From: Terriglobia bacterium
GTDB taxonomy: Bacteria > Acidobacteriota > Terriglobia > UBA7540
Direction of reading: 5' to 3'
DNA: 43,592 nucleotides
NCBI GenBank assembly: GCA_035712365.1
Contig: DASTAW010000043.1
Coordinates: 1-43,592, forward strand
Shown: positions 1-43,592 of the stretch, piece after piece
Numbering within the stretch: position 1 is the first letter of the stretch
Layout: every line of letters starts with the position of its first letter
Translations under genes and position numbers: made by a program
The notes under the pieces: generated by a model
Seen by the model: the letters and a program-made list of their open reading frames with translations, nothing else
What the model was told of the DNA's origin: nothing
Databases searched by the model: none

Positions 1-46
1 CCGCATAATGTTGAAACTGCTCCGTCCACTCGATTATTCTTCTCAT
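1..46 (-). CDS. possible truncated reading frame at left edge
   Basis: An ATG on the minus strand at 46 opens a frame that runs off the left edge of the window and reads MRRIIEWTEQFQHYA. A purine-rich AAGGAG lies about 12 bases upstream, which is rather far for a ribosome binding site. Fifteen residues are too few to assign a family. It could equally be chance. The inverted repeat at 49-108 lies immediately upstream of it. Confidence 0.25.
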   Translation of the reverse strand, partial: MRRIIEWTEQFQHYA

Positions 47-48
47 CA

Positions 49-108
49 GGGTGTAAGTCTCCTTCTTTAAGGATTCGGTCTCGCTTGCCGCGATACCAAC
101 TTACACCC
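49..108. repeat. inverted repeat GGGTGTAAG / CTTACACCC
   Basis: A perfect 9-bp inverted repeat occupies 49-57 and 100-108, separated by 42 bases. It lies upstream of the possible leftward frame at 46. It could be an operator or the edge of a mobile element: the right edge of the window also has TGTAAC motifs next to a transposase-like start, and both places share the string TGATGAGA. The function is not known. Confidence 0.4.
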
Positions 109-313
109 TCCTCCCTTTTACACACTCAAATTTACGTCACCGGCCAGGGCTTGGGCCATCGATTGCCGGATGTAGCCGCAAAGCTGCAATTACTGCTACT
201 ACCGGCGGCGTTTTCAGTTGCAAATCAAAAATGGCGCGGTAAACGCGCCGCTACTCGCAGCGGAAGGCTGCTATGGGACCACCCTTGGCGGCGCGGCGAA
301 CGGGGTAGCCCGG
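109..313. other. gene-free leader upstream of the toxin-antitoxin pair
   Basis: A reading frame is open through this stretch but its translation has no recognisable fold, and it is in frame with the antitoxin only because no stop intervenes. The promoter and start signals at 314-351 argue that coding begins at 349. The stretch contains one copy of a short hairpin repeat at 232-254, described separately. Confidence 0.5.
232..254 (+). repeat. dispersed 23-bp hairpin repeat, copy 1
   Basis: The stem is GGCGCG (233-238) and CGCGCC (244-249) around a GTAAA loop, followed by GCTAC. Other copies lie at 7357-7379 and 11872-11894, with an inverted one near 7325-7346. The variable base in the 5' arm is matched by its complement in the 3' arm in every copy, so the pairing is conserved rather than the exact sequence. 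Confidence 0.75.
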
Positions 314-342
314 TTGACTTGATTGGTAGGAATTCATACAAT
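314..342 (+). promoter_or_regulatory. sigma-70-like promoter of the toxin-antitoxin pair
   Basis: TTGACT (314-319) and TACAAT (337-342) are separated by exactly 17 bases, close to the sigma-70 consensus. The predicted transcript start, about 7 bases past the -10, falls at or next to the ATG at 349, so the message may be leaderless. An AGGAG lies at 343-347, too close to the ATG to work as a normal Shine-Dalgarno. Confidence 0.7.
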
Positions 343-353
343 AGGAGTATGAA
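333..353. promoter_or_regulatory. putative antitoxin operator
   Basis: A perfect inverted repeat, TTCATAC (333-339) and GTATGAA (347-353) with a 7-base spacer, overlaps both the -10 element and the start codon of the antitoxin. AbrB-type antitoxins of VapBC pairs usually bind inverted repeats at their own promoter, so autoregulation is the likely role. This is inferred from position and symmetry. Confidence 0.6.
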
Positions 354-579
354 AACCATTGTGTCCGAAAAAGGCCAGATAACCATTCCCAAGCGGCTGC
401 GGGAACGACTCGGCTTGAGGAAAGGGCAGGTGCTCGAAGTAAGCGAGCGGCGCGGTCATCTCATCATGACGAAAAAGCCTTCCCGTGACGCTTATGACGA
501 GTACTTTGGCATTCTCAAGCTCGGCCGGCGCACTGACGACATTATCAACGAGCTCCGAGGGGAGGGTCCGCTGAAGTGA
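349..579 (+). CDS. AbrB/SpoVT-type antitoxin of a VapBC pair
   Basis: A 76-residue DNA-binding antitoxin. Residues 1-45 form a swapped-hairpin AbrB domain, with the family motif [19 protein letters not shown] near the N terminus. The C-terminal tail (about 50-76) would be the toxin-neutralising part. A longer open frame begins at 85, but the extra 88 residues look random, whereas ATG 349 sits just after a strong promoter and an inverted repeat. The last codons overlap the toxin start (GTGA, 576-579), so the two are translationally coupled. In this family the antitoxin and toxin form a complex that represses the operon. Confidence 0.85.
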
Positions 580-995
580 TCACGGCCGTTGACAGTAATG
601 TCTTGTTGGACTTCCTGAACTACGATCCCGAGTTCGGAATACCTTCACGGAACGCGCTCCGTTCTTGTGCTGCAGAAGGCCGTGTGGTGGCATGCGACGT
701 TGTATGGGCGGAGATCGCTGCATGCTTTCCCTCGGTTTCGGATTGCCGGACCACGCTGGGTGAGCTGGAAATTGAGTTCAGCGCACTAGGCGAGGATTCT
801 GCGTTTGAGGCCGGCGACCAATGGGCAGCGTACCGCCGGCGGGGTGGCTCAAGATCGCGTGTCACGGCAGACTTCCTGATCGGCGCGCACGCGCTTCGCC
901 AGGCCGACCGATTGTTGACCCGCGACCGGGGTTTTTACCACGCCTACTTCAAAAAGCTGCGTGTGCTCGACCCCAGCGCTCGAGCGCGGCGGTGA
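576..995 (+). CDS. vapC: PIN-domain ribonuclease toxin (VapC family)
   Basis: A 139-residue PIN-domain protein. The expected acidic metal-binding residues are visible: D6 in [12 protein letters not shown]46 in VVWAEIAA, D99 in [10 protein letters not shown] and D117 in LLTRDRGFY. VapC toxins are magnesium-dependent RNases that cut tRNA or rRNA when not bound by the antitoxin. The start is GTG 576, overlapping the antitoxin stop. The length is normal and the active site looks complete, so the toxin is probably functional. Its RNA target cannot be read from the sequence. Confidence 0.9.
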
Positions 996-1263
996 TCCCG
1001 CTTCGATTTGCCCAGCGTTTCTTCTTTCCACGACTATGTTGCTGCGGTCCACTAACCACTCATCACTGACCACACTCTTAAGCAAGAACCACAGGCCGCA
1101 AGGGCCTGCGCCAGAGGCTGGAAATCTCAAAGTTCAGATTCCAAATTTCAGACCTTACGCTACATAACTCAGAATCCTGAACCCAGGACCGCAAAGCCAT
1201 TCGTAACTCGTAATTTGTAATTGCCCCTGACTCGTCACTTGTCACTAATCACCAACCCTTGCC
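996..1263. other. intergenic stretch with degenerate short repeats
   Basis: No gene is seen. A hairpin CAGGCC-GCAAG-GGCCTG lies near 1091-1107. From about 1200 to 1260 the strand consists of imperfectly repeated words (GTAACTCGTAATTTGTAATT, then GACTCGTCACTTGTCACTAA). A similar text occurs at about 4470-4508, again directly beyond the 3' end of an ADOP permease gene. No terminator with a T-run was found. Confidence 0.5.
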
Positions 1264-3906
1264 TCACTCATATCTCAGCGCCACCATGGGATCGACCTTG
1301 GCCGCGCGCCGGGCAGGGATGTAGCAGGCCGCGAGCGCCACGGCGATCAGAATCACTGAAACCGTGATAAACGTGAGCGGGTCGGTGGGGGTAATGCCGT
1401 AGAGCTGGCTCGCGAGGAATCGCGTCAGCGTCAGCGCGCCGGCAACGCCGATGGCCATGCCAATCAAAGCGAGTTTTGTTCCATGGCCCAAAATCAACCA
1501 AAGAATGTCTCCACTCTGTGCACCGAGGGCCATGCGGACGCCGATTTCACTGGTGCGCTGACTGACCATGTAGGAGATCACGCCGTAGATTCCGAGGCCA
1601 GCGAGCAGCAACGCCAGGGCTGCGAACAAGCCGACGGCCATCGTCTCGAAATGCTGGTCAGCAGTTTCACCGGCGAGCAAATCGTCCATCGTGGCAATGT
1701 TGGCAAGCGGCAATTGCTTATCGATGACCAACACCTGCGAGCGGAGTGCAGGCACAACGGCACGCGGATCGGACGCGGTATGGAGCAAGGCTGTTATCTC
1801 GTCGCTCGGCGATTGGGTAAGGGGCAGGAAAACTTGCGGCAGCGGGTTGCCGCCGGGCCCAACACGCCGAATGGCGGCAGACACACCGATGATCGAGACC
1901 ACCGTCTGGTCGGAAGTGCCAACCGCGATAAGAATGCGCTGGCCGATAGGATTTTCGCTATGCGGGAAAAAGCGTCGAACGAACTCCTGGTTCACAACCG
2001 CGACTTTTGCCGTGTTCGGCCCGTCCCGGTTTTCAAATCCACGGCCCGAAAGGATTGGAATTCCGAGGGCGCGGAAATACCCGCCGCCCACCGAGTCGAG
2101 CGGAACGGACGCCGCCGGATCGTTCAACGCGGGGGCCGGGCGGCCCTCGATTCCAACGCGCACTTTCATGGACAGCGTGTTTGGAAGGCTGGTGGCAAGG
2201 CTCGCGGCGCGAACTCCGGGAAGAACGCTGATGCGGTCGAGAAGCTGCGAGGAAAACGCCGCTTGCTGTGGTTCGGTGGAGTACCTGTCGAGTGGAAGAA
2301 AAATTCGAGCGGTCAGGACATTGTGGGAATCGAATCCGTAGCTCACGCCCGTCAAGCGAAGAAAGCTCCTGAGCAGCAAACCCGCAGCAACCAGCAAAAC
2401 CACGGCACTCGCAACTTCCACGAGGGGGAGCAGATTTTGCCGGAATGCGTTCTTCCGTGAGCGTGGGCCTTGCCCGCGGCCCGCTTGGATGGTGAGGCTG
2501 AGGTTTGGACTGAAAAGAGTCAACATCGGGGCGAAATAGGAGATGACGCCGGCCAAAGCAGAGACAGCGATCGTAAGAGCTAGTGCGGCGGCGTCGACGT
2601 GCACGTCTTGGACGTTTAGCAAGCCGCTGGGCACGAAAGAACGAAGTAGCCCGACGCCCCAAAATCCGCCGAGCAGCCCGACGAATCCGCCCATGGCTGA
2701 TAGAAGCATGCTTTCCGTCAGAAGTTGCCGTGCGAGGCGAGAGTGTGTGGCGCCGAGAGCGGAGCGCAGGACAGATTCGCGAGCGCGGACAGATCCCCGC
2801 GAGAGTTGAAGGTTCGCGATGTTTGCGCAAGCAATCAGCAAAATGAATGCAACTGCGGCCATCAGCGTCCAGAGAGGGGCACGGACGCTGCCTGTCAATT
2901 GATCATGCAGGGAAACGACGCGGAGATGGACCTCTTGCGTGTAGCTGCCAAGAAATTTTGGAAGCAGCGGCAATGTACGGCTGTCAATCACTGAAAGGTC
3001 GGCTTCTGCCTGAGCGAGCGTCACGCCTGGCTTCAGTCTCGCGATGACATCAAGAAACCAAATGGCCGAACTCGCATCACTCGGCGCGGCGAGGGGTACG
3101 AACACCTGCGGCTGCCTGCCCGAGGTTGGGAATTTGAAACTCGCGGGAAGCACTCCGACTACGGAATAGTCCCTGTCGTCGAGCATAATCGGCCGTCCGA
3201 GGACTCCCGGATCGCCCGCATAGCGCGACTGCCAAAGCCCGTAGCTCAATATGGCCGCGCGCGAACCTCCTCGACGATCCTCTTCTGGGGTAAAGCTTCG
3301 GCCGCGCAGCAGTTCGACGCCAAGCACGGAGAAAAAATTCGCGGACACGCTCTTGCCCGGAATCCTTTCCGGAATGCCCGCTCCCGTGAGCGTGAACTCC
3401 CCAGTAAAATGCGTAGCAGCAATTCCGGAAAACACATCATTCTTGTCGCGCCAGGCGAAATACGTCGGATGGGGCACAGCGGACCAGTGCAAATCCGATT
3501 TCGGGTTTTGCAAGGCGGTCCAGACGAGATGCGCCGAGTCCTTGTAAGGAAGTGACCTCAGCAATACGGCATCTACGACGGAAAAAATCGCTGTGTTCGC
3601 CCCAATGCCGAGGGCGAGCGTTAGGACCGCAACTGTCGTGAATCCGGGATTCCGGCGAAGCTGGCGGAGGCCGTAGCGGAGGTCCTGGCCGAACTCGCTG
3701 ATCATGCGCGCGCCCCAGGTGTCACGGCATTCCTCCTTCACCTGGCCGAGGTTGCCGAACTGGCGCAGCGCTGCGTAACGCGCTTCTTGCGCGCTCATGC
3801 CACGGGCGACGTTCTGCTCGGTCTGCTTTTCCAGGTGGAAACGGAGTTCATCATCCATTTCCTGCTCGGCCCGATTCTTGCGAAACAATGCACGCAGATT
3901 GAACAT
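1264..3906 (-). CDS. ADOP-family ABC transporter permease (first copy)
   Basis: An 880-residue 'acidobacterial duplicated orphan permease'. The N-terminal ~80 residues form the soluble segment that precedes the first TM helix in this family ([20 protein letters not shown], then [17 protein letters not shown]). Two MacB-type periplasmic domains and two FtsX membrane modules follow; the last one ends with GVRMALGA and a C-terminal [16 protein letters not shown]. No ATPase gene is adjacent, as usual for the family. The start chosen is ATG 3906, with GGAGGT just upstream; an in-frame start at 3927 is possible. The gene lies downstream of a PadR gene, the usual partner. The substrate is unknown. 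Its ends closely resemble those of the second copy at 4508-7309, while the middle is divergent. Confidence 0.92.
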
Positions 3907-4057
3907 CGTGACCTCCAAAGGCCTCACCCGGCCGCTGGCGCGGCCACCCTCTCCCAGAGGGCGAGGGCTGGTGAGTTAATTCGCTACCCGCGATTGGGGG
4001 TGCTGCCGCTGTAAGATCAGCAGGAGGGCGGATCCCTCCCCTACAAAATCAAAACCC

Positions 4058-4087
4058 GCAGACCGCAAACCCGGCGGTCTGCGCTAC
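4058..4087 (+). repeat. intergenic hairpin repeat (type 2)
   Basis: A perfect 9-bp stem, GCAGACCGC (4058-4066) and GCGGTCTGC (4074-4082), closes a 7-base loop AAACCCG and is followed by GCTAC. Decayed relatives lie at about 7477-7505 (GCAGGCCGC...GCGCTCTGC) and 1091-1107. It shares the AAACCC loop and the GCTAC tail with the 23-bp hairpin repeat, so the two may be related. It sits between the PadR and permease genes and would form a hairpin in their common transcript. Confidence 0.6.
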
Positions 4088-4105
4088 CGGGCTGCAAGGC
4101 TGCCA

Positions 4106-4435
4106 TCAGGCGGTCTCGATAATCTGGGCGATGGCGGCGGAGAGGCGCGTCCAGTTTGAGGTCTCGCGCTCAAGCTGCCTGCGGCCGCTCGCGGTGAGGC
4201 GATAGTATTTGGCCCGGCGGTTGTTTTCTGAGGCTCCCCACTCCGCTCGAATCCAGCCCTGCTGCTCCATGCGATAGAGCGCCGGATAGAGCGAGCCCTG
4301 CTGCACCTGCAGCACGTCCTTCGAGATTTGCTGGATGCGCTGGGCGATGCCCCAGCCGTGCATGGGTTCAAGCGCCAGCGTTTTGAGAATCAACAGGTCA
4401 AGCGTGCCCTGCAGCAGATCAATCGACTTGCCCAT
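4106..4435 (-). CDS. PadR-family transcriptional regulator
   Basis: A 109-residue winged-helix repressor of the PadR type. The recognisable core is [28 protein letters not shown] at residues 8-35, followed by the wing region [20 protein letters not shown] at about 47-66 and [12 protein letters not shown]. This PadR subfamily accompanies ADOP permeases in acidobacteria and probably controls them. A good ribosome binding site (AAAGGAGAAGG) precedes ATG 4435. A palindrome at 4451-4467 directly upstream is a candidate self-operator. The gene sits between two ADOP genes on the same strand, 72 bases after the end of the second copy and 199 before the start of the first. The effector is unknown. Confidence 0.93.
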
Positions 4436-4450
4436 TTTTGCCTTCTCCTT

Positions 4451-4467
4451 TTATGACAGCCTCATAA
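4451..4467. promoter_or_regulatory. putative PadR operator palindrome
   Basis: On the minus strand the sequence reads TTATGA-GGCTG-TCATAA, a perfect 6-bp inverted repeat with a 5-base spacer, placed just upstream of the PadR ribosome binding site. PadR proteins commonly bind such AT-rich dyads at their own promoters. The assignment rests on symmetry and position only. Confidence 0.5.
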
Positions 4468-4507
4468 TTTATCGCTAACCATCAATCACCAATCCCTAAC
4501 CCCTGCC

Positions 4508-7309
4508 TTACTCATACCGCAAGGCCACCATGGGATCGGCCTTAGCCGCGCGGCGGGCCGGAATGTAACAGGCCGCGAGCGCCACGGCGATCAGGACCAC
4601 TGAAACTGTGATAAACGTGAGCGGGTCGGTGGGCTTGACGCCAAAGAGCAGGCTCGACAGAAATCGTGTCAGCGCGAGCGCGCCGGCAACGCCAATGGCC
4701 ACTCCAATCAAAGCCAGCTTGATCCCTTGCCCAATCACCATCCTCAGAACATCATTTTTCTCCGCCCCCAGCGCCATGCGAATGCCGATTTCCCTGGTCC
4801 TTTGCACAACCGAGTAAGCCATCACTCCGTACAGACCGATGCACGTCAATAGCAAGGCTAGTAATCCGAACACACTCGTCAGGCTGGCAAACAGGCGTTC
4901 CTGGAAGGTGGCCTCTGCAATCTGTTCGGATTGCGTTTTGACACCGAACAGCGGCAAGTTTTTGTCAAGGTCCTGAACCGTCCGTCGAACCAGGGTAATC
5001 CAGCCTTTCGGATTGCCTGCTGTACGGACCTCGAAGAACACTTTTCCCGCGTAGCTGAAGTGTGCGACATTCTGCGCATAGGGAACGTATATAGTTGGCA
5101 ACGGAGTTTCCCGCAGGCTCCCATAGATTGAATCGCCCACCACGCCTACAATCGCGATGTCTGAGCTGTACTTTTCACCGCCGAAACCGAATCGCCGGCC
5201 AATCGCATCCTCATCCTTGAAGTATTTGCGGGCGAAGGCCTGGTTGATGACCCCAACCTTGGGAGATCCTTCTATGTCGCCTTCGCCAACGGTCCTTCCG
5301 AGTAACAGCGGGATTCCGAAGGTCTCAAAGAACCTCGCTCCGACCGAATTAACACGAGTCACAATTGTCCCGCCGCTCGTCTCTTCGGGTCCTGGGGTGT
5401 ACCCCTGAATGGAGATCCCAGCGGTGTGTACACCACTGTCTACTAACATGTGCTGGGAGAACGTCGCCGAGCGCACGCCCGGAAGCGATTCAAGGCGGTG
5501 CCGCAATTCCTGATAGAAGCTTACTAATTTCTCGCCGCGATACCCGCCCTGGGTGGGATCGACTCCGAACAGCAACAGATTGCGTTGCGTGAAGCCGAGG
5601 TCCTGGTTGGCCAGGTTCGTCAAGGTCCGCACGAACAGAGCGGCGCCAACCAGCAACAGCATCGACATTGCAATTTGAGAGGCTACCAGGCCGTCGCCGA
5701 GCAACGACCGGAGATCCCGCACGCGGCCCCCTTTTCCTGCCAAACTCCCGGCGCCTTCCTTCAGCGCTGTATTTAGGGCCATCCGGGTGCCGCCCAATGC
5801 GGGAGCCAACCCGAAGAGAACTCCCGTAAGCGCCGAAATGAATGCCGTGAATCCCAGGACGCGCAGATCGGGTGAGACGTGCAGATAGATATGCTCCTTG
5901 CCGCTTGACATGAACGCCACCAGAACGCCGCTTGCCCAATATGCGAGCAGAATCCCAACCGCGCCTCCGGCAGCCGCGAGCATAAGGCCCTCGGTGAGTA
6001 ACTGGCGAACCAGCCGGCGGCGCCCCGCTCCCAGCGCCAGCCTTACGGCAACTTCCTTCTGGCGCGAGGTCGCGCGCGCCAATAGCAGATTGGCCACGTT
6101 TGCGCAGGCTATCAGCAGAACGAGGGCCACCACCGCCATCAGTATGAGGAGCGGCTGAGAGAACTCGCGCCGGAGAGCCGCAAGTCCATTCGCGGCAGAG
6201 GCCAGTTCAATTTGGGGAGGGCTCAGTGAGATGTCGGGACTCTTGTGCGCAGGCGGCGTTTCTATGCCGGCGGTGGTCTGCTGGAGGGTTCCCGTCAGTT
6301 CGGCGCGCGCCTGCTGCTCGGCAACGCCGGGCCTAAGGCGGCCCATTACGATTACCCACCACTCCTGCCCCGCCGTGAATAACGTTTCCCCTTTGGGCAG
6401 CCACCGGTCCCAGCCAGGAAGGACCTGCGGATGGGTATGAAGAGGTACCCACGCGTCTATGCGGCGGCCGGGCTGAAGTCCAAAAAACTCCGGAGCGGAA
6501 ACGCCTGCCAGGGTGAAAGGTACACCATTCACGGTAATGGTCTTGCCCACCACGGAGGGATCGCGGCCGAATCGACCGGCCCAGTAGCCGTAACTGATCA
6601 CCGTAACCGGGGCCGCAGCGTCCGCGTCATCGGCGGGCGTAATTGTACGACCGATAATCGCGCGTACGCCCAACGTCGAGAAGTAGTCGCCGGAAACGAA
6701 TTCGCCTGATGCCAGTGCAGATTGTCCACTGACGTTCATGTTGAAGCTGGCATCGATGTCCGAAAGCCCGAAGATGCCGGAAAACGCTCGATTTCTTGAA
6801 TGGATGGCCTCAAATACAGGATAGGAAAATGCAGTGCTGGTATGGCGGCCGTTCTTGTCTTTGTCTGAGGAGCCATCCAATCCGTGAATGAAGTACGGCC
6901 AGCCCTGCGAGGCCCAATGGAGCACAAAGAGCTGCTCGGGCTGTCGCACGGGAAGCAGCTTGAACATCACCGCGTCAATCAGACTGAAGATTGCTGTATT
7001 GGCGCCAATGCCGAGGGCGAGAGTGAGAACCGCAACTGCCGTGAACCCCGGATTGCGGCGCAACTGGCGGAAGCCGTAGCGGAGGTCCTGGGCGAACTCG
7101 CTGATCATGCGCGCGCCCCAGGTGTCGCGGCATTCCTCCTTCACCTGTCCCACATTTCCGAATGTGCGCAGCGCCGCGTAGCGGGCCTCTTGCGCGCACA
7201 TGCCCCGGGCGATGTTCTGCTCGATCTGCCTTTCAAGATGAAAGCGCAGCTCATCTTCCATTTCCTGCTCGGCCCGATTTTTGTGGAATAGTGCACGAAG
7301 GTTGAACAT
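4508..7309 (-). CDS. ADOP-family ABC transporter permease (second copy)
   Basis: A 933-residue orphan permease of the ADOP family. It has the conserved cytoplasmic start ([20 protein letters not shown]), the motif [20 protein letters not shown], a first FtsX module near residues 390-520 (including VALVLLIACANVANLLLARA) and a C-terminal FtsX module ending in [23 protein letters not shown] precedes ATG 7309. The first ~110 and last ~70 residues are nearly the same as in the copy at 1264-3906, also at DNA level, but the central periplasmic part differs and is longer. No ATPase is nearby. It is transcribed towards the PadR gene and could share a transcript with it. The role is unknown; a transport or mechanical-coupling function is inferred from family membership. 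Confidence 0.93.
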   Translation of the reverse strand: MFNLRALFHKNRAEQEMEDELRFHLERQIEQNIARGMCAQEARYAALRTFGNVGQVKEECRDTWGARMISEFAQDLRYGFRQLRRNPGFTAVAVLTLALGIGANTAIFSLIDAVMFKLLPVRQPEQLFVLHWASQGWPYFIHGLDGSSDKDKNGRHTSTAFSYPVFEAIHSRNRAFSGIFGLSDIDASFNMNVSGQSALASGEFVSGDYFSTLGVRAIIGRTITPADDADAAAPVTVISYGYWAGRFGRDPSVVGKTITVNGVPFTLAGVSAPEFFGLQPGRRIDAWVPLHTHPQVLPGWDRWLPKGETLFTAGQEWWVIVMGRLRPGVAEQQARAELTGTLQQTTAGIETPPAHKSPDISLSPPQIELASAANGLAALRREFSQPLLILMAVVALVLLIACANVANLLLARATSRQKEVAVRLALGAGRRRLVRQLLTEGLMLAAAGGAVGILLAYWASGVLVAFMSSGKEHIYLHVSPDLRVLGFTAFISALTGVLFGLAPALGGTRMALNTALKEGAGSLAGKGGRVRDLRSLLGDGLVASQIAMSMLLLVGAALFVRTLTNLANQDLGFTQRNLLLFGVDPTQGGYRGEKLVSFYQELRHRLESLPGVRSATFSQHMLVDSGVHTAGISIQGYTPGPEETSGGTIVTRVNSVGARFFETFGIPLLLGRTVGEGDIEGSPKVGVINQAFARKYFKDEDAIGRRFGFGGEKYSSDIAIVGVVGDSIYGSLRETPLPTIYVPYAQNVAHFSYAGKVFFEVRTAGNPKGWITLVRRTVQDLDKNLPLFGVKTQSEQIAEATFQERLFASLTSVFGLLALLLTCIGLYGVMAYSVVQRTREIGIRMALGAEKNDVLRMVIGQGIKLALIGVAIGVAGALALTRFLSSLLFGVKPTDPLTFITVSVVLIAVALAACYIPARRAAKADPMVALRYE

Positions 7310-7661
7310 TATCCTCTCCGCACCGTAGAGGCGGCTTTACGCCGCCAATTGCCGAATGGCGGGATAAACCCGCCGCTACTTGCCGCCAGATTCGGGGTGG
7401 TGCGCCAAACCCGCCGCTACCCGCGAACTGGCGTTTGATTTGTGCCACCGCGGTCTGGTTCGATTCGTCAGCAAACACCGCAGGCCGCAACCCCGGCGCT
7501 CTGCCTGCCGACTGCCCCATGCTTTCCTAGACATTCAACAAAAGAACCATAATGCCTTTCCCCTAGAATGTCAAGAGGAAGGATTCACTCTGATATCCAC
7601 GGAGGGGCCGTAGGAAATTTTTGAGTCAGAACGCGAGGGAAAATCCTGCTGGACGCCGGCA
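7310..7661. other. divergent intergenic region rich in hairpin repeats
   Basis: No gene is seen. The stretch holds an inverted hairpin copy (GGCGGC-TTTAC-GCCGCC, 7330-7346), a forward copy (7357-7379), a partial third (about 7397-7420) and a decayed type-2 hairpin (about 7477-7505). The repeats fill most of the space between the divergent permease and purD genes. Confidence 0.6.
7357..7379 (+). repeat. dispersed 23-bp hairpin repeat, copy 2
   Basis: The stem is GGCGGG (7358-7363) and CCCGCC (7369-7374) around ATAAA, followed by GCTAC. An inverted relative at 7325-7346 faces it, giving a head-to-head pair. The same element occurs at 232-254 and 11872-11894. Confidence 0.75.
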
Positions 7662-7691
7662 TTGACAAACACTACCGTCTGCCGATAGTGT
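7662..7691 (+). promoter_or_regulatory. putative purD promoter with embedded inverted repeat
   Basis: TTGACA (7662-7667) is a perfect -35 hexamer; TAGTGT (7686-7691), 18 bases on, is a weak -10. A perfect inverted repeat ACACTA (7669-7674) / TAGTGT (7686-7691) fills the spacer and overlaps the -10, a plausible repressor site. The predicted transcript start lies about 5 bases before the purD ATG. Confidence 0.5.
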
Positions 7692-7702
7692 AACTTGCTC
7701 TT

Positions 7703-9034
<1,332 letters not shown>

Positions 9035-9098
9035 AACGGGGAGGGATAGTCTGCCGCGAACAGTCCGCCGGCTGAAACCATCCATCAAGGAGAAATGA

Positions 9099-9614
9099 AT
9101 GGCTGAAAAGGCAAAACCACTAGTCGGCATTATCATGGGGAGTGACACCGATCTTCCGGTAATGAAAGAAGCGGCGGTAACACTGGACAAATTTGGAGTG
9201 CCGTTCGAGATCGACATCACCTCCGCGCACCGGTCTCCGGCCCGGACATCCGAATACGCCCGCACGGCGAAGGAGCGTGGACTGAAGGCAATCATCGTGG
9301 GGGCGGGAGGCGCGGCGCACCTGGCCGGCCTGGTGGCAGCAGAGACAACATTGCCGGTGATCGGCGTGCCCATGCCTACGACTTCGCTGCAGGGCATGGA
9401 TTCGCTGCTTTCAACGGTGCAGATGCCCGGCGGCATCCCGGTTGCCACGGTTGCCATCGGCAAGTCCGGCGCGGTGAACGCAGCCATTCTGGCGGTGCAG
9501 ATCATAGCCACGGCGGACGCCGCGCTCGGGCAGAAGCTGGCAGATTACAAGAAAGACCTCGCCAGGGGAGTGCAGGAGAAATCGGCGAAACTGAAGCGGG
9601 AGTTTCAGCTTTAG
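9099..9614 (+). CDS. purE: N5-carboxyaminoimidazole ribonucleotide mutase
   Basis: A 171-residue class I PurE, which moves the carboxyl group of N5-CAIR to C4 to give CAIR in purine synthesis. Family hallmarks are visible: GSDTDLPVMKEA near the N terminus, the catalytic SAHRSP loop around residue 42, GAGGAAHLAGLVAA around 68-81 and the P-loop-like MPGGIPVATVAIGKSGAVNA. ATG 9099 has AAGGAG six bases upstream; an ATG at 9095 leads to a stop after three codons. It normally works with PurK, which is not in this window. It is co-oriented with purD and closely spaced. The C-terminal ~15 residues are charged, an ordinary extension. Confidence 0.97.
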   Translation: MAEKAKPLVGIIMGSDTDLPVMKEAAVTLDKFGVPFEIDITSAHRSPARTSEYARTAKERGLKAIIVGAGGAAHLAGLVAAETTLPVIGVPMPTTSLQGMDSLLSTVQMPGGIPVATVAIGKSGAVNAAILAVQIIATADAALGQKLADYKKDLARGVQEKSAKLKREFQL

Positions 9615-9639
9615 GGGTGTTGCTGAATACTGGACGCGG

Positions 9640-9790
9640 CCCATCTGTCATGCTGATCCCGCGAAGCGGGAGAGGCATCTGCTGTTTCTTAGTGAAAATA
9701 AAAAGGAGATCCTTCGCGGAGTTGACCCTGAGACCCTTCTCCCGCTTTGCGGGATCAGGGCCGTTCGCAAATTGAGGGCGAACAGGCCCA
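9640..9790. repeat. composite intergenic repeat between convergent genes
   Basis: The element contains a hairpin TCCCGCGAAGCGGGA (9657-9671), an AT-rich middle with AAGGAGATCCTTCGC, and a second hairpin (CCCGCTTTGCGGG, about 9741-9753), then GGGCCGTTCGCAAATTGAGGG. The last part recurs at 34213-34274. It lies between the convergent purE and msrB genes, where it may also act as a bidirectional terminator-like structure, although no T-run follows the stems. Confidence 0.6.
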
Positions 9791-9807
9791 TGATGACAGT
9801 CGATCTG

Positions 9808-10221
9808 CTACGGCTTCTTATCAAACTTGAGGGCGACGGAATTGATGCAATAACGCAAGCCGGTGGGGCCGGCGCCGTCCGGAAACACGTGGCCCAGGTG
9901 GGCGTCGCACTTGCTGCAGAGAACTTCCACGCGACGCATCCCATGGCTCAGGTCAGATTCTTCCCGGACATTCTGCTCATCCAGGGGGGCGGTGTAGCTC
10001 GGCCAGCCGCAGTGTGAATCAAACTTGGCCTCGGAACCGAACAGTTCCGCGCCACAGCAGACGCAGCGATAGGCCCCTTTGACGTGCAGATCGGTGTATT
10101 CGCCCGTGAACGGCGGCTCTGTGCCTTTCTGCCGGGTGACGTAATACTGCTGCGGCGTCAGTTCTTTTCGCCACTCGTCGTCAGTTTTGTTGATTTTGCT
10201 GGTCAACCTGTCAGAATTCAT
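9808..10221 (-). CDS. msrB: peptide-methionine (R)-S-oxide reductase
   Basis: A 137-residue MsrB that reduces methionine-R-sulfoxide in proteins, protecting the cytoplasm from oxidation. The zinc site is formed by two CxxC pairs, C53/C56 in YRCVCCG and C102/C105 in [11 protein letters not shown]. The catalytic cysteine is C125 in [11 protein letters not shown], and C71 in HCGWPSY is the likely resolving cysteine. The protein starts directly with the domain and has no signal peptide, so it is probably cytoplasmic. The length is typical for a stand-alone MsrB. No strong Shine-Dalgarno is visible before ATG 10221. The small coiled-coil gene lies 36 bases upstream on the same strand, so co-transcription is possible. 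Confidence 0.97.
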
Positions 10222-10257
10222 ACTGATGATTTTCAGATGCTGTTAGGCTATCGCCTC

Positions 10258-10608
10258 TCAGCGTGTGGACTCCCCGTGGCCGTTCCTGCGGACCAGTTTA
10301 TCGACGGTCTCAATCAACGCGTTCAGCTTGTATTCGCTAGCGGCCTGAGCGTCTCTGAGGTCTCGAAAGCCGGATTCCATGCGCTCAGCAAGGCGGATCT
10401 CGGTTTGAGCCAGGCGGCCGACGAGATCGGTGACGGTGGCGACAGAAGAATCTAATTGGGCCGCACGCGCGGCGCCCGCTTCGAGGGCGGCATCGATTCG
10501 GTTGATCGCCTCCTCGTGCCTCTTCATTGCTTCTTCGTGCCTCTGAAGCCAGCCCTCATGCTTGGCCTGCATGTCCAGCATGAATTGCATTGCCTTTTCC
10601 ATGTCCAT
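10258..10608 (-). CDS. small coiled-coil protein of unknown function
   Basis: A 116-residue soluble protein, almost entirely heptad-like. It begins MDMEKAMQFMLDMQAKHEG, carries a short repeated unit QRHEEAMKRHEEAINRIDAA at about residues 22-41, then long stretches rich in Ala, Gln and Glu up to ETVDKLVRRNGHGESTR. It has no membrane segment and no catalytic motif. ATG 10608 was preferred over an upstream in-frame start at 10710 because an extended -10 (TGGTATACT, 10623-10615 on the minus strand) puts transcription at or next to ATG 10608; the longer form would begin inside the mtnA promoter. Such proteins are common in acidobacteria. The function is unknown. Confidence 0.75.
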   Translation of the reverse strand: MDMEKAMQFMLDMQAKHEGWLQRHEEAMKRHEEAINRIDAALEAGAARAAQLDSSVATVTDLVGRLAQTEIRLAERMESGFRDLRDAQAASEYKLNALIETVDKLVRRNGHGESTR

Positions 10609-10614
10609 GGCCTC

Positions 10615-10623
10615 AGTATACCA
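10615..10623 (-). promoter_or_regulatory. extended -10 promoter of the coiled-coil gene
   Basis: On the minus strand the sequence TGG-TATACT fits the extended -10 form TGnTATAAT with one mismatch. The predicted start of transcription coincides with ATG 10608, so the transcript may be leaderless. No clear -35 is visible. Confidence 0.45.
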
Positions 10624-10668
10624 CGATGGGCGCGCGTTCCCCTGATTCATGCTCCGCGGGCGGGCACC

Positions 10669-10677
10669 TGCTATAAT
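10669..10677 (+). promoter_or_regulatory. extended -10 promoter of mtnA
   Basis: TGC-TATAAT is a perfect extended -10 element. No matching -35 was found, as is usual for such promoters. The predicted transcript start is near 10684, giving a leader of about 40 bases before the ATG at 10725. Confidence 0.6.
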
Positions 10678-10724
10678 CTTGATTTTTGCGGACGTAAGAC
10701 CAAAATCCAACTGGGTGGGACGTG

Positions 10725-11804
10725 ATGTTTAAGACGATTGAGTGGACCAGCGACGGCGTCCGGATGATCGACCAGACACTGCTGCCCAGCGAAGAGGTTT
10801 ACCGGATTTACCGGACGTACCCGGAGGTCGCAGAGGCGATCCGATCGATGGTGATCCGCGGGGCGCCGGCCATTGGAGTGGCGGCGGCGATGGGCGTGGC
10901 GCTGGGAGTGAAGAACTCGCGCGCGAAGGGCCTTGCGGAACTCCGCAGCGAGTTCGAAACCATCGCCGATGCGATTTCCAAAACGCGGCCGACCGCCGTC
11001 AACCTGTTCTGGGCAGTAAAGCGCATGCGCACAAAGTTTGAAGACGCGCTGGCGGGGACCGGTTCGGAATCTGAAAGGATCGGCCGGGCCAAAACATCGC
11101 TGGAAGAAGAAGCGCAGCGCGTGCTGGCGGAAGACATCGCCGTGAATGAGGCGATGGGCAGGCACGGCGCGAGTCTGCTGAAGGATTCTTCAACCATCCT
11201 GACGCATTGCAACGCCGGAGCGCTTGCCACCGGCGGCTACGGGACGGCGCTGGGTGTGATTCGCGCGGCCGTCGAGGAAGGGAAGAAGCTCAGCGTGTTT
11301 GCGGATGAAACGCGGCCCTTCCTCCAGGGCGCGCGGCTCACCGCCTGGGAACTGGCCAAGGACGGCATTCCGGTGACGTTGATTACCGACAACATGGCGG
11401 GTTACTTCATGAAGCAGTCGAAAATACAGGCGGTGATTGTGGGCGCAGACCGCATTGCCGCCAATGGAGACGTGGCCAACAAGATCGGTACTTACACGGT
11501 GGCCGTGCTGGCGCGTGAGAACCAGATCCCGTTTTACGTGGCGGCGCCGCTTTCAACCATTGACCTGGAACTGGCCTCGGGGGACGAAATTCCCATCGAG
11601 GAGCGCTCGCCGGACGAGGTGACGCATTGGAGGGGGATCCAGACCGCCCCGGAAAATGTCAGCGCGCGGCACCCGGCCTTCGACGTGACTCCCCACCGCT
11701 ACGTGACCGCCATCATCACCGAGCGCGGCATCGCCCGCAATCCCTATGTGGACAGCCTGAAGGCCCTTTTTGATATGCAGGCAGCCGAGCAGGCTTCGCG
11801 CTAG
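10725..11804 (+). CDS. mtnA: S-methyl-5-thioribose-1-phosphate isomerase
   Basis: A 359-residue enzyme of the methionine salvage pathway that converts methylthioribose-1-phosphate to the ribulose form. Motifs of the MtnA/eIF2B-like family are clear: [13 protein letters not shown] at 45-57, [11 protein letters not shown] at 91-101, the catalytic cysteine C162 in [18 protein letters not shown], and the catalytic aspartate D242 in [19 protein letters not shown]. The start is ATG 10725 with GGTGGGA upstream; GTG 10722 would add one residue. No other salvage gene (mtnB, C, D or K) is nearby, so the pathway is either dispersed or the enzyme serves a shortened salvage route. It is monocistronic, with its own extended -10 promoter. 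Confidence 0.97.
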
Positions 11805-11871
11805 GATCGTTTCCTGATAGTCGAGCCGCAGCCACTCGGCGGGCCGAATTCGCGGGCTGCGATTGGCCCTG

Positions 11872-11894
11872 TGGCGAGATGAACTCGCCGCTAC
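11872..11894 (+). repeat. dispersed 23-bp hairpin repeat, copy 3
   Basis: The stem is GGCGAG (11873-11878) and CTCGCC (11884-11889) around ATGAA, followed by GCTAC. Compared with copies 1 and 2 the fifth stem base is A, paired with T, so the change is compensated. It lies between the convergent mtnA and permease genes. Confidence 0.75.
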
Positions 11895-11917
11895 AGGTCC
11901 AACCTGGAGCGCGGGCC

Positions 11918-13162
11918 TTACTCGTGGTGGAGGGCCACGATGGGGTCAAGGCGTGAGGCTTTCATGGCCGGCCACATTCCGAAAAACAGCCCGATGCTGA
12001 TCGAAACCAGGAATCCGAGCAGGACGGACCAAAGCGGCACGGAGGAGGGGACGCTGGGGAAGAAGGTTCGTATGGCGAAGTTCAGCATATAGCCCAGGAT
12101 GATGCCCATCACGCCACCCGCGCCCGTCAGCGTCATGGCTTCCAGCAGAAATTGCCAGGTGATGTCCTGCCGGCGCGCACCGATGGCTTTGCGCACGCCG
12201 ATTTCGCGGGTCCGCTCGGTGACGGAAACCAGCATGATGTTCATCACGCCAATCCCGCCCACGAGCAGACCGATCGAGGAGAGCACCACCATAACGAGGG
12301 CCACGGTCCCGGTGATCTGGTTGAATTGCCTGATCACGGACGCCGCGGTGGCCATGCCGAAGTTGTTTTCCTGGTCAGGCCTGACCTTGCGCACGCGCCG
12401 CAGCACGGCCGTGATTTCGTCCAGGGCCGCGTTCATGCGGTCGGGATAGGCCATGGCCAGAATAAAGTTTTCTTTTGCCTGCGGATAGATCTTCTTGAAA
12501 GTCCAGTAGGGGATGAAGACTGTCCGGTCAGAGCCATTGTCGCCCAGGAACGACAATCTCTTGGCGAGGGTCCCCACAATCTGGAATGTATTGCCGCCCA
12601 CGACGATGTTTTTGCCGATGGGGTCCTCATTCTGAAAAAACCTGGTGGCCACATCCGCGCCAAGGACGGCGACATTCAGGCGATGGTTGTCCTCGATGGA
12701 GGTGTAAGGCCGGCCATCGACGAATTGGGAGTTATTGATAAAGAAATCTTCCGAGGTAGCGCCTTGAAGGCCGGCGTCCAGCATATCCTGTCCCTTGTAC
12801 TTCGCCCCCACGGCAGGCCCGCGATTGAAAATCTCAACGGCGACATCCTGGACGTCAGGACAATTGTCTCGAATGGCCATGGCGTCTTCATACTGCAGAG
12901 GCTTGCGCATGCGCTCTTCGCGCGTCAGGTTGAATCGGATGCCCGGCTCAAATTTGTAAATGAAAATCGAGCGTGATCCGTATTGCTCCATGGTATCGAC
13001 GAGCTTGTTGTTGAGTCCGGTGATGATGGAGGCAACGCCAATCACGGTGGTGGTCCCGATCAGGACTCCCAGCACTGTGAGGGCTGAGCGGAACTTGTGA
13101 GTCCGAAGCGTATCGAGCGCCAGCAGCAGGTTTTCCCGGATATTTCGCAGTTGCTCTGGCAT
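11918..13162 (-). CDS. MacB/FtsX-type ABC transporter permease (second in operon)
   Basis: A 414-residue membrane protein with the MacB layout: one TM helix near residues 27-50 (LTVLGVLIGTTTVIGVASII), a periplasmic domain of about 220 residues, then three TM helices near 280-400 forming the FtsX module, with the family signature VTERTREIGVRKAIGARRQDI and the terminal LDPIVALHHE. It lacks the N-terminal ATPase of classical MacB; the ATPase is encoded separately at 14508-15263. The first permease gene ends 2 bases upstream, so translation is coupled. In this type of complex the permease transmits ATPase motion to the periplasm to push substrates through a membrane-fusion protein and an outer-membrane channel. 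The substrate is unknown. Confidence 0.93.
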   Translation of the reverse strand: MPEQLRNIRENLLLALDTLRTHKFRSALTVLGVLIGTTTVIGVASIITGLNNKLVDTMEQYGSRSIFIYKFEPGIRFNLTREERMRKPLQYEDAMAIRDNCPDVQDVAVEIFNRGPAVGAKYKGQDMLDAGLQGATSEDFFINNSQFVDGRPYTSIEDNHRLNVAVLGADVATRFFQNEDPIGKNIVVGGNTFQIVGTLAKRLSFLGDNGSDRTVFIPYWTFKKIYPQAKENFILAMAYPDRMNAALDEITAVLRRVRKVRPDQENNFGMATAASVIRQFNQITGTVALVMVVLSSIGLLVGGIGVMNIMLVSVTERTREIGVRKAIGARRQDITWQFLLEAMTLTGAGGVMGIILGYMLNFAIRTFFPSVPSSVPLWSVLLGFLVSISIGLFFGMWPAMKASRLDPIVALHHE

Positions 13163-13164
13163 GC

Positions 13165-14460
13165 CTATGTTTCCGCCCTCAGGGCCTCGATGGGGTCGAG
13201 CCGTGCGGCCTTGCTGGCGGGATAAATGCCGAAGAAAAGGCCGACCATCACTGACAATCCCACTCCGACAAGGATGGCGCTGAGCGGCACCGAGGACGTT
13301 ACGAACCTCTGGACCAGCACGTTGACCAGCAGCGCGAGCAGGATGCCGACCACTCCGCCCGTGCCGGCCATGACGGCGGATTCGATGATGAATTGCGTCA
13401 GAATGTCCCGCCGGCGCGCGCCGAGGGATTTGCGGATGCCAATCTCATGCGTGCGGTCCGTAACGCTGGCCAGCATGATGTTCATGATCACGATGCCGCC
13501 GACCACCATGAAGACGGCCACGACGCCAATGGTGACGGCAAAGATGGTGCCCGTCAGTCTCTGCCACAGGTCCATGATGGTTTGCGAGGCGTTGATGCCG
13601 AAATTGTCGTTGTCGTTGTATTGCAGATGGCGCCGGACCCGCATCAGCATGCGGACCTCGTCCTCGAGCGGGATCATCTGGGCCGATGACCACGCCTGGA
13701 TGCTGACATTCAGTTCTGCCCTGGAGAAGTAGGCTTTCTGGAACGCCGTGAGGGGAACGATGGCGAAGTTGTCCTGGCTTTGTCCGAAGGTTGTTCCGAT
13801 TTTCTCCGCCACCCCGATCACGCGGAATGTGTGTTCATCGATACGGATTTCTTTGCCAATCGGGTCAACGTTAGGGAAGAACTTGTCCACCAGGTCCGTT
13901 CCGATAAAGCAGACCGGCGCGGCATGGGAATAATCGGAATCAGAAATATAGCGGCCATAATCAACCTTCTGCTGGCCGATATCGATCATGCTGGGCGTTA
14001 CCCCATTAAGGTCCACATCGTAGACCACCTGGTTCCCATAATGCGCCGTGCGGCCCCAGTACTCGGCCGTCGCGCCGATGGTCTTATAACCCTGAACGTT
14101 TTCCTCAAGGAACCTGTAATCATCCATGCGAATGGGGCGGTTGCGGCGCCGCGCCTCCAGCCAGGATTCATAGCCCTGGGCCCACTTGTACTGGCTCAGG
14201 ATAAACGTGTTGACGCCCAGGTTGGCGACGTGCTCGGCGATGTAGAGGTTCATACCGTTAATGACGGACATCACCACAATCAGGGTGGTGGTGGCAATCA
14301 CCACGCCAAGCAAAGTGAGGAAGGAACGAAGCTTGTGCGAATTCAAGGCTTCGAGGGCAATCCAGAAAGCCTCGCGGGCCGTTACCCAGGAGCTATACAG
14401 CTCTCCGTATTTGCGGCCACTGTCCTTCGTCGGCGGTTGTCCAGTCATTGCAGTTTTCAC
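13165..14460 (-). CDS. MacB/FtsX-type ABC transporter permease (first in operon)
   Basis: A 431-residue permease with the same fold as its downstream neighbour: an N-terminal TM (FLTLLGVVIATTTLIVVMSV near residues 52-71), a periplasmic domain and a C-terminal three-helix FtsX module with VTDRTHEIGIRKSLGARRRDI. About 45 extra N-terminal residues precede the usual start. The GTG at 14460 was kept; an ATG four codons later is possible, and neither has a strong ribosome binding site. It is clearly diverged from the second permease, so the transporter is probably a heterodimer of the two rather than a MacB homodimer. An ATPase gene ends 47 bases upstream. Confidence 0.92.
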   Translation of the reverse strand: MKTAMTGQPPTKDSGRKYGELYSSWVTAREAFWIALEALNSHKLRSFLTLLGVVIATTTLIVVMSVINGMNLYIAEHVANLGVNTFILSQYKWAQGYESWLEARRRNRPIRMDDYRFLEENVQGYKTIGATAEYWGRTAHYGNQVVYDVDLNGVTPSMIDIGQQKVDYGRYISDSDYSHAAPVCFIGTDLVDKFFPNVDPIGKEIRIDEHTFRVIGVAEKIGTTFGQSQDNFAIVPLTAFQKAYFSRAELNVSIQAWSSAQMIPLEDEVRMLMRVRRHLQYNDNDNFGINASQTIMDLWQRLTGTIFAVTIGVVAVFMVVGGIVIMNIMLASVTDRTHEIGIRKSLGARRRDILTQFIIESAVMAGTGGVVGILLALLVNVLVQRFVTSSVPLSAILVGVGLSVMVGLFFGIYPASKAARLDPIEALRAET

Positions 14461-14507
14461 GGAAAGCCCTGCTCCAACCCCGCTGCCGGGAGGTCTGCGC
14501 GGCCGTC

Positions 14508-15263
14508 CTAAACCACCTTTTCGTCCCTGTCGATCCTTCCATCGCGAATGTGAATGATGCGATGGGCGCGGGCGGCGATGTCGTGCTCATGTGTGACCAG
14601 AACGATGGTGTTGCCGGACTCATGAAGGCGGCCAAACAAATTCATGATTTCTTCGCCGGTGGCGGAATCGAGGTTCCCGGTCGGCTCATCGGCGAGGATA
14701 ATCGAGGGATTATTGATCAGGGCGCGGGCGATCGCGACACGTTGCCGCTGGCCGCCGGAAAGCTCGTTGGGGCGATGGTCCGCGCGGTCGCCCAGTTCCA
14801 CCATGCGCAGTACCTCGTGGGCGCGCCGCAGCCTTTCTTCGGGCGGAGTCCCGTTGTAGATGAGCGGCAGCTCGACGTTGTGGAGCGCCGAGGCGCGCGC
14901 CAGCAGGTTGAAGGTCTGGAAGACAAACCCGATTTCCTTGTTGCGGATGTAGGCAAGCTCATCGTCCGTCAGCTCGCTGACCAGCCGGCCGTTCAGCCAG
15001 TACTGCCCGCTGGTGGGTGTGTCAAGGCAGCCGACGAGGTTCATCAGGGTCGATTTGCCGGACCCGGATGGGCCCATAATGGCGACGTATTCCCCCCGCA
15101 CGATTGAAAAGGAAACGCCGCACAACGCGTTGACCCGAATCGCTTCCATGTCATAGGTCTTCCACAAGCCCTGCGCCAGGATCACGATGTTCTCGGGCGA
15201 AGGCGCCCTGGCCATCTCGTCCGCCGCACTGGCTTGAGATTCGGTTGTTGAAAAAGGTTCCAT
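14508..15263 (-). CDS. MacB/LolD-type ABC transporter ATPase
   Basis: A 251-residue nucleotide-binding subunit. Walker A is GPSGSGKST at 64-72, the Q-loop lies in [18 protein letters not shown] near 116, the ABC signature is [15 protein letters not shown] from 168, Walker B is [14 protein letters not shown] at 187-200, and the switch histidine is in VTHEHDIAA. The motif EPTGNLDS is typical of the MacB/LolD/FtsE group, matching the two permeases downstream. The N-terminal ~25 residues are variable and may be unstructured. It would power the permease pair encoded at 11918-14460. No strong Shine-Dalgarno is visible before ATG 15263. Confidence 0.95.
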
Positions 15264-15317
15264 AGCTTGGTCTGGTATCTCCCGAGGTTTTTTATGCAGG
15301 CACAGCGCCGCCCGCGG

Positions 15318-16877
15318 CTACGATGAAGGGGCCTGATTCACGGCCTTAATGCTGTTGTCAATCTTAACCTTCGCATGGTTCTTCAATGTCCGGAGCACCT
15401 GGTAACTTCCGGTGACGATTTCCTCCCCGGGTTTCAGACCAGTGAGCACTTCGACATTCATTGTGCCCATGATTCCGGTTGTGACAGGAATGAAGGCGGC
15501 CTTCCCGTCCTGGACGGTGAAGACCCCCTGGATTTCCTTCTTGCTGGCGGCATTCTGGCCGGCTGGAGCAGGTTCCGCAGCGAGTGCCTTGACCTTGGTT
15601 TTGGCATTTTGCTCGCGCTCAAGCTCGCCTTGGTTCCGCACCGTAAGGGCCTGAATGGGGATGGTGACCGCGTCCTTCCGAGTGGCGGTCGTGACCTTGG
15701 CCGTGGCCGAAAGGCCGGGCCGCAGACCGGCAGGCGGATCATCCAGGGTGACGGAGACCGTAAAGTCCTTGGCCTCCCCTTGATTTGTTGCCGTGCTCTG
15801 GTTGCTGTTGGTGGTAGTCTGGCCCGAAGTAGAACTCAGAGCGCTCATCCCGATTTCGGTGACACGGCCTTTGAACTTCTTGTCGGGAAGTGCGTCAATG
15901 GTGACTTCCGCAGGCTGGTCCATCTCGATGCCCAGAATATCGGTCTCATCCACATTCACCACGGCGTTGATCACCGACAGGTTGGAAACCTGGAAGAGCG
16001 CGCTTCCCGGCTGGTTTTGAATGCCCGGCACGACGTTTTCACCGACGTGAACGGGCAGATAGGTAATGATCCCGTCGAAGGGCGCCCTGTAAATCGTCTG
16101 GTCGCGCTGATTCTCGATGCCGACAAGCTGCGCCTGCGATTGAAGCACACTGGCGTTGGACATATCGCGATTGTAATTGGCCTGGTTGAGCTGGGCTCTG
16201 GCTTGTGCAACCTGGGCCTGGGACGATTGCACCGTGGCCTCGGCGACCTGATAGGTGCTCAGGGCCTGGTCGAACGCCTGTCGCGAAATCAGTTGTTGAT
16301 TGAGCATCTGCTGGGAGCGCGTGTAGTCGTCCTTGGCCTGCTGGAGCTTTGCCTGCGCCTGGGCAAGGTTTGCCTGCGCCGTGTGAAGATTGGCCGTTGC
16401 GGACTGGACGGTTGCCTGCTGCACCCTCGAATTGGCCTGGGCTGACCTCAGCGCCGCCTGCTGAGCCTGCACGCCGGCCTGCTGCTGGACGTCTTCTGTG
16501 CGAAGCAGGAGCTGGCCCTTCTTGACACGGTCACCCTCCTTCACCAGGATCTCTGTCACCTTGCCAAACGAATTGGCGTTGACCGTAGCAAACTTGTCCG
16601 GCGGAGGCTTGATTTCACCCGAGGCGGTTACGATCGAAGACAAATCCTGGCGAACGACCTTGCCGGTCTGGACGGTGATCAGGCCGCGATGGCTCCATGC
16701 GATTCCGCCGAGCACAAGCCCCACCAGGACCACGAAAGCCAGGATGAGCAACGCGAGCTTTTTGGTCTTGGAAAGGCCCTTCTTCGGGCGCCCGCCCTGC
16801 GGACCACGCGGCAGTCCGGCATCTTCTCCGCGAGTGTCGGTGATCTGGCCTAGTTTGAGTTCTGTAGTTTGTCCCAT
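15318..16877 (-). CDS. MacA/HlyD-like periplasmic membrane-fusion protein
   Basis: A 519-residue adaptor that links the inner-membrane transporter to an outer-membrane channel. A cytoplasmic tail of about 40 residues precedes a single TM (LALLILAFVVLVGLVLGG, 41-58). Then come a lipoyl-like half (VQTGKVVRQDLSSIVTASGE), a long Ala/Gln-rich helical hairpin of about 150 residues, the second lipoyl half (YRAPFDGIITYLPVHVGENV) and beta-barrel domains ending near VLRTLKNHAKVKID. ATG 16877 was chosen because GAGAAGG lies at a good distance; an upstream frame to 17066 reads as non-protein. It is the first gene of the four-gene efflux operon. A channel (TolC-like) gene is not in the window. Confidence 0.93.
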   Translation of the reverse strand: MGQTTELKLGQITDTRGEDAGLPRGPQGGRPKKGLSKTKKLALLILAFVVLVGLVLGGIAWSHRGLITVQTGKVVRQDLSSIVTASGEIKPPPDKFATVNANSFGKVTEILVKEGDRVKKGQLLLRTEDVQQQAGVQAQQAALRSAQANSRVQQATVQSATANLHTAQANLAQAQAKLQQAKDDYTRSQQMLNQQLISRQAFDQALSTYQVAEATVQSSQAQVAQARAQLNQANYNRDMSNASVLQSQAQLVGIENQRDQTIYRAPFDGIITYLPVHVGENVVPGIQNQPGSALFQVSNLSVINAVVNVDETDILGIEMDQPAEVTIDALPDKKFKGRVTEIGMSALSSTSGQTTTNSNQSTATNQGEAKDFTVSVTLDDPPAGLRPGLSATAKVTTATRKDAVTIPIQALTVRNQGELEREQNAKTKVKALAAEPAPAGQNAASKKEIQGVFTVQDGKAAFIPVTTGIMGTMNVEVLTGLKPGEEIVTGSYQVLRTLKNHAKVKIDNSIKAVNQAPSS

Positions 16878-17098
16878 CGTAACCTTCTCAGTTAATGTCT
16901 TCCGCGCAGGAAACCGGTCCCAGTCCGATGGCAGAGGCAAGCCCATCCCTGGTGACGGCCGGGCGATACGGCGAAATGATTCATCCTTACAAACTCTATA
17001 CGTTTTGGAGGCGGGAAAGGTTCCACTGCTGTCATGGCGGCAAACCCAGATACCTTTGAAAAACACCTCTTGCTTCTTCTGGGCGAAAATCTCTGCAA

Positions 17099-17107
17099 AT
17101 TATATCA
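17099..17107 (-). promoter_or_regulatory. extended -10 promoter of the efflux operon
   Basis: On the minus strand TGA-TATAAT is a perfect extended -10. The -35 region is weak (CAGGCA at a 17-base spacing). The predicted leader is about 215 bases long before ATG 16877, much longer than other leaders in this window, and it contains no obvious gene. Confidence 0.55.
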
Positions 17108-17288
17108 CAGCCGCCTGAACTTGCCTGGAGCGGAACCCCCGGTCGCTAGGACTCTGACAGTCTCAAAAGCAGGGATTCTGGGTCAGGACGCCGGATTCTC
17201 GCTCAGATTACCATTTGGCCGGAAAATTATCACTGATTCCAGCAGGGAAACGGCCCGTTTTGGGCGTCTCCGGCAGCAGTGGAACTGG

Positions 17289-17317
17289 TTGACTTTCTGG
17301 TTCTCGAAAAATACAAT
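17289..17317 (+). promoter_or_regulatory. sigma-70-like promoter of the GWxTD operon
   Basis: TTGACT (17289-17294) and TACAAT (17312-17317) with a 17-base spacer closely match the consensus, and are identical in hexamers and spacing to the toxin-antitoxin promoter at 314-342. Transcription would begin near 17324, supporting ATG 17365 as the start of the next gene. Confidence 0.75.
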
Positions 17318-17364
17318 TATGGCTGTTGGCTCTCCGTGGTGGAGAAGCGAGGAGCGTGGCTGCG

Positions 17365-19086
17365 ATGGGAGTCTTTAGACCTCCGGAAATCGAAGTTCGA
17401 TCCCGGCGGATTGTGGTGGTTCTAATTGCCACAGTCGCCCTGGGAATGGTTGCGTTACCGGCTTTTGCAGGCAGCGGGAAAGGCCAGGAAGAACAAAAGC
17501 TCACCAAACAGGAACGCCAGCGGCAGAAGGCGATCCAGAAGGAAATGGAGAGCCCATACAAGCAGTGGATCAACGGGCCAGTCGGATATCTTATCACTCC
17601 CGAAGAGCGGGCTGCATTCAAAAAGCTCACCACAGACGACGAACGCGATCAGTTTATCGAGGAATTCTGGCGGCGGCGCAACCCTGAACCAGGTTCACCC
17701 GAAAACTCTTTTAAAGAGGAAGTTTATCGCCGTATCGCCTATACCAATGAACATTTTTCCTCCGGCATCCCTGGCTGGAAGACGGACCGCGGACACATCT
17801 ACATCATGTACGGCCCGGCGGACGACATTGAAACTCATCCAAGCGGCGGGACCTACGTAGCAAACCCGACCCAGCTCCCGTATTCCGGACCGGACGCTTC
17901 CAACACCATGACCACCTATCCGTTTGAGGATTGGACTTACCGTTACATCCCGGGGATCGGCGAAAACGTTGAGCTTGAGTTTGTTGATCCCACTCTGACC
18001 GGGGAATATCATCTGACGATGAATCCTTGCGAGAAGGACGCCATGGCAAACGTGCCGGGCGATATGACGGGATGCCAGGGCGGCGTATCCATCGGTTCGA
18101 TCTGGAACCCCAATCTGGTGATCAGCCCCAGCCAGTTAAGCGGAGGGAGCAATGGGTCTGGGGCCATGGTGACATCCAACATCATGGGCCACGAATATGA
18201 TGAGTTCAACCGCCTGGACCTCTATGCCAAAATCTTTCAGGCGCCGTCGGTCAAATTCAGGGACCTGCAGAGCATGGTGACCTCCACGGTGTCGTCGCAG
18301 CTTCTGCCGTTCAGCGTCCGGACCGATTTTATCAAGGTCACTGAGGACACGGTCCTCACTCCCATTACCGTTCAGATCCCGAACCGGGACATGCAGTTTG
18401 AAAACAAAGAGGGCGTGATGACCGCCGTGATCGACATTTACGGGCAGCTCACAACGATTGGCGGAAGAGTGGCGAACACGATCCAGGACAGTGTTTCGGT
18501 GTCTGTTCCGGAACATGATTTCCAGTCCTATGTGAACCAAAAGTCGGTGTACCAGAAGACGGTGTATCTCCGTCCCGGACGCTATAAGCTGAGCCTGGTG
18601 ATCAAGGACAACAAAAGCGGGCACATGGGGACCGAGAACCTGGGCATCGTGGTGCCACAGTTCAGTGACGACAAGCTGTCCACCAGTTCGCTGATTCTGG
18701 CAGACCAGATCCAGCCGCTCCCTACAAGCGAGGTGGGCTCGAACCGCTTCGTTATCGGCGGAACAAAAGTGCGCCCGAGCGTCAATCAGGTTTTTACCCA
18801 GAGTCAGAACTTCGGCATTTATATGCAGGTCTACAACCTGGGTCTTGATCCCAAAACGCACCTCCCATCTGCGAATATTGAATATGAGATTTCTAAAGAC
18901 GGAAAGACAATCTTGAACCAGACAGAGCAAGCAGCCGCCCTTCAGGATGCATCGGAACAGGTAACCTTGGAGAAGACGATGCCGGCCAAACTACTCCAGC
19001 CTGGCAAGTACACTTTGCAGATCAAGATCACGGATAAGGTTAAGGCCGAGTCGGATACCCAGACGACGAACTTCCAGGTCGAGTAG
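17365..19086 (+). CDS. GWxTD domain-containing secreted protein
   Basis: A 573-residue protein with an N-terminal signal peptide (RIVVVLIATVALGMVALPAFA, cut after about residue 35). The GWxTD domain follows: YKQWINGPVGYLITPEERAA, FIEEFWRRRNPEPGSPENSF, and the defining GWKTDRGHIYIMYGPADDIE. The rest is beta-rich, with KLSLVIKDNKSGHMGTENLG and a C-terminal Ig-like stretch. GWxTD proteins occur in acidobacteria and related groups; their biochemical role is not established. GAGGAG lies about 10 bases before ATG 17365 and after the predicted transcript start; an in-frame TTG at 17326 would leave almost no leader. The carboxypeptidase-regulatory-like gene follows after 68 bases, so the two are probably co-expressed at the cell envelope. 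Confidence 0.92.
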   Translation: MGVFRPPEIEVRSRRIVVVLIATVALGMVALPAFAGSGKGQEEQKLTKQERQRQKAIQKEMESPYKQWINGPVGYLITPEERAAFKKLTTDDERDQFIEEFWRRRNPEPGSPENSFKEEVYRRIAYTNEHFSSGIPGWKTDRGHIYIMYGPADDIETHPSGGTYVANPTQLPYSGPDASNTMTTYPFEDWTYRYIPGIGENVELEFVDPTLTGEYHLTMNPCEKDAMANVPGDMTGCQGGVSIGSIWNPNLVISPSQLSGGSNGSGAMVTSNIMGHEYDEFNRLDLYAKIFQAPSVKFRDLQSMVTSTVSSQLLPFSVRTDFIKVTEDTVLTPITVQIPNRDMQFENKEGVMTAVIDIYGQLTTIGGRVANTIQDSVSVSVPEHDFQSYVNQKSVYQKTVYLRPGRYKLSLVIKDNKSGHMGTENLGIVVPQFSDDKLSTSSLILADQIQPLPTSEVGSNRFVIGGTKVRPSVNQVFTQSQNFGIYMQVYNLGLDPKTHLPSANIEYEISKDGKTILNQTEQAAALQDASEQVTLEKTMPAKLLQPGKYTLQIKITDKVKAESDTQTTNFQVE

Positions 19087-19154
19087 AAGTTTGGGGGTAC
19101 CTGACGAATCGATAGCCGGGACAAACAACCTTAAAAAGGTCAGGTCAAGGCACC

Positions 19155-20954
19155 ATGCAACGCGTGAATAAACCGAGGGGGAAAGCGGAGCTGCTCTCCG
19201 CGGGTGGCGTAATACTGTGTGTCCTGCTGGCGGCATGCCAGGGCTTCAGCGCGGACTATGGCAGGGTTTCGGGGAAGGTGACGGACGGCGCCGGCAACCC
19301 CATTTTGGGGGCGACGGTTTTATTAAGCGGACCCGGCATCGGCGCGCCCAACGGGTTGTTGGAAGGCTCGCTGGACAGGGTCTTTACGGACGCTCAAGGC
19401 AATTTCACCATCCGCCGTGTGGCTCCTGGCTGGTATTCCCTGCAGGTAATCTCGCCGGCAAAGCTGCCGGGATTTCGCGACAGGGTCCAGGTGCGGCCTG
19501 GTGTGACGACCCGTGAAGCTTTTGCGCTGGGCGACATCCTTTCCGGATTTCATTGGCCTCGCTCAGAAAATGATTCTCATGGCTGGGAACAGGGATGGAA
19601 ATGGATCCTGCGGACCTCAGGTTCAACCCGCCCCATTCTGCGGTATCGAAAGAATGACCGCGACCACCAGAAGGCGGCTGAACATACCCCCCTTCCTGCT
19701 CAGCGTGTGATTGCCATGGTCCCAAATGCTGGGGGCGGCAACGGTCTTTCAAGAGATACAGGGTCAGGGACTGTGGTTGCCTACCTTCGTCCCCTGGACG
19801 CAAACTCGGACGTCCTGGTGGCGGGTTCGGTCGACCGAAGCGATGCCAACGGTTCTTCGATCATCACTGAATACCGCAGGGGCCTTCTCAATCAAAATCA
19901 CGAGGAGATCAGCCTGGCAGTCCATCGGCTGGACCTTGGGGGAATCAATGGCCCGATTTCACCGACGGACGAGGGCGTCCCCATGTCGCGCGGCATGGTC
20001 TTGCGCTATGTACAGACCCGCCAGATCTCCAAAGATTTGACCCTGACGGCGGGATTTGAGATGAAGTATCTGAATTCCGCGGGGGACGCTGGCACCACCC
20101 AGCCGGAAATAGACCTGGCGTACACACTTGACTCTTCCACGGTCCTGAGTTTGAGTTACGGCTCGGACAGCCCGCAACAGCCGGACACCTTGCTGAAGCG
20201 GGTTGGCGATCTCAACGCGTTTCCCCAAATTACCCTTCAAAATTTTCGTCCGCGTCTTGAGACCGCCAGACACGCCGAGTTTCGCATCCGGCGGAAACTG
20301 CGTGGCGGGTCTCGAGTGGAGTTCGCAGCCTACCACGATGGTTTCCAGGATGTGGCCGTCTGGGGCCTGGGTGGAGCTCAGGACCTGGTGGATTCGCCTG
20401 CTGGAGGCAACGTTCTTATCACCCCCACCGGCAGGGCAGTGCTCAATGCGGGAAAGTATGGTTCTTCCGGCGCGGAGGTTGCCTACGACCGCAAACTGGG
20501 CCAGCGCGGGGAAATTGGCGTCATGTACGCCTTTGGTGGCGCTCTGGCGGTGGACCCGTCGATCCAATTCGGCCGCGGAGTTCCTGTGGAATCGGCGGAT
20601 CTGCCCGCCTATGTCCGCTCACAACTGACGCAAACGGTTTCGGGCAGGTTATCAACCTGTATTCCGGGTCTGAATACCCAGATCATCAGCACTTATAGCT
20701 GGCTTCCTGCCGGGCGCGTAACAGTCGTTGACCCGTACGGACAAAGCAGGATGGAGTTCCAGCCCTTCCTCGGCATGCAAATCCGCCAGCCGCTCCCAAA
20801 AATCGACATGCTGCCGCTGCGGATCGTTGCAATTGCTGATTTCAGGAATTTGTTAGGCCAGGGTTCCGTGTCGGTCAGGCAGGCCGACGGCACATCTGTT
20901 TTGCTGACGCCCGCTTATCGCAGCATCCAGGGAGGATTTGCGGTCCAGTTTTGA
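19155..20954 (+). CDS. carboxypeptidase-regulatory-like outer-membrane protein
   Basis: A 599-residue envelope protein. The N terminus is hydrophobic and contains LLAAC at 25-28 plus FSA, so it could be a lipoprotein (Cys28) or be cut after Ala33. Residues about 36-125 form a carboxypeptidase-regulatory (transthyretin-like) domain: GRVSGKVTDGAGNPILGATV, then FTDAQGNFTIRRVAPGWYSL. From about 200 to the end the sequence alternates as in beta-barrels and ends in GGFAVQF, a terminal phenylalanine typical of outer-membrane proteins. There is no TonB plug. It follows the GWxTD gene, and the pairing suggests a shared role at the outer membrane. The function is unknown. Confidence 0.82.
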   Translation: MQRVNKPRGKAELLSAGGVILCVLLAACQGFSADYGRVSGKVTDGAGNPILGATVLLSGPGIGAPNGLLEGSLDRVFTDAQGNFTIRRVAPGWYSLQVISPAKLPGFRDRVQVRPGVTTREAFALGDILSGFHWPRSENDSHGWEQGWKWILRTSGSTRPILRYRKNDRDHQKAAEHTPLPAQRVIAMVPNAGGGNGLSRDTGSGTVVAYLRPLDANSDVLVAGSVDRSDANGSSIITEYRRGLLNQNHEEISLAVHRLDLGGINGPISPTDEGVPMSRGMVLRYVQTRQISKDLTLTAGFEMKYLNSAGDAGTTQPEIDLAYTLDSSTVLSLSYGSDSPQQPDTLLKRVGDLNAFPQITLQNFRPRLETARHAEFRIRRKLRGGSRVEFAAYHDGFQDVAVWGLGGAQDLVDSPAGGNVLITPTGRAVLNAGKYGSSGAEVAYDRKLGQRGEIGVMYAFGGALAVDPSIQFGRGVPVESADLPAYVRSQLTQTVSGRLSTCIPGLNTQIISTYSWLPAGRVTVVDPYGQSRMEFQPFLGMQIRQPLPKIDMLPLRIVAIADFRNLLGQGSVSVRQADGTSVLLTPAYRSIQGGFAVQF

Positions 20955-21200
20955 GGTCCGTCCCACGGCGGGCGTTTGGAGATCGACCATGCAGGACATT
21001 GCAGTTATGCACGAGGGCGCTGCGCGCTTTCATACGGAGTTCCAAACATCATATGCTCGCTGTCCTGCCAGGCCGAAACGCTTGGGTGAGTGATGCAAGT
21101 TGTGCTGGAAATAAGAGAAAGGCCGTGACGATGGGAAGGAACCCCATTTGCCTGGAAGGTGCAGCAAGTTCTTGCTTTGTTCCGGGATAGTACAGGTTCT
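20955..21200. other. intergenic stretch before the kinase gene
   Basis: No gene, hairpin repeat or clear promoter was recognised here. A GTG at 21159 with GGAAG upstream is an alternative start for the kinase. A sigma-54-like site was looked for because of the neighbouring NtrC-type regulator, but the GG and GC elements do not have the required spacing. Confidence 0.5.
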
Positions 21201-24035
21201 ATGAGCGTTCGGGCCCCATACCGCTTCCTGACCCTCCTGCTCGCGATCGTGAGCGTGGCGCTCGTTATTTTTGCTTTCATCAACTTTCAACAAAGAAGGG
21301 TCTATCAACTTCCTACAGACGGCGTTTCCTGGGTAGCGACGCCTCAGGGTTTAAAGGCATGGAGCGTCAGTGCAAACTCGCCCGGGAAGCAGGCGGGAAT
21401 TGTTGCCGGCGACTTCCTTACGTCCATTGACGGCCACCCGGTTAAGACAACAGTTGACGCAAGCCGCGCGATTTTCGATAGTGGCGTGTGGTCCCGCGCC
21501 ACCTACGGCCTGGTTCGCGGCGGCGAGTCGTATGAGGCCAGCGTCGTGCTCGCGCCTGAAAACAATGCCAGGGGTATCCACGGTTACCTTGAAATTGTCG
21601 GAATCATCTATCTGATGATTGGGGCGTTTGTATTTCTGCGCCGCTGGTCGGCGGCAAAATCGCTGCACTTCTACCTCTTCTGCCTAGTGTCTTTTGTCCT
21701 TTACTGCTTCTCGTACACAGGCAAACTGAACCTTTTTGATTCTTCGGTTTACTGGCTCAATGTCACGGCCCTCCTGCTGCAGCCAGCGCTGTTTCTGCAT
21801 TTTTGTCTCACGTTTCCTGAAAAACCCCGGTTTGTTGAGGGGCGCACCTATTTACTGCCGGCTCTTTACGCTCCCGGCGCGCTTCTGTTGGCCTTTCACG
21901 CGCTGGTGATGGCTGGATTTGTGACTTTGCCGCTGCCGATGCTTTCTGTTCGCTGGTTGATCGACAGTCTGGAGATGGGCTACCTGGCGGTTTTTTCGGC
22001 CGCTGGCGTCTTCTTACTCTTCCGCTCGTATGGCCGCGCAAGCTCTCCACTGGCCAGGCAGCAACTTAAGTGGGTAACACGTGGGGCCGCTGTTGCCGTG
22101 ATTCCCTTCGCGGCTTTGTACGCCGTTCCATATTTCCTGGGTATGGGATTCATTCCGGCGGAATGGTTGAAGCTTTCGGTTTTCTCTCTCGTGCTGCTTC
22201 CCTTGACGTTTGGCTACGCCATTGTTCGATACCGCCTGATGGACGTTGACATGATTTTCCGCCGCGGCATTGCTTATGCTCTGGCAACCGCTGCGATTAT
22301 CGGCTTCTACTTTGGGCTGGTGTTCCTGTTTGCGGATTTTTTCCGCAACAATGCCCTGATTACAAGCCAGGGCGGATGGCTGCTGGCCATTGTGATTACA
22401 GCTCTGTTGTTCCAGCCTGTGGTTACGCGGATCCAGGCGAAGCTTGACCGGTTCTTCAACCGGGAACGCTATGACTACCGCAGGACGCTTCTGGATTTTG
22501 CGCGCGACATCGGGTCCGAGGTCCACGTCGACTCGCTGCTGGATCAGACGGTAGAGCGCCTGGCGGAAACGCTGGGGGTTGATCGCGTGGCCGCCTTCCT
22601 GAGGCCCGAAGCGGGGGAGTTCCGTCTGGCCAAGTCCCGCGGCCTCACCTTCGGGGGCGACCTCGACCTGAGCTTTCTCGACATGCCTGGGATTCAGGAA
22701 GGGAAGGGTTACCTGTTTTTTGAGAGCGTGAAGCATCCATCTGACACGCCGCCTTCCACCCGCTTGACGATTGAAAGGCTGGGTCTGCACTATTATCTGC
22801 CTTTGAGGGTGAAGGGGAAGACTCTGGGTTATCTGGCGTTGGGCAAGACTGAGGACGACGATTTTCTCTCCAGCGAAGATGTTGACCTGCTGCAGACCGT
22901 GTCCGGCTACATTGCCATCGCCGTCGAGAGTGCCAGGCTTTATGAATCTCTCGAGCGGAAGGCCCTGGAAAATCAGGCCCTCAAGGATTTCAGCGAGAAC
23001 ATCATCGAATCGATCGATGCGGGAATCGTGGCGTGGAATCCCGAACAGTTTATCGAGTCCTGGAATTCTTCCATGGAGACGCTGTACGGAATCCCGAGCG
23101 CCGAGGCTGAAGGGAAGCGGTTATCCGACATTTTTCCGCCGGACCTGATTTCCCAGTTGCCCCGGCATTCTGAGCCCTATCGCTCGTTGAATCTCTACAA
23201 GTTCCACCTGAAGAATGCTGTGGGACGTTCGTTGATCGTAAACCTCTCGACCGTGCCGCTTCTGGGCAAAGACGACCACGTGATTGGCCGCCTGCTGATC
23301 ATGAATGACCTCACCGCGCGGGTTGAGCTGGAAGACCAGTTGGTGCAGGCGGAAAAGCTTTCGTCAATCGGCATGCTGGCGGCCGGAGTTGCACATGAGG
23401 TGAATACTCCGCTGGCAGTGATTACCTCCCAACTGCAGATGATGATGCGACAGCTCCCTTCGGATGACCCCCACTCGCCCGTTCTGGACAGGGTCGTCAA
23501 GCAGGGTTTCCGGGCTTCAGAGATCATCAACAATCTGCTGAAATTCTCGCGGGTCAGCGGAAGCGAGCGCGTCGAATTGGAACTGAACAAGTCCATCCAG
23601 GAAACGCTCAGCCTGGCGGCTCCCATGCTTCGGGCCGCCAAGATCAGCCTGGAGTCGCGGCTGGACTCGGACCTTCCTACCATTCAGGGAAATGCCGGCA
23701 AGCTGCAGCAGGTTTTTATGAACCTGATTATGAATGCCCGCGACGCCATGCCTTATGGGGGAGACCTGACCGTGACGACCAGCGCCGTTGATTCCACCGT
23801 CTCAGTCGAAATCGTCGATAACGGTGTAGGCATTGCCCCGGAAAATCTCCGCAAGATCTTCGACCCCTTCTTTACAACGAAAGCAACCAATCGCGGTACG
23901 GGACTTGGTTTGGCGGTGAGTTACGGCATTATGCGTGAACACTCCGGGAAGATCTATGTCGACAGTACAGTCGGCCGCGGAGCATCGTTCCGGCTGGAAT
24001 TCCCCGCCTCCAGGAAACCGGTCAATGTCCTCTAA
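21201..24035 (+). CDS. membrane sensor histidine kinase with PDZ, GAF and PAS domains
   Basis: A 944-residue sensor. A first TM (about 9-28) leads into an extracytoplasmic PDZ-like domain (about 35-118, with GKQAGIVAGDFLTSIDGHPV). Seven or so TM helices follow (130-405), then a GAF domain (about 440-580), a PAS domain (about 590-710), the dimerisation domain with the phospho-accepting H732 in AAGVAHEVNTPLAV, and an ATPase domain with the N box NLIMNARDAM, G1 VDNGVGIAPENL and G2 GTGLGLAVSYG. Glycosylation or envelope signals could be sensed by the PDZ part, but the ligand is unknown. It overlaps the response-regulator gene by 11 bases. ATG 21201 was chosen; GTG 21159 would add 14 residues before the TM. 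Confidence 0.93.
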   Translation: MSVRAPYRFLTLLLAIVSVALVIFAFINFQQRRVYQLPTDGVSWVATPQGLKAWSVSANSPGKQAGIVAGDFLTSIDGHPVKTTVDASRAIFDSGVWSRATYGLVRGGESYEASVVLAPENNARGIHGYLEIVGIIYLMIGAFVFLRRWSAAKSLHFYLFCLVSFVLYCFSYTGKLNLFDSSVYWLNVTALLLQPALFLHFCLTFPEKPRFVEGRTYLLPALYAPGALLLAFHALVMAGFVTLPLPMLSVRWLIDSLEMGYLAVFSAAGVFLLFRSYGRASSPLARQQLKWVTRGAAVAVIPFAALYAVPYFLGMGFIPAEWLKLSVFSLVLLPLTFGYAIVRYRLMDVDMIFRRGIAYALATAAIIGFYFGLVFLFADFFRNNALITSQGGWLLAIVITALLFQPVVTRIQAKLDRFFNRERYDYRRTLLDFARDIGSEVHVDSLLDQTVERLAETLGVDRVAAFLRPEAGEFRLAKSRGLTFGGDLDLSFLDMPGIQEGKGYLFFESVKHPSDTPPSTRLTIERLGLHYYLPLRVKGKTLGYLALGKTEDDDFLSSEDVDLLQTVSGYIAIAVESARLYESLERKALENQALKDFSENIIESIDAGIVAWNPEQFIESWNSSMETLYGIPSAEAEGKRLSDIFPPDLISQLPRHSEPYRSLNLYKFHLKNAVGRSLIVNLSTVPLLGKDDHVIGRLLIMNDLTARVELEDQLVQAEKLSSIGMLAAGVAHEVNTPLAVITSQLQMMMRQLPSDDPHSPVLDRVVKQGFRASEIINNLLKFSRVSGSERVELELNKSIQETLSLAAPMLRAAKISLESRLDSDLPTIQGNAGKLQQVFMNLIMNARDAMPYGGDLTVTTSAVDSTVSVEIVDNGVGIAPENLRKIFDPFFTTKATNRGTGLGLAVSYGIMREHSGKIYVDSTVGRGASFRLEFPASRKPVNVL

Positions 24036-25422
24036 AGCAGGCGCCATTCTTATCATTGACGACGAAGCGGACGTGCTCGCCAGTCTCGATGAATTGATGC
24101 GGACTGAGGGCTACCAGACTGCAACGGCCTCCACTGCGGCAACAGGGCTGGAGCAACTGGAGAAAGCTCCGTACGACCTGGTCTTGCTTGACATCAGTCT
24201 TCCGGATTCCAATGGAATTGACGTGCTGAGGACCATCAAGCGGGACTCGCCGGAGCTTCCGGTGATCATGATCACCGCTTACGATTCCAGTCAGGTTGCC
24301 TTTCAGGCCTCTCGCGAGGGCGCCGAAAGTTACGTCACCAAACCCTGGGACAATGACAAATTGCTGCTCGAGATTCGAAATCTGCTGGACCGGTCGCGGT
24401 TGCAGGTGGAAAACGTTTTGCTGCGGCGCGCCCTCAAGCGTTTCGGCCTGCCCAACGTGGTCGGAAAAAGCGAGCGCATGCAGAAAGTTTACGACCTCAT
24501 CACCCAGGTCGCGGCCAGCCGCGCGACGGTGCTGATTACCGGGGAAAGCGGGACCGGCAAGGAATTGGTGGCCAAAACGATCCACGCCACGAGCCCTCGG
24601 GCAGACAAGCCTTTTGTTCCAGTCAATACCGGTTCGATGCCCGTGGACTTGCTTGAAAGCACGCTGTTTGGGCACGTTAAGGGAGCTTTTACTTCGGCCA
24701 TTGCCACTAAGCGGGGCTTGTTTGAGGTTGCGGATCAGGGCACCATTTTCTTTGACGAGATCGGGACCATCGGGGTGGATACGCAGGCGAAGCTGCTGCG
24801 CGTGATTCAGGAACGCGAGTTCATGCGGCTTGGCGGCACAGAAAGCATCAAGGTGGATGTGAGGATTTTGGCGGCCACCAACTCGGACCTCAAGCAGATG
24901 GTCCAGGCGAACAGGTTCCGCGAAGATCTTTACTACCGGCTGAACGTTATCAGCGTCCATCTGCCGCCGCTGCGCGAGCGCAAAGAGGACATTCCCCTCC
25001 TCGTAGACCATTTTCTGGTGAAGCATTGCAATGAAAACGGCCGCGAGGGTCTGAAGTTTTCTCCCGAGGCCATGAAGGTCCTGATGGACCACGACTGGCC
25101 GGGCAACGTGCGGGAACTGGAAAATGCAGTCGAGCGCGCCGTGGTTCTGGTTTCTGGTCCCCTGATTGGGCCGGAGGCGCTGCCCGAACAGTTGTTCGAG
25201 CCGCGCCGGGAGGGGCTGCGGACATTGGCAGAAGAGCAGGTTGACGGGCGTTCGCTGTTTGAAGTTGTGGAGGGCTTTGAAAAAAGAGTTATTCTCGATA
25301 TGCTCTCCCGGACAAACTGGAGCCAGACCGATGCCGCCGACCGTTTCAAGATTCCCTTGTCCACTTTGAATCAGAAAATCAAGCGTCTCAGAATTGACGT
25401 AAAGCAACAAAGGAAAACCTAG
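24025..25422 (+). CDS. NtrC-family sigma-54-dependent response regulator
   Basis: A 465-residue regulator. The receiver domain (1-122) has D12, D13, the phospho-acceptor D56 in LLDISLPDSNG, T84 and K106. The AAA+ domain (about 145-375) has Walker A GESGTGKE (173-180), Walker B IFFDE (241-245) and arginine-rich RFREDLYYRLNV. The sigma-54 contact loop reads GAFTSA (220-225) in place of the usual GAFTGA. A Fis-type helix-turn-helix (about 432-458, WSQTDAADRFKIPLSTLNQK) binds DNA. It starts inside the end of the kinase gene, so kinase and regulator are made together. The loop substitution keeps the essential Phe and Thr, so activity is probably retained. Target genes cannot be read from the window. 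Confidence 0.95.
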   Translation: MSSKAGAILIIDDEADVLASLDELMRTEGYQTATASTAATGLEQLEKAPYDLVLLDISLPDSNGIDVLRTIKRDSPELPVIMITAYDSSQVAFQASREGAESYVTKPWDNDKLLLEIRNLLDRSRLQVENVLLRRALKRFGLPNVVGKSERMQKVYDLITQVAASRATVLITGESGTGKELVAKTIHATSPRADKPFVPVNTGSMPVDLLESTLFGHVKGAFTSAIATKRGLFEVADQGTIFFDEIGTIGVDTQAKLLRVIQEREFMRLGGTESIKVDVRILAATNSDLKQMVQANRFREDLYYRLNVISVHLPPLRERKEDIPLLVDHFLVKHCNENGREGLKFSPEAMKVLMDHDWPGNVRELENAVERAVVLVSGPLIGPEALPEQLFEPRREGLRTLAEEQVDGRSLFEVVEGFEKRVILDMLSRTNWSQTDAADRFKIPLSTLNQKIKRLRIDVKQQRKT

Positions 25423-25489
25423 GCCAGCGCACGTCCGGGATTTGTTGGCTGCGCCTCCTGCCCGCCACAAAAGCAGTATGTTCAGGCTC

Positions 25490-26326
25490 CTACCGGAAAA
25501 TGAAGAAGCCAGACGGCATTCGATGGAAATGCTGTGTCTGGAGAAACAGCAGGAGCATCAGGGTCCCGTTGTAGGCAAGGTGGAGGACAAAGCTGGGAGT
25601 GAGAGAGCCTGTCAGACCTCGAACGATCGAGAATGTAAATCCCACAATCAGAATCATGACGACATTGTTCCACGCCCCCCAGTATTCCGGGATGTGCAAT
25701 CCCGCAAACAGGATGGCTGTGGCCACAATGGCGAATGTAAGGCCGCCGTGTTTCTCAAAGAAAGCAAACAGCAGCCCACGAAACAGAAGTTCCTCCATGA
25801 ACGGAGCTACGATGACGGCGAAGGCTGCTATTGCATATGCCGACGTGGGAGAATTGAACAATTTTTCGAGCGGGAAACCCTTCCGTTCCGGCAGTAAAGG
25901 AGGAACGATCATCACAACCAGCGAGAGAGCGGCGCCTCCCAGCAGGTAACGTATCGTGTGATGGGCTGAAAGCCCCTTCCACTTCAGAGCACCCAGGAAA
26001 GAAGTCTTGTAATACCATGTAATGAAAAAATAGACGTACGCCAGCAGAAGCAGATACCAGACCAGTTGGATCGTCAGGAGGAAGATTACATTGGTCTGCA
26101 AACCTTGTAGGGGGAGCTTCCAATGCAAGAGGGGCCTGAGGAAAGCATATCCGATGAATACCAGGAAATTTGCGGCCACCAGGGTGAAAAAACCAACCGC
26201 AATAAAAATCAGGAGATCACGAATCCTCCAGGTTTCCGGCAGCGGCCTGGCATCCAATTCGACCGTCGATTTTTCTGCCAGATTGCTCGATTCATTGCTG
26301 CGTTCAGTTTCGAAATGGAAGGTCAT
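25490..26326 (-). CDS. CPBP-family intramembrane glutamic protease
   Basis: A 278-residue polytopic membrane protein with a soluble N-terminal ~35 residues and about seven TM helices. The CPBP (Abi/CAAX-protease-like) motifs are complete: E178 and E179 with R183 in PFMEELLFRGLLFAFF, H211 in FAGLHIPEYWG, and H249 with N253 in FVLHLAYNGTL. Members cleave membrane or prenylated substrates; bacterial substrates are mostly unknown. It lies 78 bases downstream of uvrA on the same strand and is convergent with the regulator gene, 67 bases away. Co-transcription with uvrA is possible, although no functional link is obvious. Confidence 0.93.
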   Translation of the reverse strand: MTFHFETERSNESSNLAEKSTVELDARPLPETWRIRDLLIFIAVGFFTLVAANFLVFIGYAFLRPLLHWKLPLQGLQTNVIFLLTIQLVWYLLLLAYVYFFITWYYKTSFLGALKWKGLSAHHTIRYLLGGAALSLVVMIVPPLLPERKGFPLEKLFNSPTSAYAIAAFAVIVAPFMEELLFRGLLFAFFEKHGGLTFAIVATAILFAGLHIPEYWGAWNNVVMILIVGFTFSIVRGLTGSLTPSFVLHLAYNGTLMLLLFLQTQHFHRMPSGFFIFR

Positions 26327-26404
26327 AGGATTTTGCGGCGGTGGCCCGGAAGCACATCAGGTATGCATTTCACTTCCCAGACTTTGGCTTCGGGCCGGGC
26401 CGCT

Positions 26405-29245
26405 CTAGAGCACCGGCACCGAAGCATCCCTGCCGGACGGTCCGGGTTGCTGGTCCAGGAGCGCGGCCAGAGCCTGACCTGTGAACGACTTTTCCACACA
26501 CGCCACCTCTTCAGGTGTTCCCTGGGCTACGATGCGACCGCCTGCCTCGCCGCCCTCAGGACCCAGATCGACAATCCAGTCAGCCTGTTTGATGACATCG
26601 AGGTGGTGCTCGATGATGATGACGGTGTTGCCCAAATCTGTCAAGCGGTTAAGGACTTCGAGCAACTGCTTGACGTCGTCAAAGTGCAGGCCGGTTGTGG
26701 GTTCGTCCAGAAGGTATAGCGTGCGGCCGGTCTGGCGTCGGCTAAGTTCGCGAGCGAGTTTGATTCGCTGAGCTTCACCGCCGGAGAGAGTCGTGGCGGC
26801 CTGACCCAGATGAATGTAACCCAGCCCGACATCCTCGAGGGTCTGCAACTTCTGCCGGATTTGCGGTATGTTTTCGACAACGGGCAGCGCGTCAGTGACT
26901 GTTGTATCCAGCAGGTCCGCGATCGAATAGCCTTTGTACTTGACGGCAAGGGTTTCCGTATTGTAGCGGCGCCCGTTACAGACTTCGCAAGTCACAAACA
27001 CGTCGGGCAGGAAATTCATCACGATGCGCCGCATGCCGTCACCCTGGCAGGCTTCGCACCGCCCGCCCTTGACGTTGAAGCTGAAACGGCCGGCTCGATA
27101 TCCGCGCTCGCGGGATTCCGGCAGCATGGCGAAGAGTTCCCGAATCGGTGTGAAGACGCCGGAATACGTTGCGGGATTTGATCGTGGCGTGCGCCCGATC
27201 GGAGCCTGGTCAATCACGATCACTTTGTCAATTTGCTCAACACCGGCTATTTTGCGATGCTGGCCGGGCTCATCGATGGCCCGGTAAAGCTTACTGGCCA
27301 GCGCCCTGTAAAGGATGTCGTTCACCAGTGTTGATTTGCCCGACCCGGAGACCCCTGTCACCACCACAAGGAGACCCAGCGGAAACCTGACATCAATGTT
27401 CTTCAGGTTATTCGCGCGAGCCCCCAGCACGGCGAGAGACTTCCCATTCGGCGAGCGCCTCTTTTCCGGGACGGGAATGCGACGGGTGCCGGAAAGATAT
27501 TGGCCCGTCAAGGAAGTTTCGCAGACGGCCACCTGTTGCGGCGGTCCACAGGCGACAAGCGCGCCGCCGTGCTTGCCGGCGCCGGGGCCCAGATCAATGA
27601 CGTAATCGGCGCGGCGAATGGTTTCCTCGTCGTGTTCGACCACCAGAATCGTGTTGCCCATGTCTCGCAGCCGCTCGATGGTCCCCAGCAGCCGCCGGTT
27701 ATCGCGAGGATGCAAGCCGATGCTCGGCTCATCCAGCACGTAAAGAACGTCGCGCAGCTTGGAGCCGATTTGTGTCGCCAGGCGGACCCGCTGGCTTTCG
27801 CCGTTTGAAAGTGTCGCGGCCGATCTGTCCAGACTGAGGTAGCCCAGCCCAACGGTATTCAGAAACTCCAGCCGGGCAGCAATCTCGTTCAGGATGCGCC
27901 GCGCCAGCAGCTCCCCTCGCGCGTCCAGCTTGATGCGACCGACGGCCTTCTGAGCTTCGCCCACCGGCAGAGCAGTGAAATCCGCAATCGAAAGGCCCGC
28001 AACTTTGACAGCCAGGCTTTCCTGCCTCAATCGTTTGCCACTGCACTGCGGACAAGGCATTGCGGAGGTGTAGCGCTCAAACCATTCGTGGTAGCTCTCG
28101 GAATTCGTCTCCGTATACCATCGCTCGAGGAGCGGAATGATTCCTGCGAATCCGGCACGGCGTTGCGAACCCCGTTGGCGATTCCCGTAGAGGATCAGGT
28201 TTTGAATCCTGGCGGGAAATTGCTCGAAGGGCGTGCGAAGGTCAAAGCCAACCTGTTCCGCCAGACGAGCCAAGCTCCGCTGAAGATGGCGCGAGCCCGA
28301 CCCCGGACCCAAACCGCCGGCAAACAGTGGCCGCGTCCAGTCCACGACAACTTTGGCAGGATCGAAGGTAAAACGGCTGCCCAGTCCCCGGCACGCTTCA
28401 CAGGCGCCATAGGGACTGTTGAATGAAAATGACCGCGGTTCAAGCGCTGGAATGTTGCTGCCGCAATGGACGCAGGCCCACTCCTGGGAATAAAGGTGCT
28501 CGTCACCGTTCACCACCGTGACCTGGACGATCCCCTTCGCCAGCTTCATGGCCGTTTCGATTGAGGCCGAGAGCCGGCTTTCGACTCCGGGCTTAACCAG
28601 CAACCGGTCTACCAGCACTTCAATGGTGTGGTTTCGCCTGCGGTCCAGCCGAATCTCTTCGTCGAGTTGGAGCAACTGCCCATCGACACGTACCCGGACG
28701 AATCCCTCGCGCCCCAGTTGATCAAACAGGTTGCGGAACTCGCCTTTTCTCCCGCGCACAACGGGCGCGAGAATCATGATGCGCGGGTTCCCATCGTCTC
28801 CGGCCCTGCCAGTCTGGAGCGCCATGATGGATCCCACGATTTGTTCCGTCGTCTGGCGTGAGATGGGCCTCCCGCATTTTGGGCAGTGGGGTACTCCAAT
28901 CGTGGCGTAAAGGAGGCGGAGATAATCGTAGATTTCTGTGATGGTGCCAACTGTCGAGCGAGGGCTGCGGCTGGTGGTTTTCTGCTCGATGGAAATTGCA
29001 GGGCTCAGCCCTTCAACCGCGTCAACGTCCGGGCGCTGTAACTGGTCCAGGAACTGCCGCGCATATGCGGAGAGAGTCTGCGCATATCGGCGCTGCCCTT
29101 CGGCGTAAATGATGTCAAATGCCAGGCTCGATTTGCCTGACCCGCTTAACCCGGTCACCACAGTAAACCTGTTGCGCGGGATCGAGACGTCGATATTCCT
29201 AAGGTTGTGCTGGCGGGCTCCCCGGACTGTAATTTGTTTGAGCAT
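26405..29245 (-). CDS. uvrA: excinuclease ABC subunit A
   Basis: A 946-residue UvrA, the damage-recognition ATPase of nucleotide excision repair, working with UvrB and UvrC. It has two ABC-type halves: Walker [10 protein letters not shown] near residue 31 and [16 protein letters not shown] near 640, with signatures [17 protein letters not shown] and [16 protein letters not shown]. Zinc-binding cysteines are present: [14 protein letters not shown]...[15 protein letters not shown] and CEACQGDGM...[13 protein letters not shown] 29245 fits the conserved start [19 protein letters not shown] and has AGAGGGG upstream; the frame is open 14 codons further. The length is typical. A perfect palindrome at 29371-29384 lies about 125 bases upstream and may regulate the gene. 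Confidence 0.98.
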
Positions 29246-29370
29246 GCAGACACTGCCCCTCTGGCGCGTAACGCGAGTTGAGGGCAATCTACCATCTTAA
29301 AACCTCGCTCACTGTCCGTCAAGGAAGCCGGGGCGTTATGCAGGGCCGGTCTGCTTTTGACAATGTAAAC

Positions 29371-29384
29371 GTTTCAGTTGAAAC
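29371..29384. promoter_or_regulatory. palindrome upstream of uvrA
   Basis: GTTTCAGTTGAAAC is a perfect dyad (GTTTCA-GT-TGAAAC), and an overlapping second palindrome, AAACGTTT, lies at 29367-29374. It sits in the otherwise featureless gap 29246-29463 upstream of uvrA. A damage-response operator is one possibility, but it does not match the classic LexA boxes of other phyla. No clear promoter hexamers were found around it. Confidence 0.4.
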
Positions 29385-29463
29385 CATTTAGCGGAAAGCG
29401 GCGATTGCAAAAACGATTCAGGTTCGAGGCTGGCACTGGAGTGGTCGAAAAGGCTCAAGCCGG

Positions 29464-30267
29464 TCACTTTTGCGATAGCTGCTTTTCAAGCCGATAGGCC
29501 TTGGAATTGAGCTCACTGAGGTGTTGGAGGTCATTGTCGGTGAGGGAAATGGCGTTCTGGATCATGTCCAGGGCTGGGCCTCCAAATGAGTTGGAATCCT
29601 GCCCGCGGTTGGATGTCAGCATACCACTCATGGTTCGGAACTGGTTGGTGAGATTTCGATAACGGGCCGCGATGGATGTGAGATAGGTTTCCCGGCGACG
29701 GTCGAGGTCCTGCAGGCTTAGCAGGATGTGCTCGCGTTCAGCCACACGGGCGTAGCCTTCGTTGTTCGAGGCACTTAGTTGCTCGTTAGCTTTCTGCAAA
29801 TCAGCAACATGCCGGCGAGAATTTTCAGCCTCGGTTTGCGCCGATTCAAGCTGTTGCTGCATCTTGTCCAATCGGCCCTGCAGTTCATTCTGCATATCCT
29901 GAAAATGCTGATTGGAGGCATCAAGCGCCTTCGCGTTCTCGGTTTTGGAAGCGGAAAGAGTGTCCTGGAGATGTGTGACGCTGGCATTTGCCGCATTCAA
30001 CTGGTCCGTAAGCTGCTTGATGGTGGCGTCGCGCTCCGCAATCACCGCCTGGATATTTCTTTCCGGAGCCGGTTTCCCTGGCCTGGACGCGCCGAGGCGA
30101 AGTTCGCTCTGGCGAAGAGCTTCCTGGCCTTCGCGTAGAGATTGGAGCGCGGCGTCTCGTTGCCGCTGTGCTTCCGCAAGTTGGTTGGACTGGCGGAGAA
30201 TGAAGCCACCCGCAGCCACCAGGGCGACTGCCAAGCCCGATACAACGGCGATTTGCACTCCTCTCAT
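29464..30267 (-). CDS. membrane-anchored coiled-coil protein (third gene of barrel-VWA operon)
   Basis: A 267-residue protein with an N-terminal TM or uncleaved signal (VQIAVVSGLAVALVAAGGFI, about 4-23) followed by about 170 residues of coiled coil rich in Gln, Glu, Ala and Leu (for example NELQGRLDKMQQQLESAQTE). The C-terminal ~80 residues are less regular and end LEKQLSQK. It would project into the periplasm. The start is uncertain: ATG 30267, or TTG 30276, which begins one base after the VWA stop codon and only 4 bases after a GGAG. Either way the gene is tightly linked to the VWA gene. No known domain is recognised; it may act as a spacer or scaffold for the two upstream products. Confidence 0.78.
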   Translation of the reverse strand: MRGVQIAVVSGLAVALVAAGGFILRQSNQLAEAQRQRDAALQSLREGQEALRQSELRLGASRPGKPAPERNIQAVIAERDATIKQLTDQLNAANASVTHLQDTLSASKTENAKALDASNQHFQDMQNELQGRLDKMQQQLESAQTEAENSRRHVADLQKANEQLSASNNEGYARVAEREHILLSLQDLDRRRETYLTSIAARYRNLTNQFRTMSGMLTSNRGQDSNSFGGPALDMIQNAISLTDNDLQHLSELNSKAYRLEKQLSQK

Positions 30268-30277
30268 ACGCAACAAT

Positions 30278-31222
30278 TCACTCCTCTCTGGGCCGAAAAT
30301 ATGGACGCCATGAGATTTGGACCTCCTGACCGTTGCAAGAGGCTTTCAGGCCGACTTGCAATTCTCTGTGACTTTTGCGTGGAACCGATAGAGTCAGTCC
30401 CCAGACATCCGATATGCGTGTGAATATGTGGGAAATCGCCTGCGGAATTTCCGCGGTGGAGCGACAAATGACTGTTTCTCCGCCGGTGTCTTTTGCCAGG
30501 GCGTCGAGGCCATTTTGGTACGCTAGATCGAGCGAATTTTGCCGGTAATGAAGGTGGACCACAAACAATGGCGCTTCCAGGGAGCTGATACGCCGCTCCA
30601 GTTTGGATATCTTCTCATTAATCAGAACGTCCCGGAAGCGCCGGCTAAGATCGTGCGTATCACTCGGATTGATGACGGGATCCGTATAATCTTCACGGTA
30701 GTTATAGATGCTTCCGTCTGTAATGTAAAGCACAGAGACGCGGACCGGCGACTTACGAATCATGGCATCTGCCAGCGACAACGTCGCGCGAAGAGTTTCA
30801 AGCAAACCCGGCGTTCCGCTGCTTGTGAGGGACTGGATCGTGCCAATCACCTTCCGGCGGTCAGCGGTGGGGTCAGCCAGGACGTGTAGTCCGTCCTGCG
30901 CACGGAGCAATCCAACCCACGAATTCTGGGGGAGTTTGGAGATGTTGGTCGCCATGGCCTGCTTCGCGTCGTCGATCCGCGAAAGGTCGCCGGTGAGATC
31001 CAGCACGACCAGGACGACCTGATCGCTGGTCGGAGCCAACGCTTTTTCCACTGTTACGGGGTGACCGTTCAGTGTGGGGCCGAATGTAGGTGTCTCCGCA
31101 CACTTTTCCTGATCGATCCAGGCGGGAATGGAGAACCCCGGAGCCTTTACCTGCGCACGGGCAAGAGCAGTCCCGATCAGCACAAAAAATACGGTTGAGA
31201 GGACAGGAACACCTCTTAGCAT
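30278..31222 (-). CDS. VWFA-related acidobacterial secreted protein
   Basis: A 314-residue protein with a signal peptide (VPVLSTVFFVLIGTALARA, cut before Gln24). The rest is a von Willebrand A-like fold of the acidobacterial type: VVLVVLDLTGDLSRIDDAKQ at about 88-107, NSWVGLLRAQDGLHVLADP, VRVSVLYITDGSIYNY, and a C-terminal beta-rich part. The metal-site motif that would read DxSxS is DLTGD here, so the site is degenerate and metal binding is doubtful. The family is found widely in acidobacteria; its function is not established, but VWA domains usually mediate protein contacts. Its ATG overlaps the stop of the barrel gene (TGATG), so translation is coupled. Confidence 0.88.
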   Translation of the reverse strand: MLRGVPVLSTVFFVLIGTALARAQVKAPGFSIPAWIDQEKCAETPTFGPTLNGHPVTVEKALAPTSDQVVLVVLDLTGDLSRIDDAKQAMATNISKLPQNSWVGLLRAQDGLHVLADPTADRRKVIGTIQSLTSSGTPGLLETLRATLSLADAMIRKSPVRVSVLYITDGSIYNYREDYTDPVINPSDTHDLSRRFRDVLINEKISKLERRISSLEAPLFVVHLHYRQNSLDLAYQNGLDALAKDTGGETVICRSTAEIPQAISHIFTRISDVWGLTLSVPRKSHRELQVGLKASCNGQEVQISWRPYFRPREE

Positions 31223-34017
31223 CAGAAGCTCAAAATCAGCCCTAACTGGATAACCCGCCCTCCCTCCGAGCCGATTATCCTGCCAGCATCAATGTTCGGG
31301 GCGCTTGCCGGACCGATCGTCGTATCGGGGTAGTTCCAGTTGGCATGGTTAAGAATATTAAAGGCTGTGAAGTTGAAATCCAGAGAGGTGCCACCAACCG
31401 GCATGCGCTTGTCCAGACTAATGTCGAACCTGTTTCTGCCCGGGCCCAACAGGTCTGAAAGGGTCCTTGGCCCATCTCCAAGGGTGAAGTCTGCGGGCTG
31501 GGCAAAGGCGGAGGGATTGAACCACTTTGAGGGACCGGGTTCCGCAACGCGGGGATCTACGCCCGGCACAACGTCCACAAACAGGGTGGAGAGCACATCG
31601 CCGGTGTTGTTGAACTGCGGTCGCAACGCGAGTGGCCGTCCGTCATTCCAGTAGGCCATGCCGCTGATCGACCAGCCGCTCACAATCGGCTGTCCCCAGC
31701 CGACGAAGTCGAGCAGCGGTTTCCCGCCTCCGAACGGCAGATTATACATATAGCTGAACTGGATGTATTGCGGCGTGTTGTCTGAAGTTGGCGCCCAATC
31801 ATTGCTGAGGTTGATAAGGTCCTGGTTCCCGTAAGGCCCCGAATAATTGTCGAACGCGCTTGAGAACTCGTAGGTGGCGGAGAACGAGAGGCCGTAGGAC
31901 TCGCGCTTTTCCACCTGGACGTATGCGGACTTGTGCTGGTAGCGGCCCGCAGGATAAAGACCATAGAGCTCGAATGCCTTGAACTGGGGGTAGGGCTGAA
32001 GCGTGAGACGAAACGCCTCGTCATTGAGCCTGTCACGGTAGCGCAGGTAAGCAGGATCGATCGCGTTGGGGGTGGTGGCCCCATCGCCGACCAGGAGATC
32101 TCTGCCGGCGCTGTAGTCTGTTCCCACCGTCAGCACCATTGAAAAAGGTATCTGGCGCTCGACTGTCAACGATGCCTCCCGATAAGCGGGCACCCGGCTG
32201 GTCATATCGACAAAATCCGCGACGGTGTTGTCAGCCGCCGAGGGGCTCAGGTCCGGCAAAGGCGTAGACAGCGGTGGAATGCCGCTTGCCAGTTCCAGCG
32301 CAGGGCTAAGCTGATTGTTCGCGGAGGTAAACGTCTGGCGGGCATTGAATCCTTGTGTGCCCCACTGTCCGTTATACATCGGCATGTGCCCGTGCCAGTG
32401 GTGGAAAGAGGCACGCACGCCAGTCTTGGAATCACCGCCAGGGTTCCATGCCAGTCCCAGTGTGTAGTCAAGATTAACGCTGGAGGGCCGCAGACCGCGC
32501 GAAATCCTGTTGCGGCCGGCAAAAACCAGAGCTCCAAGCCGGCGGGTTGCAGGATCAAGCACCATCGGATCGATGGTGCTTTGACGGTCATACTTTTCCA
32601 CCCGTGGTGTATACCGCTTGAAATTGAAGTCGAGACTAATTGCAACTGTTTTTGACAACTGGTATCTGTCGCCACCCGAGATTGACTGATAGGAATTACG
32701 AAAATACGATGGTGAAGTGATGACGGTACGTTCTGCATACTGCGGCAGGCCTAGGAGAAAGCTGGCGAACGGATCGCCTGTGTTGACGATGCCTGGCAAG
32801 CCCGTCAGGCCTGTGGAAAACTGGAAATAACCAGTTGGGTATTGCGGCGTGTAGGAATTCATCTGGTACTGGTCGGCCTGGAAGGTCAACTGAAGGGAGT
32901 GTTTGCCTTGCTGTGTGGATATCGAGTCTCGGATTTCAACGGCGTTGCGGGCGTTTTGTGAATTCGGGTAACCGGTGCCCATTGACAGATAACTGTCGGC
33001 AAGCTCATAAACGGGGAAAGGAGCCTGTTCGCCGCTCCCGGCTTTTGTCACATCTGATTCCGCCGTTAAATGGACTGAATTGACCGTCCTTGAAGTGGCG
33101 GTAAAATTGTAGCTGATTTCAGCGCGCCACCGCGAGTAGTGCTGGTCAGGGGCTGTAGGACTGGCGAAGTTTGGAAAGTATTTCGGAGCGCTGACGAAGC
33201 CGTTCGAGATGGCCGTTTGGAAACTCAGCCGGTGGCGGGTGCCCACCGACTGATCAACTCTGGCGATGATTCCGTCCGCAGTGTCATACTGTGGCGCATT
33301 GACGAAATAGTTATTTTCGAAGAACGGCCCCACGCTCGCGTTAGGCAGGGGATAAAACGATAGAGCTTGCTGGATCCCCGGCGAAAGTTTGTCAGGGGCG
33401 ATAATGTTTCCTGGGAAAGGCGATCGGAGATATTGCAAGTTGGTGGTCGAAACCGGCAGAGAAGGGTCAAAGGCCGGATTGGAAGCGGTTGTTGCCAAGT
33501 CATAGATGATGAGGGGGTTACCAGCCTGGTCGACCGTCTTTGAAAAGTCTCCGTTGCGTTGGGCTGCTGTGGGAATGGTATGAAGTGAAGCCCGGGAGAT
33601 GGTTTCGCGCACGCCTTCGTAGGACAAAGCGAAGAATGTGCTCTGGGGGTTGTTCACCAGATGCGGAATCAGAACCGGGCCCGATACGTTGAATCCGAAC
33701 TGGTTTCGGTGAAGCGGGGATTTAGTGCCGCCGTTTTGATTGACCTCGTGCGGGATAGCATCGAGAGAATCATTACGGAAATACTCATATACGCGACCGT
33801 GCCAGAGCATCTTGGGGCCAAAGTTTCTTTGGGCCGACGGCGGACTTCCTGGCCGCATGCCCCATTTGCCCGTCAGGACCTTGAATTCTTCTGTCGCTTG
33901 GGTGAGAGGAACTGCTTTACTATCAGCAGATTCAGAGTTTCTTCGAGTGGCTGAGGCAGAAAAGGCAATCGGAACGCTCATGATGAGCCCCAGGAGGGCG
34001 TAGACGAAAATCTTCAT
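31222..34017 (-). CDS. Oar-like outer-membrane barrel lacking carboxypeptidase-like and plug domains
   Basis: A 931-residue protein. A signal peptide (KIFVYALLGLIMSVPIAFSA) is followed by only about 55 residues of low similarity before the barrel motifs typical of acidobacterial Oar-like receptors: GRVYEYFRNDSLDA, PLHRNQFGFNVSGPV, STFFALSYEGVRE, RNGDFSK, and a C-terminal barrel with FNILNHANWNYPD, ending QLGLILSF. Complete members (about 1000-1200 residues, as at 34316-37231) have a carboxypeptidase-like domain and a TonB plug before this point; both are missing. The gene has its own signal peptide, promoter and uninterrupted frame, so it is not a broken copy. ATG 34017 was preferred over an upstream TTG at 34032. 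It heads the operon with the VWA and coiled-coil genes. The substrate is unknown. Confidence 0.88.
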   Translation of the reverse strand: MKIFVYALLGLIMSVPIAFSASATRRNSESADSKAVPLTQATEEFKVLTGKWGMRPGSPPSAQRNFGPKMLWHGRVYEYFRNDSLDAIPHEVNQNGGTKSPLHRNQFGFNVSGPVLIPHLVNNPQSTFFALSYEGVRETISRASLHTIPTAAQRNGDFSKTVDQAGNPLIIYDLATTASNPAFDPSLPVSTTNLQYLRSPFPGNIIAPDKLSPGIQQALSFYPLPNASVGPFFENNYFVNAPQYDTADGIIARVDQSVGTRHRLSFQTAISNGFVSAPKYFPNFASPTAPDQHYSRWRAEISYNFTATSRTVNSVHLTAESDVTKAGSGEQAPFPVYELADSYLSMGTGYPNSQNARNAVEIRDSISTQQGKHSLQLTFQADQYQMNSYTPQYPTGYFQFSTGLTGLPGIVNTGDPFASFLLGLPQYAERTVITSPSYFRNSYQSISGGDRYQLSKTVAISLDFNFKRYTPRVEKYDRQSTIDPMVLDPATRRLGALVFAGRNRISRGLRPSSVNLDYTLGLAWNPGGDSKTGVRASFHHWHGHMPMYNGQWGTQGFNARQTFTSANNQLSPALELASGIPPLSTPLPDLSPSAADNTVADFVDMTSRVPAYREASLTVERQIPFSMVLTVGTDYSAGRDLLVGDGATTPNAIDPAYLRYRDRLNDEAFRLTLQPYPQFKAFELYGLYPAGRYQHKSAYVQVEKRESYGLSFSATYEFSSAFDNYSGPYGNQDLINLSNDWAPTSDNTPQYIQFSYMYNLPFGGGKPLLDFVGWGQPIVSGWSISGMAYWNDGRPLALRPQFNNTGDVLSTLFVDVVPGVDPRVAEPGPSKWFNPSAFAQPADFTLGDGPRTLSDLLGPGRNRFDISLDKRMPVGGTSLDFNFTAFNILNHANWNYPDTTIGPASAPNIDAGRIIGSEGGRVIQLGLILSF

Positions 34018-34039
34018 TTCGGGCTCGTACAAGGCTTAG

Positions 34040-34068
34040 ATTATATACCCCGTGCGCTTCCATGACAA
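34040..34068 (-). promoter_or_regulatory. sigma-70-like promoter of the barrel-VWA operon
   Basis: On the minus strand TTGTCA (34068-34063) and TATAAT (34045-34040) are separated by 17 bases: a perfect -10 and one mismatch in the -35. The predicted transcript start is near 34033, giving a leader of about 16 bases. Confidence 0.75.
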
Positions 34069-34212
34069 CCCTTCGGATTCATTCACTTAGGGGCTTTTGG
34101 GCGCCGAACGGACCTACGGTGAGGTTCGCCGTGGTTCGATGCGATTGGGTGCAGAAAATGAAGGTCAATTGAAAGTTTGGCCAACCTGGATCTGGTCAGA
34201 TCGGCAAAATTT

Positions 34213-34274
34213 ACCCTGAGCCTCTGCTCCCCGATTGCGGCGATCAGAACCGTTCGCAAATTTGAGGGTGAACC
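34213..34274. repeat. second copy of the GTTCGCAAATT intergenic repeat
   Basis: The stretch ACCCTGAG...CGATCAGAACCGTTCGCAAA, followed by TTTGAGGGTGAAC, matches 9725-9788 over about 60 bases with scattered differences. It lies between the two receptor genes. Only the right half of the longer element at 9640-9790 is present. Confidence 0.65.
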
Positions 34275-34315
34275 AGCTCCGGACGACGCCGCAGAGGGAG
34301 TTTTTCCACAGCCTT

Positions 34316-37231
34316 CTAGAAGTTAAAGCGCGCGAACAGGTCAAGCCTGCGGTTCGCGGAGGGGTTGTTAAAAAAACCACCGGCCAGTGAGTTCGAGCGG
34401 CCAAACAGATAGTCAGGAGACGTCAAACTGCCAACCGGAGTGCCAAGGTTCACCTTGTTGAAGACATTATGGGCCATAACGCCCACCTCAAGCGTAAACC
34501 GCCGGTCGCTGGAACCACCGAAGCGGGGACCGCCTCCGCCGCCGCTGAGCCCGCGGCCGCCAAGCCCTCCATGGTCGCGATGATACCCGCCGCCACCTCC
34601 GCCCTCACCGCGGCCCCCGCCGCCTTCAACTTCTCTGCCGAATCCGAAGGTCTTTGAAAGGCGAGCGTTCATTGAGAATTGGCTGGGGCCAAAGTAGTAG
34701 TTGACAGGGATGAGGGGACCGCCCAGCGTGGGGTTGATGAAGTCGGACTTGACCGGCTGGCTACAGGTGATGCAGGCATCTGAAGCGAAGGCAGGCCTGT
34801 CGTTGAAAATCGAATCTCCGTTTAAGTCCTGCCCAAGGGTGACGCTATAGGGATGCCCGGAAGTGAAGACCAGGAACGGGCTGAACGTTAAGCCGTAAGG
34901 CAGGCTAGTGGAGCCGCCCACGAAAAACCGGTTGCGTGTTACCCAAGGGGCGCTTCCGTAACTTTGAGAGAGATCATACTGGTTCATCGGAAAGGAGCTG
35001 GCTCCGTTTTCGCCTTGAACAGCGTTGGCATTGGCATAGCTCAACGTGTAGTAGCCAAAAAGCGAAACTGCAGCACCCATGCGTATGTTAAAATTCGCGA
35101 TCAACTGGTTCTCGTTGTAAAGCCCCGCATCTTCATACTGGTAAATGTTCCCCACGTTGCCAAAGGGGCGGATGCCACTCGTTGGATCGGCGGGGTCAAA
35201 AGTCCCCGGCAGTGGAGCGTTGATATTGCGGGTGAGAAGCTGATGGATTCCGTGCGTGGTGATGTAAGTGACTGAAGTCTTGATGTTCTTGTTAATTTGC
35301 CTCTCCAGACCAATGGCGCCCTCGATGACGTAAGGCGACTGGAATTGCCGGCTGATCTGGTAGATGGTCGGGAAAGCGGCAGAAGCTGCTATCGAGCTGG
35401 CAGGCGGAAGGCCCGGTGGCAGGAAGTCTGGAGAATTCACAACGAACCGTTGCTGATTAATGCCGTTCAACTGTTCTGCCTGGAGAATATTTTCTGTGTC
35501 CAAGCGGTCGTAGAAGATGCCAGCGCCCGCCCTCAGAACGGTTTTGGGGGCCTTCCCGTGTCCATCGATTCCCCACGCAAGACCGAAGCGCGGTGCGATG
35601 TCAAAGTGGTCCTGAATGTCGGTCTGACCTTCAAAGCGCAAACCAAGCGTCAGAGAGAGATTGGGGAGCGTCCGCCAGTTGTCCTCGGTGTAGAGGGCGT
35701 AATCGAATCGGTTGACCTTGGCAACTGGATTTCCGGTGGTTATCGAGAATTGATTCGCGCCTCCGCCTGCCGCTACAATTTCCTCAGGTGTGAGTCCCTG
35801 GGCAAGACCCTGTTGAAAACTCGAATAGCTCTGGATGCCCGTGAACGTAAAGGTGCCGTTGTAGCCGCTGGTCGAGTTGATAGCCTCATCGTCGAACCGC
35901 ACACGTCCCCCGTAAGTCAGGCTGTGCTTGCCAAAGTTGGTTGATGTAAGGCTCTGGAACTCGTATCGATTTTCAGTGTCTCGGGAAGTTCCGCTGCTGT
36001 TTCCGCCGCCGGTGAAAGCTCCAAGCACACGGATTTCCGGGTCCGTGCTGAAGGGGTTCTGATCGTCCGTGCTGTGGCGATATTCAAAACGGTTCTGCAT
36101 GACGGTCCGGGTACTGATCACCTGGGTGTCGCTAACCTGGACCCGCTGAGAGACAGCGGTGGAGTCATACGCTTGAGAGGGAAGAGAGAACTCCGAGAGG
36201 CCGTCGTTCGTGTCATTGCGCGACCATCGTTGATAACGGACGGACATTACGTTGGTGTTGGTCAACTGGAAGTCCACACGCGGGCTGATGTTCGTCCGCG
36301 ACGAGGGGCTGGGAATAGCCTGGCTGATCTGCATTCCGTTCGGGTTAAAGGCCGGGGTTGGAACGACAGGCGTGATGATAGACGTGCTGTCGCTGCTGCG
36401 GTGGAACATACCGAGGAAGAATGAAAGTTTCTTTCCGAGCGGCCCTCCGAAACTCCCCGCGTACATCTGGGAGTGGTAGCCCGGCTGCGTCGCCACGAAG
36501 GGGTTGCGCGAATTAAAAGACGAGTCGTTGCCGTAGGAAAAGACACTGCCATGATATTTTGAGAAGCCTGGCTTGGTGGTGATGTCGATTCGTCCGTAGC
36601 CCAGCCTCTCATACTGGGCGGAAAACGGATTTTGGTTGACGCGGACTTCCAGAATCGCTTCCTTTGGCGGAAGTTCGCCGCCCGAAAAACCATCGATGTA
36701 AATCTCGCCTCCATTGGGCCCGGCTGCCGGGCCAGCCAGTTGTTGAAGTTCCTCCTGCAGCTCATCGGGATCATCGGAAAGTGACTTCAAAGCTTCTCCC
36801 TTTAGAACCACTGCGCCCACATTCTCTTCAGGGCTGACGCTGAGCTGCTGGCCTTCGCTCTCCACGGTAACCTGCTGCGTCTGCATGGTCAGTGCCAACT
36901 GGGCGTCCACAACCTGCGCGTGGCCGGCTGCAACGTTGATTCCTGCTTTCGTGAACGTTGAAAAGCCCTGTGTGGTGATTTGAACCGAATATTGGCCGGG
37001 CGCGAGATGATGGAAGGTGTAGCGCCCCTGCGCGTCCGTTTGGGCAGCCTTGGTTTGACGGTTGGGACCGGTTAATGTAACCGTCGCCGCGGGAATTACG
37101 GCGCCCGATGGGTCCGTAACCTGACCACTCACTGTGCCGTTGCCTGTCTGTGCGAACACCGCAGCAGAAAAGCAAATTGACGCCAGCAATGCCCAGAGGG
37201 GACGTCTAAACCTTCCTAGCAATTCGTTCAT
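34316..37231 (-). CDS. Oar-like TonB-dependent receptor with glycine-rich insert
   Basis: A 971-residue outer-membrane receptor. A signal peptide (about 1-27, ending AVFAQ) leads to a carboxypeptidase-regulatory domain (GTVSGQVTDPSGAVIPAATV, 31-50), a plug-like part (SLSDDPDELQEELQQLAGPA, IYIDGFSGGELPPKEAILEV, GRIDITTKPG) and a beta-barrel ending LDLFARFNF. Close to the C terminus (about residues 860-915) is a glycine-rich insert with GEGGGGGGYHRDHGG and SGGGGGPRFGG, probably a surface loop. Complete receptors of this kind import bulky substrates such as peptides or glycans. GGAGG lies 8 bases before ATG 37231. The upstream gene (37310-38578), whose product also ends in a glycine-rich run, is 78 bases away on the same strand. 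Confidence 0.92.
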   Translation of the reverse strand: MNELLGRFRRPLWALLASICFSAAVFAQTGNGTVSGQVTDPSGAVIPAATVTLTGPNRQTKAAQTDAQGRYTFHHLAPGQYSVQITTQGFSTFTKAGINVAAGHAQVVDAQLALTMQTQQVTVESEGQQLSVSPEENVGAVVLKGEALKSLSDDPDELQEELQQLAGPAAGPNGGEIYIDGFSGGELPPKEAILEVRVNQNPFSAQYERLGYGRIDITTKPGFSKYHGSVFSYGNDSSFNSRNPFVATQPGYHSQMYAGSFGGPLGKKLSFFLGMFHRSSDSTSIITPVVPTPAFNPNGMQISQAIPSPSSRTNISPRVDFQLTNTNVMSVRYQRWSRNDTNDGLSEFSLPSQAYDSTAVSQRVQVSDTQVISTRTVMQNRFEYRHSTDDQNPFSTDPEIRVLGAFTGGGNSSGTSRDTENRYEFQSLTSTNFGKHSLTYGGRVRFDDEAINSTSGYNGTFTFTGIQSYSSFQQGLAQGLTPEEIVAAGGGANQFSITTGNPVAKVNRFDYALYTEDNWRTLPNLSLTLGLRFEGQTDIQDHFDIAPRFGLAWGIDGHGKAPKTVLRAGAGIFYDRLDTENILQAEQLNGINQQRFVVNSPDFLPPGLPPASSIAASAAFPTIYQISRQFQSPYVIEGAIGLERQINKNIKTSVTYITTHGIHQLLTRNINAPLPGTFDPADPTSGIRPFGNVGNIYQYEDAGLYNENQLIANFNIRMGAAVSLFGYYTLSYANANAVQGENGASSFPMNQYDLSQSYGSAPWVTRNRFFVGGSTSLPYGLTFSPFLVFTSGHPYSVTLGQDLNGDSIFNDRPAFASDACITCSQPVKSDFINPTLGGPLIPVNYYFGPSQFSMNARLSKTFGFGREVEGGGGRGEGGGGGGYHRDHGGLGGRGLSGGGGGPRFGGSSDRRFTLEVGVMAHNVFNKVNLGTPVGSLTSPDYLFGRSNSLAGGFFNNPSANRRLDLFARFNF

Positions 37232-37309
37232 CTCAAAATCCTCCAAAACTTCGCATTCTGATGGAACTTAACCATGATTCCGGTGGGCCGTCTGTTTGAG
37301 AGGCTAGAA

Positions 37310-38578
37310 TTATGGGCCGCCCGCGCCTCCTCCCCCCTGGTCGCCTCCACCGCCTGCCTCCTCGCCGCCGCCACCGCCCACGCTCATATTCCACGGACCC
37401 AGCACAACTTCTTTGCTGCCCTTGGGTCGGGCACGGAGTATGGGCTCAACGCCGCTGAGCACAGCGATGGCCGTAACCTGGTCCGGTTTGGCTCCCTCGG
37501 TGCTCACAACGATAAGCGGCTCGCCTGACTTGAGGTCGGTGAGTGAAAAGGCCGGCATTCGTTGCAACATTTGCTCGAAATTTCCTGGGTGACCTCCCGG
37601 CGTGCCGCGTCCTTCACCGGGCCCGCCTGGCCTGCCGTTGCCTTGATAATTTGCCCGGCGGGGTCGTTCACCGGCTTCGTTTCCTGCCTGCTGGCCCGCG
37701 GCCCCGTTTTGAGCAGATCCGGCGTTAAATGCGGCAATCGTATTGGCTACTTCCGGAGTCAGTTCGTGCAGCTTTGATTCTGTGTTTGTCCGCACCAGAA
37801 CGGGATTGCCTGTAGCGAGGTCTTTCACGGTGATGGTTCCGTCCGGCGCATCGACGGATATCACGGTCGCCCCGATATTCCGGAAGGTTCCCGAAACCAC
37901 TTTTTGGGCGGTGAAGTGGGTCCCGTCGGGACTTTTCGAGCCGAGCGCTCGCACCTGATCGCCGACGCGAATCTGGTCCAAGGGGGCCGGTTTGGCGTCG
38001 CTGAATTTGATTGAGTCCGGGGCGTAGCGTAGCAAAGTTGCGTTGGATGCCAGCGTAACCGTAACGGGATGGGTCAGGTCGCCGGGCTTGGGGGACGTGT
38101 TGGGTACTGCCAGGGTGATTTCCTTGGTTGCCGGATCGACGGTTTTAACCACGCCAGAAATGCCATTTTTTAACCATTGAAGTCGCTCAGCCTCACGGGC
38201 GGTTTCGAGCGCCGCCTTACTCATAACGACGACAGACTTGGCACTGACGGATTTCTGGTCCTCTGACAGGGGACCGATAATCAGCACTCGGTCGCCCACC
38301 TGGACGTCGGTCACGGCGATTTTGTCTGCCTCCTTCAGGCTCTTCGCGCCGGGAGGGACTTTCAGGACGGAAACATCCTCTGGCAGTCTGACGGTGAGGT
38401 TTGGTCCCGCGTCCGTGTGGAGCGTCAGTTGACCGGCCTGGATCGCCGTCACCACGCCTATCGGCCGGACTTTCTGGGCAGCTGTGGCATTTTGGGCCGA
38501 AGGCTGGGCCATCGCAAGTGCTTGAAATAAGGCCAGGCAAGGAACGACCCATACAAGGCGAGCTTTCCAACTATTCAT
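37310..38578 (-). CDS. secreted repeat protein (DUF5666-like) with glycine-rich tail
   Basis: A 422-residue protein with a signal peptide (VVPCLALFQALAMAQ, cut near residue 25). Three short beta-rich units of similar layout follow: IGVVTAIQAGQLTLHTDAGP, GVVKTVDPATKEITLAVPNT and GATVISVDAPDGTITVKDLA, each followed by 'I/V-xVGDxV' type segments (VQVGDRVLII, IRVGDQVRAL). They resemble DUF5666/OB-like repeats. A proline- and glycine-rich linker (about 300-335) and a C-terminal run of GGGG units with Glu and Asp end the protein. It is the first gene of an operon with the receptor at 34316-37231 and may be its periplasmic or surface partner. GGAG lies about 10 bases before ATG 38578. Confidence 0.82.
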   Translation of the reverse strand: MNSWKARLVWVVPCLALFQALAMAQPSAQNATAAQKVRPIGVVTAIQAGQLTLHTDAGPNLTVRLPEDVSVLKVPPGAKSLKEADKIAVTDVQVGDRVLIIGPLSEDQKSVSAKSVVVMSKAALETAREAERLQWLKNGISGVVKTVDPATKEITLAVPNTSPKPGDLTHPVTVTLASNATLLRYAPDSIKFSDAKPAPLDQIRVGDQVRALGSKSPDGTHFTAQKVVSGTFRNIGATVISVDAPDGTITVKDLATGNPVLVRTNTESKLHELTPEVANTIAAFNAGSAQNGAAGQQAGNEAGERPRRANYQGNGRPGGPGEGRGTPGGHPGNFEQMLQRMPAFSLTDLKSGEPLIVVSTEGAKPDQVTAIAVLSGVEPILRARPKGSKEVVLGPWNMSVGGGGGEEAGGGGDQGGGGAGGP

Positions 38579-38745
38579 CTTTTATGACTCCGGGCGTAAC
38601 CATTTGTAGACGAACGCGGCCTAGGATGGGTTTCGCCCTTGTCGCGGATTTTGCATTTTTTTTCATTATGGGCCTGAAACCGCTCTCCGAGGCGCAGTTT
38701 AAGTCCGGGGCGAAAGGATCTAACTCTTCGCTTTCTTCCTGACGG

Positions 38746-38762
38746 TATATTGGTTCAATATA
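38746..38762. promoter_or_regulatory. palindromic operator candidate in divergent promoter region
   Basis: TATATTGGTTCAATATA is a perfect inverted repeat (7-bp arms, 3-base spacer). It lies between the leftward operon starting at 38578 and the rightward ORF at 38833. Its right arm overlaps a TATAAT on the plus strand (38759-38764), and a minus-strand TATAAT lies at 38768-38763, so one bound protein could control both directions. No regulator gene is adjacent. Confidence 0.55.
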
Positions 38763-38832
38763 ATTATAGCGGCTGTGTAAACAGCCCGACACTCGACAGT
38801 CAGCATGACTGCCGTCCGGCAGGAGGGCTGGT

Positions 38833-38988
38833 ATGACGAACGTGGGTGAGCCCGAAAGAATTGTGATTGTCGAGCCGCTGAAGGATCCAGTGCCGAGGGA
38901 GTTACCGCATGGGCCTGAAAAACCTTCTCAACCGGCTCAAGAACCGGAGGAACGGCCCGTCGACGCGCCACCCGGGAAGTCATCCTGA
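38833..38988 (+). CDS. small proline-rich ORF of unknown function
   Basis: A 51-residue frame with a near-perfect ribosome binding site (AGGAGG at 38821-38826, six bases before ATG). The product starts MTNVGEPERIVIVEPLKDP and continues as an acidic, proline-rich tail ending APPGKSS. It has no signal or membrane segment. A small hairpin, CTGCC-GTCC-GGCAG, abuts the ribosome binding site and could partly mask it. The end overlaps, in another frame, the first 80 bases of the next gene. The strong start signal and coherent composition favour a real gene, but no family is recognised and the overlapping frame could be the true one. Confidence 0.55.
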   Translation: MTNVGEPERIVIVEPLKDPVPRELPHGPEKPSQPAQEPEERPVDAPPGKSS

Positions 38989-39682
38989 GTCGGCTGTCGA
39001 GGGTATTCCTGACTTTGTTGAACCCCTGGTGGCATGGCGCGCGTGGAGAGTATGGACGCCATCGTCGCGCGATTCAAATTCTTGTCCGGCCTTGTGCAGC
39101 GTCATCCAGGATACGCCTTGGACGCCCCGAAAAAGGTTTTCGGCCGAGCATAGCTTTGATCTGGGGGCAAAGTGCCGGGGATTTCTAGCTCGGGACTGCT
39201 CCTGTGGAATTTATGCGTTTAAGGACCCCCTGGAGGCGTTTGTCTATCTGATAAAACTGCGTGACAGGCTGCTGAGCATGGCTGTGGAGTTTGCGCTTGG
39301 CACTGTGAGCCTTTGGGGCAAGGTCGTCGAGTGCGAACTGGGGTACAGAGCCCAATACGCCTACCCCCAGCATGTTTATCTGCCCGCCTCTTTTGCCCGG
39401 TTTTTGCCCAAAGTTACGCTGACGTTCGGCGTTATTGCGGGAGTTTATGTGTCTGCCTGCGAGGAGGAAATCAGCCTTCCGGTATTCTCGGGAACGCGTT
39501 CTCAGCAATCTCCGAGGCTGCATTTGAGGAACTCGGTATATCTTAGTGCCCAGGGTTTTCCTTACGAAGTTGGATTGTACGATACTATGGCCCCGTCCGG
39601 GCCAAGAGAGCCGTTACCTGACGCTAATGCAGACTTCCCGCCTCCTGATCCAGACTTACCCGGCGACTCTTGCTGGTCCTGA
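38909..39682 (+). CDS. conserved-looking protein of unknown function with CxCGIYA motif
   Basis: A 257-residue soluble protein. The likely core begins at EPLVAWRAWRVW (about 39-49), continues with DCSCGIYAFKDP (96-107) and SLWGKVVECELGYRAQYAYP (134-153), and ends in a proline-rich, acidic tail (DANADFPPPDPDLPGD). Cysteines 59, 63, 89, 97 and 99 might bind a metal. The pattern of Trp, the CxCGIYA motif and LWG looks like a defined domain, but I cannot name it. GAGGGAG lies seven bases before ATG 38909. The first ~27 residues overlap the 51-residue ORF and look unlike the rest, so translation could instead begin further in, for example at GTG 39029. Confidence 0.68.
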   Translation: MGLKNLLNRLKNRRNGPSTRHPGSHPESAVEGIPDFVEPLVAWRAWRVWTPSSRDSNSCPALCSVIQDTPWTPRKRFSAEHSFDLGAKCRGFLARDCSCGIYAFKDPLEAFVYLIKLRDRLLSMAVEFALGTVSLWGKVVECELGYRAQYAYPQHVYLPASFARFLPKVTLTFGVIAGVYVSACEEEISLPVFSGTRSQQSPRLHLRNSVYLSAQGFPYEVGLYDTMAPSGPREPLPDANADFPPPDPDLPGDSCWS

Positions 39683-39723
39683 AACAGCTTTCCCTTGCCT
39701 TCTGTGCCAGCGCCAATCGACTG

Positions 39724-39732
39724 TGCTATGAT
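39724..39732 (+). promoter_or_regulatory. extended -10 promoter of candidate RNA
   Basis: TGC-TATGAT fits the extended -10 consensus with one mismatch. The predicted transcript start at about 39739 coincides with the first base of a 13-bp hairpin. No -35 hexamer is visible at the right distance. Confidence 0.45.
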
Positions 39733-39738
39733 CTTGGA

Positions 39739-40100
39739 TGCTGCTCGCCTGCCGGTTTTCATCAGGCGAGCAGCACTGGCTCGCCGCAGCTCGAGTGATG
39801 GGCGTTTCCCAAAACGCTGCTGGTGTAGAGCGTGACTGGATGCCTGCGGGCAGGTTTGCCTTCGAAAATTTCAGGGGTCCTAATCCCAAAGCCGAGTTCA
39901 TCAAGGCGCAATGTGCGCCGCCGACTGAAAGCTGGTTCGGCCCAGGTAGAGGTTGTAATCGCAGAGGGATGGCGCGGTCGTAGCGCGGCCCGGCGTGAAA
40001 TTGAACCGCGGAGCAGTGGGTGAGGTGCAGGCCTCGTCGAGGGTGCTCCGACCATCCCCTTTTCTCGGTGGTGTGGTGGATAACCCGAAGGGTTATTTTT
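39739..40100 (+). ncRNA. candidate structured non-coding RNA
   Basis: This ~360-base stretch has its own extended -10, starts with a perfect 13-bp stem (TGCTGCTCGCCTG at 39739-39751 and CAGGCGAGCAGCA at 39763-39775), contains further stems such as GGCGCA-ATG-TGCGCC (near 39913-39930) and GAGG-TGCAG-GCCTC (near 40022-40036), and ends in an intrinsic terminator. Open frames exist on both strands but none reads like a protein. It does not show the conserved cores of RNase P RNA, tmRNA, SRP RNA or 6S RNA. It could also be a long untranslated region or decayed DNA. Confidence 0.4.
40080..40100 (+). terminator. intrinsic transcription terminator
   Basis: ATAACCC (40080-40086) and GGGTTAT (40090-40096) form a perfect 7-bp stem around a GAA loop, followed directly by TTTT. 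It would end any transcript coming from 38833-40080 and insulates the downstream gene. Confidence 0.8.
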
Positions 40101-40127
40101 GTCATCTGAATTATTCGTTCGTAAAAT
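40099..40127 (+). promoter_or_regulatory. sigma-70-like promoter of the DUF4382-like lipoprotein gene
   Basis: TTGTCA (40099-40104) and TAAAAT (40122-40127) are 17 bases apart, each with one mismatch to consensus. The -35 overlaps the T-run of the preceding terminator. The predicted transcript start is near 40134, only about 11 bases before ATG 40145. Confidence 0.7.
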
Positions 40128-40144
40128 CAACAGGATATTGGCTG

Positions 40145-41758
40145 ATGGCCTTGAAAAACTGCTTTCACCGGCGTGGAACTGATACCCCGACCTCCGGTAG
40201 AGGTACACCTGGTGATGGAATTCGGCGTCGGAGAGTTAGTGCCGGGCTGTGGTTGGCACTGGCAGCAACTTTGCTGATGGTAGCCTGTGGGGGTTCGTCG
40301 TCCAACAACCTGCAGCAAAAGCCGAACTCCAACGGAGCGCTCTACACCTTCGTCGCCGACACCCCGTCCTGCGACGTCCTGTCATTTGGTACTTTCTTCA
40401 CGAGCATGAATCTGCATAGGGCCGGCAAGCCCTCGACCTCCCAGGTGGCGGTATGGCCGACGGCCGTTGCGCCGACATCGCCTGTAGTTGAAATGAGTAC
40501 CCTGCGCGACATCATGTCCATAGCGAACCTGACGTCCATCCCGCCGGGTACCTACGATCAGGCAATTTTGAAGGTGGTCGTAAACTCTGCTGCCACGTAT
40601 GATCCCACACAGAACCCGCCCTTCAAAAGGTTTTCTCCAAGCCTTAGCTCGGACACGGTAACCATTAACCTGCAGCCAGCCCTCACCATTACGTCTGGCA
40701 AGATCAGCGCACTCATGATTGATCTCGATCTGCCACAGTCCCTCAACGTGGATTCGCAAGGTCAGTTGACGGGGAGCGTCACATGGGTGTTTTCCGGCTT
40801 TCCGATGGTGCCATCCGGCGCTACAGGCTTCGGCGAAATGGACAGTATCTACGGGTTTGTGCGCACGGTGAACAGTTCGAGTCCCGGCGCCGGGTTTACC
40901 AGCAGTTTTCAATTACAAACCCATACAGCGACGCTGACGGGAAACGGCCCTGCGCTCAACGTAGACCTGACGGACAGCACAGACCTGTGCATGAACGGAG
41001 CCTGCGGCGTGCCGGTCTCGGACATCGACCAACTGACCACCGGCAGTTACGTCGAAGTTGACGCGTACGTCAACGAGACGGGCAACGTGGTTGCCAATAG
41101 AGTCCAGGTGGAAGATCGGGAGTCGCTAAGCGATAATCTCCTGGCCTATGTCGGCCCTGTTCTCGACGTGACGAAGGACGCCAACGGCAATGCGATTCAA
41201 TTTGACATGCTGGTGCGCGAGACCGAACCGCCTGACGCCACAGACATTCCCAACAGTACCGCTGTCACTGTGTATGTTCCTCAATCCGCCACTTTTAATC
41301 CTCTGTTGATTTCGCCTGACATCATGAACCTGGCATCCAATGGCAATCTTTCCTTTGCCGTCAACTCCCTTGTTCCTGGGCAGGAAGTGGTGGTGCACGG
41401 AGCTTTCTCAAAAGCATCTGGCGGCATCACCACTGTCACTGCCAACTCGGTTTACCCACGTTTCCAGGCCGTCCAGGGCATGTTTTCTTTGCTGGCGGGC
41501 AGTCCCGGTTCTGATAACAAGACCGGAGCGTTTCAAATGGCGCCATGTAATGGCCTTCTCGGCAGCAACCCTTTTATGGTGGTGACAGACGGTCAGACCC
41601 TTTTCGAGAACACCAGTGGATTGAGCACGCTTTCGCCTACCACACCCGTGCTGGCGCGTGGACAGATGTTTTTTAGCACTGGTGGCAGCACCATCAACGG
41701 AGTTCCAATTCCAGCGGGAACAGCGGTCCTGGTGGCCAACCGGGTTCGCCAGTTCTAA
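40145..41758 (+). CDS. DUF4382/DUF5666-like lipoprotein
   Basis: A 537-residue lipoprotein. A basic N-terminal stretch is followed by a hydrophobic helix and lipobox (LWLALAATLLMVACGGSSS, Cys48). A DUF4382-like domain follows (LYTFVADTPSCDVLSFGTFF, then LTSIPPGTYDQAILKVVV and the Leu/Ile-rich KISALMIDLDLPQSL). After it come DUF5666-like beta units (GPALNVDLTDS, TGSYVEVDAYVNETGNVVAN, LVPGQEVVVHGAFSKASGG). The protein would be anchored in the outer or inner membrane facing the periplasm or surface. ATG 40145 was chosen because it lies just after a strong promoter; an open frame from 39995 reads through the candidate RNA and terminator. The function is unknown. It is probably monocistronic. Confidence 0.85.
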   Translation: MALKNCFHRRGTDTPTSGRGTPGDGIRRRRVSAGLWLALAATLLMVACGGSSSNNLQQKPNSNGALYTFVADTPSCDVLSFGTFFTSMNLHRAGKPSTSQVAVWPTAVAPTSPVVEMSTLRDIMSIANLTSIPPGTYDQAILKVVVNSAATYDPTQNPPFKRFSPSLSSDTVTINLQPALTITSGKISALMIDLDLPQSLNVDSQGQLTGSVTWVFSGFPMVPSGATGFGEMDSIYGFVRTVNSSSPGAGFTSSFQLQTHTATLTGNGPALNVDLTDSTDLCMNGACGVPVSDIDQLTTGSYVEVDAYVNETGNVVANRVQVEDRESLSDNLLAYVGPVLDVTKDANGNAIQFDMLVRETEPPDATDIPNSTAVTVYVPQSATFNPLLISPDIMNLASNGNLSFAVNSLVPGQEVVVHGAFSKASGGITTVTANSVYPRFQAVQGMFSLLAGSPGSDNKTGAFQMAPCNGLLGSNPFMVVTDGQTLFENTSGLSTLSPTTPVLARGQMFFSTGGSTINGVPIPAGTAVLVANRVRQF

Positions 41759-41834
41759 CCGGAGGCATCCTCAGTCCATGTTATTTGAGTCTCCGGAGGT
41801 TCAGCTTGGCAGCTCATTCCCTTACCGCCGGCAG

Positions 41835-42362
41835 TCATTTTCTTTTTGATTTTCTTCTTTGGGCGGGCAGTCGGGTGAACTTCAAGTCTTTCCCTCGCTT
41901 AAGCTTGGTGACGTAGATAATCTGGCCTGCGTGAAAGGCGAAATGCTCCGCTACGCGGCATACAGCCTGGTACCCGGTGACCCGGAAACCCTGGATGGAA
42001 TAGGATTGCAGAAGATCAGGCTGGCGGAGGTTTGTCAGCACCGCCTGGGCCTCCTTTACAGTGCTCCGCATCCCGTCGATGAGTCTGCAGCGGGGAATCG
42101 GGCCCGTCTCCGCAAATTCACGGTCCCGGTCGCGCAGGTCGGCCTGCCTTCCCAGGCCGGCGATAATCCATTGGCGAACGTTTCCCTGAAGGTGTAAAAC
42201 CATATTGCCCACGCTGTTCGATGCGGGGTTCGGCCGCCACCAGATTTCGTCCTCGGCAAGGAGCTCCAGGCATCGGGCAATGCGCGGAGGATAAACTTCC
42301 ATCAGCGCGTGACATGCCTCTTTCAACAAAGCGCCCGTCAGGTCTGGGTCAAGTTCCTTCAT
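41835..42362 (-). CDS. DinB-like (DUF1572-type) putative metal-dependent protein
   Basis: A 175-residue four-helix-bundle protein of the DinB/YfiT superfamily. The metal-binding triad is visible: H57 in NMVLHLQGNVRQWI, and H140 and H144 in VAEHFAFHAGQIIY. The loop WWRPNPASNSVGN is typical of this subgroup. A lysine/arginine-rich tail follows. Relatives include thiol-transferases that use bacillithiol or mycothiol, but most members have no known activity. ATG 42362 overlaps the stop codon of the glycosylase gene (ATGA), so the two are translated together; the longer frame to 42473 would run inside that gene. A role in stress or detoxification linked to DNA repair is inferred from this coupling. 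Confidence 0.87.
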   Translation of the reverse strand: MKELDPDLTGALLKEACHALMEVYPPRIARCLELLAEDEIWWRPNPASNSVGNMVLHLQGNVRQWIIAGLGRQADLRDRDREFAETGPIPRCRLIDGMRSTVKEAQAVLTNLRQPDLLQSYSIQGFRVTGYQAVCRVAEHFAFHAGQIIYVTKLKRGKDLKFTRLPAQRRKSKRK

Positions 42363-43330
42363 CTCCGCCTCGTCCCGGAATATATTTCTGCCAGCAGGCT
42401 TTCCTTCCACTCCGGCCGTTCCCAGTAGGTGAGCCAAAGATAGAAAGTGGCATAACTTCGCCACCCCGCCCATTTTCTCCCGATCTGCTCAACGCGGGCC
42501 GAGGTAGGCGCCTTGCGAAGCCGGTAGAAAATTTGTACGGCTTTTTGCAGCCCCACGTCGCCTGACGGCAGGTGGTCAAGCATTCCCAGCGCCCGAAGGC
42601 AGACATACTCGGCTGTCCACGGGCCGACTCCTTTGTGCTCCAATAGTGCCGCACGTGCCTCATCGGGTGGCGCGGACCTTAGCCGCTCGAGGTTAAGTTT
42701 GCCGTCGGCAATGGCACGAGAAATGCCCGTGATGTAACGCGCCTTGGGCCCTGAGATCTGGAGCTTCCGAAAGTCTGCCGGAGTTGCAGAGGCCAGCGCG
42801 GGAGGCTCCGGGAAGACGTGGTAGCTCGTTCCGTTAAACTCTACGCTTTCGCCGTAGGCTTCAACCAGCGCCCTTTTCACCTGGTGCGCAAACGCCAGAT
42901 TCACCTGCTGCTCAAGGATGGCGCAGACTACGCACTCATACACGGAGGGGGCTTGCGGAATGCGCATGCCCTGGAAATGGTCAACAAGCCTGCTCAGGAC
43001 TTTGTCATTGCTCGCCAGGCTGTGAAACGGCGCCAGATCCAGCGCAGCGGCGAACTGGCGTGAGACCACCTGCTGAACCTGACCACGCACTGTCCTTCCA
43101 TTCGGGCCTCTCAGCACTCTGACCCGCAGGCTGCGTGCGGTGGCGTGGAGTTCCTCCGCCACGCCATAAAGCACGGGCCGCCCGTCAATCCAGATGGCGC
43201 GCCGGTATTCGCCGTCCTCGTAGTGGTCCATCAGCGGTTCATGGGGCCGACCGTTCAGAGTGGAAGGCGGGCTCAGGATGAACTTCAGTGTGCGAACGAA
43301 GTTGAACGGCTGTTGTGGTTCAATCAACAT
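42359..43330 (-). CDS. AlkA-type DNA-3-methyladenine glycosylase
   Basis: A 323-residue HhH-GPD base-excision enzyme that removes alkylated purines from DNA. An N-terminal AlkA-like beta domain (about 1-105, with FNFVRTLKFILSPPSTLNGR) precedes the helical core. The helix-hairpin-helix is LLEHKGVGPWTAEYVCLRAL (229-248) and the catalytic aspartate is D258 in LPSGDVGLQKAV. The C-terminal PEWKESLL segment is typical. There is no iron-sulfur cluster, as expected for AlkA. No Ada-type activator domain is fused. It lies upstream of, and overlaps, the DinB-like gene. AGGAG is about 14 bases before ATG 43330, somewhat far. Confidence 0.9.
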   Translation of the reverse strand: MLIEPQQPFNFVRTLKFILSPPSTLNGRPHEPLMDHYEDGEYRRAIWIDGRPVLYGVAEELHATARSLRVRVLRGPNGRTVRGQVQQVVSRQFAAALDLAPFHSLASNDKVLSRLVDHFQGMRIPQAPSVYECVVCAILEQQVNLAFAHQVKRALVEAYGESVEFNGTSYHVFPEPPALASATPADFRKLQISGPKARYITGISRAIADGKLNLERLRSAPPDEARAALLEHKGVGPWTAEYVCLRALGMLDHLPSGDVGLQKAVQIFYRLRKAPTSARVEQIGRKWAGWRSYATFYLWLTYWERPEWKESLLAEIYSGTRRR

Positions 43331-43471
43331 GGTTGCTGGACTTGCTCCTTATGGGTCCTTTGGCTCCGGACCTCCCCCGCTTCGGCGTCGTGGGTCGCGC
43401 CGCTCACAGCGCTCTGCTATTCTGGCCGAGTGCGGCGGAATTCTCAACTGGGCGTATGGAGACATGTTAAA

Positions 43472-43566
43472 TGTAACTGATGAGAGGCTGTCGAGACATT
43501 TAAGGATGTAACCCGTCGCGCCGTTTTAGGTGTAACCCGAATCCAGGGAGATGGAGGAGGGTTGCC
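43472..43566 (+). mobile_element. probable left end of an insertion sequence
   Basis: Three TGTAAC words (43472-43477, 43507-43512, 43531-43536), the last two extended to TGTAACCC, lie just before a transposase-like start at 43567. Directly repeated short words at an element end often serve as transposase-binding sites. The outer boundary is not certain: the element may begin near 43472. The rest lies outside the window. Confidence 0.45.
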
Positions 43567-43592
43567 ATGAGTCGTCACTCGAGACGGGAGTA
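43567..43592 (+). CDS. start of a transposase/integrase gene (partial)
   Basis: ATG 43567 has a strong ribosome binding site (GGAGGAGGG) and opens a frame reading MSRHSRREY before the window ends. A start of the form MSRxxRREYL is common in a group of rve-type (DDE) transposases/integrases found in insertion sequences. With only nine residues this is suggestive, not proof; the TGTAAC repeats upstream support it. Confidence 0.5.

Follow-up and report, generated by a model that had tools for sequence, protein, structure and literature searches.

What remains for a TonB-receptor barrel to do when its gene encodes no plug? This question is raised by a locus from a Terriglobia bacterium, of which a stretch of 43,592 nucleotides was analyzed (hereafter the window). 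On its minus strand, three genes follow one another in the sequence barrel, VWA protein, coiled coil. Ahead of them lies the promoter TTGTCA-N17-TATAAT (34040–34068, minus strand), with 11 of 12 consensus matches and the barrel start codon about 20 bases downstream; promoter-like sites number 5 in the region versus 2.2 ± 1.6 in shuffles, and both congeners show it too, the spacers measuring 17 and 18. The first gene encodes an Oar-type barrel without a plug of 931 amino acids (31222–34017, minus strand), with a signal peptide recognizable by eye at about residues 1–24. Its reading frame (31222–34032, minus strand) is open throughout, at 937 amino acids, and the likely start is the ATG at 34017 rather than the upstream TTG at 34032, since the latter lies within the short leader and close relatives begin at the equivalent ATG. 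Barrel stop and VWA start overlap in TGATG (31220–31224, minus strand), so that the genes share one base, the A. The second gene encodes a secreted VWA-fold protein of 314 amino acids (30278–31222, minus strand), and the third an anchored coiled-coil protein of 269 amino acids (29464–30273, minus strand) with an N-terminal hydrophobic segment, a coiled coil, and an Arg-rich C-terminal part. By analogy with one related locus (L017), the best start of the third gene is the TTG at 30273, 4 bases past the VWA stop. These features bear out the preliminary description of the locus, which had claimed an uninterrupted barrel gene with its own signal peptide, a near-consensus promoter ahead of it, TGATG coupling to a secreted VWA gene, and a coiled-coil gene within a few bases of the latter.

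Downstream, the unit is followed by a gene (26405–29287) which we take, from its sequence, to be uvrA. Its upstream neighbor (34316–37246) encodes an Oar-like receptor of 976 amino acids that carries CarboxypepD_reg and a Gly-rich stretch near its C-terminus; in Pfam, even a threshold of E up to 1 brings up no Plug domain in it. This receptor gene lies directly upstream of the unit on the same strand, and the adjacency is kept in both congeners and not in two other genomes (G011 and G020).

The barrel itself is unmistakable in Pfam, where it matches OMP_b-brl_4 (PF25183) with an E-value of 1.8e-128 over profile positions 9–838 of 838; there is no other match at E up to 1, neither to CarboxypepD_reg nor to Plug. 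Control paralogues from the same genome carry CarboxypepD_reg in 10 of 10 cases and Plug in 7 of 10, and their barrel profile begins at residues 248–276. By our count, PF25183 matches 43 open frames in this genome. Among the frames matched in a single stretch, 35 are covered near end to end; 34 of these measure 1039–1285 amino acids and that of the window 937. Length is nonetheless no proof of a plug, as one of the 34 long frames (L126, complete in L144) carries a stretch rich in Gly in its place.

A search with the VWA sequence gave matches in 8 of 41 genomes, own genome included. A VWA profile from an 8-row alignment, run against about 85,000 species genomes, then yielded 160 candidate stretches and 124 relatives, the best 80 of which form the set of loci used here, a set baited with the VWA protein. 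All 80 are from Acidobacteriota; by NCBI class, 49 belong to Terriglobia and 1 to Blastocatellia, and 30 have no class named. One locus (L032) comes from the named isolate KBS 96. The loci and the genome searches described below overlap in five cases (L016 = G001, L017 = G450, L019 = G011, L023 = G452, and L025 = G020). A barrel match is found upstream of the VWA gene in 75 of the 80 loci, with 60 complete barrels, 13 cut by contig ends, and 2 (L048 and L086) broken in assembly.

Among 63 family barrels, an OMP_b-brl_4-type barrel is present in all 63, and none has CarboxypepD_reg or Plug in its first 300 residues (E up to 0.01). For a more sensitive comparison, an HMM of 324 positions was built from 14 ordinary N-termini (14 of 30 fetched paralogues, L126 included). 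It matches all 62 family barrels found only from position 224–263 on (26 of them from position 230 or earlier), and the window barrel at positions 217–319 of 324 (E 2e-16), from residue 29 on; whole receptors in the same loci match it from position 6–16 on. Since the family barrels match only the end of this HMM, the signal region, the NTE, and most of the plug of ordinary receptors are absent from them. What is retained are the last ~35 plug residues, EFKxxTRxLGLRxDSP...WHGRxxENFRND, which stand shortly past the signal peptide in each of the 60 complete barrels from the 80 loci. In the window barrel, the conserved plug-end relic covers residues 36–82 (33772–33912, minus strand), with a helix predicted at low confidence (37–51) and the first barrel strand at 73–82 (WHGRxxENFRND). 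The mean hydrophobic moment of the relic helix is 0.50, compared with 0.26 ± 0.13 in shuffled sequences (46 of 61 sequences scored). The earlier claim of a short stretch in place of the CarboxypepD-like domain and plug therefore stands as to the absence of both; the stretch, some 45 residues from signal peptide to barrel, is not arbitrary, however, as from residue 29 on it matches the end of the paralogues' N-terminal region. The segment that holds the TonB box in Oar, in which residues 118–122 were substituted according to the part of that study considered here (PMC6434023), is also missing from the window barrel. A homologue with a full N-terminus in the same locus, named beforehand as one of two outcomes that would speak against the proposal, was found in 0 of 63 complete barrels.

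Nor was a separately encoded plug found: the HMM of ordinary N-termini revealed no plug gene beside the barrel in the 80 loci. The rest of what it matched there consists of paralogous receptors, either entire or truncated by contig ends, and of shorter proteins of CarboxypepD type, in many cases a convergent TPR protein. As an observation in its own right, a secreted CarboxypepD-plus-TPR protein of ~390–420 amino acids is convergent to the unit in 13 of the 80 loci (e.g., L043:3018–4280, minus strand).

The AF2 model of the barrel (63 sequences; pLDDT 83.8, pTM 0.78) comprises the helix 37–51 at a pLDDT of about 50–66 and then the barrel. Together with structure alignment, it places a TonB-receptor-type barrel domain at residues ~70–931 (31225–33810, minus strand). 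VIA aligns the model with TonB receptors in their barrel part only (Z of 19.3 to the FhuA model and 18.1 to BtuB). The alignments begin at model residue 68–72, opposite, for example, BtuB 134 and FhuA 158, positions at which the plug has presumably ended. Long loops are modeled at about residues 148–236 and 543–597. In a quick tree, computed without a mixture model and with long-branch warnings, 29 of the 63 plug-less barrels are set apart from 19 longer receptors across one branch with an SH-aLRT of 100; the longer receptors include L126, with its Gly-rich stretch in the plug place, and the tree also contains the window neighbor 34316–37246 without a Pfam Plug match. Given that the plug-less barrels fall on one side of this branch, a single loss is the simplest reading, and NTE and plug were probably lost once.

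The second gene product is recognized by Pfam VWA_2 (E 2e-7), which matches 39 of 48 VWA family members at E up to 0.01, and its AF2 model (pLDDT 90.6) retrieves VWA proteins in Foldseek. Against TIGR03436 it scores 30.9 bits over residues 58–306, far under the curated cut-off of 81.25, and it is absent from the 12 TIGR03436 matches in its own genome (E up to 1e-5). The metal-site motif reads DLTGD in the window and not DxSxS. Across the family it is D-x-T/S-G-D, with D75 in 79 of 79 sequences, T or S at position 77 in 62 of 79, and D79 in 74 of 79. The loop-3 Asp D169 is invariant (79 of 79), and loop 2 in the alignments has, by eye, mostly K/R and A/P versus GT or similar in the paralogues. 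As a whole motif, the canonical MIDAS (DxSxS, loop-2 Thr, loop-3 Asp) is not found in the family across 79 sequences. The altered metal site was considered as a family hallmark and dropped, because DxSxS is kept in 6 and gone in 6 of the 12 TIGR03436 paralogues of the genome (L132–L143). Loss of DxSxS thus seems common in the expanded TIGR03436 family (6 of 12 paralogues).

A more distinctive feature is a long loop, NYREDYTxPVINxSDxxDLSRRF (residues 174–197; 30632–30703, minus strand), which is strongly conserved in the family. It measures 27 aligned residues in the window versus 9–12 in all 12 TIGR03436 paralogues, where the motif is absent, and it is invariant at P182, V183, N185, D188, D191, and S193 (79 sequences, gaps set aside). 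The model puts it outside the core, at its lowest confidence. That residues stay invariant in the least certain region of the model makes the loop a likely partner-binding (docking) motif. At the N-terminus, a pattern search in 78 sequences (L060 and L019 left out) found a lipobox in none, and 17 of the 78 signals have an RRx-hydrophobic start that is possibly Tat-like.

As to the third gene product, a membrane-like segment is indicated by hydropathy in 70 of 73 coiled-coil proteins, and among 72 complete ones, L034 and L053 are lipoprotein-like and L076 and L080 ambiguous. In the two former (L034:7939–8748 and L053:7865–8674), a lipobox (LAGC and WTGC, respectively) replaces the membrane helix. 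The anchor type can consequently switch, which speaks against a strict tether from inner to outer membrane. The Arg-rich C-terminal part is conserved as RRR..RRYR..RIQ..RQL. Searches for a known family gave generic coiled-coil matches only, those to PDB profiles being mostly generic among the best 60 of 159. Two further loci that have no coiled-coil partner of this family, f8 (L014:5942–8031 and L015:5706–7901) show, by eye, a DUF948-like anchored coiled coil after the VWA gene, and L015 additionally a gene for a YtxH-like protein in this place; these genes might replace the missing coiled-coil partner there.

Is the arrangement fixed? The preliminary description proposed that conservation of the gene order should decide on its reading, and the order is kept: the coiled coil lies downstream of the VWA gene in 72 of the 80 loci by HMM (73 counting L073, added by eye), and all three genes occur in order in 68 (69 with L073). 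The loci without a barrel call are L029, with a fragment where the contig begins, L033 and L083, likewise situated at a contig start, and L060 and L069, in which the VWA gene has other genes upstream instead. The coiled coil is missing despite room in L027, L044, L067, L079, L085, and L090, and the contig of L060 is too short. Of the 74 loci measured (of 75, L019 having been removed by a length filter), 40 have a gap of −1 between barrel and VWA gene, 9 a gap of −4, and 66 one between −10 and +20; from VWA gene to coiled coil, 67 of 73 gaps fall in this last range. These counts lean short, as the starts were picked by a script favoring proximity to the upstream stop. In L090, barrel and VWA gene are 578 bases apart. 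The recurrence of both the N-terminus type and the gene order in dozens of species indicates that the arrangement in the window is no product of chance.

No fourth conserved gene was found, since no flanking family occurs in more than 16 of the 80 loci; an LpxD-like gene, identified by eye, lies upstream on the opposite strand in 15 of them. The candidate function of an anti-phage defense system was rejected: PADLOC (E up to 0.001) gave no match for the barrel, none for the VWA protein, and 3 weak ones to coiled-coil stretches (≤16 bits) for the third protein.

Because the 80 loci had been baited with the VWA protein, a reverse search baited with the barrel was run in 51 genomes of two orders, scoring at most 22 or 80 candidates per genome. 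In the window's own order (40 genomes), family barrels (≥613 bits) occur in 13 genomes, exactly the 13 with the VWA gene and on the same contigs; the next-best barrels reach at most 372 bits and sit in frames of at least 1164 amino acids. In the order of G313 (11 genomes), 9 have a family barrel (≥571 bits), 8 the VWA gene, and none the VWA gene alone. The barrel of G438, where no VWA gene was found, is a fragment. Barrel and VWA matches in this order are about 40 to 1,000 bases apart, and in G435 they lie on separate contigs, with the VWA match 21 bases from the contig start. Combined, 21 of the 51 genomes have both, 29 neither, and 1 a barrel fragment alone. The pair is patchy: it is found in 13 of 40 genomes of the own order, 8 of 11 of the G313 order, a single one of 38 in the G101 class, and at least 5 of 396 in a phylum sample, one of them (G077) weak, with at most 5 candidates per genome scored.

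The pair also occurs without the coiled coil, namely in G028 (L013), where barrel end and VWA gene are followed by a convergent gene, in G031 and G039 (L014 and L015), and in G101 (L147) and G313 (L148), both outside the window's class. Barrel and VWA protein are thus the core, spanning several classes, and the coiled coil a lineage addition that is a partner in Bryobacterales-type loci and the window's group (73 of the 80 loci). Of the fixed three-gene order claimed at the outset, the barrel–VWA pair stands and the coiled coil as a constant member does not, being missing in 6 of the 80 loci with room for it and in distant groups.

A separate receptor of the same genome may be mentioned here. 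On contig C58, an Oar-type receptor (L144:1264–7229) has a CarboxypepD-like start and a long Gly/Gln-rich stretch in the plug place, and is followed after ~100 bases by a TIGR03436 VWA protein of 778 amino acids. This is possibly a second, independent pairing of barrel and VWA protein.

What, then, might the pair do? That the barrel is not a TonB-driven importer, as had been proposed, is well supported, as it lacks the part that in Oar bears plug and TonB box. With no plug, TonB cannot open the barrel in the known way, and we infer that it works without TonB. The reading preferred here, to which we give about even chances, is an outer-membrane complex that descends from a TonB receptor and operates independently of TonB, the VWA protein capping or closing its barrel in trans. 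The wide lumen would otherwise be a hole. The plug relic (~35 residues) would now probably form a short helix leading into strand 1, and the VWA protein would dock from the periplasm via its conserved long loop and cap or gate the barrel. It is the best candidate for closure because it is dedicated to the barrel, co-inherited, and mostly translationally coupled with it. Characterized TonB receptors have barrel diameters of 35–40 Å in the sections of PMC6434023 drawn upon; a VWA domain may be too large for such a lumen, which makes capping likelier than plugging. The same sections report that Myxococcus Oar fails to accumulate when plug and NTE are artificially removed (PMC6434023), so the natural family must have compensated for their loss, perhaps via relic helix and VWA protein. 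The essential work would fall to the pair, with the coiled coil as an accessory that may attach this complex to the inner membrane or, if lipoprotein-like, to a lipid leaflet. Several points count against this closure in trans. The site of action of the VWA protein could be extracellular, or the lumen could be closed by the barrel's own long loops or N-terminal helix; tight coupling is not universal (G313 order and L090), and L060 and L069 carry the VWA gene without an adjoining barrel.

A more ambitious proposal extends the complex to a trans-envelope machine of a new class, a TonB-independent conduit in which a VWA gate replaces the plug and is worked from the inner membrane via the coiled-coil tether. 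This is put forward tentatively, as possible more than probable. If true, it would represent a gated importer turned into a partner-gated pore or exporter across several Acidobacteriota classes.

Surface adhesion offers a different role for the same partners, one we regard as rather unlikely: the barrel would deliver or hold the VWA protein at the surface, and the coiled coil would provide its link to the inner envelope. Binding of extracellular ligands is common among VWA folds, and with no lipobox in any of the 78 VWA proteins the barrel could be the retaining partner. A precedent, as far as the portion of PMC13104615 used here goes, is CglB, a VWA adhesin retained by the Glt complex of Myxococcus. 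However, the protein of the window family is small and strongly constrained, unlike a fast-evolving adhesin, and since 17 of 78 signals are possibly Tat-like, some may fold before export. Its altered metal site (D-x-T/S-G-D) also speaks against adhesion, weakly, as half of the TIGR03436 paralogues are without DxSxS too.

Distinctly improbable is an export pore, in which an open barrel releases a protein or polymer with the VWA protein as receptor and the coiled coil as inner-membrane link. Oar-type barrels can serve secretion, Myxococcus Oar being needed for secretion of PopC in the passages at hand (PMC6434023), and a membrane-anchored coiled coil could act as an adaptor. Yet the same passages state that an Oar variant without plug did not secrete and that TonB-box changes reduced secretion (PMC6434023). 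Moreover, no further flanking gene recurs beyond the limit given above, and other groups lack the coiled coil. A passive porin, a wide diffusion channel that admits large nutrients and is constricted by its own loops, with VWA protein and coiled coil as assembly factors, is very improbable. No plug is left and the long loops (about 148–236 and 543–597) could fold inward, but a porin alone leaves the near-perfect co-occurrence of barrel and VWA gene and the invariant VWA loop unexplained. Finally, there is next to no chance that the barrel is a TonB receptor in decay or wrongly assembled, through a missing 5′ end, a frameshift, or a fault of assembly. The genome does abound in ordinary Oar-type receptors. 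Against this reading, an own signal peptide and a like N-terminus are common to 60 of 60 complete homologues, which rules out a pseudogene, a lost 5′ end, or an assembly error; the promoter lies directly upstream, and the mean column identity is 57% across the 63 family barrels.

The barrel–VWA family is real and, within the open-access literature searched, undescribed: no description of such a unit was found in the titles and abstract openings of that literature. The plug is the defining feature of TonB receptors. A survey of 34,893 TonB receptors counted, by the definition given in the part consulted, only proteins with barrel and plug (PMC6434023). As such surveys require a plug, a natural plug-less family would escape them. 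Returning to the complex closed in trans, the gene set suggests that many soil acidobacteria possess a gate or anchor unlike classic TonB-driven importers. A conserved plug-less family with a dedicated partner is a natural experiment on the purpose of the plug and on the means of keeping a wide barrel shut in its absence. It informs how importers may become exporters or anchors, and offers a way into the large sets of Oar-type receptors that soil Acidobacteriota carry.

Among the closest known systems, the Oar-type TonB-dependent transporters (PF25183) have the same barrel family end to end and the same fold as the solved barrels of TonB receptors. The window family differs from them in having no NTE (CarboxypepD_reg), no plug save its last ~35 residues, and a dedicated VWA gene. 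The VWA protein resembles TIGR03436 members in its VWA fold with an N-terminal strand region, a weak match only; it stays far under their cut-off and has the long loop NYREDYTNPVINxSDxxDLSRRF. A TonB-receptor barrel can remain folded without its plug, as SusC (Bt1763) does in vitro after the plug is cleaved or ejected. In the account available from that source (PMC7782687), proteolysis or a presumed detergent effect removes the plug, whereas in the window family its loss is encoded and conserved. By function alone, the VWA protein can be likened to CglB, held by the outer-membrane Glt complex (PMC13104615, within the portion cited above). LptD and LptE likewise serve as a precedent of function alone, in that a partner in trans partly fills the lumen of a large barrel; in the portion of PMC10567701 referred to, LptD forms a barrel of 26 strands and LptE belongs to the lipoproteins, unlike the pair in the window.
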